From Rufibacter glacialis (lineage in GTDB: Bacteria; Bacteroidota; Bacteroidia; Cytophagales; Hymenobacteraceae): a DNA stretch of 64,000 nt. The translations under genes and the position numbers were made by a program. The stretch lies in assembly GCF_008271745.1 (NCBI RefSeq), contig NZ_VKKZ01000019.1:806001-870000 (forward strand), read 5' to 3'. This document shows positions 1 through 64,000 of the stretch, in pieces (within the stretch, counting starts at the first letter, position 1; each line of letters opens with the position of its first letter). The notes under the pieces are model-generated. The model was not told the DNA's origin, made no database searches, and worked only from the letters and a program-made list of their open reading frames with translations.

Positions 1-1
1 A

Positions 2-3000
2 AAACATTTACTCTTGTTCATGTTTTTGCTCACTGTGTTAAGTTTTAATGCAATGGCACAAAACAGAACCATCTCCGGGAGAGTGACCTCTGCGGCCGAT
101 GGATCAGCACTTCCGGGCGTGAGTGTGGTTGTGAAAGGCACAACCATAGGCGCCAGTACAGATGTAGAAGGGCGCTACTCTATTAGTGTGACGGGTTCCC
201 CAACGTTGGTATTTACCTTTATTGGGTTTACGCCCCGTGAATTGGCCGTAGGAACCAACACCACGGTAGATGTGCGCCTGGCGCCCGACACCGAGTCTAT
301 TGAAGAAGTAGTGGTGGTAGGGTACGGTACCCAGGAGCGCCGGGAACTGACCGGGGCCACCGCCCAGGTGACCGCCGCCGCCATTGAAGACTTGCCCGTG
401 GTGGGCGTTGACCAGGCCTTGCAGGGCCGGGCGGCCGGGGTGCAGATCTCGCAGAACTCTGGTACGCCAGGGGGTGGGGTGACTGTTCGGGTACGTGGGT
501 CCAGTTCTATCTCCGCCAGTAACCAGCCGCTGTACGTGGTAGATGGGGTGCCTTTGACCACCGGAGACTATTCCCAAGTCAGCTACGGCGGGCAGGGTGT
601 GAACGCATTGTCAGATTTGAACCCAGCCGACATTGAATCTATTGACATCCTGAAAGATGCCTCTGCCGCCGCCATCTACGGATCCCGCGCGGCCAACGGG
701 GTAATTCTGATCACCACTAAGAGAGGAAAGGCCAACAAGACCAGCATTAACCTGAATGCTTATTACGGGGTGCAGAACATGTGGAAGAAACCCGGGTTCC
801 TGAATGCCGCGGAGTACCAGGAGATCATGCTGGATGCCTATAAAAATGACGAATACCTGGCGCCAGACGCCACCTTTGAAGATTGGTTAGACTTTTATTA
901 CGGCGGAGTGGACTTTGACCTGGCAGACACCGACTGGATCAATGAGGTGAGACGGGAAAATGCCCCGGTAAGCAGTTATGAGCTTTCCGTGAGTGGGGGA
1001 GACCTTAAAACCAGGTATTACCTCTCTGGGAATTATTTTAACCAGCAGGGCATCATCAATGGCAGTGACTACCAGCGTTACTCCGGCCGCTTGAACCTGG
1101 ACCATAACTTCAACGAGAAGCTTTCTTTCAGTGCCGGTATCCAACTAAGCCGGGCAGACAACAACCGGATTGTCAGTGACAACACCGTAGTGGGCCCGTT
1201 CGCCAACTCGTTGGCGGCCTCTCCCATTTGGCCCGTATATTATGAAGACGGATCCTATACCCAGCCTAACTACTACTATACCAACCCGGTGGCTGAAGGC
1301 ATTGAGAACGATGGGTTAAGCACCAACCTAAGGGCGCTGGGGAACATCACCGCCATGTACAAGATTCTGCCCAAGTTGAACCTGAACCTGAGAGCCGGGG
1401 CAGACGTGCTTAACCTGGCTGAGCGCACCTATACCGCCACCAATTACCCCGGCAGTGCCGCGCAGTCATCTGAGGGCTCTGCTACCAGAACGTCCACCAC
1501 TGTTACCAAAAGGCTGCTGGAAGCCACGATGGACTATAGATTTGACTTCGGGACCAACAGTAATCTGAATGTGCTGGTGGGTGGTTCTACTGAAAAGAAC
1601 AGCCGTGATGTCACCTCTGTAACTGGCGAAGGTTTTGCTGGAGAACGGTTCCGTTTTGCCACCAGCGCTTCCCGCATTAACAACGGTACCAACCTGTTGG
1701 TGCCGGCGTCTCTGGTTTCTGTCTTCGGTAGGGCTAACCTCAATTTGTTTGACCGCTATCTGGTAGGGTTGAATTTCCGGACCGATGGTTCCAGCCGGTT
1801 TGGGGAAAACCATAAGTATGGTTTCTTCCCTTCTGTTTCTGCCGGATGGCACCTTCTGGAAGAGCCTTTCATGCCAGAGTTAGGCGTATTGAGTCAGCTG
1901 AAATTGCGCGGTAGCTACGGCATAACCGGTAACCAGGAAATTGGGGACTTCTCTTACCTTAATTTCGTGACGGCCTCGCCGTATGCAGACAGCCCTGGTC
2001 TGGCCTTCACGCAATTGGGGAATGAAGAACTGAAATGGGAAGAAACCAAACAGCTCAACATAGGGGTTGACCTGGGGCTCTTCAACAACCGGGTTAACCT
2101 GGCAGCTGATTACTACATCAAAAATACCGATGACCTTTTATATGCCCGGCCCATTGCCACGCAAAACGGGTTCAGTGCCTACTTCTCTAACATAGGGAAA
2201 GTGCAGAACAAGGGCTTTGAGTTAGCCTTGAACACCGTGAACTTCACCTCTGAAACCAGAGGCTTCACCTGGACCACAGATTTCAACATCTCCTTCAATA
2301 GAAACGAGGTGAAAGAACTGTACCAGGGGCAGGATATCTTCTATGGCTTTGGCGGTAATTCGCTGGTGCTGCGGGAAGGAGAGCCTATCGGCACGTTCTA
2401 CGGGTTTAAGACCGATGGCATTTTCTCCCGGACGGAAGATGTGCCTGCCTCCAGAGCGGTTGATAATAACCGGGACGGATTCCCCGATACCCAGGCCGGT
2501 GACGTGAATTTCCGCGACATCAACAATGATGGCCGCATCACAGATGCAGACCTTACCATCATAGGAAATGCCCAGCCTGACTATGTAGGAGGTTTAACCA
2601 ACAACTTCTCTTTCAGAGGAATTGACTTGACTGCTTTTTTCCAGTTCTCAGTAGGCAATGAGATAGCCAACCCAGCCATGCAGTACCAGCAACACCTGGG
2701 AGCCAACTTTTTAGATGACAACATGTTGGCCATGGTAAAAGGGCGTTGGCAGCAAGAGGGAGATGTGACGGATATCCCGGTGGCTACGGTAGATGATGAG
2801 AACAACAACAACCGAAGCAACCAAGACCGCTTTGTCTATGATGGTTCTTACCTACGGCTCAAAAACCTTACCCTGGGCTACACCCTGCCCTCCACCTTGC
2901 TGACTCCCATTAAACTCCGCTCGGTGAGGTTGTATGTGCAGGCGCAAAACCTGGTCACCTGGACAGATTACCCCGGGTTTGACCCAGAGGTCAACTTTGC

Positions 3001-3088
3001 CGGTACCTCCAACACCACCCTTGGGGTGGATTTCTACACCTTCCCGCAGGCAAGGACCTTCACATTTGGCGTTAACATTGGTTTATAA
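2..3088 (+). CDS. SusC/RagA-family TonB-linked outer-membrane protein (5' end cut)
   Basis: This is an outer-membrane TonB-dependent channel that works with a SusD partner to import oligomers, usually glycans or peptides. After a signal peptide ending near AMAQ there is a carboxypeptidase-regulatory-like domain (about residues 18-95, ISGRV...GRYSI), the TonB-box-like EEVVVVGYGTQ, a plug domain with YVVDGVPL, and a long beta-barrel ending FTFGVNIGL. About 1020 residues is normal for the family. The reading frame is open to the left edge, and the first in-frame candidate (TTG at 14, then ATG at 20) lacks the positively charged signal-peptide start. The true start is therefore probably just outside the window. 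SusD follows after 8 nt. Substrate cannot be told from sequence. Confidence 0.95.
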   Translation, partial: KHLLLFMFLLTVLSFNAMAQNRTISGRVTSAADGSALPGVSVVVKGTTIGASTDVEGRYSISVTGSPTLVFTFIGFTPRELAVGTNTTVDVRLAPDTESIEEVVVVGYGTQERRELTGATAQVTAAAIEDLPVVGVDQALQGRAAGVQISQNSGTPGGGVTVRVRGSSSISASNQPLYVVDGVPLTTGDYSQVSYGGQGVNALSDLNPADIESIDILKDASAAAIYGSRAANGVILITTKRGKANKTSINLNAYYGVQNMWKKPGFLNAAEYQEIMLDAYKNDEYLAPDATFEDWLDFYYGGVDFDLADTDWINEVRRENAPVSSYELSVSGGDLKTRYYLSGNYFNQQGIINGSDYQRYSGRLNLDHNFNEKLSFSAGIQLSRADNNRIVSDNTVVGPFANSLAASPIWPVYYEDGSYTQPNYYYTNPVAEGIENDGLSTNLRALGNITAMYKILPKLNLNLRAGADVLNLAERTYTATNYPGSAAQSSEGSATRTSTTVTKRLLEATMDYRFDFGTNSNLNVLVGGSTEKNSRDVTSVTGEGFAGERFRFATSASRINNGTNLLVPASLVSVFGRANLNLFDRYLVGLNFRTDGSSRFGENHKYGFFPSVSAGWHLLEEPFMPELGVLSQLKLRGSYGITGNQEIGDFSYLNFVTASPYADSPGLAFTQLGNEELKWEETKQLNIGVDLGLFNNRVNLAADYYIKNTDDLLYARPIATQNGFSAYFSNIGKVQNKGFELALNTVNFTSETRGFTWTTDFNISFNRNEVKELYQGQDIFYGFGGNSLVLREGEPIGTFYGFKTDGIFSRTEDVPASRAVDNNRDGFPDTQAGDVNFRDINNDGRITDADLTIIGNAQPDYVGGLTNNFSFRGIDLTAFFQFSVGNEIANPAMQYQQHLGANFLDDNMLAMVKGRWQQEGDVTDIPVATVDDENNNNRSNQDRFVYDGSYLRLKNLTLGYTLPSTLLTPIKLRSVRLYVQAQNLVTWTDYPGFDPEVNFAGTSNTTLGVDFYTFPQARTFTFGVNIGL

Positions 3089-3096
3089 GTAGAGTT

Positions 3097-4506
3097 ATGA
3101 AAAGGAGAATCTATATAATATGCTTGGCAGCCGGATTAAGTATCTTCTCGTCTGCCTGTGACGATTTCCTGGATGTGGAGCCCACCAACGGGATTGAGAT
3201 GAATGAAGCTATCACAGATGCCAGGTCGGCTCAGCGGGCCATCCAAGGGATCTATAGCGCGTTCCAATCTGATGATTACTACGGGCTCTCTTACCTGTTC
3301 TACCAGGACCTGTATGCCGATAACCTGGGCTTCAACGGAACCTTCACTACCCACCGCGAAGTAGCCAACCGGGTCATTAACCCAAGTAACCTACAGATTG
3401 CCGATACTTGGACTAGTATTTATGCGGCCATTGGCAGAGCCAACTGGGTGATTCAATCGGTGCAGGCCCTGGGCGGGCTTACTACTGACGAGAAAAGTGC
3501 TTTCATTGCCGAGGCGAAGTTTCTGCGGGCGTTGGCCTACTTTGACCTGGTCAAGGTGTTTGGCGGGGTGCCTATTGTGACCGTGGCGTTGACCAACCCA
3601 GGTGATATTCAGAACCAGCCCAGAAGTACGCAGGAGCAGGTGTACGCCTTCATTGAGCAGGACCTGATGGAGGCAGAAATAGGATTGGAAGGCACTAGTA
3701 ATCCGTCTATGCCTTACTTTGCCTCTGACCTGGCCGCTTCTGCCTTGTTAGCCCGGGTATACCTGCAACAAGGCAAGTGGGCGCTTGCTGCCCAAAAGGC
3801 CACCCAGGTGATTTCCTCCGGCAAATATAGCTTAGCCACCAATTTCAGGGATATTTTCTCCAGTACCGGCAATACACAGAATGCCGGTACCAGTGAAGTG
3901 ATCTTTGAACTGGCCTTTAGCCGGGATGACCAAAATGCACTGGCCTCCTCTTCAGCCGCGCCAGGAACGCTGGGCCAAAGGTTCAATGTGACCTCCGGGT
4001 TCTTCAATGTGCTTACTGCCTCTCAGAACGCCGGGGATTCCCGGGTAGAGGCGACGGCTTTCTTTGACGCCGAAACTAACCGCAGGAAAATCAGGAAATA
4101 CAATGATGTCATCAACAACGGAGACAATGTGCCTATTCTCCGGTTGGCGGAAATGTACCTGATACGAGCCGAGGCCAATGCCCGGTTGGCGGCGGCCACT
4201 GCGGCCCCAACCCAGGCGGTGGTAGATGATATCAACCGGATTCGGCGAAGAGCCGGGCTGCCAGCGGTTAGTTTAGCTACGAACGCCGCTGCCTTAACAG
4301 AGATTCTGGCCCAACGGCGCATTGAGTTCGCCTTTGAAGGCATGCGGTTCATGGATTTGAAAAGGTACAACCTTACCTGTCAAGTCCTGAATTTCTGTCC
4401 GGCTTCTGGTACCAGCGCAGACAACAGTTACCGCAACCTATGGCCTATACCACTGCAACAGATTGAAACCAATCCCAACCTGGCGCCGCAAAACCCAGGC
4501 TACTAA
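3097..4506 (+). CDS. SusD/RagB-family nutrient-binding lipoprotein
   Basis: This is the surface lipoprotein that caps the SusC channel and captures substrate. The N-terminus is a lipoprotein signal peptide with lipobox SSAC followed by DDFLDVEP, which is typical of SusD. The middle carries the TPR-like helical region (AKFLRALAYFDLVKVFGGVP). The C-terminus has the signature RRIEFAFEGMRFMDLKRY and the ending LWPIPLQQIE..NPNL. The 469-residue length is usual. It starts 8 nt after the SusC stop, so the two are almost certainly co-transcribed. A terminator hairpin follows at 4529-4557, and no glycoside hydrolase or peptidase gene is attached downstream, so the pair is an orphan on this side. Confidence 0.95.
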   Translation: MKRRIYIICLAAGLSIFSSACDDFLDVEPTNGIEMNEAITDARSAQRAIQGIYSAFQSDDYYGLSYLFYQDLYADNLGFNGTFTTHREVANRVINPSNLQIADTWTSIYAAIGRANWVIQSVQALGGLTTDEKSAFIAEAKFLRALAYFDLVKVFGGVPIVTVALTNPGDIQNQPRSTQEQVYAFIEQDLMEAEIGLEGTSNPSMPYFASDLAASALLARVYLQQGKWALAAQKATQVISSGKYSLATNFRDIFSSTGNTQNAGTSEVIFELAFSRDDQNALASSSAAPGTLGQRFNVTSGFFNVLTASQNAGDSRVEATAFFDAETNRRKIRKYNDVINNGDNVPILRLAEMYLIRAEANARLAAATAAPTQAVVDDINRIRRRAGLPAVSLATNAAALTEILAQRRIEFAFEGMRFMDLKRYNLTCQVLNFCPASGTSADNSYRNLWPIPLQQIETNPNLAPQNPGY

Positions 4507-4528
4507 GAGTAGGTTCAATAAAAAAAAA

Positions 4529-4557
4529 GGAGTAGGCGTTAGTCTGCTCCTTTTTTT
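4529..4557 (+). terminator. Rho-independent terminator after the SusC/SusD pair
   Basis: A 7-bp stem (GGAGTAG against CTGCTCC with one G-T pair) and an 8-nt loop are followed directly by seven T residues, 23 nt after the SusD stop. A run of A on the left side gives it some bidirectional character, but queA, the convergent minus-strand gene, ends about 190 nt to the right. Confidence 0.75.
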
Positions 4558-4606
4558 ATGTCATAGGCGGAAGGGTATTTTAACTCAATACCAGAGAAAC
4601 TGATTG

Positions 4607-4638
4607 TTGGCAGTGGTCATTCCTTTGCTCACTGCCAA
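4607..4638. repeat. Inverted repeat in the SusD-queA convergent gap
   Basis: Nine-base perfect arms, TTGGCAGTG and CACTGCCAA, flank a 14-nt loop between two convergent genes. There is no T-tract, so a terminator role is not clear. Nothing else was recognised in this roughly 240-nt gap. Confidence 0.5.
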
Positions 4639-4747
4639 GGAGGAATCTCAACGCTTGGCTAGTTGAGGAAAACCCAGCTGGAAACGAGAATCGAGATCTT
4701 TTCCTACTGCCGGATCATCCTGGCTCAATTACTCATTAAATGCCGAC

Positions 4748-5989
4748 TTACGGCAATAGCAGGGAACTGTCTCCGTAGCTCAGGAAGCGGTAGCCGTTGG
4801 CCAGGGCGTGCTTGTATACTTTCTGCCACGCCGGGCCAATGAGGGCCGAAACCAACAGCAACAAGGTGCTCTGGGGCTGGTGGAAATTAGTCACCAGGCC
4901 GGTGCAGATCTTGAACGGGTAGCCGGGCGCAATGAGAATACGGGTAGAGGCCTGCAGGTGCATCAGTTTGTGGCTGTCCAGGTGGTAAAGCAGGGCTTCC
5001 AGGGCTTCCTGTACCGAGAGGGTGGTGCGTACCTCATATGGGAACCATTGCGGCACGTACAGGTCTTCCCCTTCCAACGGCAGTAACCCAAGGGCAATAC
5101 CCGCTCCTAGCCAGTAAAGGCTCTCCAGCGTGCGCATTGACGTGGTGCCTACTGGTATCACGGGGCGGGGGGCATGGTGCAGCAACTGCTCCAGAAACGC
5201 CCGGCTCACCGACAGTTGCTCCCCATGCATGTAGTGGTGCTCCATCACTTCGGCCTTCACCGGCTTGAAGGTGCCCGCCCCCACATGCAGGGTCACAAAC
5301 GCCTTTTGGTGCCCTTTTTGGGAAATCTGCTCTAAAACAGCCGGGGTGAAGTGCAAACCGGCAGTAGGGGCGGCTACCGCGCCGGCCTCAGAGGCATACA
5401 CGGTCTGGTAGCGCTCTTGATCAGCTTCCTGTGCATCACGGTTCATGTACGGGGGCAGCGGAAGCGTGCCCGCCAACTCCAGAATCTCGGCAAAGGTCTT
5501 GTCGCCCGGTGACCAGGTGAAATGGATGGCAAAGCCTTCCTCCGCGGGTGCCAGACGCTCGGCCCACAAAGAACCGTCTGACGGATAAGGCCCTAAGGGC
5601 ATCTCCAACCGGCCTTCGCGCCAGCGTTTGTTGTTGCCCACCAGGCATTTCCAAATCACCGAATACGTTTGCTGCATGGCTTGTTGTACCTCCCTGATGG
5701 GTTCCAGGGGCTCCAGGCAGAACAATTCAATCATGCCCCCGGTCGCTTTCTGGAACCGTAAGCGGGCCTGCACCACTTTGGTGTCATTGAAGACCAAAAG
5801 CGAATGATCTGGCAGCGCCGCCGGAAGGTCCTGGAATTTGCCATCTGAAAGGCGACCGTGCTTATACAGCAGCAGCTTGGATTGGTCCCGGTTCTCTAAA
5901 GGGAATTGGGCGATCCTGTCTTCCGGTAACGGGTAATTATAATCGGCAATGGAAATATGGCGCGGGTGAGAAGTAGGCATGTAGGTCAA
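4748..5989 (-). CDS. queA: S-adenosylmethionine:tRNA ribosyltransferase-isomerase
   Basis: QueA transfers and isomerises the ribosyl group of S-adenosylmethionine onto preQ1-modified tRNA to give epoxyqueuosine, the penultimate step of queuosine synthesis, in the cytoplasm. Family motifs are present in order: DYNYPLPEDRIAQFP near the N-terminus, FNDTKVVQARL, AAPTAGLHFT, HVGAGTFKPV, LVTNFHQPQSTLL and the C-terminal YRFLSYGDSSLL. The 413 residues are somewhat longer than the roughly 345 of the enterobacterial enzyme, in keeping with the longer Bacteroidota form. ATG at 5989 or the internal Met4 at 5980 are both possible starts. A plausible -7 box lies just upstream at 6004-6011. No other queuosine gene is nearby. 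Confidence 0.95.
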   Translation of the reverse strand: MTYMPTSHPRHISIADYNYPLPEDRIAQFPLENRDQSKLLLYKHGRLSDGKFQDLPAALPDHSLLVFNDTKVVQARLRFQKATGGMIELFCLEPLEPIREVQQAMQQTYSVIWKCLVGNNKRWREGRLEMPLGPYPSDGSLWAERLAPAEEGFAIHFTWSPGDKTFAEILELAGTLPLPPYMNRDAQEADQERYQTVYASEAGAVAAPTAGLHFTPAVLEQISQKGHQKAFVTLHVGAGTFKPVKAEVMEHHYMHGEQLSVSRAFLEQLLHHAPRPVIPVGTTSMRTLESLYWLGAGIALGLLPLEGEDLYVPQWFPYEVRTTLSVQEALEALLYHLDSHKLMHLQASTRILIAPGYPFKICTGLVTNFHQPQSTLLLLVSALIGPAWQKVYKHALANGYRFLSYGDSSLLLP

Positions 5990-6003
5990 TCACAAAAGAA
6001 AAA

Positions 6004-6033
6004 CAAAGGTATAACACCTACACCAGCATCAAT
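6004..6033 (-). promoter_or_regulatory. Putative queA promoter
   Basis: Read on the minus strand, TACCTTTG (6004-6011) fits the Bacteroidota -7 consensus TAnnTTTG, with ATTG 18 nt further upstream in place of the TTTG -33 box. Transcription would start about 7-10 nt before the first ATG of queA. The assignment rests on the motif only. Confidence 0.45.
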
Positions 6034-6340
6034 AACATTTAGGCAGACATTTCAAAAATGACCCAACTGCTTCCTTGGGTAGCGGCAGGCCAGGAAAATC
6101 CGCTTATCAGCCGTGCCTAGGCTCAGACAGATTTTGTAGCGCAGACTCCTTTGCCCATCCCCAAGGGTTGATTCTTCTTACTAGACCCCATTCATCAGCT
6201 AGTTGACGATTTCCGGAAGGGTAAGCTGCGCCAGGGTTTTTATGGAGGGGCTTACAATCTAGTAGTAAGGATGTATCTGGCCAGGGGAGAAGGGAAATTA
6301 CCCCAAATGGGGAGGAACAGGGAGGTATAGTTCTAGGATC

Positions 6341-6380
6341 CGGTTTGGGGGCTGTTTTTTGGGAAACAAGGCAGAAATGG
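6341..6380. repeat. Palindromic intergenic repeat, degenerate copy
   Basis: The left arm CGGTTTGGGG and the core CTGTTTTTTGGGAAA are intact, while the right arm is decayed. It belongs to the dispersed palindrome family whose clearest copy is at 8870-8912. Confidence 0.5.
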
Positions 6381-6398
6381 CTAGACAAAAGCAGGTAC

Positions 6399-6821
6399 CT
6401 ACCGCGGCGCTGGCACCGGTGCTTTTTCCTCTTCATGTTCCAGGTCACTGAGTTCCAATTCCAAGGCTTTGACGGAGATCTGGATTTCCCAGAGGGAAAG
6501 GGCCATGGAGATCATGAGCAGCACCAGGCTTACCCCGAAGACGATTTTCCCAGCGGTCTGTAGCCCGGCATAGACCATGAACATGCACAGCACGCATGAA
6601 AACATGCTGGCAGTGCCAAACGCCTGCATGTTTCGGATCAGGATCAGCCGGATCCTGAGGTTCTGGATCTGGCCGTAAACCAAGTGGCTGCGGTTGGTCT
6701 GGTAAACCCCCTTTAGGTTCCTGATGAGGTTGGCCAAAGAAAGGAACCGGTTGGTAAACGCCAACAGCAACAAGGAAAGCGCCGGGAACAGCAGGGCAGG
6801 GGTGGTGAGGGTGATTTCCAT
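6399..6821 (-). CDS. DUF2721 family small membrane protein
   Basis: A 140-residue inner-membrane protein of unknown function. It has a hydrophobic segment at about residues 8-27, a charged loop with RNLKGVYQTN and QIQNLRIRLILIRNMQ, then two membrane segments at about 68-112 (FGTASMFSCVLCMFMVYAGL and a following one) and an acidic C-terminal tail with EHEEE. This layout and the central RNL..Y.......Q...LR.R pattern match DUF2721 proteins. The upstream neighbour (6858-7358) is 36 nt away in the same direction, so they may be co-transcribed. No catalytic residues are apparent. Confidence 0.8.
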   Translation of the reverse strand: MEITLTTPALLFPALSLLLLAFTNRFLSLANLIRNLKGVYQTNRSHLVYGQIQNLRIRLILIRNMQAFGTASMFSCVLCMFMVYAGLQTAGKIVFGVSLVLLMISMALSLWEIQISVKALELELSDLEHEEEKAPVPAPR

Positions 6822-6857
6822 GGGAAAACTTATGCAGCGCGGGAAAAGCCTCTGGTA

Positions 6858-7358
6858 TTACGCTTCCGGCTCGTCTTCTTCCTCATCGTCTTGGAACTCC
6901 AGGTCCTCGGCAATGGAAAGCGCCCGGTCAATCAGGTCATCTGTCTCCTCTTTGGAAGACGCGTTCAGGGTTTCCTCAAACAAGGCCAGGATGTGCTCCG
7001 CGTCCGCGTTCACGTACAGGTCGGTGTAGAGTTCCTCAAAGAGGTGGCTCTGTTTCTGGATGATGGCGTCAATCTCCTTCACTGAGGCGGCCGTGAGCGC
7101 CTCTTGCAGCAGGTCTCTGATCTGAAGGCTTTCCTCATCGCCGCCCAGGTCGGTGAGCAGCTGCAGCAGCGTGATGCCCAGGCTTAACCGGAGCCGCTCA
7201 AACCGGAAACTTACCTCTTCCTGGCTTTTCCGGCCGGGGCGCGCCTCCTGCAACGCTTTCTCCAGGTCAGAATACAGGGGCGTGATCTGGGTGAGGAGGG
7301 GGGTAGGTTCAGGACCGAAGACCTGGTCCAGTAATTCTTGGTAGAGTGAATCGCTCAT
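6858..7358 (-). CDS. Conserved-looking acidic hypothetical protein
   Basis: A 166-residue soluble protein that I do not recognise. It is strongly acidic and predicted mostly helical, with a repetitive pattern of Leu and Glu (LLQLLTDLGG, LLQEALTAASVKEIDAI) and a C-terminal poly-acidic tail (DDEEEDEPEA). It has no signal peptide and no membrane segment. Codon use and frame quality resemble neighbouring genes, and the shared direction and short gap to the DUF2721 gene suggest an operon. The acidic tail suggests a protein- or cation-interacting role, but this is guesswork. Confidence 0.7.
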   Translation of the reverse strand: MSDSLYQELLDQVFGPEPTPLLTQITPLYSDLEKALQEARPGRKSQEEVSFRFERLRLSLGITLLQLLTDLGGDEESLQIRDLLQEALTAASVKEIDAIIQKQSHLFEELYTDLYVNADAEHILALFEETLNASSKEETDDLIDRALSIAEDLEFQDDEEEDEPEA

Positions 7359-7445
7359 GAGGAGAAACTAAAAAAGGGTCAAGGCTGGGTCTGGCCAGGC
7401 ATTGGCTGCCGCAGACCCGCTGGCAAGTTAGGAAAAGAACCAATG

Positions 7446-7483
7446 CGTTTTTACGGTTATTTTCAAAAACAGGCCTGAAACAG
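7446..7483. repeat. Palindromic intergenic repeat, degenerate copy
   Basis: The core TTATTTTCAAAAACAGG and right arm CCTGAAACAG fit the family consensus, but the left arm GCGTTTTTACGG pairs poorly. It lies between the divergent acidic-protein and aspartyl-protease genes. Confidence 0.45.
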
Positions 7484-7582
7484 ACCTTTGCCCAACCCTG
7501 AAAAAGCCGGTGCCAGGAGTAACAGAAATTGTTCCTTTTCAAGTTAAAATTAACTAACTTACTAAGGCTGAACCAGCCAAGT

Positions 7583-8863
7583 ATGGGCAACTATGTCGTG
7601 AACCGGTCACTCCTGAGGGTTATATGCCTTTTTTTCTTCTGTGGTCTGTTTATGTCTTCGGGCCTGGCCTGGGGGCAGACCAGGGCCACGGAGGAAGATG
7701 GGCTGAAGTTCCAGTATGGCCGTAACCGTGTACGGATCCCCTTCAAACTGGTGCACAACCTGGTGATCATTCCCATCCAGATCAACAACTCCCAGCCCCT
7801 TAATTTTGTGGTGGACACCGGGGTAGACCGAACCCTGCTCATGGAGATAGGCGCCTTTGACACCATCACCCTCAACAACATTGAACGCTTGTACCTGCGC
7901 GGGTTAGGCAAGGGCGCGGGCATTGAGGCCATCCTCTCCTGGGGAAACCGGCTCAACTTCTCGGGCATAGAAGCCCGGAACCAACGGGTGCTGCTCCTGG
8001 AAGAGAACATCTTCAACCTCTCTACCCGGCTGGGCATGGAGATCAACGGCATTATAGGTTACCCGCTGTTCAAAGACTTTGTGGTGGAGATAGACTATGA
8101 GGCCCAGGTCATGACCCTGTACAAGCCAGGGCGGTTCCCGCAGAAGAAAGCCGATAAATACACCGTAGTGCCGCTCACCATAGAGAATTCCAAGCCTTAT
8201 GTGCAGGTGCAGGTGACCTTCCCGGACGGGGATAAATGTGCCATGCGGCTGATCGTGGACAGTGGCATGAGCGCCTCCATGCTGTTGTACGCGCCCACCT
8301 TCCCGGATGTGAAACTCCCTGAGAAGCGCCTGGAAGCCTACCTAGGGCGGGGTCTGAACGGCGACATCCACGGCGATATTGCCCGGGTAGCGTCTCTGGA
8401 GATGGGCGAGTTTGTGTTAAAGGGCCCGCCGGCTTCCTTTCCAGATACCATGTCTATTAGGTACGCCCTGGGCATGAACAACCGCCACGGAAACCTGGGC
8501 GCCGATGTGCTGCAACGGTTCAAGGTGGTCTTTGACTACCCCAACTCCCGCATGCTCCTGAAGCCCAACAACAAGTACAAGAAACCTTTCTACTACAACC
8601 TGAGCGGCCTGGAATTGGTCACGCCCATACCCGGGTTCAACTTTTACACGGTGTCTCATGTGCTGCCTAATTCGCCGGCCCATAAAGCTGGGCTGGAAGC
8701 CGGTGACGCCATCATGAGCATCAATGGGGTGAGTTGCCTGGACAAAAGCCTGGGCGAAGTGCTGCACTTTTTCCAGACCGGCCCGGGCCGAAGGCTGTAC
8801 CTGCGGGTGAGCCGCAACTACAAACCCTTTGAAACCGTGCTGCACCTGCAAGACCTGATCTAA
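7583..8863 (+). CDS. Secreted retropepsin-like aspartyl protease with C-terminal PDZ domain
   Basis: A probable exported peptidase of 426 residues. From the chosen ATG (7583) the protein begins MGNYVVNRSLLR and then a hydrophobic signal segment to about residue 31. The alternative upstream Met at 7529 would place a charged, Asn/Leu-rich stretch in front of the signal peptide, so it is less likely. Two aspartyl-protease lobes follow: VVDTGVDRT with Asp78 and IVDSGMSAS with Asp226, each D-T/S-G as in pepsin and retropepsin folds. The last 90 residues form a PDZ domain (VLPNSPAHKAGLEAGDAIMSING). Families of this architecture are common in Bacteroidota, but the substrate is unknown. The gene is monocistronic and ends in a strong hairpin. 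Confidence 0.85.
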   Translation: MGNYVVNRSLLRVICLFFFCGLFMSSGLAWGQTRATEEDGLKFQYGRNRVRIPFKLVHNLVIIPIQINNSQPLNFVVDTGVDRTLLMEIGAFDTITLNNIERLYLRGLGKGAGIEAILSWGNRLNFSGIEARNQRVLLLEENIFNLSTRLGMEINGIIGYPLFKDFVVEIDYEAQVMTLYKPGRFPQKKADKYTVVPLTIENSKPYVQVQVTFPDGDKCAMRLIVDSGMSASMLLYAPTFPDVKLPEKRLEAYLGRGLNGDIHGDIARVASLEMGEFVLKGPPASFPDTMSIRYALGMNNRHGNLGADVLQRFKVVFDYPNSRMLLKPNNKYKKPFYYNLSGLELVTPIPGFNFYTVSHVLPNSPAHKAGLEAGDAIMSINGVSCLDKSLGEVLHFFQTGPGRRLYLRVSRNYKPFETVLHLQDLI

Positions 8864-8869
8864 AGCCGC

Positions 8870-8912
8870 CGGCGTTTGGGGCCGTTTTTTGAGAAAAAGG
8901 CCCCAAACGCCG
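8870..8912. repeat. Palindromic intergenic repeat, best-preserved short copy, doubling as terminator
   Basis: Perfect 14-bp arms (CGGCGTTTGGGGCC and its complement) enclose a 15-nt loop whose T6 and A5 runs can pair further. It sits in the 57-nt gap between the convergent protease and dehydrogenase genes and could terminate both. It is the type copy of the family found across the window. Confidence 0.85.
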
Positions 8913-8920
8913 ACCGACTG

Positions 8921-9784
8921 CTATTTAGGGTTCACGAATTGGTAAACCGCTGAGAAGTCTTCCTGGGCCAACCCTGCCTGTTTGGCTTGCGCGAAGATCT
9001 CCTTTACGGTGTGCAGGGTAGGCAGCGCCACCCCTTGCTCATAGGCGGTGACCCCGGCCAGGTGCAGGTCTTTGTGCATCCATTCCAGCGGGAACTCCGG
9101 GGAGAAGTCACGGGTGAGGAGCTTATTTTCTTTCAGCTTGAGGAAAGGAGCGCCGCCGGGGCCATTCAGCAGGGTCTGGCACAGCATCTCCTCAGATATT
9201 CCCAGGGAAGTGCCCAAACGCAAGGCTTCGGCGAACGCCGCCATGATCTGCCCGAAGAGCATGTTGTTCACCATTTTCATGCTGGCCCCTTGTCCGTGGG
9301 GGCCAATGTGGAGCACGGCCTTGCCCATGGTGTCTAGCAGGGGGCGCACTTCCTCTACATCTTTGGCCTCGCCGCCCACCAGAAACACCAGTTGCCCTGT
9401 TTCGGCGGGCACCAGAGAGCCAGACACGGGCGCGTCCAGAAAGCGGTGGCCCATCTTATGGGCGATGGTGGCCATGCGTTGGCTGAAGGAAGGATTCACG
9501 GTGCTGGCATCAATCCAAAGGGAATTGCCCGGCAGTTCTTTCAGGAAACCATGCTGACCCAACGCGGCTTCTTCCACGGCTTCGGGGGTGGCCAGCATGG
9601 TGAAGACCACGCGGCAGGCCTTTCCTACTTCCTGGGGCGACGAAGCCAGGGTAGCACCCTGGGCCACCAAGGCCTCGGCTTTTTCTGGGGTACGGTTGTA
9701 AACCACCAGTTCATGTCCGGCCTTCTGGAGGTTGGCGGCCATACGGCTGCCCATGATGCCCAAACCTATAAATCCTACGTTCAT
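8921..9784 (-). CDS. NAD(P)-dependent beta-hydroxyacid dehydrogenase family oxidoreductase
   Basis: A 287-residue cytoplasmic enzyme of the 3-hydroxyisobutyrate dehydrogenase superfamily, which oxidises or reduces short beta-hydroxyacids or their semialdehydes. The Rossmann motif GLGIMGSRMAANL sits at residues 7-19. VVYNRTPEK places Arg31 where NADP-preferring members carry a basic residue. The substrate-site motif DAPVSGSLVPAETGQL lies at 117-131, and the catalytic lysine of the K-M-x-N-N signature is Lys170. The length fits glyoxylate/succinic semialdehyde reductases as well, so the exact substrate is open. It is monocistronic and convergent with the aspartyl protease. Confidence 0.85.
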   Translation of the reverse strand: MNVGFIGLGIMGSRMAANLQKAGHELVVYNRTPEKAEALVAQGATLASSPQEVGKACRVVFTMLATPEAVEEAALGQHGFLKELPGNSLWIDASTVNPSFSQRMATIAHKMGHRFLDAPVSGSLVPAETGQLVFLVGGEAKDVEEVRPLLDTMGKAVLHIGPHGQGASMKMVNNMLFGQIMAAFAEALRLGTSLGISEEMLCQTLLNGPGGAPFLKLKENKLLTRDFSPEFPLEWMHKDLHLAGVTAYEQGVALPTLHTVKEIFAQAKQAGLAQEDFSAVYQFVNPK

Positions 9785-9848
9785 CTGTTTCTTTTTTAAA
9801 GTTTACCCGAAAGTAGGAGGTACGGATGGCCGAACCAAGGGGTACAGG

Positions 9849-11216
9849 TCAGACCCTGTTTTGAGCCCAATTTCCTGAAAAGGCCACCGATTCAGGAAGA
9901 TTGGCTTTCGGGAACCGGAAACGGAAGGTGGTTTCCTCCCCATGGCGGGATTGCACGTCTACCTCTATACCGTGGAAATGCGCAATGGTGTTCACAATGG
10001 TAAGACCCAGGCCATGGCTTTCGCCGTCTGGCGCGTGCATCCGCTTAAACCGGCTGAAGATGTGGGGCAGTTGCTCTTGGGTAATGCCTACGCCGCTGTC
10101 TTTCACCAACAGTTCAAAGCCCTGGGCTGAGGGCTGCCCTTTCACCAGGATGGTACCTTCTGGCTTGTTGTACTTGATGGCGTTGTTGACCACGTTGAAG
10201 AGCATGGTGAACAGCAAAGACTGGTTCGCCTTTTCCAAGGTGTAGTCGGCTTCCATCTCCACCTGCAGGCTTACCTCGCGGGCCTCCGCGCGTTCCTTGA
10301 TTTCTTCGGCTACTTCCTGGGCCAGTTGCGGAATGTCTACGTTCTCATTGCGCAGGTATTGCTCGTTCTCAATGCGCGAGATCAAAAGCAGGGCCTGGAT
10401 GATGTTCTTGAGCCGGTGCAGGGTACGCAGGTTGTCTACCAGTTTCTCCAGCATAGCATCTGGCGTGTCTGGGTCAGAGAGCAGGTTCTCCAGCCGCGAC
10501 TGCAGGATAGAAACCGGGGTCAGCAACTCATGCGACACGTTCCCTATAAACTCTTTCTCCTTCTGGAACGCTTCCTGGATCTGGCCCATCATGGCATTGA
10601 TGGTGTTGTTGAGGTACAGGAAGTCGGTGGTGGTGGTTTTGAGGTCTTTGGGGGTGAAGGCGCTCGGGTGTTCCACGCGCTGCAGACGCTTCACAATGAG
10701 CGTGAGCGGGCGCAACAGAATCTTGCTAAAGGCCAGATCAGTGAAAACGGTCAGCAAGACCACGGCCGCCAGAAAGTAAAGCGCATAGCCTTGCAGGGTT
10801 TTGCTGTTGTTCTCAATGGTAGCCAGGGAACGGCCAATCTCCAGCAGGTACCGCTTACCGCCCAGATCAAAGGTGGAAGAAAGCACCCGGTACTTCACAA
10901 TCTCATTGTCTACCTTGCGCAGGCTATTCTCAATGCTGTTGACCACCTTTCCCGAAGAGATTTCCTCCAACGAGATAAACTCCTCCCGGAACAGGTTGTA
11001 ACTACCGTAGGCATCGCCGGTCTCGCCGGTGATGAAGGTACCAATGCCCTGCTCCTCAATGATCTTGTACATCTTGGCCTCTTTCTGCAGCAGGCGCTCA
11101 TCTGCGTTGAGCAAGGCCACCTTGTTCACCAACAACGGCAACCCCACCACCAGCAAAAGCAGGATAATCACCTTAGAGGCCGCGCTGAAAAGAGCAAGTT
11201 TTGACTGTAAGCGCAT
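9849..11216 (-). CDS. Two-component sensor histidine kinase
   Basis: A 455-residue membrane kinase. It has a membrane segment at about residues 16-37, a periplasmic sensor of roughly 105 residues, a second membrane segment at about 142-164 and a HAMP-like linker. HisKA follows with phospho-acceptor His229 in NVSHELLTPV, then HATPase_c with the N box NVVNNAIKYNK, the G1 box VKDSGVGI and the G2 box HGLGLTIV. The sensor has no recognisable ligand domain. It is the third gene of a minus-strand run: outer-membrane protein, response regulator, kinase. The gap to the regulator is occupied by an inverted repeat (11221-11338). A weak copy of the palindromic repeat overlaps the last codons. Confidence 0.92.
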   Translation of the reverse strand: MRLQSKLALFSAASKVIILLLLVVGLPLLVNKVALLNADERLLQKEAKMYKIIEEQGIGTFITGETGDAYGSYNLFREEFISLEEISSGKVVNSIENSLRKVDNEIVKYRVLSSTFDLGGKRYLLEIGRSLATIENNSKTLQGYALYFLAAVVLLTVFTDLAFSKILLRPLTLIVKRLQRVEHPSAFTPKDLKTTTTDFLYLNNTINAMMGQIQEAFQKEKEFIGNVSHELLTPVSILQSRLENLLSDPDTPDAMLEKLVDNLRTLHRLKNIIQALLLISRIENEQYLRNENVDIPQLAQEVAEEIKERAEAREVSLQVEMEADYTLEKANQSLLFTMLFNVVNNAIKYNKPEGTILVKGQPSAQGFELLVKDSGVGITQEQLPHIFSRFKRMHAPDGESHGLGLTIVNTIAHFHGIEVDVQSRHGEETTFRFRFPKANLPESVAFSGNWAQNRV

Positions 11217-11220
11217 TTAT

Positions 11221-11338
11221 TGATTTGTAGATGAGAAGATTTGAAGATTTGAAGATGGGTAGATTAGGAGATTTGAAGATTTGGAGATGAATTAATTTTC
11301 ACATTTTCAAATCTCCAAATTTCCACATCTACAAATCA
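11221..11338. repeat. Long imperfect inverted repeat between response regulator and kinase
   Basis: The outer 13 bases TGATTTGTAGATG and their complement match perfectly, and the similarity continues for about 39 bases with around six mismatches. Inner direct repeats of AGATTTGA add to the structure. The right end supplies the TGA stop codon of the response regulator, and the left end lies 4 nt before the kinase ATG. It looks like an inserted A/T-rich intergenic element. Confidence 0.75.
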
Positions 11339-12010
11339 TACAGTCAACCGGTACCCTACGCCGCGTACGGTCTCCAGCCAATCGGTGGTGGCATGGGCAG
11401 ACAGTTTCTTGCGGAGGTTCTTGATGTGCACGTCAATGTAGTTGGAGTCATAGTCGTCTTCCAGCAGGTTGCCCCAGATGTGCTCGGTGAGTTGCAGGCG
11501 GGTGAGAATGCGGTTCTTGTGCAACAGCAGGTAATGCAGGATGTCGAACTCCTTTTTGGTGAGCACAATCTCCTGGGCGCCAAAGGTGACGCGGCGGGTG
11601 CTGCTGTCTATCTCAAACCCATGGAACGCCACCGAGGAGGATTTCAGCTTGAACTTACGGCGCAAGACCGCCTGCATGCGGGCCTGCAACTCCAGCAGAG
11701 AGAAAGGCTTGGGCAAGTAGTCATCGGCCCCCAGGCCCAGGCCCCTGATCCTGTCTTCCAGGGCGCCGCGGGCGGTGAGGATGATGATGGCCGGGTCGTG
11801 GTCCATGGCCTTGGTTTCCTGGAGCAGGTCCAGACCGTCATAGTCGGGAAGGCCCAAGTCCAATAAGATGAAGTCATAGCGGTTCACGGCTATTTTCTCA
11901 GAGGCTTCGCGCCCGTTGGAGGCCCAGTCACAGATGTAGTGTTCCTGCGCCAAAAAGTGCATCAACTCCGTGGCCAGGCTGGTCTCGTCCTCTACAATCA
12001 GGGTGTGCAT
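11336..12010 (-). CDS. OmpR/PhoB-family response regulator
   Basis: A 224-residue DNA-binding response regulator. The receiver domain has the acidic pair Glu8/Asp9, phospho-acceptor Asp51 in LLDLGLPD, Thr79 and Lys101 in LPKPF. The C-terminal winged helix (about 128-224) contains LTKKEFDILHYLL and the recognition region YIDVHIKNLRKKL, ending RGVGYRLTV as usual for OmpR members. It is the partner of the kinase directly downstream and starts 15 nt after the outer-membrane protein gene, with which it is probably co-transcribed. The stop codon lies in the repeat at 11221-11338. Confidence 0.95.
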   Translation of the reverse strand: MHTLIVEDETSLATELMHFLAQEHYICDWASNGREASEKIAVNRYDFILLDLGLPDYDGLDLLQETKAMDHDPAIIILTARGALEDRIRGLGLGADDYLPKPFSLLELQARMQAVLRRKFKLKSSSVAFHGFEIDSSTRRVTFGAQEIVLTKKEFDILHYLLLHKNRILTRLQLTEHIWGNLLEDDYDSNYIDVHIKNLRKKLSAHATTDWLETVRGVGYRLTV

Positions 12011-12025
12011 AGGGAAGGGTAGTGG

Positions 12026-12952
12026 TTAAAACGTATAGCTCAGGTTTAGGGAAACAAAGGACTGGGCTTTGGACTCATCGCCCTCCAGTTTATTCACCGG
12101 CAGCGAAAACCGATAGGCGGGTTCAATATCCACGTTGTACAGACTGAACACCACTGGCACCGTAATGGCGTAGTTCAGCACCCTGAACCGTTTGCTGGTG
12201 CTGGTAGTCGTGGTGGTCGTGGTCTGTCCGTTTCCGTTGCCTTTTCCATTGCCTTTGCCGTTTCCCAGCGGGTTCAGCGGGTCCAGTACGTTGCCCAGGC
12301 CTTTCTTCTTGTTTTCTGTGACGGTGGTGTGGGTCTGCGAGAATTCCTGGGTACCGGCAATAATGGTGAATTTAGGGTCCAGGCCTACCGGGTTCTTGCC
12401 TTTCCAGAGGTTTTGCAGGGGGAGGTAGCGCGAATTGTCCAGCACGGTGAAAAGGTCGCTGCTGCCGCCGAAGATGTAGCTGGCGGATAAGCCCGTCAAA
12501 AGGTATTTCCAGTCCAAGCTGCCCCCCACGGTGGCCGCATTTGACGTCACAGATTTCACCAAGGGCGTGTTAGGCCCGAAGAAGAAGCGGGAGTAGCTGA
12601 CCACCCCTTCAAACCGTTCGCCTACCTTGAAGCTATAGCCCGCTGAGACATCGGTCTCATCAATGAAATCCTCGGTGTTGAACAATTGGTAAGACATAGC
12701 GGAGATAAAAAGCCCCGAGGTGTGGGTATAGGTGAGCGAAGCCGCCACGTAAGGGTATTGCGTGCCGGTATTGCGCCCGAAGAAGGAAGCGTTATTGGCT
12801 GTTTCCAGTCCCACCGTCCACCAGCCTTTCTTGGAGGCCGTGTCTTGGGCGGCAACGGAGGAAGTGGCTGGAGCCGTGGGGCTCTCCGTGGCAAATGCGG
12901 GCAAGGTTAGGAGAAAAGAAAGCAGGAAACAGATTGCAAGGGAAGGTTTCAT
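12026..12952 (-). CDS. Secreted, probable outer-membrane beta-barrel protein next to a two-component system
   Basis: A 308-residue exported protein of no family I can name. The signal peptide ends near AFA (residue 21). The mature part alternates hydrophobic and polar residues (YVAASLTYTHTSGLFISAMSYQLF) and ends in aromatic SLNLSYTF, as outer-membrane barrels do. Between about residues 225 and 255 there is a low-complexity linker of GKGNGKGN units followed by a run of seven Thr. The gene is 15 nt before the response regulator, so it may be a sensor component or an autoregulated target. The Thr-rich tract recalls the Thr-rich N-terminus of the secreted protein at 13937-14665. Confidence 0.75.
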   Translation of the reverse strand: MKPSLAICFLLSFLLTLPAFATESPTAPATSSVAAQDTASKKGWWTVGLETANNASFFGRNTGTQYPYVAASLTYTHTSGLFISAMSYQLFNTEDFIDETDVSAGYSFKVGERFEGVVSYSRFFFGPNTPLVKSVTSNAATVGGSLDWKYLLTGLSASYIFGGSSDLFTVLDNSRYLPLQNLWKGKNPVGLDPKFTIIAGTQEFSQTHTTVTENKKKGLGNVLDPLNPLGNGKGNGKGNGNGQTTTTTTTSTSKRFRVLNYAITVPVVFSLYNVDIEPAYRFSLPVNKLEGDESKAQSFVSLNLSYTF

Positions 12953-13042
12953 CTGAGTAGTATTTTTAACTTGGGAAAGGGGAGGGTGATGGTCCTGTCA
13001 TTTAGGTGGAGGAGGCGGGGAAACAGGTGGCCCAGGCTTGGC

Positions 13043-13543
13043 TTAGTTTTTCCCTACTTTAATACGGCCTACCCCTACGCCCCCAACTTTGACTGGTTTT
13101 CCGGCCTTTACCGCTTTAGTGGCGTTTCCGGCGGCTTTTATAGCTCCTGCCGCGGCACCCCGGCCTGGGCGCGCCGCACTTTGGGGTCGGCCCGCCGACC
13201 CTCTGCTGCCTAGTTCTTTCGCGCCCTCAGAAGCTACTTTCTCTGGTTTTCCTTGGCGTCTGGCGGTGGCTACCTCTTTTACTTCCTGGTTTTTTTGGGT
13301 GTCCCTCTCTTTCGTTTTACCGGTCTTTCTGGGTTTCTCCTGCCCAAACGGCAGGTCAGCTCCGGCGGGTGAGGTGGCTGGTACTGCTGCCGCCTCTTTT
13401 AAGTCAGCTTCCATAGAGGAAAGGCTAGTTCCCTGGAAGGAACCAGGCGTTTCCCTGGCGGCAGGGCCAGCGGCTAACACAGGCTGGGCTCCTGCTGTAG
13501 CGGCAGAAAAAGCAAGAAGTGCCAATGAGAGGCAGATTTTCAT
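13043..13543 (-). CDS. Small secreted Lys/Ala/Gly-rich basic protein
   Basis: A 166-residue exported protein of unknown function. From ATG at 13543 it begins MKICLSLALLAFSAATAGAQ, a clean signal peptide. An earlier in-frame Met at 13618 lies upstream of the likely promoter, so it is rejected. The mature protein is low complexity: Ala/Pro-rich, then a highly charged stretch (EKPRKTGKTKERDTQKNQ), then a Gly/Ala/Lys tail ending KPVKVGGVGVGRIKVGKN. That tail resembles the ending KPVKVNAGGHVKVGH of the protein at 13937-14665, which suggests a shared anchoring or binding motif. The opposite strand is open too, but only this strand encodes a signal peptide. Confidence 0.65.
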   Translation of the reverse strand: MKICLSLALLAFSAATAGAQPVLAAGPAARETPGSFQGTSLSSMEADLKEAAAVPATSPAGADLPFGQEKPRKTGKTKERDTQKNQEVKEVATARRQGKPEKVASEGAKELGSRGSAGRPQSAARPGRGAAAGAIKAAGNATKAVKAGKPVKVGGVGVGRIKVGKN

Positions 13544-13576
13544 AAACAGGGAAGACATTGCTAATGAATTATCTTT

Positions 13577-13584
13577 CAAAGCTA
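13577..13584 (-). promoter_or_regulatory. Putative -7 box upstream of the basic secreted protein
   Basis: On the minus strand the sequence is TAGCTTTG, a match to TAnnTTTG, placing the transcript start near 13570, 27 nt before ATG 13543. No convincing -33 box is seen. Confidence 0.35.
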
Positions 13585-13717
13585 CAACTGAAAGAGGAAG
13601 AGATAATGAAGAAATCAAGTTAGGGAAAATTTTAATTGACGATGGGGTAATTTCTGTTCCTGCTTTTGGTTTATTTTCTTTAAAAGAAGGCTTAAACCGC
13701 TTTGAAAGATTACATTA

Positions 13718-13855
13718 TCAAACGAAAAGGAAAACCTGCGGGGTCAGTTGGTTGAGGGTAAGAGGTGGTACCTGATCACTCTGATGCCCATACGCCGGTT
13801 GCGAGGTGGCCAAGACCCAGTTCATGACAAAACAAACGCTGATGATAAGTTTCAT
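13718..13855 (-). CDS. Possible 45-residue secreted peptide
   Basis: A short frame begins MKLIISVCFVMNWVLATS and continues QPAYGHQSDQVPPLTLN to a TGA stop. The start resembles a signal peptide (Lys2, hydrophobic core, small residues near 16-18), leaving a mature peptide of about 20-25 residues. It sits between the two basic secreted protein genes and runs in the same direction. It could be a real micro-gene or the 5' remnant of a decayed third member of the pair. No family is recognised. Confidence 0.35.
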   Translation of the reverse strand: MKLIISVCFVMNWVLATSQPAYGHQSDQVPPLTLNQLTPQVFLFV

Positions 13856-13895
13856 AGGGGAGATGTGTTAGGTTAGAATAGGAAAGGGGAGATGT

Positions 13896-13923
13896 AGTCG
13901 CCTTTGCGTTGGCAAAGGCGACT
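13896..13923 (-). terminator. Hairpin downstream of the coiled-coil secreted protein
   Basis: A perfect 12-bp stem (AGTCGCCTTTGC and its complement) with a 4-nt loop starts 13 nt after the stop of the gene at 13937-14665. There is no clean T-tract after it, so it may stabilise the message rather than end it. Confidence 0.6.
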
Positions 13924-13936
13924 TGGGTAAGGGGTA

Positions 13937-14665
13937 TTAATGGCCTACTTTTACGTGTCCGCCGGCGTTCACTTTGACTGGTTTCACGCCTTTGGTAGAA
14001 AGACCGGTGGAAACTTTTGCGCGGCGGGCGCCGGAGGAGTTCACCTTAGTGGCAGTACCGGTTTCTACTCCCACTCTCCCGGCTCTCTGACGCTTCTCAG
14101 AGGCGGCTTCTTTCACCAATTGGCCTTTCGCTTTCCCGGTTTCAGTGGTTCCCTTGGCTACCGTGCTCACGTTTTGGCCGTGGTTTTCCTGTTCATGCTT
14201 CCGCGCCTCCACGTCTGCCTTGGCTTTTACCTTCACGTTGGCTTTGGTTTGCTCGGCCGCCTGCTCGTTTTCTTCCTGGCGGGCTTTGGCCTTTGCCTTT
14301 AGTTCTGCCTGGGTTTGGGCAGCGGCCTCCAGGGTTTCTCTGGTTTGAGCTTTGGTTTCAGCTTTCTGGGCCTTGGCTTCTTCTTTACGGGCTTTAGAAG
14401 CCTCTTTCTGGGCAGCGGCCTCTTCTTTCAGGTGGGTGCTGGCCTCTTCTTGACGGGCTTTGGTTTTATCTGCCTTGGCCTTGGCTACTTCCCTTACGGC
14501 CTCGCCCTTGCCGGCTCCATCGGCGGAAGCATCTCCGGCTACGGTCACTTTGGCGGTGGTGCTCACCGTAGTGCCATGGGTGGTTTTGGTGGTGGTAGGC
14601 GTAGTTTGGGCAAAAGAAGAAACAGCAGCTAAGAAGGCGGCGGCGAAGAAGGTTAACTTTTTCAT
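13937..14665 (-). CDS. Secreted Ala/Lys/Glu-rich coiled-coil protein with basic C-terminal motif
   Basis: A 242-residue exported protein of unknown function. The signal peptide MKKLTFFAAAFLAAVSSFAQ is followed by a Thr-rich stretch (TTPTTTKTTHGTT). Then come about 110 residues dominated by Ala, Lys, Glu and Gln (HLKEEAAAQKEASKARKEEA), which should form a long charged helix or coiled coil. The C-terminal 50 residues are basic and end KPVKVNAGGHVKVGH, shared in pattern with the neighbour at 13043-13543. Structural, DNA- or polysaccharide-binding roles are all conceivable. Composition alone makes homology searches unreliable here. A -7 box and a palindrome lie just upstream. Confidence 0.7.
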   Translation of the reverse strand: MKKLTFFAAAFLAAVSSFAQTTPTTTKTTHGTTVSTTAKVTVAGDASADGAGKGEAVREVAKAKADKTKARQEEASTHLKEEAAAQKEASKARKEEAKAQKAETKAQTRETLEAAAQTQAELKAKAKARQEENEQAAEQTKANVKVKAKADVEARKHEQENHGQNVSTVAKGTTETGKAKGQLVKEAASEKRQRAGRVGVETGTATKVNSSGARRAKVSTGLSTKGVKPVKVNAGGHVKVGH

Positions 14666-14714
14666 CTCTGAGGAAGGTTAAGTGTTTTGAGGTCGTTTTT
14701 AAGGATTACTGCGT

Positions 14715-14734
14715 CAAAACTATCTTGTCAAGAT
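14715..14734 (-). promoter_or_regulatory. Putative -7 box with adjoining palindromic operator-like site
   Basis: On the minus strand TAGTTTTG (14715-14722) fits TAnnTTTG and would start transcription about 43 nt before the ATG at 14665. Directly upstream, at 14722-14734, is the perfect palindrome ATCTTG-T-CAAGAT, a reasonable binding site for a dimeric regulator. The nearby OmpR-type regulator would be expected to prefer direct repeats, so the regulator is unknown. Confidence 0.4.
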
Positions 14735-14806
14735 GAAGAGAAGATGAAGAAAGGCCTTCAGGTAAAAATTTTCCAAATTTTTTTTTTTGAGGCCTAAGTA
14801 GATCAG

Positions 14807-14846
14807 GTGTTTTGGCCCTCTTATAAAAAAAACAAGCCCAAAACAG
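14807..14846. repeat. Palindromic intergenic repeat, degenerate copy
   Basis: Left GTGTTTTGGCCC, an A-rich centre and right GCCCAAAACAG fit the family arms. It abuts the terminator at 14846-14880. Confidence 0.5.
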
Positions 14847-14880
14847 AAAAGCCGCTCTTCTTTAAAAGAGCGGCTTTTCT
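14846..14880 (-). terminator. Rho-independent terminator after the CocE/NonD hydrolase
   Basis: AGAAAAGCCGCTCTT pairs perfectly with AAGAGCGGCTTTTCT over 15 bp around a 5-nt loop. The A- and T-rich ends make it work in either direction. It lies 24 nt past the stop of the hydrolase at 14905. Confidence 0.8.
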
Positions 14881-14904
14881 GTTTGATCACCTGGGGATGA
14901 GGAA

Positions 14905-16779
14905 CTACAGCACCTTCACCTTTAAATAAGACGGCTGCTGCGGCGTATGGTACACTCGGTGGGTGGCTTTCTGATAGTCCTCAGCTTTGGCCTCATAGAT
15001 GTTGGGCACGTATTTCTGCGGATTGCGGTCTACAAGCGGGAACCACGTGCTCTGCACCTGCACCATGATGCGGTGGCCTTTCTTGAAGGTGTGCAGCACA
15101 TCTTGCAGCGGCACGTTCACCGGCGTTACCTGGTTGGGCGTGAACGGCTCTGGTTTCTCATAGCTGTTCCGGAAGCGGCCGCGCATCACCTCGCTGCGCA
15201 CCATCTGCTGGTAGCCGCCCATTTTCACGTTGGCCGGGTTGTGCGCATTCTGCCGGGCGGTGTCTGGATAGACGTCAATCAGTTTCACCACCCAATCCGC
15301 GTCTGAGCCGGTGGTGGAGATGTTCAGGGCCGAAAGGATCTCGCCCGCCAGGGTGATGTCATCGGTGAGCACGTCGGTTTGGTAGACCAGCACATCGGGC
15401 CGGCGGCTGGCGAAGCGCTGGTCATCGGTCATGTACTCGCGGGTCATGCCGGTGGTGGTTTCCTCAGAGAAGGGTACTGGTTTGGCAGGGTCGCTGATGA
15501 ATTCGTCAAAACCGGTGCCGCCCGCGGCAGGCTGCTCAAAGTTGAGTTTCCCGTTCGCCCCGAAGTACAACATCCGTTCCTGTGTGTTTTTAGGCGGCCA
15601 GGCAGCAAATTCGCGCCACTGGTTCGCGCCGGTGTTGAACATATAGGCTTCGGGCAGACCCGGCGTGCCTTTGCCAGTACCTTTGAGGTAATGCCGGAAG
15701 AACTTGGCCTCAATGTTAGGCCGGTAGAATTCTGAGGTGTTCTGCCGGAATGAGACCTTGCCCAGGTTCTCACCTGCTGACCGCGACCAGCCGCCGTGGA
15801 ACCAGGGGCCCATGACAATGGTGTTGTACGTGTTGGGGTTGTTTTTCTCAATGGTTTTGTACGTTTCCAGCGCCCCAAATAGGTTTTCGGCGTCAAACCA
15901 ACCGCCTACCGTCATCACGGCGGGCTTGATGTTCTTCAGGTGCGGCCTGATGTCCATGGCTTGCCAGAAGAAATCATAGTTGGGGTGCTGCACGATGTCG
16001 TTCCAGAAGGAGACGTTATTTTTCAGGTACAGGTCATTGGCGTTAGACAAGGGCCCCAGGCGCAGGAAGAAGTCATAGCCGTCTGGCGTGCCGTGGTTGA
16101 ACCGGGGGCCACCCGTAGGCGAAGGCTGCGGGCGCGGCTGCCCAAACGAGGCCAGGAAGTTGAACGCGTGCGGCAGGAAGAACGCCCCGTGGTGGTGAAA
16201 ATCGTCCCAGAACCAATCGGTGACCGGGGCCTGCGGCGAAGAGGCTTTCAAGGCCGGGTGACTGCCCACCAACCCCACGCTGGTGTAGTACCCCGGATAC
16301 GAAATACCCCACTGGCCCACGCGGCCGTTGTTGTTGGGTACATTTTTCACGAGCCAGGCAATGGCGTCATAGGTGTCAGTGCTTTCGTCTATATCTTTCT
16401 TTCCTTTCTTGGCTTTGAGCGGTGCCATGTTCACAAACTCGCCCTCGCTCATGTACTTGCCCCGCACATCCTGGTAGGCGAAAATGTAGCCTTCGCGCAG
16501 CATGTCTGTAGAAGGCCCCATGCTGGTTTTGTACTTGTCCTCGCCGTACGGGGCCACGGAATAGGGCGTACGATTAAGCATGATGGGGTATTTCTGGCTT
16601 TTGTCTTTAGGCGCGTACACCACCGTGAATAGCTTGGTACCGTCACGCATGGGCACCTGGTGTTCCGTTTTCTGGTAGTTTTCCCGAATGTAGGCGGAAT
16701 CTGAGAGGGTTTGGGCAGAGGCCGTAAGGGCAGGCCACCACAGGGCCAGCAAAAGCCAGTGCCAGAGGTTTAGTTTCAT
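14905..16779 (-). CDS. Secreted CocE/NonD family alpha/beta hydrolase (X-Pro dipeptidyl-peptidase-like)
   Basis: A 624-residue exported serine hydrolase of the S15/CocE group, whose members act as acyl esterases, glutaryl-7-ACA acylases or X-Pro dipeptidases. The start at 16779 gives signal peptide MKLNLWHWLLLALWWPALTASAQ. The earlier in-frame Met at 16848 would put a non-signal stretch in front. The nucleophile is Ser160 in GQWGISYPGYY (G-x-S-Y-x-G). GGWFDAENLFGALETY probably carries the acid residue, and HRIMVQVQSTWFP in the C-terminal jelly-roll half is near the expected His region. The preceding PepSY gene runs in the same direction with a palindromic repeat between them. Confidence 0.88.
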   Translation of the reverse strand: MKLNLWHWLLLALWWPALTASAQTLSDSAYIRENYQKTEHQVPMRDGTKLFTVVYAPKDKSQKYPIMLNRTPYSVAPYGEDKYKTSMGPSTDMLREGYIFAYQDVRGKYMSEGEFVNMAPLKAKKGKKDIDESTDTYDAIAWLVKNVPNNNGRVGQWGISYPGYYTSVGLVGSHPALKASSPQAPVTDWFWDDFHHHGAFFLPHAFNFLASFGQPRPQPSPTGGPRFNHGTPDGYDFFLRLGPLSNANDLYLKNNVSFWNDIVQHPNYDFFWQAMDIRPHLKNIKPAVMTVGGWFDAENLFGALETYKTIEKNNPNTYNTIVMGPWFHGGWSRSAGENLGKVSFRQNTSEFYRPNIEAKFFRHYLKGTGKGTPGLPEAYMFNTGANQWREFAAWPPKNTQERMLYFGANGKLNFEQPAAGGTGFDEFISDPAKPVPFSEETTTGMTREYMTDDQRFASRRPDVLVYQTDVLTDDITLAGEILSALNISTTGSDADWVVKLIDVYPDTARQNAHNPANVKMGGYQQMVRSEVMRGRFRNSYEKPEPFTPNQVTPVNVPLQDVLHTFKKGHRIMVQVQSTWFPLVDRNPQKYVPNIYEAKAEDYQKATHRVYHTPQQPSYLKVKVL

Positions 16780-16852
16780 AGGTTGGAAGTATGTTAGGTT
16801 GGTGAAGATCGGCGAAGCCAAATTAGAGAATTCACCCGCAGCAGGCAACGCC

Positions 16853-16887
16853 GTTTCAGGGCGATTTTTCCAAAAAGCCCCTGAAAC
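16853..16887. repeat. Palindromic intergenic repeat, well-preserved copy
   Basis: The perfect 9-bp arms GTTTCAGGG and CCCTGAAAC surround a core with ATTTTTCCAAAAA. Its right end abuts the TAG stop codon of the PepSY gene (16888-16890), with no spacer. Confidence 0.8.
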
Positions 16888-17628
16888 CTATCTGGCCCGC
16901 CGGCGCGGCAGCCGGCTACTGGAAACATACAGCGCCAAGCCCGAGAGAACCGTGAGCACGCCCGCAATGGAGAAGGCCCGTAGGAGCCAATTACCGATGT
17001 GGTCGCGGGTCTGATAGTCCATGGTGTGCAGCATCCAGAGGAAATCGAAGACCCGCCATTTGTCGTTCCTGAATTTGGTGACGGTGCCCAGGGCGGCGGC
17101 CACGTACACGGTGGTGCCCGAGGGATGATCCATGGTCACGGCCCAAGCAGGCAAGGGGCTCTCGCGGTATTCATGCTGGCCGGTGAGGTTGGCGGCAGTG
17201 AGGTAGGCCACGCGCTTGACGGGTACGTTGGCTAAAAAAGCCGCCTGGGCTACCTGAACGGCCTCGGGGCGCGAGAGCATGGGGCGCAGCTGGCCCGTGC
17301 GGGCATCAGCTAACTGGTACTGCACTTCTTTGGCGGCGGGGGGCTGGTACTTGACCTGGTAGGTGGGGTTCCCCAGCACGTTCACCACTTTCACGTCCAG
17401 GAGATGGCTTTGCGCCGGAAGTTTGGCCAGGACACTGTCCGGGCTTACCCAGCCGGGGCTCCAGGTCATGGCCGGTACCTCGCGCCGTTGGAAATCGCCG
17501 TGGATTTCGTCTATGTTGCTCCAGCTGAAATACAGGCCGCCCACCGTCCAGCCCAGGAATTGGAGGCCGGCCAACAGGCCCAGGTACCGGTGCCACCGGC
17601 GGATTTGATAACGGAAGTTGCGGCGCAT
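16888..17628 (-). CDS. PepSY-domain membrane protein
   Basis: A 246-residue inner-membrane protein of the PepSY-associated transmembrane type. From ATG 17628 it begins MRRNFRYQIRRWHRYLGLLAG, the usual R-x-x-H-R-Y-x-G entrance, into a first membrane segment (about residues 15-36). A periplasmic region follows with PepSY-like ADARTGQLRPM..PEAVQVAQAAF and a second segment near the C-terminus (FLWMLHTMDYQTR, then SIAGVLTVLSGLALYV), with a basic tail. Such proteins accompany siderophore uptake, ferric reductases or peptidases, but no such partner is adjacent apart from the secreted hydrolases. The earlier Met at 17652 is possible but adds an unusual Cys-containing leader. Confidence 0.82.
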   Translation of the reverse strand: MRRNFRYQIRRWHRYLGLLAGLQFLGWTVGGLYFSWSNIDEIHGDFQRREVPAMTWSPGWVSPDSVLAKLPAQSHLLDVKVVNVLGNPTYQVKYQPPAAKEVQYQLADARTGQLRPMLSRPEAVQVAQAAFLANVPVKRVAYLTAANLTGQHEYRESPLPAWAVTMDHPSGTTVYVAAALGTVTKFRNDKWRVFDFLWMLHTMDYQTRDHIGNWLLRAFSIAGVLTVLSGLALYVSSSRLPRRRAR

Positions 17629-17946
17629 GGCGTTTTTGCAATAAAAGCCCAAAGAAAGGAAGTTTTCTGGGTTCTTACCTGCGGTAGCTTTCTGAAAATA
17701 CCCTGCAAAGGCGAAATATTTTCATACCAGTAGATTTAGCTCACCTGGCCTCTTTCTCTGTGAACACTATGAAAGGGGAGGACAGAAAGAGCCCCTTTCT
17801 TAGGCCTTAGCCGGAGTTTCTGGTTCTGGGCCCGTTTTTCAGGGAAGGGCCGCAAAACGTGCGGAAGACACCTTATACTTTCAGCTATTTTTTTGAACTT
17901 TGGAAAACGCTCCGCCCTAGGGTGAAGTCCATTCAAGCCAAACCTT
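17629..17946. other. Divergent intergenic region between PepSY protein and M14 peptidase
   Basis: The 318 nt hold an inverted repeat (17771-17799; GAAAGGGG and CCCCTTTC arms, 13-nt loop) and a copy of the palindromic family (17823-17858). Promoters for both divergent genes must lie here, but no convincing -33/-7 pair was found. Confidence 0.5.
17823..17858. repeat. Palindromic intergenic repeat copy
   Basis: Left GTTCTGGGCCC, core GTTTTTCAGGGAA and right GGGCCGCAAAAC follow the family layout with mismatches. Confidence 0.55.
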
Positions 17947-20487
17947 ATGTTGAAACCACTCTTCAAGCAAGCCCTGTGTCTGGGCCTGCTGTTGTTCGGG
18001 ATGTCTTCTGCTTTCGCCCAAGGGGCGCTGCAGACGCCTGCGCAATTCCTGGGCTACCCGTTGGGGGAGCAGTTCACCTACCACGCTCGCATGGTGGACT
18101 ACGTGCGCTACCTGGCCAGTCAGAATCAGAACAAAATGCAGGTGCAGACCTACGGCCACACTTATGAGAATAGACCCTTGCTGCTGGCTACTATCTCCTC
18201 GCCGGCCAACATGCAGCGCCTGGAGGAAATCAAGGCGAACAACCTGAAGAACACCGGCCTGGTGAACGGACAGCCTTCGGGCGGCAAGCAACCGGCCATT
18301 GTGTGGCTCAGCTACAACATCCATGGAAACGAGTCGGTCTCTTCTGAGGCCGTGCTGCAGGTGCTCTTTGACTTGTTAGACCCCAACAACGCGCAGACCC
18401 AGAAGTGGCTGGAGAACACGGTGGTGCTTCTAGACCCCTGCGTGAACCCCGATGGCCGCGAGCGCTACACCCAATGGTACAACCGGGTGCGCAACCAGAA
18501 ACCCAACGCCTCGCCCTACGCCTGGGAACACCAGGAACCCTGGCCCGGCGGACGCCCCAACCACTATTTCTTTGACCTGAACCGCGACTGGGCCTGGCAA
18601 ACGCAGATAGAATCAAAGCAGCGGGCCGTGGTTTACAACCAATGGATGCCCCAGTTGCACGCTGATTTCCATGAGCAGGCGGTAGACAACCCGTATTACT
18701 TCGCGCCATCGGCGAAGCCCTACCATGACGCCATCACGCCCTGGCAGCGCGAGGCCCAGAATTTTATTGGCGACTACAACCGCAAGTACTTTGACAAGAA
18801 CAACTGGCTGTACTTCACGCGGGAGAGCTTTGACCTGTTCTACCCCAGCTACGGCGACACTTGGCCCACGTACCAGGGCGCCATTGCCATGACCTATGAG
18901 CAGGGCGGCTCAGGCCGCGCGGGCGTGGTGATCCAGAAAGCCGACGGAGACAGCCTTACCCTGAGCCAGCGCATTGCCCACCACCACGCCGCCAGCCTGG
19001 CCACGGTGGAGGCCATGTCCGACAAGGCAGACCAGGTGGTGAAGGAGTTCCGGAAATTTTACGCAGATGCCCAGAGCAAGCCCTTCGGGCAGTACCGGAG
19101 CTACGTGTTCAAGGCGAAGGGCGAGGAAGGCCGCCTCAAAGACCTGACCCAGTACCTGGACCGCCAGCAGATCAGGTACGGATACGCCAAGTCCTCGGGC
19201 AGCAGCAAAGGCTTCAACTACCAGACCGGCAAAACCGAGTCGGTTAAATACGAGAGCGGTGATCTGGTGATCAGCGCCTTCCAGCCGAAGTCCACGCTCT
19301 TGAACGTGCTGTTTGAGCCTGCGGCCCGCCTGGAAGACTCCGTGACCTATGACATCACGGCCTGGTCCTTGCCTTATGCGTACGGCCTGAAAGGAGCCGC
19401 CTTCACGAACCGCATTTCCTTCACGGAGGCTAAGCCAGCCGCCCCGGTGACCAATACCCCAGCGCCCGCCACCTATGCCTACATTGCGCCCTGGAATGGT
19501 ATCCAGGACCTCAAATTCATGGCGGCTCTCTTGCAGGCTAAAGTGCGGGTGCGGTATTCTGAGGTGCCTTTTGAGCAGAACAACGTGAAATACGCCCCCG
19601 GTACCCTCATCATCACCCGTACCGGGAACGAAGGCCTGGGCCCCAAGTTTGACCAACTGGTGACCCGTGCTGCGGATTCTTTGGGTATCAAGCTGGCCTC
19701 CACCGCCACGGGTTTCGTGACCACCGGGTCTGATTTCGGGTCACGGAGCATCCGGTACGTGAAAGCCCCACGGGTGGCCTTGTTGACAGGCGAAGGCGTA
19801 TCGCCTTACGGGTTTGGGGAGATCTGGCATTACTTTGAGCAGCAGGTAGGCTACCCGGTGACCGTGCTGGGCGGTGATTATTTCGCCAATGTGCCGCTGC
19901 ATGAATTTGACGTGCTTATTCTGCCTACCGGTTCTTACACCCGCATTCTGGAAGAGAAGACCCTCAATAAAGTGAAAGACTGGGTAAGGGCCGGCGGGAA
20001 ACTTATTGCTATGGAAAATGCCGTGACGTTTTTAGCCGATAAGCCAGATTTCGCCGTCAAAAAGAAAACGACTGATACCACTACCTCTAAAAAAGCCCCT
20101 ACGGCCGAAGACCTCAAAAAGTACGGGAACCGCGAGCGCGAATCCATCTCTGAGGAAGTGCAGGGCAGCGTGTTCCGAATCAACCTGGATAATACCCATC
20201 CCTTGGCCTTTGGGTACGGTAAAACCTATTCTGCCCTGGTGAGAACCAGCACCTTGCCGCACTTCATGAAAGATGCCTGGAACGTGGGCGTAGTGAAAGA
20301 GGAGCCCCCGGTCACCGGGTTTGTTGGGTCAAAAGTCCAGAACAACCTGCAGAACGGTCTGGTGTTGGGCGTGCAGGACCTGGGCCGTGGCCAGGTGGTC
20401 TACCTGGTAGACAACCCGCTGTTCAGAGGTTTCTGGCAAGGCGGTAAACTGCTGTTCGGCAACGCCGTATTTCTGGTTGGCCAGTAG
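17947..20487 (+). CDS. Secreted M14-family zinc carboxypeptidase with C-terminal GATase-like domain
   Basis: An 846-residue exported metallopeptidase. The signal peptide ends near AFAQ (residue 25). The M14 domain has the first zinc pair in YNIHGNES (His126, Glu129), substrate-binding FDLNRDW, the third ligand in LHADFHEQ (probably His238) and a probable catalytic Glu in AMTYEQGG. From about residue 600 to 690, VALLTGEGVSPYGFGEIW and FDVLILPTGSY..IL form a class I glutamine-amidotransferase-like fold, which large Bacteroidota M14 proteins often carry. Most likely it digests peptides in the periplasm or outside the cell. A strong terminator follows. The start is an ATG directly before a typical signal peptide. 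Confidence 0.9.
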   Translation: MLKPLFKQALCLGLLLFGMSSAFAQGALQTPAQFLGYPLGEQFTYHARMVDYVRYLASQNQNKMQVQTYGHTYENRPLLLATISSPANMQRLEEIKANNLKNTGLVNGQPSGGKQPAIVWLSYNIHGNESVSSEAVLQVLFDLLDPNNAQTQKWLENTVVLLDPCVNPDGRERYTQWYNRVRNQKPNASPYAWEHQEPWPGGRPNHYFFDLNRDWAWQTQIESKQRAVVYNQWMPQLHADFHEQAVDNPYYFAPSAKPYHDAITPWQREAQNFIGDYNRKYFDKNNWLYFTRESFDLFYPSYGDTWPTYQGAIAMTYEQGGSGRAGVVIQKADGDSLTLSQRIAHHHAASLATVEAMSDKADQVVKEFRKFYADAQSKPFGQYRSYVFKAKGEEGRLKDLTQYLDRQQIRYGYAKSSGSSKGFNYQTGKTESVKYESGDLVISAFQPKSTLLNVLFEPAARLEDSVTYDITAWSLPYAYGLKGAAFTNRISFTEAKPAAPVTNTPAPATYAYIAPWNGIQDLKFMAALLQAKVRVRYSEVPFEQNNVKYAPGTLIITRTGNEGLGPKFDQLVTRAADSLGIKLASTATGFVTTGSDFGSRSIRYVKAPRVALLTGEGVSPYGFGEIWHYFEQQVGYPVTVLGGDYFANVPLHEFDVLILPTGSYTRILEEKTLNKVKDWVRAGGKLIAMENAVTFLADKPDFAVKKKTTDTTTSKKAPTAEDLKKYGNRERESISEEVQGSVFRINLDNTHPLAFGYGKTYSALVRTSTLPHFMKDAWNVGVVKEEPPVTGFVGSKVQNNLQNGLVLGVQDLGRGQVVYLVDNPLFRGFWQGGKLLFGNAVFLVGQ

Positions 20488-20510
20488 AAGCTACCTTTTA
20501 GCTTTTTATA

Positions 20511-20543
20511 GAGCGCCCGCCTTTGGTGGGCGCTCTTGTTTTT
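20511..20543 (+). terminator. Rho-independent terminator after the M14 peptidase
   Basis: GAGCGCCC and GGGCGCTC arms (8 bp) around a 9-nt loop are followed by TTGTTTTT, 23 nt after the stop. Confidence 0.8.
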
Positions 20544-20574
20544 GAGGCCTTTTTTGAGAAAATGGCTCCAAAAG
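20538..20574. repeat. Palindromic intergenic repeat copy
   Basis: Left GTTTTTGAGGCC, core TTTTTTGAGAAAA and right GGCTCCAAAAG match the family with one arm mismatch. It begins in the T-tract of the preceding terminator. Confidence 0.65.
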
Positions 20575-20584
20575 AAGAAGCTAG

Positions 20585-20616
20585 TTTGGTAGTACTGTGA
20601 ATCAAAATTAGATTTA
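20585..20616 (+). promoter_or_regulatory. Putative promoter of the cytochrome-dehydrogenase gene
   Basis: TTTG (20585-20588), a 20-nt spacer and TAGATTTA (20609-20616; one mismatch to TAnnTTTG) match the Bacteroidota promoter layout. The transcript would start near 20622, which favours ATG 20651 over 20627 as the start codon. Confidence 0.5.
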
Positions 20617-20650
20617 TAGAGTAAGCTTGTTAAAAGATAACCCGAAACTT

Positions 20651-22108
20651 ATGCGATCATCCCGTTTCCTCGCCTCGGCCTTTCTGCTAGGTCTTGCCGT
20701 GTTTACCAATTGCACAAAGAAAACCACTTCCTCGGGTGCTAAACCAGGTGAGGAAATAGTAGGGGAGCAACTGCTGGCCGGCGCTGACCTTACCAAAGCG
20801 CGCACCAACTACACCAACTACTGCGGGGGCTGCCACGGCCGTGACCTGGAAACCTTTGTGAACCGGAAGTGGCAACACGGTGATTCGCCGGAAGCCTTGT
20901 TCAAAGGCATCAAGCACGGCTACCCCAACCAAGGCATGCCCGCTTACGCGACTACTTTCACCGACCAGGAAATTCAGCACTTAGTGAGCTACATCAGAGA
21001 GGGCATTGTGGCGCAGCGCGGAAAACCGGAAGCCAAGGCGAACGTCAACACCTCGCGGTCAGAGAAACTCAGCTTTCAGCTGGACACCGTGCTCACCGGA
21101 CTGGACGTGCCCTGGGCCATGGCCTTTTTGCCCAACGGCGACATGCTTGTCACCGAGCGCGGCGGAACCCTGTACCGGTTTACCAAAGACCGCCAACTAC
21201 AGAAGGTAGCGGGTACGCCCGAAGTGCTGGCGCAGGGCCAGGGCGGCTTGCTGGACGTGAAGCTGCACCCCAACTTCGCTAAGAACAACCTGGTTTTCCT
21301 GTCGTACTCGGCGGTGAAGAAAGACGGCGGGCAAACGCTCTCTACCACGGCCCTTATGCGCGCGCGCCTGGACGGGAACACCCTGGCAGACCAGAAAGTT
21401 ATCTTTGAGGCGCAGCCTTGGGCCAGAACCCGCCACCACTACGGCAGCCGCATAGAATTCGGGCGCGACGGGTACCTGTATTTCACCATGGGCGATAGAG
21501 GCGGCACCAAAATCAACCCGCAGAACCTGGGGGTGCACGCCGGCAAAACCCACCGAATCAAAGAAGACGGCTCTATTCCCGCAGATAACCCCTTTGTGAA
21601 GCAGGCAGATGCCTTGCCCTCCATCTATACCTTCGGGAACCGGAATGCCCAGGGAATGGCCGTGAACCCCGCCACAGGTGACCTTTGGCTCCATGAGCAC
21701 GGCCCCAAAGGCGGCGATGAGGTGAACATTGTGAAAAAAGGCGCTAATTACGGCTGGGCCGAGGTGACCCACGGCATTGACTACAACGGTTCCATCATCT
21801 CTGACCTAAAACAAAAAGAAGGCATCACCGACCCTATTAAGATCTGGGTGCCGTCCATTGCCCCGTCTGGTATGGCCTTTGTCACCGGAGGCCGCTACAA
21901 AGGCTGGGAAGGAAGTCTGTTGGTAGGGTCGCTCAGTTTCAAATTCCTGAGCCGGCTGGAAGTAGACGGAAACAAAATAGTGAGAGAAGAACGGCTCTTA
22001 CAGGACATTGGCCGGATCAGGGACGTACGCGTGAGTCCCGATGGCTATGTCTACGTGGCAGTGGAAAAACCCGGTGCGATCTACCGGTTGGTGCCTGTTT
22101 CCCAATAA
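20651..22108 (+). CDS. Cytochrome c - PQQ-type sugar dehydrogenase fusion lipoprotein
   Basis: A 485-residue cell-envelope lipoprotein. From ATG 20651 it has a short basic start, hydrophobic segment and lipobox FTNC. A cytochrome c domain comes first (heme motif CGGCH, likely distal Met in QGMPAY). The rest is a six-bladed propeller of the glucose/sorbosone dehydrogenase family: GLDVPWAMAFLPNGDMLVTE, LDVKLHPNF, HHYGSRIEFGRDGYLYFTMGD, HEHGPKGGDEVN and NYGWAEVTHG. The predicted role is periplasmic oxidation of a sugar or related alcohol with electrons passed to the attached heme. Cofactor PQQ is inferred from family, and no PQQ-synthesis genes are in the window. It stands alone between two strong terminators. 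Confidence 0.88.
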   Translation: MRSSRFLASAFLLGLAVFTNCTKKTTSSGAKPGEEIVGEQLLAGADLTKARTNYTNYCGGCHGRDLETFVNRKWQHGDSPEALFKGIKHGYPNQGMPAYATTFTDQEIQHLVSYIREGIVAQRGKPEAKANVNTSRSEKLSFQLDTVLTGLDVPWAMAFLPNGDMLVTERGGTLYRFTKDRQLQKVAGTPEVLAQGQGGLLDVKLHPNFAKNNLVFLSYSAVKKDGGQTLSTTALMRARLDGNTLADQKVIFEAQPWARTRHHYGSRIEFGRDGYLYFTMGDRGGTKINPQNLGVHAGKTHRIKEDGSIPADNPFVKQADALPSIYTFGNRNAQGMAVNPATGDLWLHEHGPKGGDEVNIVKKGANYGWAEVTHGIDYNGSIISDLKQKEGITDPIKIWVPSIAPSGMAFVTGGRYKGWEGSLLVGSLSFKFLSRLEVDGNKIVREERLLQDIGRIRDVRVSPDGYVYVAVEKPGAIYRLVPVSQ

Positions 22109-22132
22109 AGAAGTAGAAGTTCTAACAAGAAG

Positions 22133-22193
22133 AGGCCCTTGCGCTTTGGCGGTGTTTTTTAGAAAACGCACCCAAAGCGCAAGGGCCTTTTTA
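22133..22193 (+). terminator. Long palindromic repeat acting as terminator after the dehydrogenase
   Basis: Perfect 17-bp arms (left AGGCCCTTGCGCTTTGG) enclose a core with GTTTTTTAGAAAA and are followed by TTTTT. It carries the family core but with longer, different outer arms, so it may be a repeat copy fused with a native terminator stem. Confidence 0.85.
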
Positions 22194-22222
22194 TAAGGGC
22201 CAGTAGAACGCAGGCCGCAGCG

Positions 22223-22564
22223 TCAACTTTCAGGCGCGGTGCTAGGCACCTGCACGTAGACGCCGTCTTCGCGGGTTTCTAACGGGAAGCGGGTGAGGGG
22301 GCGGGTGCGGCCTTTGCATTCTTCACCGGTGATCAGGTGAAACCGATAGCTGTGCCAGGGGCAGATGATTTCGTTCAGGTAATTGGTGGTACCCCGGCTA
22401 AGGGCATCGCCCAGGTGCGGGCACAGGTTCTCCACCGCAAAAAGCCCGGCTGGGGTGTGGGCCACGCAGATTTCCCGTCCGGCCGCCATCACGGCTTTGG
22501 AACGGGTGAGCGGCACCTGGCTTTTAGCCTCGGCTTCACTGTCAAAGAGTTTGATCCATTGCAT
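22223..22564 (-). CDS. Rieske [2Fe-2S] domain protein
   Basis: A 113-residue single-domain Rieske ferredoxin, of the type that feeds electrons to oxygenases or acts as the small subunit of nitrite reductase-like enzymes. Cluster ligands are Cys48 and His50 (CPHLG) and Cys68 and His71 (CPWHS), with the 17-residue spacing typical of the family. ATG at 22564 gives MQWIKLFDSEAEA, a normal N-terminus, while the longer frame to 22702 encodes a sequence out of keeping with the family that runs through a palindromic repeat. No oxygenase partner is adjacent. It is cytoplasmic, as there is no signal peptide. Confidence 0.88.
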   Translation of the reverse strand: MQWIKLFDSEAEAKSQVPLTRSKAVMAAGREICVAHTPAGLFAVENLCPHLGDALSRGTTNYLNEIICPWHSYRFHLITGEECKGRTRPLTRFPLETREDGVYVQVPSTAPES

Positions 22565-22655
22565 AGAAGTGCGTACGCGGAAAGGAGAAACCTGTTTTGG
22601 CGGTAATTTCCTAAAAAGTGGGGAGAAACAATGGGGAAAAGTTAGAAAGGCTGTA

Positions 22656-23012
22656 AAATGAAAAAGCCCGGAAAAACCGGGCCCCTTACACCAAACTAAC
22701 AAACAAAACTTTTAAACAAACCTAAATGCTAAACAAGATCCGGGGAAAGCAGCTGGCTGAGAGGGAATCAGGAGCTGTGGTCTTGTTTAGTGATACAAAG
22801 ATGCAGGGACTTTGCCCCATCGGCAACCTCAATGAGAGGAAACAGGCCTTTTCCTGCCTGAACTCAGATAAACACGGAGTGAAGTGGAAGTAGCAGGAAT
22901 GAACCCATTCACCAAGCCGCTGAAACCAATTCCAAAAAGAAAGGTTCTTCTTCAAAAGGTGTAAAAAAAGTGCCCATTCTTACGAAAAAGAGAGTTTTAT
23001 ATTGTGGAATAG
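22656..23012 (-). ncRNA. Candidate non-coding RNA, copy A of a tandem pair
   Basis: Read on the minus strand, a -7-like TATTTTTG (23015-23022) is followed by about 350 nt with no protein-like frame, ending in a clear terminator (stem GCCCGG/CCGGGC, loop A5, then T5; 22661-22682). Inside, CTAAACAAGA pairs with TCTTGTTTAG as the base of a large hairpin, and GGCAAAG/CTTTG forms a small one. The last 54 nt (22656-22709) are identical to 23267-23320, and blocks such as TTCACTCC, GGCCTGTTTCCTCT and AGGTTGCC recur in the same order in copy B. A structured small RNA is the best reading. A decayed pair of protein genes is possible but unsupported. Confidence 0.45.
22661..22682 (-). terminator. Terminator of candidate RNA copy A
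   Basis: A 6-bp G/C stem with a 5-nt loop is followed on the minus strand by five T. The same hairpin and flanks occur at 23272-23293. Confidence 0.7.
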
Positions 23013-23014
23013 GG

Positions 23015-23022
23015 CAAAAATA
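23015..23022 (-). promoter_or_regulatory. Putative -7 box for candidate RNA copy A
   Basis: On the minus strand TATTTTTG fits TAnnTTTG. The following GCCCT is shared with the start of copy B. There is no clear -33 box. Confidence 0.35.
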
Positions 23023-23266
23023 ATTGCTTGTCTGACGAAAATGGAGCGGAATCCTGAAAAGTGTAATTATTTCAGTTTCCGTTATCTGAAGGGCATTTAG
23101 CAATTTTTCAAGCAGGATGAAGGCGTATGAAAAGGAAAGCTCTTCTGGGAATTTCTATTAGCCAGCCTTGTTGGGGTGGCAAGTGGTAAACGAGGAGCCA
23201 GACAATCTTGAAAACCCAGTCAGCAGCTAACGCCGTTCATCAACTTCCTTCCACCGGATGGGAAGC

Positions 23267-23575
23267 AAATGAAAAAGCCCGGAAAAACCGGGCCCCTTAC
23301 ACCAAACTAACAAACAAAACCTAAATTCTTTTGAAGAGGCTGACCTTCATCAGCGGTCAACGGGGCAGCCGGTCTTAAACCTGTGTCCTCTCCCTTGAGA
23401 GAGGCCTTTCTGCCTGGTTGATGGTACAAAGTTGGCCTTTGCCAGGGCCTTTGGCAACCTATACCAGAGGAAGCAGGCCATTCTCTGGCTGAACCCCGCA
23501 AAAGAAGGAGTGAACCGGGTTTATACGGATCGTCCTGAATAAATTCATCGGAGAGCAGGTTTGGTGTAGAGGGCA
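23267..23575 (-). ncRNA. Candidate non-coding RNA, copy B of a tandem pair
   Basis: This is the second, diverged copy of the element at 22656-23012 in the same direction. On the minus strand it begins after CTTTTGCCCT (TTCTTTTG could be a one-mismatch -7 box), runs about 300 nt and ends in the same 54-nt segment with the same terminator. Shared internal blocks include TTCACTCC, GGTTCAGCCAG, GGCCTGCTTCCTCT, AGGTTGCC and CAAAG..CTTTG. A hairpin CCTCTC..GAGAGG is private to this copy. The 116-codon frame across it has unusual composition and no counterpart in copy A, which argues against a protein. Two terminator hairpins just upstream separate it from the gene at 23728. Confidence 0.45.
23272..23293 (-). 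terminator. Terminator of candidate RNA copy B
   Basis: Identical to the copy A hairpin: GCCCGG/CCGGGC stem, five-base loop and a T-run on the minus strand. Confidence 0.7.
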
Positions 23576-23582
23576 AAAGAAA

Positions 23583-23604
23583 AGCCATTCTGGAGAGAAT
23601 GGCT
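23583..23604. terminator. Short bidirectional terminator hairpin
   Basis: AGCCATTCT and AGAATGGCT (9 bp) around a 4-nt loop have A-runs on both sides, so either strand gives a T-tract. It insulates candidate RNA copy B from the gene upstream. Confidence 0.6.
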
Positions 23605-23628
23605 AAAAAAGGAGGTAAAAAAAAAGTG

Positions 23629-23683
23629 CTTAAAAGTAGTCTATTACCAGAGCGCAAGCGGATAGAATAAGACTACTTTTAAG
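23629..23683 (-). terminator. Terminator after the small secreted protein gene
   Basis: CTTAAAAGTAGTCT pairs with AGACTACTTTTAAG, extended by A/T pairs. On the minus strand it is followed after CAC by about ten T residues. It lies 45 nt past the stop at 23728. Confidence 0.75.
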
Positions 23684-23727
23684 CTGAAATAGAGTGTGAA
23701 TGTAAGTATTTAAACGGAGGTAACCCC

Positions 23728-24150
23728 TTAAGGTTTAGAGGAGAGGAAAGAAAAATAAGATTTTTTTTCTTCCACCTGTCTGGGTTGCTCCAGGACCATT
23801 ATTTTCAAGGTTTTCTCTCCGGCGTTCCAGTTTTTGAAATGGGTCAGGTCGGTCCATAAGCGGTCACCTGTTTTCACGGCAATGGTTTTCTCTTGCCCAT
23901 CTGGAGTCACCAACTTGAGGGTTCCATCTGAGGCGGCATAGGCTTCCTGTTCCGGCGAGGCATGGAAATCCAGGAACTCACCCGGTTTCAACTCCAAGGA
24001 CAGAATGCGGAGGTGGTCGGTTTTCAGTACTTGCTTGAAGACTTTAGAAGTGCGGGAAGCGGGACTGCTGGGCGTAGTGCCCCCAAAGGCAGGTGCCAGG
24101 CTAACCAGGAAGCAAATGGTAAAAAAGGCGGAAATGAAACGTGTTTTCAT
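23728..24150 (-). CDS. Small secreted cupin-like protein
   Basis: A 140-residue exported protein. The signal peptide is MKTRFISAFFTICFLVSLAPAFG. The mature part looks like a single small beta-barrel of the cupin type: HLRILSLELKPGEFLDFHASPEQEAYAASDGTLKLV followed by GDRLWTDLTHFKNWNAGEKTLKIMVLE. The usual metal-binding His/Glu pattern is incomplete (one His in DFHASPEQE, another in THFKNW), so enzymatic activity is doubtful. It is monocistronic, with a strong terminator. Function is unknown; ligand binding or stress protection would be consistent with the fold. Confidence 0.7.
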   Translation of the reverse strand: MKTRFISAFFTICFLVSLAPAFGGTTPSSPASRTSKVFKQVLKTDHLRILSLELKPGEFLDFHASPEQEAYAASDGTLKLVTPDGQEKTIAVKTGDRLWTDLTHFKNWNAGEKTLKIMVLEQPRQVEEKKSYFSFLSSKP

Positions 24151-25181
24151 GATTTTTATAAATTAAAAAGTTTAAACATTCATAGAAGAACTTGCCTGTT
24201 AAAAGGAGAGCCCTTTTGATTATATAGATGCACAATTGGGGAATACGTTGCTTGGGAATCCGTTAAATTTTTGTTAAAACGCAGAAAATGAGGATGAAGC
24301 TTGAGAAGTAGCCCCTGAAGTAGCGCTTTTGAAGGGTAAAAAAGATGGTATTTTGCGCCTGTTTTTTTGAAAAGGCTCCATAAAGAGTTCCGGTCTGTAA
24401 ACCAGAATCCTAGATGCGGTTCAGAGCGGGCTTCTGACCTAAAGGAGGAGCTTAGATACTGCGGTGATAACAGGCGGGTATACGCCCACATTCCGTCCCC
24501 CTTTGGAGGGGTAGGGAGATAATGACTCTTGCCGATCAGCCATTCCCTAGATCTTGTATCACGCTTGCCATTAAAGGTACTAATGGTTCTTCTTGCGCTT
24601 TGGTCATCCCTCTATCCCCCTTTTAAAGGGATAAGGCCGTTATGTTCTACTTTGAAGGGGTAAGGTGGGGTGAAGTCCATTCTCATTCTTACATAGTTTG
24701 AGGCTTTCGCCTCACTGAAGTTTCAAACTTCAGTTCATTTTAAGTCCAAGTTAGAAACTTGAACTAGCTATATATTTAGAACTTTGCAGCCCTGCCCCTT
24801 CAAAGGGGGGGACATATGACGTACCCTACTTCAAGACCTAAAAGCGGAACAAGAGACGGTAACAAGGCTCATAGAATCTTATAAGAGGCTTTGGCGTCTG
24901 CTGGAAAAGGATTCCAAAGTCTGGGTTTCCCCTACTAGTGTCATCCGAATTCAAGGGATAGCTTCAGGAGGTTTTCTTGTAAGAGGACTCTGAAATGGAA
25001 TGCCAGGACACCCCAAGACTCAGCCTGTTCCCCTGTATAGGCTAATGCTAGGCAAAGGAGCAGGCTGAGTCTGGCAAACATATGATGAGGCTGACAAGAA
25101 CATGAAAAGAAAACCGTTTAGGGTCTGTTTTACTAAAAGCAGCCCCTAAACGGTTATAAAATACTATGGGATAGGACAGGG
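24151..25181. other. 1-kb gene-free region with stacked palindromes and decayed repeats
   Basis: No protein-like frame is seen on either strand. Three palindromes sit side by side: GAGGCTTTCGCCTC (24700-24713), CTGAAGTTTCAAACTTCAG (24715-24733) and CAAGTTAGAAACTTG (24747-24761). Several C-rich/G-rich remnants of the CCCCCTTT..AAAGGGG type lie around 24498-24515, 24612-24632 and 24795-24810. A half copy of the palindromic family is near 24357-24388. The region looks like an accumulation of small repeat elements upstream of the cupin-like gene and downstream of priA. Confidence 0.55.
25112..25155 (-). terminator. Palindromic repeat copy serving as likely priA terminator
   Basis: The perfect 12-bp arms AACCGTTTAGGG and CCCTAAACGGTT surround the family core CTGTTTTACTAAAAGCAG. 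It lies 27 nt past the priA stop, and the flanking A/T on the minus strand gives a weak T-tract. Confidence 0.65.
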
Positions 25182-27716
25182 TTAAGAAGGGTCTACGTCA
25201 ATGACCACCCGCACCTGTTTAAATTCTTTCGTTTTAAGCAGCGTCTGCACCGCATCAAGCACCTGCGCCTTTGACTCGCGCAAGTGGCCGCTTTCGCGGT
25301 CTAGTTTCACATGGATTTCCTGCAGGAACTGGTTCCTGATCTTGAAGATATGCGGGGCCTCGGGGCCTAATACGCTGGTTTTGCCTAAGCGGTCGGTCAG
25401 TTCCTTAGCCAGTAAGATAGCGGCGCCTTCACATGGTCTTGCCTCTGGGTGTTTTACGGTAAGCCTGATCATGCGTACGAAAGGGGGGTATCGGAATTTT
25501 TGGCGGTCTTTGATTTCCTGCTCAAAAAGCCCGGCGTAATCATTTTCAATGACCCGCTGAAAAATAGGTTGGTTGGGGTTGGCGGTCTGGATAAGGACTT
25601 TGCCTTTGTTTCCTTTCCGGCCGGCCCTTCCACTTACCTGCACAAAGAGCTGGTAGGCTCGTTCATGGGCCCTGAAATCAGGAAAGTGGATGATGCTGTC
25701 GGCGCTGAGGATGCCTACCAGGCTCACGTGCTCAAAGTCCAGGCCCTTGGTCACCATTTGGGTGCCTACCAGAATATCGGTGCGCTGCTGCTCAAAATCC
25801 TCAATAATTTGCTGGTGGCTGTTCTTCTTTTTGGTGGTGTCCAGGTCCATGCGCTGGATACGAGCCTGGGGCATGATCAGCTTCAGTTCATCCTCTATCT
25901 TCTCCGTACCGAAGCCTACTGTCTTGAGCATGGTAGAGCCGCAGGCGGGGCAGTCGGTGGGCTTCCGTTCGGTGTAGCCGCAGTAATGGCACCTAAGCTC
26001 ATTGGAGAACTTGTGGTATGACAAACTCACGGCGCAATTGCGGCACTTGGGAATCCAGGCGCAGTCATTGCAGTCAATGAAGGGGGCGTAGCCCCGCCGG
26101 TTCTGGAACAGGATCACCTGCTCATGGCGGTGCAGGGTGTCTTCTATGTCATGCACCAGGCGGTTAGAGAAATGGCTGAGCATGTTCTTGCGCAGGCTTT
26201 CCTGCCGGGTGTCTACCAGTTCCACCTGGGGCAGGGTAGCCTCGCCGTAGCGTTCCAGCAGGTTCACCAGCCCCCAGCGGCCGCTCTGGCAATGGTAATA
26301 CGTCTCCACTGACGGCGTAGCCGACCCCAGCAGGGTCTTGGCGCCCTGGAACTGGGCCATCATGAAGGCCACCTCGCGGGCGTTGTAGCGCGGCGCCGGT
26401 TCGTGCTGTTTGTAAGACGGTTCATGCTCCTCGTCCACAATGATAAGCGAAAGCGAGTGGAACGGGAGAAACACCGATGACCGCACGCCCACTACCACCT
26501 GGAACCGACCTGACAAGATGCCGTTCCAGACTTCCACGCGCTCATTGTCAGAGAACTTGGAATGGTACACGCCCAACCGGTCCCCGAAAACGCGCTTGAG
26601 GCGCGTCACGATCTGAGCGGTGAGCGCGATCTCCGGGAGCAGGTACAAAACCTGACCGCCTGCCTCTACCGCTTTGTTGATCAGGTCAATGTAAATCTCG
26701 GTCTTGCCGCTGCCCGTGATGCCGTGCAACAGCACCGTGCTTTTCTCTTCAAAAATCTCCAGCACCTGGTCGCGGGCCAGGGCCTGGGCGGGCGAGAGGT
26801 CAGACGCCAGGTACGGGCCCCGGCCTTCAGCCATGGGGAAGCGGCTCACTACCATGTCAAACTGCTCCAGCACCCCTTTCTTGAGAAGGGAATTGATCGC
26901 CGACAAAGACAGGTGCGGGTTAGAGGTGAGCACGTTTTTCTCCAGGCCCTCTTCATTCATGCGCAGGTTTTGCAGAATGGGCGTGAGTTGCACGTATTTG
27001 AGCAGCACATCCAGTTGCTTGGGCTTGGGCGCCAACTGGTTGAACAGTTCTTCCAGCGTTTCCTCGTCGGTGGTGAAGGAAGAAGCCAGCCGTACCTTCT
27101 TGACTACTTTAGGTGCGTATTTCTCCGCGATCTCCTCATAGATGATGATGATGTCTTTGAGGAGCAGGGATTTGATGATCTTATGGAAGCTGGTGAGCTG
27201 CAGGAGCTGGCCAACCTCGGTGAAGGTGAGGTGGGGCTTCTGGCGCAGGGCGAAGAGGATTTTCTCCTCGTGGGCCGTGAGGGGCCACTCGTTCGTTTCT
27301 GCCTGGAACTGGGGGTGCAGCTGGATCTGAGACTCACTGCTGAGTTTCAAAGCCGAGGGAAGGGCCGCGTTGATGACTTCGCCCAGGGTGCAGAGGTAAT
27401 ACTCAGCCATCCAGAGGAAAAGACGGAGTTGTGGGCCGGTGACCACGGGCTTCTCGTCAATGACTTCCAGCAGGTATTTGGCCTGGTATTCTTTGGGCGG
27501 CTCCTCATGGATACGTGCCACCACACAGCTGAGTACTTTCTTAGACCCGAACTGTACCAGCACGCGGGCGCCTACCAGCACTTCATCGCTCATCTGGTAA
27601 GGTACCCGGTAGGTGTAGAGTTTGGGTAAGGGTAAAGGTAAAATGACGTCCGCAAACAGGGTTACCCGTTCATGGACGTCATCAGCAGGAATATGGAATT
27701 CTAATTCTGGTGTCAA
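25182..27716 (-). CDS. priA: Primosomal replication-restart helicase PriA
   Basis: PriA recognises stalled replication forks and reloads the replisome. The 844-residue protein has the N-terminal DNA-binding region (LPLPKLYTYRVPYQM), then superfamily 2 helicase motifs: Walker A HGITGSGKTEIY, DEEH in IIVDEEHEPSYKQ and LLGSATPSVETYY. The Zn-binding cysteine cluster follows (CNDC, CRNC, CHYC, CPAC), then the C-terminal helicase half (GTQMVTKGLDFEHVSLVGI). It is longer than the 732-residue E. coli protein because of an insertion of about 110 residues between the N-terminal domain and the helicase, as commonly seen in this phylum. The gene stands alone, with palindromic repeats at both ends. Confidence 0.96.
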   Translation of the reverse strand: MTPELEFHIPADDVHERVTLFADVILPLPLPKLYTYRVPYQMSDEVLVGARVLVQFGSKKVLSCVVARIHEEPPKEYQAKYLLEVIDEKPVVTGPQLRLFLWMAEYYLCTLGEVINAALPSALKLSSESQIQLHPQFQAETNEWPLTAHEEKILFALRQKPHLTFTEVGQLLQLTSFHKIIKSLLLKDIIIIYEEIAEKYAPKVVKKVRLASSFTTDEETLEELFNQLAPKPKQLDVLLKYVQLTPILQNLRMNEEGLEKNVLTSNPHLSLSAINSLLKKGVLEQFDMVVSRFPMAEGRGPYLASDLSPAQALARDQVLEIFEEKSTVLLHGITGSGKTEIYIDLINKAVEAGGQVLYLLPEIALTAQIVTRLKRVFGDRLGVYHSKFSDNERVEVWNGILSGRFQVVVGVRSSVFLPFHSLSLIIVDEEHEPSYKQHEPAPRYNAREVAFMMAQFQGAKTLLGSATPSVETYYHCQSGRWGLVNLLERYGEATLPQVELVDTRQESLRKNMLSHFSNRLVHDIEDTLHRHEQVILFQNRRGYAPFIDCNDCAWIPKCRNCAVSLSYHKFSNELRCHYCGYTERKPTDCPACGSTMLKTVGFGTEKIEDELKLIMPQARIQRMDLDTTKKKNSHQQIIEDFEQQRTDILVGTQMVTKGLDFEHVSLVGILSADSIIHFPDFRAHERAYQLFVQVSGRAGRKGNKGKVLIQTANPNQPIFQRVIENDYAGLFEQEIKDRQKFRYPPFVRMIRLTVKHPEARPCEGAAILLAKELTDRLGKTSVLGPEAPHIFKIRNQFLQEIHVKLDRESGHLRESKAQVLDAVQTLLKTKEFKQVRVVIDVDPS

Positions 27717-27721
27717 AGCGT

Positions 27722-27761
27722 CCGGTTTAGGCCAAAGTTCGGAAAAACAGGCCGGAAACGG
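27722..27761. repeat. Palindromic intergenic repeat copy
   Basis: Left CCGGTTTAGGCC, core AAAGTTCGGAAAAACA and right GGCCGGAAACGG keep most of the arm pairing. It fills the 54-nt gap between priA and the gene at 27771. Confidence 0.65.
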
Positions 27762-27770
27762 AAGGCTTTC

Positions 27771-28232
27771 TTACTTCACTTGGTAGTCTTCCACCAATAA
27801 GGTCAATTGGTTGTCCTGGAGCACGGTAGCGTACAGCAACACAGGCTCGTCTTCGCGCACCTCCAGCTCCAGTTGCTCCACCAAAATGGATTTCACCGGC
27901 AGCCACACTTCTTTGTCTGCCGAGGTGAACAGCATCTCTTTGCGGTACTGGCGGATGTCTGCGGGTTTGAAGCCCTTCTGCTTCATGCGCTGGATGTTCT
28001 CCAAAGTGATGTTGCGGGTTTTCCCTTCATAAACCAGCGACAACCGGCAGGCCGGAAGACTGGTCTGGCCAGAGGGGACTTGGGAAACGGCGGGCGTGGT
28101 GCTTTGCAGGGCTTCCAGGGTGGTCTCAGGATGGGATTTCTGCAGGCGTTTCCAATAACCGTCTCCGTTCTGGGCCGAGGCAGTGGCGGCAAAGGCCAAG
28201 GTGACGGCCCCTAGTATGAGTAACTTCTTCAC
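27771..28232 (-). CDS. Secreted hypothetical protein
   Basis: A 153-residue exported protein of unknown family. I place the start at GTG 28232, giving V/MKKLLILGAVTLAFAATASAQ, a textbook signal peptide. The longer frame from 28271 begins with Leu/Asn/Phe-rich residues and no charge. The mature protein has VYEGKTRNITLENIQRMKQKGFKPADIRQYRKEMLF, then LPVKSILVEQLELEVREDEPVLLYATVLQDNQLTLLVEDYQ, suggesting a small beta-rich domain. It lies in the same direction as priA downstream and the DUF255 gene upstream, but gaps with repeats separate them. Confidence 0.65.
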   Translation of the reverse strand: MKKLLILGAVTLAFAATASAQNGDGYWKRLQKSHPETTLEALQSTTPAVSQVPSGQTSLPACRLSLVYEGKTRNITLENIQRMKQKGFKPADIRQYRKEMLFTSADKEVWLPVKSILVEQLELEVREDEPVLLYATVLQDNQLTLLVEDYQVK

Positions 28233-28308
28233 GAAAAGGAATGGGTTTAGGTTCTGGAGGAGCAACAGCAATTGCCCCCGGGCAGTTCTAAACTTAGCAG
28301 AAAAAAAA

Positions 28309-28342
28309 CGTTTTCAGGATATTTTCTGAAAAACACCCCTTA
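28309..28342. repeat. Palindromic intergenic repeat, degenerate copy
   Basis: The left arm CGTTTTCAGG and core ATTTTCTGAAAAACA are present; the right arm (CCCCTTAA) has lost pairing. Confidence 0.5.
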
Positions 28343-28388
28343 ATTACCCTTTCCAGTGGGTTGGTGAATTTTATTGAAAGCCACTGCC

Positions 28389-30431
28389 TTACCTTTTGGT
28401 CAGGGTTCCTATCTGCTCCAGGGCGGCAGCCACGGTCTGCACCGGTAGTTGGCAGGTCTTCTGGACGCACACGTACAGCGTGGTGTTCCCGTCCTGCGCA
28501 TACCGGTCTTCTAATAAAGGCAAGCCCGAGTTTCCTGCTTCTTTCGTCCCGGCTAGTAAGACATTAGGTAAAAAGTGCTGGTGCAACAGGTTCCGGAAAG
28601 AGGGGGCCTCTGGACCAATGATAGCCACCTCAGCGGCAGGCTGCACCTTCAGGTAGTATAGGCTTGCCCAGTTGGCCAGATGAGACGGCTCCTGCACCAC
28701 CAGGTCACGCACCCTGGCCAGCATCTTCTCTGACAGGTGGCTATGTTGGTCTTTGTCGAAGTAAAGGCCCAGCAAGTGCAGGTTCATAGCCATGACTGAG
28801 TTAGAGGCGGGTATGACGTTGTCAAAAAGCTCTTTCTTGCGGGCAATCAGCTGCTCGCCGGTAGCGCCGGTGAAGAAGAAAAGCTCCTCCTGTGGGTCAA
28901 AGAAGTGGGTGAGGGTTTCCTGGGTAAGGAGGCGGGCTTCTTTGAGCCATTTTTCCTCAAACGTGACCTGGTAAAGGCCAATCAAAGCCTGGATCAGGAG
29001 GGCATAGTCTTCCAGGAAACCGGCCACGGTGGCTTTGCCGGCTTTGTAGTTGTGGAACAGCTGGTTCCCTTGTTTCAGGTACTGCAGCAGGAAATGGGCG
29101 TTGGTGCAGGCAAGCTCCAGCAATTTAGGCTCCTGGAAAGCTTTGTAAGCATCAGTAAGCCCGGTGACCATGAGAGCGTTCCACGAGGTGAGGATTTTGT
29201 CATCCAGACCTGGTCGCACCCGTTGCGCCCTGGCTTGGAGCAGGATGTCTTTCCAATGCTGCACGCGTTCCTGCAATTCCTCCACTGAAAGCCCCTGGTC
29301 GGCGGCGAAGGCTTCATCGGTTTGGCGGCGGTGCAGGATATTCACGCCGTGCTCCCAGTTACCGGCGGCGGAGGTGTTGTAGTAGTGGCTGGCCAGTTCG
29401 GCTTGTTCGCCTAAAAGCCCGTTTAGTTCGGCTTGCGTGAATACGTAGAATTTGCCTTCCTCGCCTTCGCTGTCCGCATCCAATGACGAATAGAAGCCGC
29501 CGTCTGGGTGGGTCAGTTCCCGCTCCACGAAGGCCACGGTGTCCAGGACCACTTGCCGGTACAGATCGTTGCGGGTGACCTGGTAGGCCTCGGCGTACAG
29601 GCTGATCAACTGCGCGTTATCATACAGCATCTTCTCAAAATGCGGCACCAGCCAGTGAGGGTCTGTGGAATACCGGGCAAACCCGCCGCCCACCTGGTCA
29701 TAGATGCCCCCCAAGGCTATTTCCTCCAGGGTGAGGTTCACTTGTTCCAGGGCCGCAGGATCTTGGCTATGGTGGTAGTAACGAAGCAGGAAGCGCCAGA
29801 TGCTGGGCATAGGGAACTTGGGAGCTTCGCCCGTACCGCCTCTTTTCAGGTCAAAACGGCTTTTCAGGCGCTGGAACATTTGCTCCAGATCTGCTGCGTT
29901 CACGGCTGGATTGCTTTCCCGCAGCCCATACCGGGCCAATTCGCTTTGGTTCAAGTGCTGCGCGAACTGCTCTGCAGAGGTGTCCAGCTCCTTTCGGCTT
30001 TTAATATAGGCCTGGGCAATGCTTTGCAAGAGCTGCCGCCAGGTCTGGGGCGGGTAATAGGTGCCGCCGTAGAAAGGCTTGGCGTCTGGGTTCAGGAAGA
30101 CATTGAGCGGCCAGCCACCTTGTACGCCCATGGCCTGTACCGCATCCATGTAGACCTGGTCCACATCGGGCCGTTCTTCGCGGTCTACCTTGATGCAGAC
30201 AAAGTGCTGGTTCATGACCTGGGCAATCTCTTCCTGCTCAAAAGACTCATGCTCCATCACGTGGCACCAATGGCAGGCGGCATAGCCGATGCTGACCAGG
30301 ATGGGTTTCTGCTCGTCTTGAGCTTTCTGCAGGGCTTCAGGACCCCAGGGGAACCAGTGCACAGGGTTATAGGCGTGCTGCAACAGGTACGGGCTGGATT
30401 CCTGCGCAAGGCGGTTAGGCTTCTTTTCCAT
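28389..30431 (-). CDS. Thioredoxin-domain protein of the YyaL/DUF255 (SSP411) family
   Basis: A 680-residue cytoplasmic protein. The N-terminal 170 residues are the DUF255 thioredoxin-like domain, starting [19 protein letters not shown] with the redox motif CHWC in [15 protein letters not shown]. The remainder is an (alpha/alpha)6 barrel like N-acylglucosamine epimerases or cellobiose epimerases: [42 protein letters not shown] and [11 protein letters not shown]. The family is conserved from bacteria to mammals (SPATA20), but its activity is not firmly established. The length is normal. The palindromic copy at 30455-30493 separates it from the GSCFA gene upstream. Confidence 0.92.
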
Positions 30432-30454
30432 GGTTCAAGAGCAAGTGGAGAACA

Positions 30455-30493
30455 CTGTTTTCGCCTTCTTTCTGCAAAAAGAGCCTGAAACAG
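30455..30493. repeat. Palindromic intergenic repeat copy
   Basis: CTGTTTTCGCC, core TTCTTTCTGCAAAAAGAG and CCTGAAACAG follow the family layout. It ends 2 nt before the stop codon of the GSCFA gene (30496-30498). Confidence 0.65.
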
Positions 30494-30495
30494 CA

Positions 30496-31479
30496 TCAGT
30501 CTATACGCAACTGGCGCTGAACGGTGGCAATCTCAGTTTGCATGTCTGCCTCCAGAGACAAAGCCTGAAGCTTCTGCAGGAGTTTCTGCAGGAACTGTTG
30601 GTGGCCCTGGCTGTGGGGGTGGAACGGTTTGTGGGCCAGTTCCCGCCTGATCTCCTGCCAGCGGCCCAGGAAGTGGGTGAAGGCGGGGTCTGCGTAGGCC
30701 TGGATGAATTTTTCCCAGATGTAATCCTCGGCCATCTCTGAGGGGTGCAGCAGATCATTGGCGTAGAACCGGTAGTCCCGCAGGTCATCCAGCAGGATCT
30801 CGTAGGCGGGGAAGTAGGTGATCTGCGGATGGCTTTCCATGGCCTGATGAGCCGCCACCCGCAGCAGGCTTTTGCTCACAGCATTCAGGGGCAGGGTATC
30901 TTTCAGGTGCCGAACCGGGCTTACCGTAAGAATGACCTGTAGGCTGGGGTAATGCTGCTGCAGGAGGTGCAAGGTTTGCCGGGTATCCTGGACCAGTTCG
31001 TCCAGCGAGAGCAGGCGCTTGGTAAAGGCTTTCTGGGGTATTTTGTGGCAATTGGCCACGAAACTTCCGGTGTCGTTTCGGGCATAGACATAGGCGGTTC
31101 CCCAGGTGAGCAGCAAAGCCTGGGTCTGGCCTAAGAAAACGCGGGCCTTTTCCAACTGCACCTGTAGCTGCCGCACCAATTCCTCTGGCTCTGCGTGGGA
31201 AAAGGAGGAATGGAAATCATAATGGTACCAGATGCCGTTCTGCTCCACCAGCCCCGCCGCCAGGTCGTGGGTGTCTTGGGTGATGGCTGCCCGCAGCAGC
31301 TTGTGCAGCGACAAGGGGTTGAAGATGGTGCCGAACGGGTTGACCAGGACCTGCGCTTTGGCCTCCTGCAGCCTCCGGCCCATGACCTCCGCAAAGCAGG
31401 AGCCCATGGTGAAGATGCCTTTGGTGCGGGAAAACCGGATGGGCGCGATAGGAACGGTGACTTCAGTGCGGAACGGCAT
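30496..31479 (-). CDS. GSCFA-domain protein
   Basis: A 327-residue protein of the GSCFA family, named for its N-terminal motif, seen here as GSCFAEVMGRRL at about residue 27. The fold is that of SGNH/GDSL-type hydrolases, with the motif Ser as the likely nucleophile. A downstream HPSEMAEDYIWEKF near residue 250 provides the block with the Asp/His-like pair. Members are common in Bacteroidota and the substrate is unknown; carbohydrate or peptidoglycan de-acylation is only a guess. No signal peptide is evident. It is followed upstream (in reading direction) by the HAD phosphatase 45 nt away, so the two may share a transcript. Confidence 0.88.
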   Translation of the reverse strand: MPFRTEVTVPIAPIRFSRTKGIFTMGSCFAEVMGRRLQEAKAQVLVNPFGTIFNPLSLHKLLRAAITQDTHDLAAGLVEQNGIWYHYDFHSSFSHAEPEELVRQLQVQLEKARVFLGQTQALLLTWGTAYVYARNDTGSFVANCHKIPQKAFTKRLLSLDELVQDTRQTLHLLQQHYPSLQVILTVSPVRHLKDTLPLNAVSKSLLRVAAHQAMESHPQITYFPAYEILLDDLRDYRFYANDLLHPSEMAEDYIWEKFIQAYADPAFTHFLGRWQEIRRELAHKPFHPHSQGHQQFLQKLLQKLQALSLEADMQTEIATVQRQLRID

Positions 31480-31524
31480 AGGCAGATAAACGGTGAGCGG
31501 AGGGTGAAGGTACTAAAATCTCTT

Positions 31525-32214
31525 TTACGCCTCTTTGGTTAAAATAGGGTATAAATCTGCCAGGGAATGGATGGTAAACCGGGGTTCTGCGGCCAGGCAG
31601 GCCGCTTCAGCGCCATACCCGTAGGCGGCCCAACAAGAAACAAGGCCGGCATTATTGGCGAACTGCAGGTCGGCGTCGGTGTCGCCCACCATGAGTACCC
31701 TTGAAGCCGGTACCTCAGGATAGCGGGGTTGAATGACCTGTTCATACGCCATGGGGTGGGGTTTCTTCTGGAGCGGGTGCTCCGGATTATCGCCCAAGAC
31801 CAGGGCAAAGTGCTGACGCAGGTTAAACCGGTCCAAGGCGTCTTCTATGGCCCGTTGGCCTTTGTTGCTGATGACCACGCAGGTGACCTGCTGCACTTTG
31901 AGCTGGGCCAGCAGGTCTTCCGCGCCTGGGAACAGGGTGGTGAGTTGGCCGCCCTCGGTGTCATAGAGGCGGCGGTAATGAAGGCCCCAGTCCCTTAGTT
32001 CACCTTCGTTCTGTGATCCTTGCAGGGGCGGGTGGAGCTGGGGCAACAGTTCTGAGATATTACCGCCCGTGCCTACCGCCTGTTTGATGGTTTCTGGAGT
32101 GGGAGGGGGCAGGGCCTTCTCCTCAAACAACTTCTGGAACGTGTAGAGAATGGCTTCTTCTGTGGCGCACAACGTACCGTCAAAATCAAAGATGACAATT
32201 GGAAAAGGAACCAT
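31525..32214 (-). CDS. HAD-family hydrolase, phosphoglycolate phosphatase-like
   Basis: A 229-residue cytoplasmic phosphatase of HAD subfamily IA. Motif I is FDFDGTLCATEEAI (nucleophile Asp near residue 10), motif II is VVISNKG, the motif III Lys is probably in KKPHPMAYEQVI, and motif IV is MVGDTDADLQFANNAG. A helical cap (about residues 20-90) and the length resemble phosphoglycolate and beta-phosphoglucomutase-like phosphatases. The substrate is not determined by sequence. It is probably co-transcribed with the GSCFA gene. Confidence 0.88.
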   Translation of the reverse strand: MVPFPIVIFDFDGTLCATEEAILYTFQKLFEEKALPPPTPETIKQAVGTGGNISELLPQLHPPLQGSQNEGELRDWGLHYRRLYDTEGGQLTTLFPGAEDLLAQLKVQQVTCVVISNKGQRAIEDALDRFNLRQHFALVLGDNPEHPLQKKPHPMAYEQVIQPRYPEVPASRVLMVGDTDADLQFANNAGLVSCWAAYGYGAEAACLAAEPRFTIHSLADLYPILTKEA

Positions 32215-32264
32215 AGAATAGAATCAAGGTGTGAATTACCGCATACTCCGCCGCTGCCGCATTT

Positions 32265-32300
32265 GTTTTAAGGGTTCTTTCTTGAAAAGAGGCGGAAAAG
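32265..32300. repeat. Palindromic intergenic repeat, degenerate copy
   Basis: Left GTTTTAAGGG, core TTCTTTCTTGAAAAGA and right GGCGGAAAAG keep the family spacing. It lies between the HAD gene and the ribosomal protein operon. Confidence 0.5.
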
Positions 32301-32352
32301 GGAGGCAGGAACCTAAGGGAAAGGGAAATGCTGGTTCTACCCTAAAAACAAA

Positions 32353-32380
32353 ATGTCCTGCCGGGGTACGGCAGGACATT
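32353..32380 (-). terminator. Rho-independent terminator of the rpsF-rpsR-rplI operon
   Basis: A perfect 11-bp stem (ATGTCCTGCCG) around a 6-nt or shorter loop, flanked by A/T runs, starts 24 nt after the rplI stop. Confidence 0.8.
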
Positions 32381-32403
32381 TAAAAAGGAGTGTGTTGTAC
32401 TGC

Positions 32404-32847
32404 TTAAGCAGCCACCACGTTGAAACGCACTTGGTGCTTCACTTCTTTGTGTAGGTTGATCGTAGCGGTGTACTCACCCAAAGACTTCACCTCTTGGTCA
32501 AAGTCGATGCGCTTGCGGTCTACTTCATAACCCAGGGCTTTCAGAGCCTCAGATACCTGCAAGGTAGTCACGGCACCGAAGATCTTGCCGCTCTCACCTG
32601 CTTTGGCAGGGATCTCTAACAAGGTGTCACCAATACGGTTGGCTAATTCCTGGGCATCTTTTTGGATTTTCTCAGCTTTGTGGGCTGCCTGGCGGGTGTT
32701 CTCAGCCACTACTTTACGGGCAGAAGGGGTAGCCATTTCAGCTAAGCCTTGCGGGATCAAGTAGTTACGGCCAAAACCTGGCTTTACAGAAACGATATCG
32801 TTTTTATAGCCAACGCCTTTCACGTCATCTTTCAGAATAACTTCCAT
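32404..32847 (-). CDS. rplI: 50S ribosomal protein L9
   Basis: L9 binds 23S rRNA at the base of the L1 stalk and helps hold the reading frame. The N-terminal domain is typical: MEVILKDDVKGVGYKNDIVSVKPGFGRNYLIPQGLAE. A long helix (KVVAENTRQAAHKAEKIQKDAQELANRI) leads to the C-terminal domain with GKIFGAVTTLQVSEAL and VKSLGEYTATINLHKEV. The 147 residues are normal. It is the last gene of rpsF-rpsR-rplI, 14 nt after rpsR, and ends in a terminator. Confidence 0.98.
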   Translation of the reverse strand: MEVILKDDVKGVGYKNDIVSVKPGFGRNYLIPQGLAEMATPSARKVVAENTRQAAHKAEKIQKDAQELANRIGDTLLEIPAKAGESGKIFGAVTTLQVSEALKALGYEVDRKRIDFDQEVKSLGEYTATINLHKEVKHQVRFNVVAA

Positions 32848-32861
32848 CTTGTTTTACCTCC

Positions 32862-33113
32862 TTATTTTAAAGAATCCGTTACGTAAGGCAAAATAGCCAA
32901 GTGGCGTGCTCTGGCAACCGCCTGAGATACACGACGCTGGAACTTCAAGCTGGTTCCAGTTAAACGACGGGGCAACAGCTTGCCTTGCTCGTTCACGAAC
33001 TTCAATAAGAAGTTACCATCTTTGTAATCAATGTACTGGATTCCGTTTTTCTTGAAACGGCAGTATTTCTTGCGCGTGTCTTGCTTGTGGATTTTCTCGT
33101 TAACTAAACTCAT
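32862..33113 (-). CDS. rpsR: 30S ribosomal protein S18
   Basis: S18 binds the 16S rRNA platform together with S6. The 83-residue protein contains the conserved YIDYKDGNFLLKFVNEQGKLLPRRLTGTSLKFQRRVSQAVARARHLAILPYV. Its ATG overlaps the rpsF TGA by 4 nt (ATGA), so translation is coupled to its binding partner S6. CRFKKNG at about residue 18 retains the family Cys, usually part of a Zn-binding form, here with one Cys only. Confidence 0.98.
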   Translation of the reverse strand: MSLVNEKIHKQDTRKKYCRFKKNGIQYIDYKDGNFLLKFVNEQGKLLPRRLTGTSLKFQRRVSQAVARARHLAILPYVTDSLK

Positions 33114-33481
33114 GACGCTTGGGCCTCCTTCTCTTTTTTAGATGATTTGAATTCACCGTTTCTGCGGCGCTCGTTGTAAGCAACAGCGTGCTTATCCAGG
33201 GCAGTGGTCAAAAAGCGGATGATTTTCTCATCGCGACGGAAAGCAAGTTCTAAGGCATCTACAATGGTAGAAGGTCCTTGGAACTCCACGAGGTGGTAGA
33301 AACCAGTGTTTTTCTTCTGGATTGGGTACGCCAGTTTTTTTAGGCCCCAGTTCTCCTCATGAATAATGTCGGCGCCATTTTCCTTAAGCACCTGTCTGAA
33401 CTTCTCGACCGTCTCTGTCATCTGAGCCTCGTTCAGCAACGGGGTCATGATGTAGAGTACTTCGTAATTTTTTAAAGTCAT
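33110..33481 (-). CDS. rpsF: 30S ribosomal protein S6
   Basis: S6 forms a heterodimer with S18 on the 30S platform. Starting at ATG 33481 the protein is 123 residues (MTLKNYEVLYIMTPLLNEAQ). The longer frame to 33550 adds a Cys/Phe-rich leader that is not part of the family and would start upstream of the promoter. Conserved sequence includes ENWGLKKLAYPIQKKNTGFYHLVEF and RRDEKIIRFLTTALD. It is the first gene of the operon, overlapping rpsR by 4 nt. The putative promoter at 33510-33541 leaves a leader of about 22 nt. Confidence 0.97.
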   Translation of the reverse strand: MTLKNYEVLYIMTPLLNEAQMTETVEKFRQVLKENGADIIHEENWGLKKLAYPIQKKNTGFYHLVEFQGPSTIVDALELAFRRDEKIIRFLTTALDKHAVAYNERRRNGEFKSSKKEKEAQAS

Positions 33482-33509
33482 TTGAAAAAATGATTTTGGT
33501 TCGAAGGGG

Positions 33510-33541
33510 CAAAGGTAGAGCGATTTCTGACAGAAACCAAG
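33510..33541 (-). promoter_or_regulatory. Promoter of the rpsF-rpsR-rplI operon
   Basis: On the minus strand CTTG (33538-33541), a 20-nt spacer and TACCTTTG (33510-33517) match TTTG-N19..21-TAnnTTTG with one mismatch. A second -7-like TATCTTTG occurs further upstream. Confidence 0.55.
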
Positions 33542-34537
33542 CATCTTCAAAGATAAAGTGCAGGCACAGAGGCCATGTTCCCCTGATGCCTTTCCGGGAT
33601 GATGCCTGGGGCGTATGCGACCTTTGTCTTTCTAGTATTTGGGTTTGCGTCTGTGGTTGAATTCTCGCCTACAAAGGATTCTGGCCTGGTTTGGTAAAAT
33701 CAGGGAAGAAACGGGTTTGCCCCGTACAACCACCCTAGTGCCGGGAAGAAGGTTGCTGCAAGGGAGGAGTGGAGGTAGGGATTATCATCTATTGAGGGTT
33801 GTGAGAACTCCTCCTGCTTGGGCTGGTCATATGAAATATAATATGGAGAGGGCCAAATGAGGTAGGTGTTCCCTTTATATATAAGGAGTCCATCTAAAGA
33901 ACAAGGAGGCAACTTCCTTCTATTGGCTATTGGCTTCCTGGTAGATTCTGCTCAAGCACCTATTGGACGGCACCCCTTTTGATGAGCGCCATTGGTCGGT
34001 CCATCAAGAAAGAGGAACAGCGGACAACAAACTGCTTCAGGCAAGAGCCGACACCTGAAAGACTAGGGAGAAAGGCGCACGTCTGAGAATGGAGGAGGTA
34101 GATGAGCTTGTTGAACGGGAACCGGAGGGGAGAAACTACTCTGTTTTCCTTTTTTTAGAAGAATTTAAAGGGGTGAAGATTAACAGACCCAAGAAACCAA
34201 AGGTAAAATTGGTTTCTGTTAAGGTGACATAAGCTAAAAAAGCCCGCGATTGAAACGCAACTCCGTATTAACCCTCGTTCTAAGGCAGAATAAATACTAA
34301 TTAGGATATTTTCGAGTGTTTAATTGTGTTTTGTAGATATCAAAATGCCATCTCTCAGAACTTATTGCTCCCGAAGAGGGTATAGGCAGAAGCCCTTTGG
34401 GCAGGGGGTGAGGAAAACCAGGGTTTAATTTATAAAGGTTCTAAATAGGGCTAAAACAGCCTGTTAAAGGCCTTATGCCTCTCTAAACAAGGAGTTAAGA
34501 GAGGCTTCTATATAGCCTAAAAATAAGGAATATTAAG

Positions 34538-34568
34538 TTTGATTAATGGTCTTGGGGTAGTAGATTTG
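34538..34568 (+). promoter_or_regulatory. Promoter of the act-cox respiratory operon
   Basis: TTTG (34538-34541), exactly 19 nt, then TAGATTTG (34561-34568) is a perfect match to the published Bacteroidota vegetative promoter pattern. The start of transcription would be near 34574, about 39 nt before the actA ATG. It is the best promoter match in the window. Confidence 0.7.
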
Positions 34569-34612
34569 TGCCCGTAATGTACTTTCACTTTTCTTAACAC
34601 TACAATTAAGCT

Positions 34613-35929
34613 ATGATTAGCTGTAAAAAGAGAGCAAAATACACTTTCCTACTCCCTTTTCTCTTCATCTTCTTCGTCTTTTCAAGTGCGTTTGCACAGG
34701 CGCCAGAGCAGGCTGAGATTGGGACGGCAGGTGTAACTCCAGGCTCTGCTGCTCCGGCAGCCGCCGGAGGTGGTGCTGACGCAGGCGTTATTGACGCCGG
34801 AAGCACCCTGTTTAAAAACAACTGCGTTCAGTGTCACTCAGTGGGTACGGACGTTGTGGTAGGTCCCGGCCTCCAGGATGTTCACAAGAGAAGATCAGAA
34901 GCCTGGTTGATGAAATGGATCAAAAACTCCAGCGCCCTGATCCAAAGTGGAGACAAAGATGCGGTGGCGGTATTCAATGAATACTCAAAACAGCAGATGC
35001 CCTCTTTCGCCTTCTCAGATGATGAGTTGAAAGCGCTCATCGCTTACATGGCTAGCGAAAGTGCCAAGCCTCAGACCGCTGCTGCCCCTTCTGGAGGCCC
35101 TGATACTGCACCAGGTCAAAACGTGGGTACTGATGCCATAGGAGCCGGTATTGGTAACACCATTGATTTGCTCTTGGTAGTATTGGTGGTGGTGCTGTTA
35201 GTATTGGTGATCACGCTGATCATTATTGCTTCAGTTCTTAAAAACTACCTTAAAGGTAAAGGTGACTTGACCGGAGCCGAGCAGGAGTTGCTGGAGCGCC
35301 GCACCAACTTTGCCAATATCTACAAGTCAAAGGCCGTACGCATTATTGTAGGGTTAATCTTTGTAGTGGTGTTGGTGGATATCTCCATAGATAAAGTGAT
35401 GGGGATTGGTATCCAGCAGGGGTATGCTCCAAGACAGCCTATCGCTTTCTCGCACAAACTGCACGCTGGTGACCACCAGATCAACTGTAACTACTGCCAC
35501 ACTTCAGTATATAAGAGTGCCAGCGCCAACATTCCTTCGGCTAACATCTGTATGAACTGCCACAGCCAGATCAAGAAAGAGTCTCCAGAGATTCAGAAGA
35601 TCTACCGTGCCATTGAAAACAACAAGCCAATTGAGTGGGTGCGGGTACACAACTTGCCTGACCTGGCTTATTTCAACCACTCACAGCACACCAAAGTGGG
35701 CGGGGTAGAGTGCCAGACGTGTCACGGTCCTATTGAGACCATGGAAGTAGTGGCCCAGTACTCTCCGCTCACCATGGGCTGGTGTATTGATTGCCACCGG
35801 AATACCCCTCTTAACACCGAAGGCAATGCTTATTATGACAACTTAGTGAAGTTGCATGAGAAGCAATCAAAAGGCGCGTTCATTGTAGCGTCAAATGGTG
35901 GTACAGAATGTTCAAAGTGCCATTACTAA
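34613..35929 (+). CDS. actA: Alternative complex III subunit ActA with extra N-terminal cytochrome c domain
   Basis: ActA is the multiheme cytochrome of alternative complex III, which oxidises quinol and passes electrons to cytochrome c or directly to an oxidase. This 438-residue version begins with a signal-like segment (about residues 10-28). A monoheme cytochrome c domain follows (CVQCH at 71-75, candidate Met ligand in QQMPSF), then two membrane segments (about 184-209 and 240-262). The pentaheme region has CNYCH, CMNCH, CQTCH, CIDCH and CSKCH. Six CxxCH motifs in total against five in the classical subunit. It is the first gene behind the strong promoter at 34538, with actB next after 36 nt. 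Confidence 0.92.
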   Translation: MISCKKRAKYTFLLPFLFIFFVFSSAFAQAPEQAEIGTAGVTPGSAAPAAAGGGADAGVIDAGSTLFKNNCVQCHSVGTDVVVGPGLQDVHKRRSEAWLMKWIKNSSALIQSGDKDAVAVFNEYSKQQMPSFAFSDDELKALIAYMASESAKPQTAAAPSGGPDTAPGQNVGTDAIGAGIGNTIDLLLVVLVVVLLVLVITLIIIASVLKNYLKGKGDLTGAEQELLERRTNFANIYKSKAVRIIVGLIFVVVLVDISIDKVMGIGIQQGYAPRQPIAFSHKLHAGDHQINCNYCHTSVYKSASANIPSANICMNCHSQIKKESPEIQKIYRAIENNKPIEWVRVHNLPDLAYFNHSQHTKVGGVECQTCHGPIETMEVVAQYSPLTMGWCIDCHRNTPLNTEGNAYYDNLVKLHEKQSKGAFIVASNGGTECSKCHY

Positions 35930-35965
35930 TCAATTCCATATCCTGAATTTGAGTTTTTGAGATAT

Positions 35966-38900
35966 ATGCAAGAAACAATTAAATACTGGAGAGGGGTAGA
36001 GGAGTTAGAAAATACTCCGGAATTCCAGAAGCATGCTCATAACGAGTTTCCTGAGTTCCTGCCAGTAAGTGAAGCTAACGGAGAGGCATCCTCTGCCACT
36101 GTTGCTCCAAGAAGAGATTTCTTAAAATTGCTGGGTTTTGGGGTAGCTGCGGCAACGCTGGCCTCCTGTGAGGCCCCGGTAAGAAAAGCAATCCCTTACC
36201 TGAACAAGCCAGAAGAAGTAGAGCCAGGTATTCCTAACTGGTACGCCTCTACTTATTTCATGGGCGATTTCTACAACCCTGTGTTGGTGAAGACCCGGGA
36301 AGGCCGTCCTATCAAGATTGAAGGAAACAACCTTTCCCCAATCACCCAAGGAGCCACGCACGCCCGTTCACAGGCGTCGTTGCTGAGCCTGTATGACAAC
36401 AACCGCCTCAAAGGACCGGTTGCCAAAAAACAACCCGCTACCTGGGAGAAAATCGACCAGGAAATCCGTACCCGCCTGACCGGCGTGCAGGGAAGAGTGG
36501 TGTTGGTATCTAATACCATCATCAGCCCTAGCACTAAAACCGTGATCCGCGAGTTCGGTGCCCAGTTCCCGGCTTTTGAGCACGTAACCTATGACGCCAA
36601 CTCTTCTTCTGCTTTATTACGAGCGAACGGAGGTGTAGTACCTGGGTATGATTTCAGCAAGGCCAGAGTCATTGTCTCTATTGGGGCAGACTTCCTGGGT
36701 TCCTGGATTTCTCCGGTAGAATACTCAAAACAATACATAGTGAACCGTAAGGTGACGGCAGACAAGCCAACCATGTCCCGTCACTTCCAGTTTGAGAGCT
36801 TCCTGTCTTTGACAGGTGCTAACGCTGACGTACGGGTTCCGGTGAAACCATCTGAATACGGTGCAGTAGTAGCTGCTCTTTATAACAGAGTGGCAGGCGG
36901 AACGGGTGGTGCTGCCATTCAGGCTCCCACTACTGCCTACGCGAAGCAAATTGACACCGCTGCAAAAGAATTGTTGGCCAGCCGTGGCGCTGCCTTGGTA
37001 GTGTCAGATTCAAATGATCCTGCGGTACAGACGTTGGTGACGGCTATCAACACTGCTTTAGGTGCTGCCGGAACCACCATCAACACGGCCGCTCCTTCAT
37101 TTGTGCGCCAGGGAGATGATGCCCGCATGCTGCGCCTGATCAATGACATGAACAACGGCGCAGTTGGTGCCGTGATCTTCTACGGAGCTAACCCTGTTTA
37201 TGATCATCCGTTGAGCCAGCAAGTGGTGAACGGCCTGAAGAAAGTAGGGGTTAAAATCTCTTTCTCAGACAGAGAAGATGAGACAGCCGCCCATGTAGAC
37301 TATATCTGCCCAGACAGCCACTTCCTGGAGTCTTGGAATGACTTTGAGCCGAAGAGAGGCTTCTTAGGATTGGCTCAGCCTACCATCTCGCCTATCTTCA
37401 ACACAAGACAAGCCCAGGATTCCTTACTGAAATGGACAGGCTCAACTTCAGATTTCTACACCGTGATCCAGCGTACCTGGTCTGGTATTGTAGGAGGTGG
37501 GGCTGCCTGGGATAAAGTAGTACACGATGGGGTAGCCACTGGTACAACCGGTGCCAATGAGCCAACCGCTCCTGCTGCTCCATTAACCTTAGCTGCCGCG
37601 GCAGTAAGCATCAACAATACCAGCCGTACGGCCGGAAATAATGTTGAGTTAGCTATCTATGAGAAAGTAGCCATTGGGTCAGGTATCCATGCCAACAACC
37701 CTTGGTTACAAGAGATGTCTGATCCAACCACCAAGGCTACGTGGGATAACTACGTGACCATCTCCAGTGCCATGGCCAAGGAGTTGGGAGTAGAGCAGAA
37801 TGACATCTTACGCGTGACCGCCAAAGGTAAATCAGTAGAGTTACCAGCCTTGATTCAGCCAGGTCAGGCAAAAGGTACCGTAGGCATTGCCATTGGTTAC
37901 GGCCGTACCCATGCCGGACTTGCCGCCAACAACGTAGGAGCCAACGTGTATCCTTTGGTGTCTGTAGCAGGTGATTCTTTGGTGTATGCCAATACAGTAA
38001 CAGTTGCCAAAGCAGGCGGTGATAAGCCAATTGCCCAGACGCAGACGCACCACACAGTAATGGGCCGTATTGTAGTACAGGAAAATACCCTGGCCAACTA
38101 CAAGAAAGATCCAAAGAGTGTGACGGAGTATATCCGGATTGCCACGCCAGATGGTCCTCAGAAACCGCAGAAAGTATCTTTATGGCAGGATTTTGAGTAC
38201 AAGAACCACCACTGGGGTATGGTCATTGACCTGAACTCTTGTATTGGTTGCGGTACTTGTACCATCAGCTGCCAGGTAGAGAACAACGTTGCGGTAGTAG
38301 GTAAGCAGGAGGTGTTGAACCGCCGTGAAATGCACTGGTTGCGGATTGACCGCTACTACAGTACTGATGCAACCCGTGAAGACGGTGGTTTCGAGAAGAT
38401 GGAGAACCCATCTGAGAACCCGAACGTGATCTTCCAACCAATGCTTTGCCAGCACTGTAACCACGCTCCATGTGAGACAGTGTGTCCGGTGGCTGCCACC
38501 ATGCACAGTACAGAGGGTCTGAACCAAATGGTGTACAACCGTTGCGTAGGTACCCGGTATTGCGCCAACAACTGCCCGTATAAAGTGCGTCGCTTTAACT
38601 GGTTCAACTATGCCAACAACGAGAAGTTCGACTACCAGATGAACAACGACCTTGGCAAGATGGTGTTGAACCCAGATGTTACCGTGCGTTCACGTGGGGT
38701 AATGGAGAAATGCTCTTTCTGCGTACAGCGTATCCAATACGGTAAACTGGAAGCTAAGAAAGAAAGCCGTCGTCCGGTAGATGGAGAGATTGTCACTGCC
38801 TGTGCTCAGTCTTGCCCTACCAACGCCATCATCTTCGGGGATATGCTGGACCAAAACAGCCAGATCTCTCAGATCCTGAAGCGCGAGCAAGGCGAGCGTG

Positions 38901-38974
38901 CGTTCCACGTGCTGGAAGAGTTGAATACTCAGCCAAACGTGACGTACTTAACTAAAATCAGAAACCAAGCTTAA
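35966..38974 (+). CDS. actB: Alternative complex III iron-sulfur subunit ActB
   Basis: ActB fuses a molybdopterin-oxidoreductase-like domain, which in this complex lacks the cofactor, to an iron-sulfur domain. ATG 35966 gives 1002 residues. A roughly 45-residue leader precedes a Tat-like APRRDFLKLLGFGVAAATLASC, the variant Tat signal typical of this family. The large domain runs to about residue 700. The C-terminal domain has four cysteine clusters: SCIGCGTCTISC, QHCNHAPCETVCPVA, CVGTRYCANNCPYKV and KCSFC with CAQSCPTNA, consistent with three [4Fe-4S] and one [3Fe-4S] cluster. The alternative TTG start 9 nt earlier is not needed. Confidence 0.94.
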   Translation: MQETIKYWRGVEELENTPEFQKHAHNEFPEFLPVSEANGEASSATVAPRRDFLKLLGFGVAAATLASCEAPVRKAIPYLNKPEEVEPGIPNWYASTYFMGDFYNPVLVKTREGRPIKIEGNNLSPITQGATHARSQASLLSLYDNNRLKGPVAKKQPATWEKIDQEIRTRLTGVQGRVVLVSNTIISPSTKTVIREFGAQFPAFEHVTYDANSSSALLRANGGVVPGYDFSKARVIVSIGADFLGSWISPVEYSKQYIVNRKVTADKPTMSRHFQFESFLSLTGANADVRVPVKPSEYGAVVAALYNRVAGGTGGAAIQAPTTAYAKQIDTAAKELLASRGAALVVSDSNDPAVQTLVTAINTALGAAGTTINTAAPSFVRQGDDARMLRLINDMNNGAVGAVIFYGANPVYDHPLSQQVVNGLKKVGVKISFSDREDETAAHVDYICPDSHFLESWNDFEPKRGFLGLAQPTISPIFNTRQAQDSLLKWTGSTSDFYTVIQRTWSGIVGGGAAWDKVVHDGVATGTTGANEPTAPAAPLTLAAAAVSINNTSRTAGNNVELAIYEKVAIGSGIHANNPWLQEMSDPTTKATWDNYVTISSAMAKELGVEQNDILRVTAKGKSVELPALIQPGQAKGTVGIAIGYGRTHAGLAANNVGANVYPLVSVAGDSLVYANTVTVAKAGGDKPIAQTQTHHTVMGRIVVQENTLANYKKDPKSVTEYIRIATPDGPQKPQKVSLWQDFEYKNHHWGMVIDLNSCIGCGTCTISCQVENNVAVVGKQEVLNRREMHWLRIDRYYSTDATREDGGFEKMENPSENPNVIFQPMLCQHCNHAPCETVCPVAATMHSTEGLNQMVYNRCVGTRYCANNCPYKVRRFNWFNYANNEKFDYQMNNDLGKMVLNPDVTVRSRGVMEKCSFCVQRIQYGKLEAKKESRRPVDGEIVTACAQSCPTNAIIFGDMLDQNSQISQILKREQGERAFHVLEELNTQPNVTYLTKIRNQA

Positions 38975-38992
38975 TTTAACACAAAAAGATAT

Positions 38993-40414
38993 ATGCAGCA
39001 CGTATCTCCAATAAGAGAGCCCTTAGTAACTGGGGGTAAAACTTATGCAGACATCACGGAAGACGTATGTCGGCAGGTGGAAGCCAAGCCGAATGTGCGC
39101 TGGATGATGGCCCTGGGGGTTTCTCTGGTTTTTCTAGGCATCTTTATTTACTCTGTGTACCGTACCCTTTGGTTTGGTATAGGGGAGTGGGGCTTGAACA
39201 AGACCGTAGGTTGGGCTTGGGATATCACCAACTTCGTATGGTGGGTAGGTATCGGCCACGCCGGTACCCTGATCTCCGCCATCTTGTTGTTGTTCCGCCA
39301 GAAATGGAGAACTTCTATCAACCGCGCCGCAGAGGCGATGACCATCTTCGCGGTAATCTGTGCGGCCATGTTCCCGGTACTGCACATGGGCCGTCCTTGG
39401 TTGGCCTATTGGGTATTGCCGCTTCCTAACACGTTTGGTTCCCTGTGGGTGAACTTCAACTCCCCGCTTCTCTGGGACGTGTTTGCGATCAGTACGTACT
39501 TCTCCGTATCTCTGGTGTTCTGGTACATTGGTTTAATTCCTGACTTTGCCACCATCCGTGACAGAGCCACAGGACCTATCGCCCGCAGAGCCTACGCTTT
39601 GTTGAGCATGAACTGGACGGGTTCTGCCAAACACTGGTCACGTTATGAGACCGTTTCCTTGATTCTGGCTGGTTTGGCAACGCCTCTGGTACTTTCGGTT
39701 CACACCATTGTATCCATGGACTTTGCCACCTCTGTGATTCCTGGTTGGCACACGACTATCTTCCCGCCTTACTTTGTGGCAGGTGCGATCTTCTCTGGCT
39801 TTGCCATGGTATTGACCCTGATGATCATTACCCGTAAGGTGTTCAGGTTGGAAGATTACATCACCCTGGAGCACGTGGAATCCATGAACAAAGTAATCAC
39901 TTTGACAGGTTCTATTGTGGGTGTGGCCTACATCACTGAGTTCTTCATTGCCTGGTATTCAGGAGTGGAGTATGAGCAGTACGCCTTCATTAACAGGGCT
40001 ACTGGTCCTTACTGGTGGGCTTACTGGTCCATGATGACTTGTAACGTGATTACGCCGCAGTTATTCTGGTTCCGCTCTATCCGCCGTAGCCTGACCGCTA
40101 CGTTCATCATCTCCATCTTCGTAAACATTGGGATGTGGTTTGAGCGTTTCGTAATCATTGTGACTTCCCTGCACCGTGACTTCCTTCCGTCTAGCTGGGT
40201 GATGTTCTCCCCAACTTCCATTGACGTGGGCGTGTATGTAGGAACCATTGGTCTGTTCTTCACGCTGTTCCTGCTGTTTGCCAAATTCTTCCCGGTAGTG
40301 AACATGGCAGAAGTTAAATCCATTCTGAAATCGTCTTCCGGCGTGAGCCACACGCACAACCCAGACGCATCAATGCACGGCACAGCACCTAAAAACTCCC
40401 ACAAACATGACTAG
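38993..40414 (+). CDS. actC: Alternative complex III quinol-binding subunit ActC (NrfD-like)
   Basis: A 473-residue integral membrane protein of the NrfD/PsrC family that forms the quinol site of alternative complex III. About ten membrane helices are visible from residue 42 onward, with conserved [17 protein letters not shown] in the second helix region, [14 protein letters not shown], and [19 protein letters not shown]. The His- and Asn-rich C-terminal tail is cytoplasmic. It begins 18 nt after actB and overlaps actD by 8 nt, indicating coupled translation. Confidence 0.94.
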
Positions 40415-40931
40415 TAAGAAATATATACTCGGGGTATTTGACGACGAGGATGTGCTGCTGAACGCCATTGAAAAGACGCGCGCGGCAGGAACCAGAATCT
40501 ATGACGTATTCTCTCCTTATCCCATTCACGGCATTGATGATGTCTTGGGGATAGAGCGTTCCAGATTGCCAATCGTGGCTTTCTTCTGCGGACTGTGCGG
40601 TACGTCTTTCGCCTTGTGGATGCAGATCTACATGCTGGGCTTTGACTGGCCTATGATCATTGGTGGTAAGCCCCACATTGCTCTGCCAAGTTTTATACCC
40701 GTAACGTTTGAGCTAACGGTTCTTTTTGCGGCCTTCGGTATGGTGATCACCTTCTTTATCATCAGCGGTTTGCGCCCCACCATGAAAGTTCCGGTGATGG
40801 ACGTCCGTTCCACAGATGACAAGTACGTGATGGCGATTGAGTTGAAAGAAGGTACTGACGTATCAATATTGAATGATCTTCTCCGTTCAAACGGGGCCAT
40901 TGAAGTTAACGAGAAGGAGGTAGTTAAATAA
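40407..40931 (+). CDS. actD: Alternative complex III subunit ActD (DUF3341)
   Basis: A 174-residue membrane subunit of alternative complex III. It starts [22 protein letters not shown] and [18 protein letters not shown], the conserved soluble part, followed by two membrane helices (about 53-72 and 98-118) and a C-terminal ferredoxin-like half ending IEVNEKEV. The role is structural, next to ActC and ActF. It overlaps actC by 8 nt and actE by one base (TAATG). Confidence 0.93.
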
Positions 40932-41641
40932 TGAACAATTTCTTTAGAACAGGGGCTAAAGCCTCCTTGATTCTTCTCTCATCTGCTCTTCTTGCTTCTT
41001 GCGGCAATAACGATCAGGATCCAGGGTCTGAGTATGCTCCAGACATGTATTATCCTGTGTCTTATGAGCCACTGAAGCAATTGGCTGGCAACAAGAATGC
41101 CATCAACCCTGGTGGGTTGAACATGCGGGTTCCTGCGCAGCATACCATTGCCAGAGGCAAACTTGGGTTTTACAACCATATTTCCAAAGACAGTGCTGAA
41201 ATAGCCGGAAGAGAGTTGGTGAACCCGATTGCCAGAACCACCCAGAACCTGGAAGAAGGCAAAACACTCTATCTTCGCTTCTGCTCCCCTTGCCACGGCG
41301 AGACAGGCTTAGGCGATGGTCTGGTAGCGGCTAAATTCAAAGGGGTCCCTAGCTATACCCAGGGACGTTACGCTACATTGCCCGTTGGACACATTTACCA
41401 TGTGATTGTGAATGGCCGTGGACGTATGATGCCGCACGGAACTCAGGTGAACCCAGAGGAGCGGTGGAAGATCTCCATGTATGTGCAGCAATTGCAGAAA
41501 GGGATCACAGATGCCACCGGAGCTGATGCTTCAGATACTGGCTCCCTGACCACTGATGCCCCTGCCGGCGCCAGCAAAGACACAAACACGAACCCAGTAA
41601 CAGGTACTACGGCAGATCCAACCAAGGATACACGTAACTAA
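40931..41641 (+). CDS. actE: Alternative complex III monoheme cytochrome c lipoprotein ActE
   Basis: ActE is the membrane-anchored monoheme cytochrome that accepts electrons from ActA. It is 236 residues with lipobox LLASC (Cys near residue 19), a heme-binding CSPCH at about residue 118 and candidate Met ligands in GRGRMMPHG. The C-terminal 50 residues are Thr/Ala/Asp-rich low complexity, probably a flexible tail. The gene overlaps actD by one base and is followed by actF after 21 nt. Confidence 0.93.
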   Translation: MNNFFRTGAKASLILLSSALLASCGNNDQDPGSEYAPDMYYPVSYEPLKQLAGNKNAINPGGLNMRVPAQHTIARGKLGFYNHISKDSAEIAGRELVNPIARTTQNLEEGKTLYLRFCSPCHGETGLGDGLVAAKFKGVPSYTQGRYATLPVGHIYHVIVNGRGRMMPHGTQVNPEERWKISMYVQQLQKGITDATGADASDTGSLTTDAPAGASKDTNTNPVTGTTADPTKDTRN

Positions 41642-41662
41642 CCTATAAAAGGTATATTAGAA

Positions 41663-42940
41663 ATGATAACTGAAGAAAGACTTAGTATCCCTAAAAGAAC
41701 CACCACCCGGTTCTTCTACATGATAGCTATTGGGTTAGTACTCTTGGTAGCTGGTCTTATCATTGCTGCGACTTCCGGCGGTGGTCATGGAGAAGAGCAC
41801 GGGGCAGCCGCTGGCCACCACGTTGCTGGCTGGAGTCAGCGTTTGCTGGCAAACCTATGGATGAACAACGTGTACTTTACCGGAATTGCGGTAGTAGGCG
41901 TGTTGTTCGTAGCTATTCAATATGTAGCCTATGCCGGTTGGTCTGTGTTGATCAAACGCGTTCCTGAAGCCATGGGAAGCTACATCTTAATAGGCGGCGT
42001 GATCATGTTGCTGGTGTTCTTACTCCCCATCCTGTTTACTGGCCACAATACTTTGTTCCACTGGACAGACCATTCTGTTCATGAACTTGGCAACCCTAAC
42101 TATGACCCTATCATTGTAGGGAAAAGTGGGTACCTGAACACACCTTTCTTTGTGATTAGAATGGTTGCCTACTTTGTGCTGTGGTTCCTTTTCTTCAAGT
42201 GGATGAGAAGAGAATCCCTGGCAGAGGATTTGAACGGTGGGTTAAACCACTACAACAAAAGCATTAGGTTAGGGGCTACCTTCCTGGTGATCTTCGGGGT
42301 GACTTCCTCTATGTCTGCCTGGGACTGGGTACTCTCTATTGATACCCACTGGTTCAGTACCATGTTTGGTTGGTATGTGTTCGCCAGCTGGTGGGTTTCT
42401 GGCTTAGCGGCCATCACTTTGACGGTGATCATCCTGAAGCAGAATGGCTACATGAAGATGGTAACGTCAAACCATTTGCATGACTTAGGAAAGTTCGTGT
42501 TCGGTTTCAGTATCTTCTGGACCTATATCTGGTTCTCTCAGTTCATGCTCTATTGGTATGCCAACATTCCGGAAGAAGTTATCTATTTCCAGGAGCGTTT
42601 GGGAGGAAACAACAACCATTACACTTGGATCTTCTTCTTTAACCTGGTAATAAACTTTGCTTTCCCTTTCCTTGTTCTAATGACAAGAGACGCGAAAAGA
42701 CAAATGATCATGCTGAAGATCGTGTGTATCGCCATCTTGATCGGTCACTGGTTTGACTTCTACATGATGATCATGCCTGGAACTATGCGCGGTGAGAGTG
42801 GATTCGGACTGATTGAAATTGGTGCAGCTTTAACCTTCCTGGGCTTGTTCTTGTGGAGATTCTCCGCTGAATTGAGCAAAGCCTCTTTGGTTCCTGTGAA
42901 CCATCCGTTTGTGGAGGAAAGTGTTCACCATCACGTTTAA
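41663..42940 (+). CDS. actF: Alternative complex III membrane subunit ActF
   Basis: ActF resembles ActC and is the second large membrane subunit of alternative complex III. The 425 residues hold about ten helices. Conserved features include LLANLWMNNVYFTGIA, SAWDWVLSIDTHWFSTMFGWYVFASW and HDLGKFVFGFSIFWTYIWFSQFMLYWYANIPEE. The N-terminal loop is His/Gly-rich (GGGHGEEHGAAAGHH). It ends the act cluster, and coxB follows after 24 nt in the same operon. Confidence 0.94.
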   Translation: MITEERLSIPKRTTTRFFYMIAIGLVLLVAGLIIAATSGGGHGEEHGAAAGHHVAGWSQRLLANLWMNNVYFTGIAVVGVLFVAIQYVAYAGWSVLIKRVPEAMGSYILIGGVIMLLVFLLPILFTGHNTLFHWTDHSVHELGNPNYDPIIVGKSGYLNTPFFVIRMVAYFVLWFLFFKWMRRESLAEDLNGGLNHYNKSIRLGATFLVIFGVTSSMSAWDWVLSIDTHWFSTMFGWYVFASWWVSGLAAITLTVIILKQNGYMKMVTSNHLHDLGKFVFGFSIFWTYIWFSQFMLYWYANIPEEVIYFQERLGGNNNHYTWIFFFNLVINFAFPFLVLMTRDAKRQMIMLKIVCIAILIGHWFDFYMMIMPGTMRGESGFGLIEIGAALTFLGLFLWRFSAELSKASLVPVNHPFVEESVHHHV

Positions 42941-42964
42941 GACATACATTTAAAGACACGGATA

Positions 42965-44032
42965 ATGATTACGATTGCTGTAGCACTATCAATCATCCTT
43001 TTACTGGTCATCCTTTACCTTCTCTTCAGAATCCAGGTGTTGGCTTCTATCTTCAAGGGAAGCTATAGAGCCGACATTGGTAAAAGCAACAAGGTGAATG
43101 CCGCTCTTTTTATTGCCTTCTTCCTGATCATGGGAGGCCTGTTTGTATGGTCTTTCCTAGATGCCCAGGATGACATGATCCTCCCGGTTGCTTCTGAGCA
43201 CGGGATCGCCATTGACAGCATGTTCTGGTTGACCATGGCGGTGATCGGGTTTGTGTTTGTATTGACGCACATCCTGCTTTTCCTGTATTCTTACAAATAC
43301 CAGCACCAGGAAGGAAAACGCGCGTTCTACTACCCGCACAACAACAAGATTGAGATTATCTGGACCGTGATACCTGCGGTGGTAATGGCCTTGCTGGTAT
43401 TCTCTGGTTGGAAAACCTGGGCGAAAATCACCAGCCCTGCGCCAGACAATGCCGTGGTGGTAGAGGTAATGGGCAAGCAGTTCAACTGGCTAACCCGCTA
43501 CCCTGGGGCAGATAACAAACTGGGTCTGGTAAAACATACTTTGATTGACGCCACCAATGAATTCGGGTTGGACCTGACTGACCAGAACGCCCAGGACGAC
43601 TTTGCTGGTGAGCCGAGTGCTTTCCACGTGCCAAAAGGAGTGCCGGTTCTGTTGAAGATCAGATCAAGAGACGTGATCCACAGTGTGTTCCTTCCTCACT
43701 TCCGGGTGAAGATGGATGCGGTGCCAGGTATGCCTACCACGTTTTGGTTTATTCCTACCAAAACTACGGCAGAAATGCAGTCTGAGACAGGCAATGCCAA
43801 CTTTCAATATGAGTTGGCTTGTACCGAGGTTTGCGGACGTGGTCACTTCGCCATGAAGTTGAACATGATTGTAGACGAGCCCGAAGAATATCAGAAGTGG
43901 GTAGAGGCCCAACAGAAGAAGACCTTCGTTTCTCAGTTGCAACAAGGCGCCCCGGCTGACAGCACGGCTGCTGTAGCAATGAATTCCACCACTGATGCCG
44001 CAGGTGCTACCACACCTGCTCCAAAACAATAG
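42965..44032 (+). CDS. coxB: Cytochrome c oxidase subunit II
   Basis: Subunit II carries the CuA centre that receives electrons for oxygen reduction. The 355-residue protein begins with one membrane helix at the extreme N-terminus (residues 2-22), then two more (about 45-65 and 85-108). The CuA domain has HSVFLPHFRVKMDAVPG and the ligand block CTEVCGRGHFAMKLNM (about 285-300) with both Cys, His and Met present. The C-terminus is a low-complexity Ala/Thr tail without a fused cytochrome c domain. ActA and ActE hemes probably take that role in this operon. Confidence 0.94.
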   Translation: MITIAVALSIILLLVILYLLFRIQVLASIFKGSYRADIGKSNKVNAALFIAFFLIMGGLFVWSFLDAQDDMILPVASEHGIAIDSMFWLTMAVIGFVFVLTHILLFLYSYKYQHQEGKRAFYYPHNNKIEIIWTVIPAVVMALLVFSGWKTWAKITSPAPDNAVVVEVMGKQFNWLTRYPGADNKLGLVKHTLIDATNEFGLDLTDQNAQDDFAGEPSAFHVPKGVPVLLKIRSRDVIHSVFLPHFRVKMDAVPGMPTTFWFIPTKTTAEMQSETGNANFQYELACTEVCGRGHFAMKLNMIVDEPEEYQKWVEAQQKKTFVSQLQQGAPADSTAAVAMNSTTDAAGATTPAPKQ

Positions 44033-44055
44033 TAATAATCCCTTAACAGTATTGT

Positions 44056-45888
44056 ATGTCTAGTACGGATATTTCATTACATAAAGATGTGCATTCAGGG
44101 CACGATGATCATCATGATGACCATGATCATGATCAGAGTTTCATAGAGAAGTACATCTTCAGCCAAGACCACAAAATAATTGCGAAGCAGTTCCTGTTTG
44201 CCGGGATTTTCTGGGCAATCATTGGCGGTACCATGTCCAGCTTGTTCCGGTTGCAGTTAGGCTTTCCGGAGGCCACCTTTACTTTCCTGGAGCCTTTGTT
44301 GGGCAAATGGGTAGAAGGAGGGAAGCTGAACCCAGAGTTCTATCTGGCTTTGGTAACCATGCACGGTACCATCATGGTGTTCTTCGTGTTAACGGCTGGT
44401 TTGAGCGGTACCTTCAGTAACTTCCTGATTCCTCTGCAGATTGGGGCCCGTGATATGGCCTCTGGGTTCATGAACATGCTGTCTTTCTGGTTTTTCTTTA
44501 TTGCCAGTGTGATCATGTTCTATTCCATCTTCCTGGAAACTGGCCCTGCTGCCGGTGGTTGGACGGTGTATCCACCGCTTAGTGCCTTGCCCCAGGCCAT
44601 CTCTGGTTCCGGTGCAGGTATGACCATGTGGTTGGTGAGTATGGCCTTGTTCATTGTGTCTCAGTTGTTGGGTGGGGTGAACTACATCACCACCGTGATC
44701 AACATGAGAACCCGTGGTCTCTCCATGACCAAACTGCCTTTGACCATCTGGTCGTTCTTCCTGACTGCCGTATTGGGTCTGTTGGCCTTCCCGGTTCTTT
44801 TATCTGCCGCTTTACTGTTGATCTTTGACCGTTCTTTTGGTACCAGCTTCTTCCTTTCTGATATCTATGTAGCAGGAGAGGCCTTGACCCACACCGGCGG
44901 TAGCCCTGTCTTGTTCCAGCACTTGTTCTGGTTCTTAGGTCACCCTGAGGTATACATCGTGATTCTGCCAACCTTTGGTATTGTATCAGAGATCATTGCC
45001 ACCAACGCTCGTAAGCCGATTTTTGGTTACCGTGCTATGATTGGTTCTATGTTAGGAATCGCGTTATTGTCTTTCGTGGTTTGGGCGCACCATATGTTCG
45101 TGTCTGGTATGAACCCGTTCCTTGGATCAGTGTTCATGTTCCTTACCTTGATCATTGCAGTTCCTTCTGCGGTAAAGGTGTTCAACTGGATCGCCACCCT
45201 GTGGAGAGGGAACATCAACTTCACCCCGGCTATGCTTTTCTCTGTGGCCTTCGTTTCATTGTTCATCTCTGGTGGGGTAACCGGTATTATCCTGGGTAAC
45301 TCTGCGCTAGACATCCAATTACATGATACCTACTTCGTAGTGGCCCACTTCCACTTGGTAATGGGTAGCGCCGCCTTCTTCGGGATGTTTGCTGGGGTAT
45401 ACCATTGGTTCCCTAAGATGTTTGGTCGCATGATGGAGGAGAAATTAGGGTACCTGCACTTCTGGATCACCTTTATTGGAGTGTACCTGATCTTCATGCC
45501 GATGCACTACATTGGTATAGCTGGTTTCCCAAGAAGATACTACACCTGGACTGGCTTTGATACCTTTAACAAGTTCATGGACATGAACACGTTTATCACC
45601 GTAGCAGCCATCATCGCTTTTGCGGCGCAGTTCTTCTTCCTGTTCAACTTCTTCTACAGCATTTTCAGAGGCAGAAGAGCCACCGAGAACCCTTGGAAGT
45701 CAAACACCCTGGAGTGGACTACTCCAGTGAACCCAGGTCACGGCAACTGGCCAGGACCGCTTCCAGTGGTGTACAGATGGCCATATGACTATAGCAAGCC
45801 AGGTGCCCCTGAAGACTTTATCCCTCAAAACGTACCTTTCTCTCAAACGCAGTCTTCTAACTTGCCGCACGAGAGAGATTTTGAATAA
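44056..45888 (+). CDS. coxA: Cytochrome c oxidase subunit I
   Basis: This is the catalytic heme a/a3-CuB subunit that reduces O2 and pumps protons. It has 610 residues and twelve or more helices. Ligand motifs are present: WFLGHPEVYIVILPTFG (CuB His with cross-linked Tyr, and the Glu of A1-type oxidases), AHHMFVSGMNPFLG, and HDTYFVVAHFHLVMG with heme a3 and heme a histidines. The first 35 residues are unusually rich in His and Asp (HSGHDDHHDDHDHDQ), a possible metal-binding tail on the cytoplasmic side. It follows coxB by 23 nt and is followed by ctaA after 3 nt. Confidence 0.96.
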   Translation: MSSTDISLHKDVHSGHDDHHDDHDHDQSFIEKYIFSQDHKIIAKQFLFAGIFWAIIGGTMSSLFRLQLGFPEATFTFLEPLLGKWVEGGKLNPEFYLALVTMHGTIMVFFVLTAGLSGTFSNFLIPLQIGARDMASGFMNMLSFWFFFIASVIMFYSIFLETGPAAGGWTVYPPLSALPQAISGSGAGMTMWLVSMALFIVSQLLGGVNYITTVINMRTRGLSMTKLPLTIWSFFLTAVLGLLAFPVLLSAALLLIFDRSFGTSFFLSDIYVAGEALTHTGGSPVLFQHLFWFLGHPEVYIVILPTFGIVSEIIATNARKPIFGYRAMIGSMLGIALLSFVVWAHHMFVSGMNPFLGSVFMFLTLIIAVPSAVKVFNWIATLWRGNINFTPAMLFSVAFVSLFISGGVTGIILGNSALDIQLHDTYFVVAHFHLVMGSAAFFGMFAGVYHWFPKMFGRMMEEKLGYLHFWITFIGVYLIFMPMHYIGIAGFPRRYYTWTGFDTFNKFMDMNTFITVAAIIAFAAQFFFLFNFFYSIFRGRRATENPWKSNTLEWTTPVNPGHGNWPGPLPVVYRWPYDYSKPGAPEDFIPQNVPFSQTQSSNLPHERDFE

Positions 45889-45891
45889 ATA

Positions 45892-46971
45892 ATGAGAAAT
45901 ACTAAATCTTTTAGTTCTAAAAGGTTTAAAAGAATAGGAGTACTTACCATTGCTTCTGTTTACATTTTAATCTTAGTAGGGGGGATCGTTCGTAGCACGG
46001 GTTCCGGTATGGGGTGTCCAGACTGGCCGAAGTGTTTCGGATCGTGGGTCCCCCCCACTAGTTTAAGCCAGTTGCCACCAGATTACCTGGAAGTCTACAA
46101 AGAACAGCGCATTCAGAAAAACGAGCGTGTTGGGAAGGTCCTGGAAGGGATGGGATTCACCAAGGTGGCCAAGGAGATTTTTGCACATCCGTCTCAATAC
46201 ATTGAAACGGAATTCAATGCCACCAAAACCTGGATTGAATACGTGAACAGGTTAGTGGGCGTAGTGATTGGACTGTTGATCTTTTTGACGGTTCTGTATT
46301 CCTTCCCGTTTTTCAAATCTGACCCTAAAATCTTCTGGGGTGCCCTCGCTTCTTTCCTTCTGGTATGCTTTCAGGGTTGGCTGGGATCTTTGGTGGTCTC
46401 TACCAACCTGTTGCCCGAGATGGTGACCTTGCACATGGCGTTAGCCTTGGTGTTGGTGGCCTTCCTCATTTACATAGTGGTGCGGGTTGACCGGCAGAAC
46501 TGGTATGGATTGATAGCCAAAAGCTCGGGTACGGTTTACCTGCTGGTAGGAGGAGCTTTGTTCCTTACCTTTGTGCAGGTGATTATTGGAACCCAGGTAC
46601 GAGAGAATGTGGATCTGGTGGCCTATGAGTTAGGCAACCTGCACCGCGAAACCTGGATTGAGAAATTGGGTACCTCTTTCTACCTGCACCGGTCGCTCTC
46701 TATTTTATTAGTATTGTTGAATATCGCGCTCTACGCAGCGGTAAAGAAGCTGGGGAATTTGCAGATGCTGATCATGGCAAAGCTTACTCTGGCGGTGATC
46801 GCGGTAGAAGTGCTTTTAGGGATTGTGTTGTCCTATTTCGGCTTGCCGGCATTTGCGCAACCACTCCATTTGCTTTTCGGGACAGTTTTGTTCGGGCTGC
46901 AGTTTCTGCTGCTCATTAGTTATTCTTACGCTCACAGACCACATCAACCTACACCCGAATTGGTGGCATAA
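45892..46971 (+). CDS. ctaA: Heme A synthase (COX15/CtaA)
   Basis: CtaA oxidises the C8 methyl of heme O to give heme A for the oxidase encoded in the same operon. The 359-residue protein has eight predicted helices, the entrance GGIVRSTGSGMGCPDWPKCFG (a C-x6-C type pair) and conserved histidines in LHMALALVL, LHRETWIE, LHRSLSIL and PLHLLFG. An insertion of roughly 60 polar residues after the first helix (QLPPDYLEVYKEQRIQKNE) is longer than in Bacillus but seems usual in this phylum. It is adjacent to ctaB. Confidence 0.93.
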   Translation: MRNTKSFSSKRFKRIGVLTIASVYILILVGGIVRSTGSGMGCPDWPKCFGSWVPPTSLSQLPPDYLEVYKEQRIQKNERVGKVLEGMGFTKVAKEIFAHPSQYIETEFNATKTWIEYVNRLVGVVIGLLIFLTVLYSFPFFKSDPKIFWGALASFLLVCFQGWLGSLVVSTNLLPEMVTLHMALALVLVAFLIYIVVRVDRQNWYGLIAKSSGTVYLLVGGALFLTFVQVIIGTQVRENVDLVAYELGNLHRETWIEKLGTSFYLHRSLSILLVLLNIALYAAVKKLGNLQMLIMAKLTLAVIAVEVLLGIVLSYFGLPAFAQPLHLLFGTVLFGLQFLLLISYSYAHRPHQPTPELVA

Positions 46972-46979
46972 ACACGTTT

Positions 46980-47876
46980 ATGTTCGTACAAGACGTAACA
47001 TCCAGTGCCCAGACATCATCGGCCATGAGTAAAGCGACTGCTTATTTTCAACTTTTGAAGTTCAGACTTTCTGCCACGGTAGCTTTTTCCAGTGCTATTG
47101 GATTCCTTCTGGGTAGACCTTCTGCTTCATGGCTAGATACCGCTTTTGTCATGTTAGGCGGTTTATTGGTGACTGGTTCAGCAAATATTATCAACCAGGT
47201 GCTAGAAAAGGACCTGGATAAATTGATGAAGCGGACCGCCAAGCGCCCCTTGCCTACCGGTGCTGTTTCAGTCAAAGAGGCTATCATTTTCTGCGTTTTG
47301 CTTTGCCTGGCTGGGGTAAGCTTATTAGGTTTCTATTTTAACTGGTTAGCAGCGGCCTTGTCTTTCCTTTCGCTGTTGTTGTATGGGTTCTTCTATACCC
47401 CGTTAAAGCGACTCTCGCCTATCTGTGTTTTTGTAGGCGCTATACCAGGCGGTTTACCACCGCTCATTGGCTGGGTAGCCGGCACAGGGTACATTGGGGT
47501 AGAGGCCTGGGTTTTATTCGGCATCCAGTTTATCTGGCAGTTCCCGCATTTCTGGGCCATTGCCTGGGTATTGGATGATGATTACAAGAAAGCCGGGTTC
47601 AGGATGTTGCCCATGGCAGGCGGCAAAAACTTGAAGACGGCTATCCAAATCATGATCTATACGTTACTGCTTATTCCATTAGGGTTACTTCCTATGCAGT
47701 TCGGGATGGCAGGGAAAACCTCGGCGTTCATAGCCGTGGTATGTGGGGTTTTATTTTTAATGCAAACTTTCTACCTCATGCATACCTGCTCTAAGCGGGC
47801 AGCCATGAACATCATGTTTGGTTCGTTTCTTTACTTACCTATTGTGCAGATTGCTTTTGTGGTAGACAGACTTTAA
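46980..47876 (+). CDS. ctaB: Protoheme IX farnesyltransferase (heme O synthase)
   Basis: CtaB attaches a farnesyl group to heme B, giving heme O, which CtaA then converts to heme A. The 298-residue integral membrane prenyltransferase has the first Asp-rich region in NQVLEKDLDKLMKRTAKRPLP and the second in DDDYKKAGFRMLP, with nine helices. An in-frame Met at 47025 (MSKATAYFQLLKFRL) fits the usual family start nearly as well as the annotated first Met. Spacing of 8 nt from ctaA favours the longer form. Confidence 0.93.
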   Translation: MFVQDVTSSAQTSSAMSKATAYFQLLKFRLSATVAFSSAIGFLLGRPSASWLDTAFVMLGGLLVTGSANIINQVLEKDLDKLMKRTAKRPLPTGAVSVKEAIIFCVLLCLAGVSLLGFYFNWLAAALSFLSLLLYGFFYTPLKRLSPICVFVGAIPGGLPPLIGWVAGTGYIGVEAWVLFGIQFIWQFPHFWAIAWVLDDDYKKAGFRMLPMAGGKNLKTAIQIMIYTLLLIPLGLLPMQFGMAGKTSAFIAVVCGVLFLMQTFYLMHTCSKRAAMNIMFGSFLYLPIVQIAFVVDRL

Positions 47877-47882
47877 TAGAAG

Positions 47883-48470
47883 ATGGAAATGATGATGAAT
47901 CCTGAAATACAAGCTACGCAAAGGCGGGTGAACCCGCTTAAGTTTATGCTTATCCTGATGATCGTGAGCATTGTGATGATGTTTGCGGCCTTCACCAGTG
48001 CCTACATTGTGCGCCGGGAAGAAGGGAACTGGCTGGAGTTTGACCTGCCAAACGTACTGCTGATCAATACGGTGGTGCTGTTCCTGAGCAGTGTGTTCAT
48101 GCAATGGGCGTATGTTTCTGCCAAGCGTGACAACCTGAAGAACCTGAAGATAGCCTTGATCTTGACCATTGCCGCCGGTTTCGCTTTTCTGGCGGGGCAG
48201 TGGCAAGGTTGGGGAGAGCTGGTGCAGAACAACGTCTTCTTTGGGGGCAGTACCGCCAACCCATCTGGCTCTTTTCTGTACGTTTTAACCGGCGTACACG
48301 CATTTCACTTAATCACGGGGCTAATATTTCTAATTATTGTAGTAATTTCGGCGTTCCGCTACCGGGTACATTCCAAGAACCTGGCCCGAATAGAATTGTG
48401 CAACATTTACTGGCACTTCTTAGGAGCCCTTTGGATTTACTTGTACGTATTCCTAGTTTTGAATCATTAA
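47883..48470 (+). CDS. Cytochrome c oxidase subunit III-like protein (first copy)
   Basis: A 195-residue, five-helix subunit III of the short caa3 type. It begins with a soluble stretch then RVNPLKFMLILMIVSIVMMFAAFTSAYIVRRE. Family marks are LTGVHAFHLITGLIFL and the ending LCNIYWHFLGALWIYLYVFLVL. Subunit III stabilises subunit I and proton uptake. A second, longer subunit III gene follows after 16 nt, so the oxidase is encoded with two such subunits, a common arrangement in Bacteroidota. Confidence 0.92.
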   Translation: MEMMMNPEIQATQRRVNPLKFMLILMIVSIVMMFAAFTSAYIVRREEGNWLEFDLPNVLLINTVVLFLSSVFMQWAYVSAKRDNLKNLKIALILTIAAGFAFLAGQWQGWGELVQNNVFFGGSTANPSGSFLYVLTGVHAFHLITGLIFLIIVVISAFRYRVHSKNLARIELCNIYWHFLGALWIYLYVFLVLNH

Positions 48471-48486
48471 TAATTCTCTAACACAT

Positions 48487-49233
48487 ATGTCGCAAACAAC
48501 AACCTTTGAGCAGCCTAATACTGGTACTTGGGATGGCGGGAACGAGCCCATGAAGGCTAGTTATGGTAAACTGATGATGTGGTTCTTCCTCTTGTCAGAT
48601 GCCTTCACCTTTGGTGCCTTCCTTACCACCTATGGTTTAGCTCGTCATCGGCACAAAGCATATGAAGGAACGCATGATGCGTTCACCTTCTCTACCGAGT
48701 GGTGGCCTATCCCAGATAAAGTGTTCAATGCCTTTCCTGGTTTTCATGGAGTAGACTGGCCGCTGGCGTTTGTGGCATTAATGACCATGATCCTTATCCT
48801 TTCTTCTGTGACCATGGTATTAGCCGTAGAAGCAGGCCACAGAATGGATAAAAACGATGTTCAGAAGTGGTTGTTGTGGACGATCCTGTTTGGGGCTATG
48901 TTCTTGGGTTGCCAGGCATGGGAGTGGAGCCACTTTATTGCCGGAACCGAGGAAGGCATGAAACTGCCTGACGGAAGCGTGGTGCATGGGGCCAACTTGA
49001 TTGTAAACCAATACGGGCCGCCTTTGTTCGCTGACTTGTTCTTCTTCATTACCGGTTTCCACGGAACGCACGTATTAAGTGGGGTAGTGCTGTTGATCAT
49101 GATCTTCATTAACACCGTAAACGGCGTGTACCACAGAAGAGGGCATTACGAAATGGTGGAGAAAGTAGGTCTTTACTGGCACTTTGTAGACTTAGTGTGG
49201 GTATTCGTGTTTACCTTCTTCTACCTTGTTTAA
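48487..49233 (+). CDS. coxC: Cytochrome c oxidase subunit III (second, longer copy)
   Basis: A 248-residue membrane protein of the subunit III family with about six helices. YGKLMMWFFLLSDAFTFGAFLTTYGLARHR is the first helix. TGFHGTHVLSGVVLL and LYWHFVDLVWVFVFTFFYL are the family signatures. The insertion after the first helix (HDAFTFSTEWWPIPDKVFNAFPGFHG) distinguishes it from the preceding copy. It lies inside the oxidase operon. Confidence 0.92.
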   Translation: MSQTTTFEQPNTGTWDGGNEPMKASYGKLMMWFFLLSDAFTFGAFLTTYGLARHRHKAYEGTHDAFTFSTEWWPIPDKVFNAFPGFHGVDWPLAFVALMTMILILSSVTMVLAVEAGHRMDKNDVQKWLLWTILFGAMFLGCQAWEWSHFIAGTEEGMKLPDGSVVHGANLIVNQYGPPLFADLFFFITGFHGTHVLSGVVLLIMIFINTVNGVYHRRGHYEMVEKVGLYWHFVDLVWVFVFTFFYLV

Positions 49234-49261
49234 TTGTTCCATAGTATTTAACTGAATAGAC

Positions 49262-49609
49262 ATGGCATCGCATTCACACCATACTGATGAGTTTGGCCAC
49301 ACCGGTGAAATCCCGAAGGCACAGACCAAAGGCATCTGGAAAACTTTCTTCATTCTCTGCGCGTTGACCGCGGTGGAATTTGCCTTCGCTTTCATGATGG
49401 ACCCAGGCACCCTTCGGAACTCCATCTTCATTATCCTGACTCTTTTCAAAGCCTTCTACATTGTAGGGGAATTCATGCACTTGAAGCATGAAGTGAAGTC
49501 TCTTATCTGGACCGTTCTGGTACCCACCGTTCTGTTGGTGTGGTTACTGGTGGCATTGCTGGTAGAAGGTACCTTCTACGGTGAATCGGTTTTCAATTAC
49601 TTTAAATAA
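49262..49609 (+). CDS. Cytochrome c oxidase subunit IV family protein
   Basis: A 115-residue three-helix membrane protein of the prokaryotic subunit IV (CtaF/CyoD-like) type. A His-rich polar start (MASHSHHTDEFGHTGE) precedes IWKTFFILCALTAVEFAFAFM, FKAFYIVGEFMHLKHEVKSL and the last helix TVLVPTVLLVWLLVALLVEG. The middle pattern with EFMHLKHE is characteristic. The role is assembly or stability of the oxidase. The stop overlaps the next gene by one base (TAATG). Confidence 0.9.
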   Translation: MASHSHHTDEFGHTGEIPKAQTKGIWKTFFILCALTAVEFAFAFMMDPGTLRNSIFIILTLFKAFYIVGEFMHLKHEVKSLIWTVLVPTVLLVWLLVALLVEGTFYGESVFNYFK

Positions 49610-50289
49610 TGAGTCCAAAAAAGGCGCTGGTACTGGGTACGCTGTTATTGTTACCCGTACTGGCCTTTTTATTCCTTAAGATGTTCGGAGTGAATAGATT
49701 TTCACTCCGAACTTATTTTCCGGCTACCGTAGATTCTACCATGGTAGCGGGGCAATGGAAATATGATACCGTGTATCATACGGTTCCAGATTTCAAGCTC
49801 ACCTCCCACACCGGCACCACATTCTCCCAGAAAAACTTGGAAGGGAAGATCTACGTGGCCAATTTCTTTTACACGGCCTGCCAGGCACCCTGCACCCAAA
49901 TGAGCACACAGCTGGGCCGGGTCCAGGATGCGTTTCGGCTGCAGCCGGATGTAAAGATTGTCTCCTATACCACCAAACCCCAGGAAGATACCCCGGAAGT
50001 CCTTCGGGCGTATGCCCAGAGTTTCCACGCCAAACCTGAGAAATGGGTGTTCCTGACCGGGCCATCAGATCAAATTGACCAATTGGCCAGCCAGGGATAC
50101 CGCCTCACCTTCCCAGAAAGTGCCTTGCCCGAGCAAACACCCCAGGCGCAATCAAACCGCCTGGTACTGGTAGACAAGGAAAAGCAGGTGCGTGGCATTT
50201 ATGATGGCACAGATGCGGCAGAGGTGGATAGATTGATTACAGAAATTAACGTGCTCCTAGCAGAGTATAATTTGGATCATGGAAAATAA
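49609..50289 (+). CDS. SCO1/SenC family protein with altered copper site
   Basis: A 226-residue thioredoxin-fold protein anchored by an N-terminal helix (about residues 5-25) and facing the periplasm. Sco proteins deliver copper to the CuA site of subunit II. The CxxxC pair is present as C91-QAP-C95, and the region TTKPQEDTPEVLRAYAQSF and KWVFLTGPSDQIDQLA fits the family. The conserved His normally found just before the RLVLVD strand is Gln181 here (QAQSNRLVLVD). Copper binding may thus differ, or the protein may act as a thiol reductase. It is translationally coupled to subunit IV upstream and DUF420 downstream (11-nt overlap). Confidence 0.88.
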   Translation: MSPKKALVLGTLLLLPVLAFLFLKMFGVNRFSLRTYFPATVDSTMVAGQWKYDTVYHTVPDFKLTSHTGTTFSQKNLEGKIYVANFFYTACQAPCTQMSTQLGRVQDAFRLQPDVKIVSYTTKPQEDTPEVLRAYAQSFHAKPEKWVFLTGPSDQIDQLASQGYRLTFPESALPEQTPQAQSNRLVLVDKEKQVRGIYDGTDAAEVDRLITEINVLLAEYNLDHGK

Positions 50290-50827
50290 AAAGCTGGGTA
50301 ACCCCAATGATACCCGTTACCTTATCATCATTGCCCTTCTCTCTATCATAGTGCCACTTCTGGTGGCTTTTTTAATGTTCATGCCCCAAACGGGGAAACT
50401 GGGTGACTTGAATGTCTCTTTTCTGCCCAAGCTGCACGCCGTGCTGAACTCCCTCACGGCCCTGTCTCTCATGGTGGGGTATTACCAGATCAAGCGCCAG
50501 AACCCCCGGTTGCACCGCTTTGCCATGGTAACGGCCTTTGTGCTATCCTCTTTTTTCCTCATCTCCTACGTCACCTACCATTACCAGGCGGCCCCCACCT
50601 CGTTCGGGGGAGAGGGCATTGCCAAAACTATCTATTATTTTATCCTGATCACGCACATTATCCTGGCGGCGGTGATCGTTCCATTAGTGTTGCTTTCAGT
50701 GTATTTTGCTATTTCTGGGCAGTTTACGCGGCACCGTAAAGTTTCAAGATGGACCTTTCCGCTGTGGCTGTATGTGGCCATCACGGGGGTAGCGGTATAT
50801 TTGATGATCTCGCCCTACTACAGTTGA
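50279..50827 (+). CDS. DUF420 family membrane protein
   Basis: A 182-residue protein with five predicted helices (about 14-34, 45-64, 80-99, 114-137 and 158-178). The DUF420 pattern includes LPKLHAVLNSLTALSLMVGYYQIKRQN and HRFAMVTAFVLSSFFLISYVTYHYQ, with conserved histidines facing the membrane. A DUF420 protein of Bacillus and Staphylococcus (CtaM) is needed to make active aa3/caa3-type oxidase, and the position here, overlapping the SCO gene in an oxidase operon, supports the same job. Confidence 0.9.
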   Translation: MENKKLGNPNDTRYLIIIALLSIIVPLLVAFLMFMPQTGKLGDLNVSFLPKLHAVLNSLTALSLMVGYYQIKRQNPRLHRFAMVTAFVLSSFFLISYVTYHYQAAPTSFGGEGIAKTIYYFILITHIILAAVIVPLVLLSVYFAISGQFTRHRKVSRWTFPLWLYVAITGVAVYLMISPYYS

Positions 50828-50877
50828 AACTTTACCTGGTAGAGAGTGTTCTTTAAAAGAGTGTAACGGCTAGTAAA

Positions 50878-51117
50878 ATGACTAAGAAATATATGTTTTG
50901 GGTAGGGGCTTTGCTGCTGGTGGTGTTATTAACCTTGCAGGCCGAGCCAAGCCAGGCACAATGTGCCATGTGTACCGCCTCAGTGGAGTCTTCCAGCAAA
51001 TCTGGAGACAGTATTGCCAATGGCCTGAACAAAGGAATCCTGTACCTGATGGCGATCCCGTATGTGTTAGCAGGGTGTGTGGGCTTCTTCTGGTACAAGT
51101 ACAGCCGCAGGAAGTAA
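50878..51117 (+). CDS. 79-residue CxxC membrane micro-protein in the oxidase operon
   Basis: A small exported membrane protein of unknown function. It has a signal-like segment (TKKYMFWVGALLLVVLLTLQA), then QAQCAMCTASVESSSKSGDSI with a C-x-x-C pair expected on the periplasmic side, then a membrane helix (GILYLMAIPYVLAGCVGFFWY) and a basic end. The Cys pair close to the membrane, next to SCO, DUF420 and DUF983 genes, suggests metal or thiol handling during oxidase assembly. This is inference from context. Its stop abuts the GTG of the DUF983 gene without spacer. Confidence 0.75.
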   Translation: MTKKYMFWVGALLLVVLLTLQAEPSQAQCAMCTASVESSSKSGDSIANGLNKGILYLMAIPYVLAGCVGFFWYKYSRRK

Positions 51118-51504
51118 GTGGGTTCTTTGGACCACCTGAAGGCAGGTCTCCGGTTGAAATGCCCGCGGTGCCACCAGGGCAATATGTTCACGTATTCTGC
51201 CCTCCACCTGAACAAGTTTGACCATATGCCTGAGAAGTGCTCAGAGTGTGGGTTCCGGTTTGAGATTGAATTGGGCTTTTACTGGGGCGCCATGTACATG
51301 AGTTACGGCCTTTCGGTGGTGATTGTGTTTCTGGTGGGCATCTCCCTTTATTTCCTGGCCAATGATCCGCCCACCTGGGTTTACCTGACGGCAGTGGCCT
51401 CCGTCATTGTGGTTTTCACGCCGGTGCTGTTCCGGTACGCCCGGGTCATGATGCTCTATTTCTTCGGCAGCGTTTCATTTGACCCAAGCTTCCGAAGGAG
51501 GTAG
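51118..51504 (+). CDS. DUF983 family membrane protein
   Basis: A 128-residue protein with an N-terminal zinc-ribbon-like part (LKCPRCHQGNMF and KCSECGFRFE, two C-x-x-C pairs) followed by two or three helices (FYWGAMYMSYGLSVVIVFLVG and VYLTAVASVIVVFTPVLFRY). It matches DUF983, whose function is unknown. The GTG start directly follows the TAA of the preceding micro-protein, so translation is probably coupled. It ends the respiratory run, with a palindromic repeat next (51556-51592). Confidence 0.87.
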   Translation: MGSLDHLKAGLRLKCPRCHQGNMFTYSALHLNKFDHMPEKCSECGFRFEIELGFYWGAMYMSYGLSVVIVFLVGISLYFLANDPPTWVYLTAVASVIVVFTPVLFRYARVMMLYFFGSVSFDPSFRRR

Positions 51505-51555
51505 CGGCGCTTCCCCAACTTCCTGGGTCAACTACCCGTACCCGTAGAAAACTTC

Positions 51556-51592
51556 CGTTTCAGGAGGGTTTATCCAAAAACAGCCCATAAAC
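51556..51592. repeat. Palindromic intergenic repeat copy
   Basis: CGTTTCAGG, core GGGTTTATCCAAAAACA and GCCCATAAAC keep the family layout. It is the first copy after a stretch of 17 kb of respiratory genes without any. Confidence 0.6.
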
Positions 51593-51650
51593 ATGCGTAA
51601 TCAGCTTCTGTCTTTCTTTTAGGAGGAGGGTGGGGCAAGTTGCCCGTTTT

Positions 51651-54600
51651 ATGGCTAAATTCGGAAAAAAAGCAACGTTGAAGTCCCGGTTCACTCTTTC
51701 CTTTCTCTTTTTGTTGGCGGCTCTTCTGTTTGGAGGGGCAGGGGCGTTTTTACAGGTGAGCATTCAGCGCGACTTGCTGGAAGCCCCTGAAAGACAGATG
51801 GCCACAGAAGTGCAGGAGCGCCTGTACAGCTTGTTGCAGGAGGCCCAGCAGGACCTGGTCTCCGTTTCGCAGAACATTCCCCCAGATTCAGTCCTGTTTT
51901 CTGCAAATCTGCCTAAAACCACGCACCCGGTTTTCCTGTACCGAAAAGACAAACTGCTGTTCTGGTCAGATCATTCCCTGCGCCCCGAGGTTGATCCCAG
52001 AAACCTGAGCCGTCGGCAACAGGTGATAGAGAACCGGTTTGGGAAGTTTCTGGTGCTTCGGCAAGTAGTCAACGCAGAGTACACGGCCCTGGCGGTGGTT
52101 CCGTTGGAGGTGAAGTACGGCATCAGCAATTCCTTTCTGCGGAGCGGCCTCAACCCCACCATCTTTGAAGACCACGCGGCCTCTGTGCAGGCGGAACGCT
52201 CCCGCAGAGCCATTCCCATTCTGGATGCCCAGGGTAATTACTTGTTTTCACTGCAAGTGCTGGAGCCGGGGCAATGGCTGCACGCCGGCAAGTTCACTTT
52301 TGCCTTGTACGGGCTGGCCATAGGCTGCGCTCTTCTTTTTCTGGCGACCTTGTACCGGGCATTGAGTCAGGCAGGCAATTCGCTTGGGGCGTTTTGGGCG
52401 GTAACCCTGGGTTTGCTGGGATTGCGCACCGTGATGCTCCTCTCTCAGTTCCCGAACAGTGTGCATGAGGTGGAGTTGTTCAGTCCGCGGGTGTACGCAG
52501 CCGCCTGGTGGTCGCCTTCTTTGGGGGACCTGCTCCTGAATGAAGCATGTTTCCTGGTTATGGCCTGGCTTATGTACCGGCTGGCGAAAACATTCCCTTT
52601 TACGGCTGTTTTTCAGAAATCAACCCAAAAGCAGCTTTGGTGGTGCGTGGCCCTGGGGGTATTGATCACGTGTCTCATCATCAGCTGGTATGAAACCTAC
52701 CGAAGCCTTTTCATCAACTCACAGCCCAGTCTAGACCTTACCCAGAACATCCAGATGGGGGTGGAGAAGATCCTGCTGTATGTGGCCATGGTTTTGCACA
52801 CCTTGGCCATGAGCTGGATGCTGCGGGTCCTGTTGCGGTGGCTGCCTCTTTCCCCGAAGGGGAAACTGCCGTTCGTCTACGCTTGGATCACGGTTTTGCT
52901 CTTGGCTCTGGGGTGGGCCTTCTGGCGTGATGCCCCCAGCGGCAATTGGGTGGTGTTGTTCGCCAGTGCGGCTTTGGTGGGGTGGGAGCAATTGCACCGC
53001 CACGCCGGCCTGCGGGCGGGCATCTATTCCAGTATCTTCATCCTGAACATATTGAGTGCCAGTTTAGGAGCGGCGGCGTTGTATGACCTGTACGTGGTGC
53101 AACTCAGGGCAGACAAACAACGCATTGCCGCCCAACTGCTCAAAGACCGCGATGATCTAACTGAATACCTGTTGGCGCAGGCCGCCAATGACATCAGCCA
53201 GGACCCGCTCATCAGGCATGTGTTCAACGCCCCCTGGGGCAGCCTGAACGTGATAGAACAGAAAATCCGGCGCCATCACCTGCGGGGCATCACGGAGAAC
53301 TATGCCGTGACCGTGCGCATGTTTGATTTCACCGGTGAAAGCTTCAATGACCTGGACAGCCTGGGTAACCTGGAGGTGTACGCGCAGAAGTGGGCGCCCA
53401 AAGCCAGAAGTACGAACCAGAAAGGCCAGTTGCTGGTGGGCTCAGAGTCTGACCCAGGACGGTTCACCTATCTGCAGGAAATCAAGGTGCCGGTGGAGTT
53501 TGAGCATTGGGTCACGGTGGTGCTGGAGGTAAGCCCTAAGATCACGGCACCCAACAGTGTCTTGCCGGAGTTGCTGGTAGAACGTAAAGGAACCCAGGTA
53601 GCTACCATTCCCTCCAGCAGCTATGCCTTATGGAAAGATAACCGGTGGCTAAAGACCGAAGGCTACTTTGAGTACAGCCAGCAGTTCCCTACCCGGTATT
53701 TCGGGATTCCGCAATTATTTTCGCAGGGCGTTTCGCTGGCGCATTACCACCACCTGGGGGCCCGGAGCAACAACGGGACCGTGGCCATTGTGAGTACCCC
53801 GGAATATGGCCTCAGGTCATGGCTCTCCAACTTCTCGTTCCTGTTCCTGCTGCATACGTTTTCGCTTTTCTCGCTGCTGGTGCTGTTCATGCTTTTGAAA
53901 GGGCAGTTGATTCAGGCACTCACCTCCACCTTCAGTACCAAGATCCAGCTTTTCCTGAACCTGGGGGTTTTGGTGCCGCTGGTCTTGGTGAGCCTTACCA
54001 TTGGCAGTCTGGTCACCAACTCCTACCGGCAGGATCTGGTGAGGGGCTATACCGATCAAGGCGATTTTGTACGCCAGAGCATAGTTACCAGCAATTGGGG
54101 CGCCAACCTGTTTAAAGGCCGCGCCGATTCGCTTTCCCGGCGGATCAACCGCTTGGCCTTGATCGCGCAGGCGGAACTTAACATCTACAACGCCAACGGC
54201 GAACTGCGCATCTCCAGCCAGCCTGCGCTCTTTGAAGCAGGGGTGCTCTCAACCAGGTTGAACCCCAAAGCGGTGGAGGCCTTGAAGGAACAGGGGCTCA
54301 ACCGGATTCTGTTGGAGGAGAAAGCGGGGAGCTTGCCCTACAGCAGCATCTACGTGCCCTTGCGTACCTCGCCTACCCAAGCGCCCCAGGGGTATCTGGC
54401 CATCCCATTCTTTGATTCCGAGAAAGACCTGAGCAATAAGCTTATCCAGTTGATCACCACCATCCTGAACATCTTCACAGTGTTGTTCCTGTTGTTCGTG
54501 CTCATGAGTTACATGGCCACCCGCGCCCTCACGGTACCGCTCCAACTCCTGACCGAGCGCCTGAAAAAGACCTCCCTTACGGGAAACAACGAGAAACTGG

Positions 54601-55373
54601 TCTACAAGTCACGGGATGAGATTGGGCTTCTGGTGCATGAGTACAACCAGATGCTGCAGAAACTAGAGGAAAGCAAGCAGGAACTGGCCCTCCGGGAGAA
54701 AGAGGCGGCCTGGAAAGAAATGGCCCGGCAGGTAGCGCACGAGATCAAGAACCCACTCACGCCCATGAAGCTGTCGCTGCAATATCTGCGCAAAGCCATG
54801 CAGGAGGGGCGGGGCAATCTGGAGGTGCTCATTGAGAAGATCTCCAACACCATGATCACCCAGATTGACGTGCTCAGCGACATAGCCACCTCGTTCTCCA
54901 ATTTCACGGCCATGCCAGACCTTAAACTGGAAACCCTGGAATTGAACGGCTTGATCAGGAGGGCCACCGACCTGCACCTGGACCCGCAGCAACACCAGGT
55001 GGAAGTGGCCTTGCCCCAGGAGCCTGTCTACATCCGCGCCGACGAGAACCAGCTTATCCGGATTTTCAACAACCTGCTTTTGAATGCCTTGCAGGCGGTA
55101 CCTTCTTCGGTCACGCCTCACATCAAGGTGGCGGTGTGCCTGGAAAGCCCGGCTTGGGTGTTGGTGGCGGTGCAGGACAACGGTACGGGTATTCCGGCAG
55201 AAGTGCAGCCCAAGATTTTTATTCCGAATTTCAGTACCAAGTATACCGGCTCTGGCATAGGATTGGCCGTGGTGAAGAAAGGGGTGGAGGCGATAGGCGG
55301 TTCAATCTGGTTTGAGACCCGGGAAAATGAGGGCACCACCTTTTTCCTGAAATTGCCTGTGGTGGCGCCATGA
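51651..55373 (+). CDS. Large NtrY-like sensor histidine kinase
   Basis: A kinase of 1240 residues, far longer than typical sensors. The N-terminal helix (TLSFLFLLAALLFGGAGAF) is followed by an extracytoplasmic domain, a block of roughly seven membrane helices (about residues 220-470), a second large extracytoplasmic region (470-930 with helices near 720-760) and a HAMP-like linker. The catalytic part has His in ARQVAHEIKNPLTPMKLSLQYL, as in NtrY kinases, N box FNNLLLNALQAVP, G1 QDNGTGIP and G2 GSGIGLAVVKKG. ATG 51651 is chosen; GTG 51630 lies only 3 nt after AGGAGG. No response regulator is adjacent. The stop overlaps the next gene (ATGA). Confidence 0.9.
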   Translation: MAKFGKKATLKSRFTLSFLFLLAALLFGGAGAFLQVSIQRDLLEAPERQMATEVQERLYSLLQEAQQDLVSVSQNIPPDSVLFSANLPKTTHPVFLYRKDKLLFWSDHSLRPEVDPRNLSRRQQVIENRFGKFLVLRQVVNAEYTALAVVPLEVKYGISNSFLRSGLNPTIFEDHAASVQAERSRRAIPILDAQGNYLFSLQVLEPGQWLHAGKFTFALYGLAIGCALLFLATLYRALSQAGNSLGAFWAVTLGLLGLRTVMLLSQFPNSVHEVELFSPRVYAAAWWSPSLGDLLLNEACFLVMAWLMYRLAKTFPFTAVFQKSTQKQLWWCVALGVLITCLIISWYETYRSLFINSQPSLDLTQNIQMGVEKILLYVAMVLHTLAMSWMLRVLLRWLPLSPKGKLPFVYAWITVLLLALGWAFWRDAPSGNWVVLFASAALVGWEQLHRHAGLRAGIYSSIFILNILSASLGAAALYDLYVVQLRADKQRIAAQLLKDRDDLTEYLLAQAANDISQDPLIRHVFNAPWGSLNVIEQKIRRHHLRGITENYAVTVRMFDFTGESFNDLDSLGNLEVYAQKWAPKARSTNQKGQLLVGSESDPGRFTYLQEIKVPVEFEHWVTVVLEVSPKITAPNSVLPELLVERKGTQVATIPSSSYALWKDNRWLKTEGYFEYSQQFPTRYFGIPQLFSQGVSLAHYHHLGARSNNGTVAIVSTPEYGLRSWLSNFSFLFLLHTFSLFSLLVLFMLLKGQLIQALTSTFSTKIQLFLNLGVLVPLVLVSLTIGSLVTNSYRQDLVRGYTDQGDFVRQSIVTSNWGANLFKGRADSLSRRINRLALIAQAELNIYNANGELRISSQPALFEAGVLSTRLNPKAVEALKEQGLNRILLEEKAGSLPYSSIYVPLRTSPTQAPQGYLAIPFFDSEKDLSNKLIQLITTILNIFTVLFLLFVLMSYMATRALTVPLQLLTERLKKTSLTGNNEKLVYKSRDEIGLLVHEYNQMLQKLEESKQELALREKEAAWKEMARQVAHEIKNPLTPMKLSLQYLRKAMQEGRGNLEVLIEKISNTMITQIDVLSDIATSFSNFTAMPDLKLETLELNGLIRRATDLHLDPQQHQVEVALPQEPVYIRADENQLIRIFNNLLLNALQAVPSSVTPHIKVAVCLESPAWVLVAVQDNGTGIPAEVQPKIFIPNFSTKYTGSGIGLAVVKKGVEAIGGSIWFETRENEGTTFFLKLPVVAP

Positions 55374-58300
55374 GGGCCTGGGGGATCATATTCCTGCTAG
55401 CTGGGGTCTTGCTGGGGTCGGGGCAAGCCCAGGGACAAAACTTAGGAAACCGCCGGTGCCAGTGGGTGAAACTGCAGGCGGGGGCTATTGTCTTAGATTC
55501 CCTTACTGTAGCTGAAAACACCATTGAGATCCTGGACCGCCGGCAGATCCGCCGTCCGCTCAGTTTTCACTATGACCCTACTACCAACCTTTTCCAATTC
55601 ATTGGTTTAACGGCGCCGGAAACCATTCCGGTCCAGCGCCCTGATAGCATTGTCCGCGATAGCTCCGGCGCGTTTTTACCCCGTTTCCGTGAAAACAAGC
55701 CCCAAATAGATTCGGTGTTGGTGTGTTACCGGGTACTGCCGCTCAACGTAGCCCAACCTTCTTTCAAGCGCGACATCCGTACCTGGGACTCTACTTCTTT
55801 TGAACGGGCGTACGGCTATAATCCGCCGGCCCCACGCGAGGAGATCTTCAAGACCCCGGGCCTGAACAAAACCGGGAGCGTTTCCCGGGGCGTTTCCGTA
55901 GGGAACACCCAAAACGTCTTCGTGAATTCGGCCCTGAACCTGCAGTTGGAAGGCAAACTCACTGATGAAATCAGCATCACGGCCTCTATCACCGATCAGA
56001 ACATCCCGTTTCAGCCCGAAGGAAATACCCAACAGCTACAGGAGTTTGACCGGGTATTCATTACCTTGCAACACCGGCTCTGGACCCTAACCGGCGGCGA
56101 CGTGGTGCTGCGGAACCGGCCTACTTCTCATTTTCTGCGGTTTTACAAGAACGTGCAGGGCGGGGCGCTGGAAGTGAACCGCGGCAAACCCGGCTGGGAA
56201 AGCGCTACCTCCGTGGCAGCCTCGGTAGCCAAAGGGAAATTCGCCTCGGAGAACGTGACGCCCATTGAAAGCGTGCAGGGCCCATACCGGTTGCGCGGGC
56301 CAAACGGCGAGCGGTTCATTATTGTGCTGGCGAACTCTGAACGGGTGTATCTGGATGGCAAACTGTTGCAGCGGGGCTTTGACTATGATTACGTCATTGA
56401 CTACAACCAGGCCGAAATCACCTTCACCCCCAAATGGATTATTACGCGAAACTCCCGCATCAGGGTTGATTTTGAGTATTCAGACCTGAATTACACCCGC
56501 AGTGTGGTGCACGCCAGCCATTACCAGAAAATGGGCAAGTTCAACGTGTACGGCAATTTCTACAATGAAGCCGATAACCCAGGTAACCCCCTTATCCTCA
56601 ACCTCAGCAACGAAGAGAAGCGCCTGCTCTCGCAGATTGGCGACCGGCTAGACCTGGCGGCCGCGCCCAGCGGCGACTCGGTGCGCTTTGACCGGAACCA
56701 GGTGCTGTACCTCAAAAAAGACACGGTCACGGCCAGCGGCGCCGCCTTTTCCATCTTCCAGTACTCCACAGATTCTACCCTAGCCCATTATGCCGTGAGT
56801 TTCACGGAATTGCCCTCCGGCGGGAATTATGTCTTGCAGAACAATACCGTGAATGGGCGGGTTTTCCAATGGGTAGAACCGGTGAACGGGGTGCCGCAGG
56901 GCAGGTATGAGCCAGTGCGCATTCTGCCCACGCCCATCCAGAAGCAGATGATGACCCTGGGCGGCATTTGGTCCCTGGATGAGAAAAGCAATGTGTTTGT
57001 GGAGGTGGCTGGGTCTAAGAATGACCTGAACCGCTTCTCCAGTTTAGATGCTGGAGACGACCAAGGCAAAGCCGTACGGGTGGGCTATCAGGTGAACGAC
57101 CGCCCCGTCAAGTTCTTAGGGGACTACAAACTGCGCAGCGCCCTGACGTATGAGTTTACAGACCCTAACTTCGTGCCCATAGACCGCTACCGCGATGTGG
57201 AGTTTGACCGGGACTGGAGCAGCCCCACCAACACCACGCTGGCGCGGCAGTCACGGGTGGAAGACCATATTTTCACGTTCTCCGTGGGTGGGGTGAAAGA
57301 CCCGCTGCATTTTGTGAATTACCGCATCAGCCGCCGGTACCGGCCCTCTGAGGTAGACGGCACCCAACATTTCCTGGAAATGACGCAGCAAGTGAAAGGG
57401 TTGGAACTGCGAGGAAACCTGTTTTTGCTCAAGAACGAACAGGTAGAAAGCACCTCAGACTGGGTGCGGGGCGAGCTGAACTTGCAGTACCCCACCCGTT
57501 TCTTCACGCCCGGCTACACCTACCGCTTTGACAAGAACCGGATCACCTCTAATCAAAGCGAGGCTTTGCTGGGATCAGCGAATTACTTTGATGACCACCT
57601 GTTCTACCTGGAAAGCCGCGACACGGCCTCCTTCAAATACCGCGCAGAATACAGCCGAAGGGTAGATTTCAGGCCTGAAAACGGAGAACTGGGCAATAAA
57701 CAGACCAGCAACACCTTCAACTTCAGCACCAGCACCGTCATTAAGAAAAACCACCAGCTCACGGCCCTCATCACGTTGCGCAACCTGCAGGCCTGCGATA
57801 GCCTCACCGAGACCACTGTGCTTTCCAAGATTGACTGGCGCGGCGATTTCCTGGACCGGCACCTGCGCTCTGAATTGTCATACGCCATAGGCAATGGCCG
57901 GGAACTGAAGCGGGAATACCTGTTTGTGGAAACCATTCCGGGGCAGGGCACCCACTTTTTTGAAGACCTGAACCAGGATGGACGCCAAGATCTGAACGAG
58001 TTTTTTGAGTCCCAGCCCGCAGACCCGCCCTACCGTCGCAATTTTGTGCGGTTGTTCATCCCTACAGATGAGTACGTGCTGGCTTACACGAACCAGTTCA
58101 CGTACCGGCTCAACAGCAGTTTGCCGCGGGAGTGGCAGAATTCTGAAGCCCGCTGGAAACGGATTGTCTCTAAATTCTCCGCCTTGTCTTTCATCACCCT
58201 GGACAAACGCACCACAGATGATGACCTGCGCAGCCGTTTCAACCCGTTCAGCCTTAACTTCGCTGATTCCAGCCTGCTGTCGCTGACCAGGTCTTACCGC

Positions 58301-58927
58301 AACACGCTGTATTTTAACCGCAGCAACCCCAAATACGGCATTGAATGGACGGTGCAGCAAGGCCTGCAGAAGACGCTGCTCACCAACGGCACCGATGTGC
58401 GCAACAATGCCAGCCAGCAGATGCTGGTGCGGGTAAACCTGACGGAGGTATTTTCCAGCCGTTTGAACGTAACCAGGGCCAAACGGGAAAGCGGCTCAAA
58501 TTACCTCACCACCAAGAATTTTCTGATCCGGTCCTGGGAGGTCATGCCTGAGTTGTCTTACCAGCCCAATCCTACCATCCGGTTTACCGGCACCTACCAA
58601 TGGATGAACAAAGAGAACGAACTGGGGAACCAGGAAAAGGCCTTGTTTCATGAATTGGGCACAGAAACGCGCTTAAGCCAGGTAGGCAAACGCACCGTGA
58701 CGGGAATTGTGAAGTACATCAAGATCAACTACACTGGGCTAGATACCTCGCCGGTGGCTTTTGAAATGCTCAACGGGTTCAGGGCCGGCAACAACCTCAC
58801 CTGGAACCTGGCCCTGCAACAACGCCTGAGCAGCGGCCTCAACATCACCCTTGACTATGACGGCCGCAAGCCCCAGGGCATCAGAACCATTCACACCGGG
58901 CGTATGCAAGTATCTGTGCTTTTTTAA
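55370..58927 (+). CDS. Giant exported protein, probable outer-membrane beta-barrel
   Basis: A 1185-residue exported protein that I cannot assign to a named family. The signal peptide ends near GQAQGQ. From about residue 165 the pattern is that of long barrel strands (VNSALNLQLEGKLTDEISITASITDQN, GGALEVNRG, RIRVDFEYSDLNY, VSFTELPSGGNYVLQNN), and it ends GRMQVSVLF with a terminal aromatic. The 4-nt ATGA overlap with the large kinase upstream implies coupled production. TonB-box or plug features are not obvious, so a receptor role is not claimed. The stop codon is the first triplet of a heptamer repeat array. Confidence 0.75.
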   Translation: MRAWGIIFLLAGVLLGSGQAQGQNLGNRRCQWVKLQAGAIVLDSLTVAENTIEILDRRQIRRPLSFHYDPTTNLFQFIGLTAPETIPVQRPDSIVRDSSGAFLPRFRENKPQIDSVLVCYRVLPLNVAQPSFKRDIRTWDSTSFERAYGYNPPAPREEIFKTPGLNKTGSVSRGVSVGNTQNVFVNSALNLQLEGKLTDEISITASITDQNIPFQPEGNTQQLQEFDRVFITLQHRLWTLTGGDVVLRNRPTSHFLRFYKNVQGGALEVNRGKPGWESATSVAASVAKGKFASENVTPIESVQGPYRLRGPNGERFIIVLANSERVYLDGKLLQRGFDYDYVIDYNQAEITFTPKWIITRNSRIRVDFEYSDLNYTRSVVHASHYQKMGKFNVYGNFYNEADNPGNPLILNLSNEEKRLLSQIGDRLDLAAAPSGDSVRFDRNQVLYLKKDTVTASGAAFSIFQYSTDSTLAHYAVSFTELPSGGNYVLQNNTVNGRVFQWVEPVNGVPQGRYEPVRILPTPIQKQMMTLGGIWSLDEKSNVFVEVAGSKNDLNRFSSLDAGDDQGKAVRVGYQVNDRPVKFLGDYKLRSALTYEFTDPNFVPIDRYRDVEFDRDWSSPTNTTLARQSRVEDHIFTFSVGGVKDPLHFVNYRISRRYRPSEVDGTQHFLEMTQQVKGLELRGNLFLLKNEQVESTSDWVRGELNLQYPTRFFTPGYTYRFDKNRITSNQSEALLGSANYFDDHLFYLESRDTASFKYRAEYSRRVDFRPENGELGNKQTSNTFNFSTSTVIKKNHQLTALITLRNLQACDSLTETTVLSKIDWRGDFLDRHLRSELSYAIGNGRELKREYLFVETIPGQGTHFFEDLNQDGRQDLNEFFESQPADPPYRRNFVRLFIPTDEYVLAYTNQFTYRLNSSLPREWQNSEARWKRIVSKFSALSFITLDKRTTDDDLRSRFNPFSLNFADSSLLSLTRSYRNTLYFNRSNPKYGIEWTVQQGLQKTLLTNGTDVRNNASQQMLVRVNLTEVFSSRLNVTRAKRESGSNYLTTKNFLIRSWEVMPELSYQPNPTIRFTGTYQWMNKENELGNQEKALFHELGTETRLSQVGKRTVTGIVKYIKINYTGLDTSPVAFEMLNGFRAGNNLTWNLALQQRLSSGLNITLDYDGRKPQGIRTIHTGRMQVSVLF

Positions 58928-58980
58928 TTAGGAATTAGGAATTAGGAATTAGGAATTAGGAATTAGGAATTAGGAATTAG
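58926..58980. repeat. Heptamer tandem repeat (AATTAGG), 7.9 copies
   Basis: Seven perfect AATTAGG units and one of six bases start inside the TAA stop codon of the preceding gene. Copy-number change would not alter the protein because the stop precedes the array. Confidence 0.9.
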
Positions 58981-59193
58981 TTTTCCCTGACCGCCTTTGC
59001 CTGGTTTCACTGATTTATGGTCTCATTTTATCAATCATTTCCAACTCTTCCTTCCTTTTTGCCATCCTGTTCTTACTTATTCTTCTTTTTTGTCTTACTG
59101 ATCTTGTTTTCCCTTCCATTGTTTAGCCTGTTTTTACACGTACTTACCTTTCTATAATCCTTCTACATTTGCTCCCTTGAGTCTCCCTGTTCC

Positions 59194-59239
<46 letters not shown>

Positions 59240-59337
59240 GTCATCCTGAAAGGATCTTGTGGGCAAGCTAGTAAGGCCTTATTTAGATGTAATCACAATT
59301 CGTTGCCATGATTCCTTCGCCAAGGTGAAAACAAAAA

Positions 59338-59376
59338 CGAAAAGAGCCCCCTCTGATAGGAGGGTGGCTTTTTTCG
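59338..59376. terminator. Bidirectional terminator hairpin
   Basis: CGAAAA..AGCC..CCTC pairs with GAGG..GGCT..TTTTCG around a short loop. It has A-rich and T-rich ends and lies in the convergent gap between the barrel gene and DUF2007. Confidence 0.65.
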
Positions 59377-59565
59377 TTTTTAGGGTATTTCTTGAAAAGT
59401 GAGTGGTTTGCCTTCTTAAGAATAGGTTGCCTTGAAGGCTGAACTAAAAAAGATGGGAATGGATGCTCAGTTCTGCAGGTATCTTAGGTGCAAGTGGCAG
59501 GGATGGGTTTTACCGCTGTTATTATGAAAACACGGCAAAAGGAGAGGGAATCTAACCAACCCAAT

Positions 59566-59814
59566 CTACTGCTGGTCATTTTGTTCATAGCGCAAGATGA
59601 TTTCCTGGGCTTCTTCCTGGTCTAGAGACGAAACGATTACCTTTACCGCCCCACCTCCGCCCGCTGAAACCTGCCAGGGGGCTATGGAACCAATGTGCTG
59701 GTCCTTCAAAAAGGCCTGGATGTTGGCATTCTCCAGCATGCTCTTCACCACGTTGGCCTCCATGGCACTGCCTGAAAAAACAATCACTGGTTTGGGTTCA
59801 AAATTATCAGCCAT
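59566..59814 (-). CDS. DUF2007 family small protein
   Basis: An 82-residue cytoplasmic protein from ATG 59814 (MADNFEPKPVIVFSGSAMEA). The longer frame to 59847 adds a leader that is not family-like. DUF2007 marks are VFSGSAMEANVVKSMLENANIQAFLKD and VKVIVSSLDQEEAQEIILRY, giving one ferredoxin-like domain. Related domains resemble the GlnB/putative-signal-transducer fold, but no function is proven. It is monocistronic. Confidence 0.85.
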   Translation of the reverse strand: MADNFEPKPVIVFSGSAMEANVVKSMLENANIQAFLKDQHIGSIAPWQVSAGGGGAVKVIVSSLDQEEAQEIILRYEQNDQQ

Positions 59815-59935
59815 GCACTTTAAAATAAGGGATAAGGATTGAATCACGCCAACTCAAAGGCTTGAGCCACTAACTACGGTGACCAAAGTAGTAGAAAGAT
59901 AGCCATTTCTCAGAAGGATCAGAATAAGCTTGGCT

Positions 59936-59972
59936 GCTTTTACCGCTGGTTTTCTGAAAACACCCACAAAAC
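59936..59972. repeat. Palindromic intergenic repeat copy
   Basis: GCTTTTACCGCTGG, core TTTTCTGAAAACA and CCCACAAAAC fit the family with mismatched arms. It lies just past the FRG gene stop. Confidence 0.5.
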
Positions 59973-60015
59973 ACCCGCCTCACCACCTGCTTAATTCCCA
60001 TTTCCTAATTCTCAA

Positions 60016-60867
60016 TTACGTTGTGGTGTAGTGCCGCCGCAGCCAGGCGCTGATGCCGCTGAGCCCGGGGAAGAGGACCCGTTCGGTGATGTTGGCCTGG
60101 TCAAGTTTGTCTCTGATCTCCCATTTCAGTTTAGAGGGAATGATGAGGCGGTAATACAGGTCCGGATGGTCCAGCAGCCACTCACAGAGCATGGCGTCTG
60201 GGGTAGACATCATGGAGAAAAGAGCATATTGATGCACGATGCGCTCATCTAAGGAAGGCGGCTCCATGAACAGCACGAACGGTTTCTCCTGGTATTCCCC
60301 TAAACTGTTGAGCGAGGTGGCAATAGGTTCCAGCACTTCGGGCGTGAACACGTTCGAACCCTCCTTCCGGATGGCGTTCTGCAGTCTTTCCGGCAGATAA
60401 TCTGTTGACTTTACGTAGTTGACGCACCAGATCACGCCGTCTTCATGGAAGTTGCTGAGGTCTGAGGTGGCAAAATGCAGGGCCACGTAGGGCGAGTAGG
60501 TCCAATCCATTAGCCGGGTAGGCAGGCCGTGGTGCTGGGCCACCGCCAGCCAGTTCCAGAAAGACTCGCCAATCTCCACAGATCCCCGGGAATATTTGCG
60601 GAAGTTGCGCAGCAGATGTGGTTCCAGTTTGGGATAATCGCCGCCAATGCGCATTAGGCTGGTCTTGAGGTCGTAGCCTTTGTTCCACAGCCCCCGGAAC
60701 ACATACGGCGACCGATAGCGGTTCAGCTTGTCGTCCCAGGAGTCACGGAAAAGCTCACGTTGAAGTTCTTCCCAGGTTTCTACCCGCACATCATTGGCCA
60801 GTACCAAGGATTTAGAGGAAGTGGGATCTTCTACATTCATGTCGTTGTCTACGATGGAGTAGGCCAT
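60016..60867 (-). CDS. FRG-domain protein
   Basis: A 283-residue cytoplasmic protein with one FRG domain. The signature YVFRGLWNKGYDLKTSLMRIG sits at about residues 55-75 and AVAQHHGLPTRLMDWTYSPYVALHFA at about 108-133, with the family F-R-G and H-G-x-P-T-R-L-x-D-W residues intact. The C-terminal third (FVLFMEPPSLDERIVHQYALFSMM) is also usual. FRG domains occur in diverse bacterial and phage proteins, some linked to toxin or defence loci, but the biochemical role is unknown. No toxin-antitoxin partner or defence gene is adjacent. The stop codon TAA starts a short AATTAGG-like repeat. Confidence 0.88.
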   Translation of the reverse strand: MAYSIVDNDMNVEDPTSSKSLVLANDVRVETWEELQRELFRDSWDDKLNRYRSPYVFRGLWNKGYDLKTSLMRIGGDYPKLEPHLLRNFRKYSRGSVEIGESFWNWLAVAQHHGLPTRLMDWTYSPYVALHFATSDLSNFHEDGVIWCVNYVKSTDYLPERLQNAIRKEGSNVFTPEVLEPIATSLNSLGEYQEKPFVLFMEPPSLDERIVHQYALFSMMSTPDAMLCEWLLDHPDLYYRLIIPSKLKWEIRDKLDQANITERVLFPGLSGISAWLRRHYTTT

Positions 60868-60977
60868 AGGAGTTCCGGCGCTTAAGGAGAATAAGGGTTA
60901 ATTCAAAAGTTTACGTGTTAATACGAAACTGGGGGCTGCGTTTGTTTTGGGACCTGCGCGTTGGCGGAAGATACGGG

Positions 60978-61015
60978 CGGTTTTCCCGCTGTTTTTCTGG
61001 AAAGAGGCAAAAAAG
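60978..61015. repeat. Palindromic intergenic repeat, degenerate copy
   Basis: Left GGTTTTCCCGCT, core GTTTTTCTGGAAAGA and right GGCAAAAAAG. It abuts the hldD terminator. Confidence 0.45.
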
Positions 61016-61042
61016 AAGAGCCGGCTGGTGGGCCGGCTCTTC
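61015..61042 (-). terminator. Rho-independent terminator of hldD
   Basis: AAGAGCCGGC and GCCGGCTCTT (10 bp) with a 6-nt loop are flanked by A and T runs and start 7 nt past the hldD stop. Confidence 0.8.
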
Positions 61043-61048
61043 TTTCAA

Positions 61049-62014
61049 TTAATAATGACTGCCTGTCATGAGGTACTGCTGCACATAATCTGTGATGCCT
61101 TCTTCCAGCGTGTGGAACGGCCGGTCATACCCAATGCTCCGGAGTTTGGCCATGTTGGCTTGGGTGTAGTATTGGTACTTGTCTCGGATGTCTTCCGGGG
61201 TGTCTTTGAAGTCAATGTTGATGTCAGCGCCCATGGCGGTGAAGGTGTTGAAGGCCAGGTCCAGGAAGGTGCGGGCGTCGCCGCTGCCCAGATTGTAAAT
61301 GCCCGAGTTCTTGCGGTGGTGCATGAGCCAGTAAAGCACCTCCACTACGTCTTTCACATACACAAAATCCCGCATCTGCTTGCCGTCTTCATAGTCTGGG
61401 TTATGCGAGCGGAACAGGGTCAGGCGCCCGGTGTCTTTGATGGAGTTGAAGGCGTGCAGCACTACTGAGGCCATTCTACCCTTGTGGTATTCATTGGGGC
61501 CGTACACGTTGAAGAACTTGAGCCCTACCCAGAAGAAAGGTTTGGCCGTTTGCTCCAGCGCCCATTGGTCAAATTCGTTTTTAGAATCGCCGTAAGCGTT
61601 CAGCGGGCGCAAGAGGGAAATAATAGATTCATCATCGTCATACCCCAGCGTGCCCGAGCCGTAGGTAGCCGCCGAAGAGGCGTACACCAACGGGATTTGG
61701 TATTCGCAGCAGGCGTTCCAGACTTTTTTGGAGTAGTCCAGGTTCAGCAGGTCCAGCACTTCGCGGTTGGTCTCGGTGGTATCGGTGCGGGCACCCAGGT
61801 GGAAGATGAATTCCACTTCCTCGTAATTCTTGTCTAACCAAGTGAAGAAATCATGGCGGTCCACAAATTCCTTTATCCGTTTGCCTTCAATGTTAGGCAG
61901 CTTTTTTGCCACAGAGAAATTGTCTACCACCACTATGTCATTGAAATTGGCGGCATTGAGGCGCGAAACTAGGCAACTGGCAATAAACCCGGCTGCTCCG
62001 GTGACTACTATCAT
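61049..62014 (-). CDS. hldD: ADP-L-glycero-D-manno-heptose 6-epimerase
   Basis: HldD epimerises ADP-D-glycero-D-manno-heptose to the L form used in lipopolysaccharide core synthesis. The 321-residue short-chain dehydrogenase has the nucleotide motif TGAAGFIAS (residues 5-13), FHLGARTDTTE as in HldD, the catalytic pair Tyr141/Lys145 in YGDSKNEFD, and the HldD-specific GPNEYHKGRMASV and PDYEDGKQMRDFVYVKD. No other heptose gene is in the window. Two -7-like boxes lie upstream. Confidence 0.93.
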   Translation of the reverse strand: MIVVTGAAGFIASCLVSRLNAANFNDIVVVDNFSVAKKLPNIEGKRIKEFVDRHDFFTWLDKNYEEVEFIFHLGARTDTTETNREVLDLLNLDYSKKVWNACCEYQIPLVYASSAATYGSGTLGYDDDESIISLLRPLNAYGDSKNEFDQWALEQTAKPFFWVGLKFFNVYGPNEYHKGRMASVVLHAFNSIKDTGRLTLFRSHNPDYEDGKQMRDFVYVKDVVEVLYWLMHHRKNSGIYNLGSGDARTFLDLAFNTFTAMGADINIDFKDTPEDIRDKYQYYTQANMAKLRSIGYDRPFHTLEEGITDYVQQYLMTGSHY

Positions 62015-62037
62015 GTAAAACGGGGTTAAGTTCTATT

Positions 62038-62055
62038 CAAAGCTACCCAAAGGTA
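62038..62055 (-). promoter_or_regulatory. Putative hldD promoter boxes
   Basis: On the minus strand TACCTTTG (62048-62055) and TAGCTTTG (62038-62045) both fit TAnnTTTG, 24-40 nt before the ATG. The downstream box has TTTA at 19 nt as a weak -33. Confidence 0.4.
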
Positions 62056-62112
62056 CGAAAGTTTTAAACCGAGGGACTTCCCTCTGAAGGTTTAGCCCGC
62101 CATGGGGTATCT

Positions 62113-62150
62113 GTTTCAAGGCAGTTTTCCAGAAAATAGACCCTAAAGCA
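62113..62150. repeat. Palindromic intergenic repeat copy
   Basis: GTTTCAAGGCAG, core TTTTCCAGAAAATA and GACCCTAAAGC keep the family layout with imperfect arms. Confidence 0.55.
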
Positions 62151-62165
62151 CTTTGCCGCTCATTT

Positions 62166-62204
62166 CGGTTTAAACCAGTTTCTGGAAAAGGAGCCCCAAA
62201 ATGG
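62166..62204. repeat. Palindromic intergenic repeat copy
   Basis: CGGTTTAAACC, core AGTTTCTGGAAAAGGA and GCCCCAAAATGG. It is the second copy within 55 nt, adjoining the previous one. Confidence 0.55.
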
Positions 62205-62252
62205 AGAAATGGGGGCGAGGGGCGGGGCAGGTTTTGCTTACTGTAAAACCTG

Positions 62253-62260
62253 TATCTTTG
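62253..62260 (+). promoter_or_regulatory. Putative -7 box upstream of the importer genes
   Basis: TATCTTTG fits TAnnTTTG. TTTG occurs 16 nt upstream, which is closer than the usual 19-21. It would give a leader of about 170 nt. Confidence 0.3.
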
Positions 62261-62435
62261 GCGCAACGTGAATGGCCAGAAAGAACGGTCTCTTCTTCTT
62301 TTTACTGTCATCCTGCAAAGGGCTTGGCGATGAAGGTCAACAGCGCTTATTTGGCGTTTTTTACGTTCATCCGAAGGATCTCTATAAATAGAATGGCAGA
62401 AAGATAGTTTGGTCTGTGCTGCTCCTTATCTACCT

Positions 62436-63374
62436 ATGATACACCAAGTCACTGTGACATTAGCCGGATTCAGGTCCGTTTTTCAAAAACAAGGGCTTTT
62501 CTGGGCTCTGCTATGCGTGCTGCTTTTTCCCGCCTGTGAAACGAGGAAAACCCCGTCGGCCCCAACGTCTGCCGTACATACCGTCACTGATGATCTGGGG
62601 AGGCAGCTGACCTTGCCCCGCCAGCCCCGCCGGGTCATGGCCCTGACCCCTTCCTTGACCGAGATGCTGTTTGCCGTGGCAGACACCGCTTCTATTGTGG
62701 GCCGTACCCAGAACTGTGATTATCCGGCGGCCGCGCTCACCAAACCCGTGGTCAACAATTACCCCATGGACTACGAGCGCCTGCTTTCCCTGAAACCAGA
62801 TGTGGTTTTCGCCACCGACGGGATCATCTCTATGGAAGTGGCGGCGCAGGTGCAGAAACTAGGCATTCCGGTTTATTTCCAGACCTATGACAGCGTGGCG
62901 GATATTCTGCGGGGCATCAGGGACCTGGGTTTCTTGCTGCAAAGGGAAGAGAAAGCCAATGCCCTGGCAGATTCGCTCCAGGCGCGGCTTCACCAACTAG
63001 CCATTGATTCCTCCCGGTCGGCCCGGCCCCGGGTGCTGGCCATTACCTGGCGGGACCCTATTTATGTGTTCGGCCGCAATACCCTGTTCACTGACAAGCT
63101 CCGCTACGCCGGCGGCCAGAATGCCGTCACGGAGACCTTCGCCCAGCCGTACCCTGCCCTCACCCGCGAATACATCCTGAAAATGAACCCCGAGGTAATC
63201 ATAGGCGGAGACTTTGAAAAGATGGACAAGACGTTTTTCTCTTTATACCCAGAGTTGCGCCGCGTGGATGCGTACCGGCACAAACGGATTTTTGAGGTAA
63301 CTGATGATCTGATGTCCAGGCCCAGTCCGCGCGTGGTGGAAGGCATTGCTGAACTTAAAGCCGTGCTCAGGTGA
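62436..63374 (+). CDS. BtuF-like metal-chelate ABC transporter substrate-binding lipoprotein
   Basis: A 312-residue lipoprotein of the helical-backbone metal receptor superfamily, which binds cobalamin, heme or ferric siderophores for import. The start ATG 62436 precedes a signal region with lipobox LFPAC. An upstream Met at 62409 is possible. The receptor fold shows VTDDLGRQLTLPRQPRRVMALTPSLTEMLFAV, then LSLKPDVVFATDG, YFQTYDSVADILRGIRDLG and a C-terminal lobe with NPEVIIGGDFEKM. A copy of the palindromic repeat core appears to be built into the signal peptide coding region (62468-62504). It overlaps the permease gene by 4 nt (GTGA). Confidence 0.88.
   Translation: MIHQVTVTLAGFRSVFQKQGLFWALLCVLLFPACETRKTPSAPTSAVHTVTDDLGRQLTLPRQPRRVMALTPSLTEMLFAVADTASIVGRTQNCDYPAAALTKPVVNNYPMDYERLLSLKPDVVFATDGIISMEVAAQVQKLGIPVYFQTYDSVADILRGIRDLGFLLQREEKANALADSLQARLHQLAIDSSRSARPRVLAITWRDPIYVFGRNTLFTDKLRYAGGQNAVTETFAQPYPALTREYILKMNPEVIIGGDFEKMDKTFFSLYPELRRVDAYRHKRIFEVTDDLMSRPSPRVVEGIAELKAVLR
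62468..62504. repeat. Probable intragenic palindromic repeat core
   Basis: ATTCAGGTCC then GTTTTTCAAAAACA and AGGGC match the left arm and core of the family, while the right arm has decayed. It lies in frame inside the lipoprotein signal peptide and encodes SVFQKQG. Confidence 0.4.
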
Positions 63375-64000
63375 GAAGAACGCTCCTTTATCTACTGCTT
63401 TTACTTGTGTTCTTAGGGGTAGGTCTTTTTCTGGGCCTCAAAGTGGGCAGCCTTTCCACCTCCTATGCTACAGTAGGAGAGGCCCTGTTTGCCTATGACC
63501 CCGCCAATGCCACGCATTACAGCATCCTGAACCTGCGTTTGCCCCGGTTGCTGCTGGCGTTTTTAACGGGCGCCTCGCTTGCTTTCTCAGGGTACCTCAT
63601 GCAGGCCCTGGTGAACAATGCCTTAGCGGATCCTTACCTGTTGGGTACTGCCTCAGGTGCGTCATTGGGGGCTTCCTTCAGTTTTTTCCTTTTCGCCGAC
63701 CTTACCTTTATGGGGTTGTACCTGCCGCCGTTCTTCGCTTTGGTGGGTTCTTTTGCCGTGACGTTGGTGGTGGTGGTACTGGGTTCGCGGCGGGGGCAGT
63801 TGATTCCCAGCCAGATGCTTCTGGTAGGGGTGGCCCTGAGTTCCCTGCTCACCGCCCTGGTCAGCTTGATCATGTTTTTGTCAGACTCAGAAAGCCAGCT
63901 GAAATCTGTTGTGTTCTGGAGCATGGGTGGGTTTGAGAAGGCAGATTGGTCTAACCTGGGCTATCCAGCCACGGCCTTAGCGGCTGGGCTGGTGGTGTTC
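63371..64000 (+). CDS. FecCD/BtuC-family ABC transporter permease (3' end cut)
   Basis: This is the inner-membrane permease of a cobalamin, heme or siderophore importer, open to the right edge (210 codons visible of about 340). The GTG start overlaps the TGA of the receptor gene. The protein begins VRRTLLYLLLLLVFLGVG and shows family motifs: LRLPRLLLAFLTGASLAFSG, LMQALVNNALADPYLLGTASGA and LVGVALSSLLTALVSLIMF, and FWSMGGFEKADW. At least five helices are seen. The ATPase subunit is presumably outside the window. Confidence 0.93.
   Translation, partial: MRRTLLYLLLLLVFLGVGLFLGLKVGSLSTSYATVGEALFAYDPANATHYSILNLRLPRLLLAFLTGASLAFSGYLMQALVNNALADPYLLGTASGASLGASFSFFLFADLTFMGLYLPPFFALVGSFAVTLVVVVLGSRRGQLIPSQMLLVGVALSSLLTALVSLIMFLSDSESQLKSVVFWSMGGFEKADWSNLGYPATALAAGLVVF

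Follow-up and report, generated by a model that had tools for sequence, protein, structure and literature searches.

Our analysis of a 64,000-nt window of the Rufibacter glacialis genome points to two sibling trans-acting small RNAs (sRNAs) of about 131 and 151 nt, encoded in tandem on the minus strand, whose shared seed would repress genes for scavenging and for the use of secondary carbon sources; we put the probability of this reading at about 0.6. The RNA family, its conservation, a covarying helix, the promoter geometry and the complementarity are read directly from the sequence, and from these we infer transcription, repression, an activator and a physiological signal.

The last 54 nt of the two elements (copy A, 22656-22709; copy B, 23267-23320; both minus strand) are 100% identical and lie 611 nt apart, and each of these ends contains an intrinsic terminator on the same strand. 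The terminator of copy B (23272-23298) was listed by the terminator scan, whose T-tail rule omitted the copy A hairpin (22661-22687); the latter was read from the sequence and folded, and is the same hairpin as in copy B. The first-pass annotation had described tandem paralogous small RNAs with a common, terminator-bearing 3' end, and the sequence agrees with this description. Hairpins between copy B and the upstream gene (23728-24150) likewise bear out its view that terminators insulate the copy from that gene, and the conserved blocks that it named follow one another in the same order in both copies and also in 29 copies from 16 genomes. In most genomes of the genus, copy B is preceded by a large gene, which we take for priA as judged by eye, and a gene for a small secreted protein. 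Two other hairpins were observed at the locus. One (22130-22191), with 29-nt arms that are 86% complementary, lies between the converging genes for a Rieske protein and a glucose/sorbosone dehydrogenase and is probably a two-way terminator. The other, a long-armed minus-strand hairpin with the loop CTATCCGCTTGCGCTCTGG (23629-23683), recurs nearly unchanged, together with about 20 nt before it, at one and the same position in all 16 genus genomes and is preceded in most of them by CATTCACACTCTATTTCAG; because its loop is conserved beyond the needs of a terminator, a further structured RNA may lie here.

At the DNA level, a search through 39 genomes recovered the element from all 16 genomes of the genus (Rufibacter, one of them named Sabulibacter), always at the same locus, and from none of the 23 others. 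These genomes yielded 29 copies, two in each of 13 genomes and one each in G007, G013 and G014. The exact 32-mer spanning the seed and the start of the terminator occurs in 13 stretches among 84,980 species, 12 from Rufibacter and one from Sabulibacter ruber. A covariance model (R1) built from 12 A copies, for a search of the kind proposed in the first-pass annotation, recovers all 29 copies; it scores copy A of the window at 154.9 bits and matches copy B over its 3' part only (23272-23361, 71.9 bits). Across 134 non-genus genomes of the family, searched under stricter filters, R1 gave only weak matches of at most 35 bits and no convincing homologue. The weak R1 matches fall in 16 places, one of them within the genus, of which 14 were read and two (G045:C52 and G142) left out; most of the 14 look like gene-end terminators and were rejected as homologues, and none of the 14 stretches contains TTCACTCC or CAT[AC]TTTGTAT. 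The Rfam 15 scan returned nothing at the gathering score and, when run permissively, only weak, implausible and unrelated matches, in line with the first-pass annotation, whose author knew of no RNA family with such a layout. In a tree of the copies, the A and B labels cluster, but the clades are not clean. Because all 16 genus genomes carry the element before the same Rieske gene, and because a 21-mer within it never varies among the 29 copies, the conservation is more than chance, and the existence of the RNA family as a conserved element is close to certain.

When the copies are aligned on a conserved TTTGTA, the pattern upstream is free of gaps in all 29. TTC[AG] stands at -125 in 13, at -104 in 22 and at both -84 and -63 in 29 of the 29 copies, followed by TTC at -42 (27/29), so that the array advances in steps of 20-21 bp; TTG is found at -27 (28/29), and a -7-like box of the form CAT[AC]TTTG is present in 28 copies, its first base being C in all 29, unlike TAnnTTTG. 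Beyond about -130 from this inner promoter, conservation falls to near nothing. On the minus strand of the window, the -7 box of copy A is CATCTTTG (22796-22803, with a -33-like TTG at 22824-22826), and the phased array of its promoter (22839-22924) has TTC starts at 22841, 22862, 22883, 22903 and 22924. Copy B has the -7 box CAACTTTG (23427-23434, with a -33-like TTG at 23455-23457) and a shorter minus-strand array (23470-23514; TTC starts at 23472, 23493 and 23514), the two outer elements being absent. The TTC elements of array A are likely activator sites. Direct repeats at intervals of about 21 bp ahead of a promoter would be expected of LytTR-type regulator sites; such a spacing is observed here, and a LytTR regulator as the protein binding the array is a lead only. 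AgrA is described as binding two direct repeats (PMC4227749). The promoter boxes of the copies resemble the TTTG / TAnnTTTG promoter reported for Bacteroidota (PMC7366714, PMC6847099), and their geometry suggests a weak promoter aided by an activator on two-turn direct repeats. Further arrays elsewhere in the genome were sought through the paired GGTTCA repeat: it occurs in seven places, one of which is copy B, and in the other six, inspected by eye over 220 nt each, no promoter array was seen. The exact, gap-free spacing in 29 copies indicates that the blocks upstream are mostly promoter DNA, and the RNAs are therefore probably just about 131 and 151 nt long.

The inferred small RNA A (about 131 nt, minus strand, 22661-22791) takes its start from the -7 box and its end from the terminator; the inferred small RNA B (about 151 nt, minus strand, 23272-23422) has an extra hairpin before the seed. 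The predicted fold of copy A consists of a 5' stem-loop domain (22728-22791, minus strand), in which a long stem P1 (arms 22779-22791 and 22728-22741) encloses an inner hairpin, followed by a single-stranded stretch and the terminator. In the 12 A copies, 91.1% of the pair cells of P1 are standard, nine pairs have changed on both sides, and the covariation of 0.190 compares with 0.096 after shuffling, with none of 500 shuffles as high. Across the 29 copies, the own arms of P1 pair at -13.3 kcal/mol, compared with -8.8 kcal/mol for arms swapped between copies (p=0.0002); the corresponding values are -15.1 and -11.7 for the A copies alone and -12.1 and -9.0 for the rest. P1 is poor or missing in a few copies, G001B among them. 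Pair counts from the alignment A4 are not our main evidence, because A4 follows from a fit to the model and several B copies are misplaced in it. The selection on helices suggested in the first-pass annotation is thus upheld for the 5' domain, by the covariation and the arm-swap test, and not for the upstream blocks, which are probably promoter DNA.

Behind this structured domain and adjoining the 3' terminator lies the U/G-rich seed TTTTGTTTGTTAGTTTGGTGT, 21 nt long and identical in every one of the 29 copies (22688-22708 in copy A and 23299-23319 in copy B, minus strand). The 5' domain diverges among the copies, and a seed conserved amid diverging RNA is one of the features by which trans-acting base-pairing sRNAs are recognised; another, a stand-alone promoter with a terminator hairpin, is predicted here from -33- and -7-like boxes that are each present in 28 of 29 copies. 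In the minimum-energy folds of several copies, the seed is drawn into other pairings. Its predicted accessibility averages 0.50, compared with 0.41 when the 5' domains are shuffled (0.60 and 0.44 for the A copies), which we regard as moderate.

Genome-wide, complements of the seed were collected in the genus at up to two mismatches in 17 nt outside the RNA loci, giving 39 sites, of which 38 were kept (one had the same context as another). Of these 38 near-matches, 21 fall at the first ATG of an ORF with 100 or more codons; the reversed pattern does so in five of 21 cases (p=0.019), and the background for sampled positions is 3.7%. For the non-genus set, 40 loci were listed and two dropped before counting. 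Matches to the full 21-mer relative to its control number 21:8 in the genus and 33:41 outside it (134 genomes; p=0.009); among the 33 non-genus matches, we looked at L086, L090 and those in the stretches with a weak model match. With the 17-mer, the ratio is 39:21 in the genus and 71:49 in 84 genomes without the RNA, which is not a significant difference (p=0.28), and the genome-wide 17-mer count was rejected as proof of targeting because the non-genus ratio is similar. A seed-like stretch, TTGATTGTTTGTTTGGAGCAA, is present in the terminator at the end of a conserved gene in four genomes from a different genus of the family (L250-L253), where it may represent a 3'-UTR RNA that pairs in a similar way.

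In the 30 loci chosen for inspection, the start-codon sites belong to genes for acetyl-CoA synthetase, an ammonium transporter, a DUF485 protein, MFS transporters, nucleoside and SSF symporters, DctP and a TonB-receptor-like protein, and several products have no family. Some recur across species, namely the nucleoside symporter (G000, G005), the SSS symporter (G000, G014), the MFS transporter (G000, G013), DUF485 (G003, G011) and the ammonium transporter (G001, G005, G011). The genome analysed here has 22 sites with up to two mismatches in 15 nt, compared with 11 for the control. Nine of them are at first ATGs, those of an MFS transporter, an SSF symporter, a nucleoside symporter, CstA, acetyl-CoA synthetase (acs), an S15 peptidase (site 16789-16803), TrpF, a TonB receptor and an unnamed protein. 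The MFS transporter leader pairs with the seed at a predicted -31.2 kcal/mol, which none of 500 shuffled seeds equalled; as the G000 candidates were picked for their match, their own p-values are no test. A-rich leaders and start regions are reported as normal in Bacteroidota (PMC6847099).

The acs leaders, tested regardless of any earlier match against 500 dinucleotide-shuffled seeds, provide the strongest complementarity. Within the genus, 12 of 16 leaders fall below p=0.05 (mean z -2.27), compared with none of 13 outgroup leaders (mean z -0.21); the acs orthologues share ancestry and are not independent observations, and the leader is not significant in the genome analysed here (p=0.21) or in G007, G013 and G015. 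For comparison, 101 other starts in the genus loci have a mean z of -0.17; 12 of them reach p<0.05, eight of the 12 being priA-like orthologues whose start is doubtful. In several species (L176-L191), complementarity to the seed and to its following bases extends over nearly all of the roughly 25 nt directly before the acs start codon. Pairing of the seed with the acs leader is thus likely. For cstA, which was picked from G000, three of six other orthologues reach p<0.05 and three fail. The DUF485 gene of the acetate locus has 13 orthologues in 16 acetate loci, and its leader in the present genome gives p=0.036; beyond the two discovery genomes, three of 11 leaders pass, which is not significant against the 12% background (p=0.14). 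The ammonium transporter was dropped as a general target, its leaders being patchy and varying. A wider regulon beyond acs is therefore best treated as a working hypothesis.

An unlikely but serious alternative is that the sRNAs are real and that the invariant U/G stretch binds a protein, either an RNA chaperone or a titrated regulator, the leader matches then reflecting the CA-rich composition of start regions. Twenty-one nucleotides identical in 29 copies exceed the 6-10 nt given for Hfq-dependent seeds (PMC7366714), the reversed control is likewise enriched at starts (5/21), and the 17-mer counts fail to separate the genus from other genomes. Composition would, however, leave unexplained that acs leaders beat dinucleotide-shuffled seeds in 12 of 16 genus genomes and in none of the 13 outgroups, that the 21-mer counts differ (p=0.009) and that target families recur. 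We consider it improbable that copy A works, solely or additionally, as a leader or attenuator acting in cis on the Rieske ferredoxin gene, copy B then being a relic or partner. Every one of the 16 genus genomes has the Rieske gene behind copy A, or behind the sole copy, in the same orientation and starting 103-159 nt past the seed, a constant arrangement that is compatible with copy A acting in cis. Copy B, however, has the same seed and its own promoter with no Rieske gene after it, and in G003, G004, G009 and G015 it stands about 4 kb from copy A with two opposite-strand genes between them; moreover, a terminator hairpin closes both copies, and the invariant part is the seed rather than a switchable antiterminator.

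The first-pass annotation had assumed elements of 300-350 nt, and one structured RNA of that length per copy, with the promoter of copy A near 23015-23022, would account for the conserved order of the blocks. A box of the TAnnTTTG type does exist upstream of copy A, as had been noted; it reads TATTTTTG (23015-23022) and stands at about -221 from the inner promoter; it falls outside the 200-nt profile, and no conserved block appears there in the part of the A-copy alignment displayed, whereas the conserved box is CAT[AC]TTTG inside the proposed element. The gap-free spacing that separates the blocks from the inner -7 box in all 29 copies, the end of conservation near -130, the conservation of the inner promoter in the copies and the position of the covarying helix downstream of it all argue against the long RNA, which we judge very improbable, and the predicted lengths of about 131 and 151 nt replace the earlier estimate. 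Short ORFs overlap both elements, as would be seen in a decayed protein gene, a transposon end or a plasmid or phage fragment. Yet the two minus-strand ORFs tested, which overlap the elements, had no Pfam match, the plasmid and phage collections contained no match to the elements, and the conserved place in 16 genomes together with the covariation already contradicts such an origin, which we can practically dismiss; the first-pass annotation had named a decayed gene or transposon end as what would overturn its proposal.

For the two sibling sRNAs, we propose the following hypothetical scheme, in which (i) each copy would be transcribed from its own Bacteroidota-type promoter with phased direct repeats, probably bound by an activator, and would end at its own terminator; (ii) a variable, helix-keeping 5' domain would lead to the invariant U/G-rich seed just before the terminator; (iii) the seed would pair in CA-rich leaders, 0-40 nt ahead of the start codon; and (iv) this pairing would block translation initiation. 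Likely targets would be acetyl-CoA synthetase, the DUF485 protein of the acetate locus, MFS transporters, SSS and nucleoside symporters and CstA. More tentatively, and with less confidence than we place in the sRNAs themselves, the pair might constitute a dedicated carbon-catabolite-repression RNA of Bacteroidota, in which an activator sensing carbon status would drive two sRNAs to shut off the use of acetate, uptake during carbon starvation and transporters for alternative carbon sources, their very long, invariant seed covering the leaders of these genes.

Such an action would be comparable to that of Spot 42 in Enterobacteria and Vibrionaceae, a single Hfq-dependent gene whose RNA represses numerous secondary-carbon genes through pairing close to their start codons; the lack of an Rfam match gives no sign of a relation in sequence. 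The Qrr sRNAs of Vibrio are also several siblings with a common core pairing region, expressed from activator-driven sigma-54 promoters, but they belong to another phylum and have other targets, and the Rfam scan gave no match to them. Closer in kind are FopS and GibS of Bacteroides thetaiotaomicron, described as paralogous sRNAs, conserved in a single lineage, with sigma-ABfr promoters and Rho-independent terminators, whose conserved single-stranded seed represses nutrient-uptake mRNAs at translation initiation regions (PMC11697453, PMC7366714). The proposed action of the Rufibacter RNAs is the same, with predicted complementarity at starts strongest for acs. FopS is reported to have 14 genomic copies and its seed in a single-stranded 5' stretch (PMC11697453); unlike FopS, the Rufibacter elements comprise two tandem copies with a structured, covarying 5' domain, a seed beside the terminator and phased repeats upstream. 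According to its paper, the FopS structure was deposited in Rfam (PMC11697453), whereas the Rufibacter RNAs have no Rfam 15 match, a difference that assumes the presence of FopS in that copy of Rfam. GibS and FopS of Bacteroides are the base-pairing sRNAs of Bacteroidota described in the portions of the literature covered (PMC11697453, PMC7366714), and no paper combining 'Rufibacter' and 'small RNA' was found, a search that covered the wider literature in part and does not show absence from print.

In summary, the elements represent a new family of a known kind, namely candidate transcripts of the base-pairing sRNA type similar to GibS and FopS. It would give the Rufibacter branch a family whose promoter logic is its own and for which a concrete set of candidate targets is at hand, and riboregulation outside Bacteroides could then be tested in another genus. 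If the proposed regulon is true, the two RNAs would provide a mechanism for ranking carbon sources in Bacteroidota.
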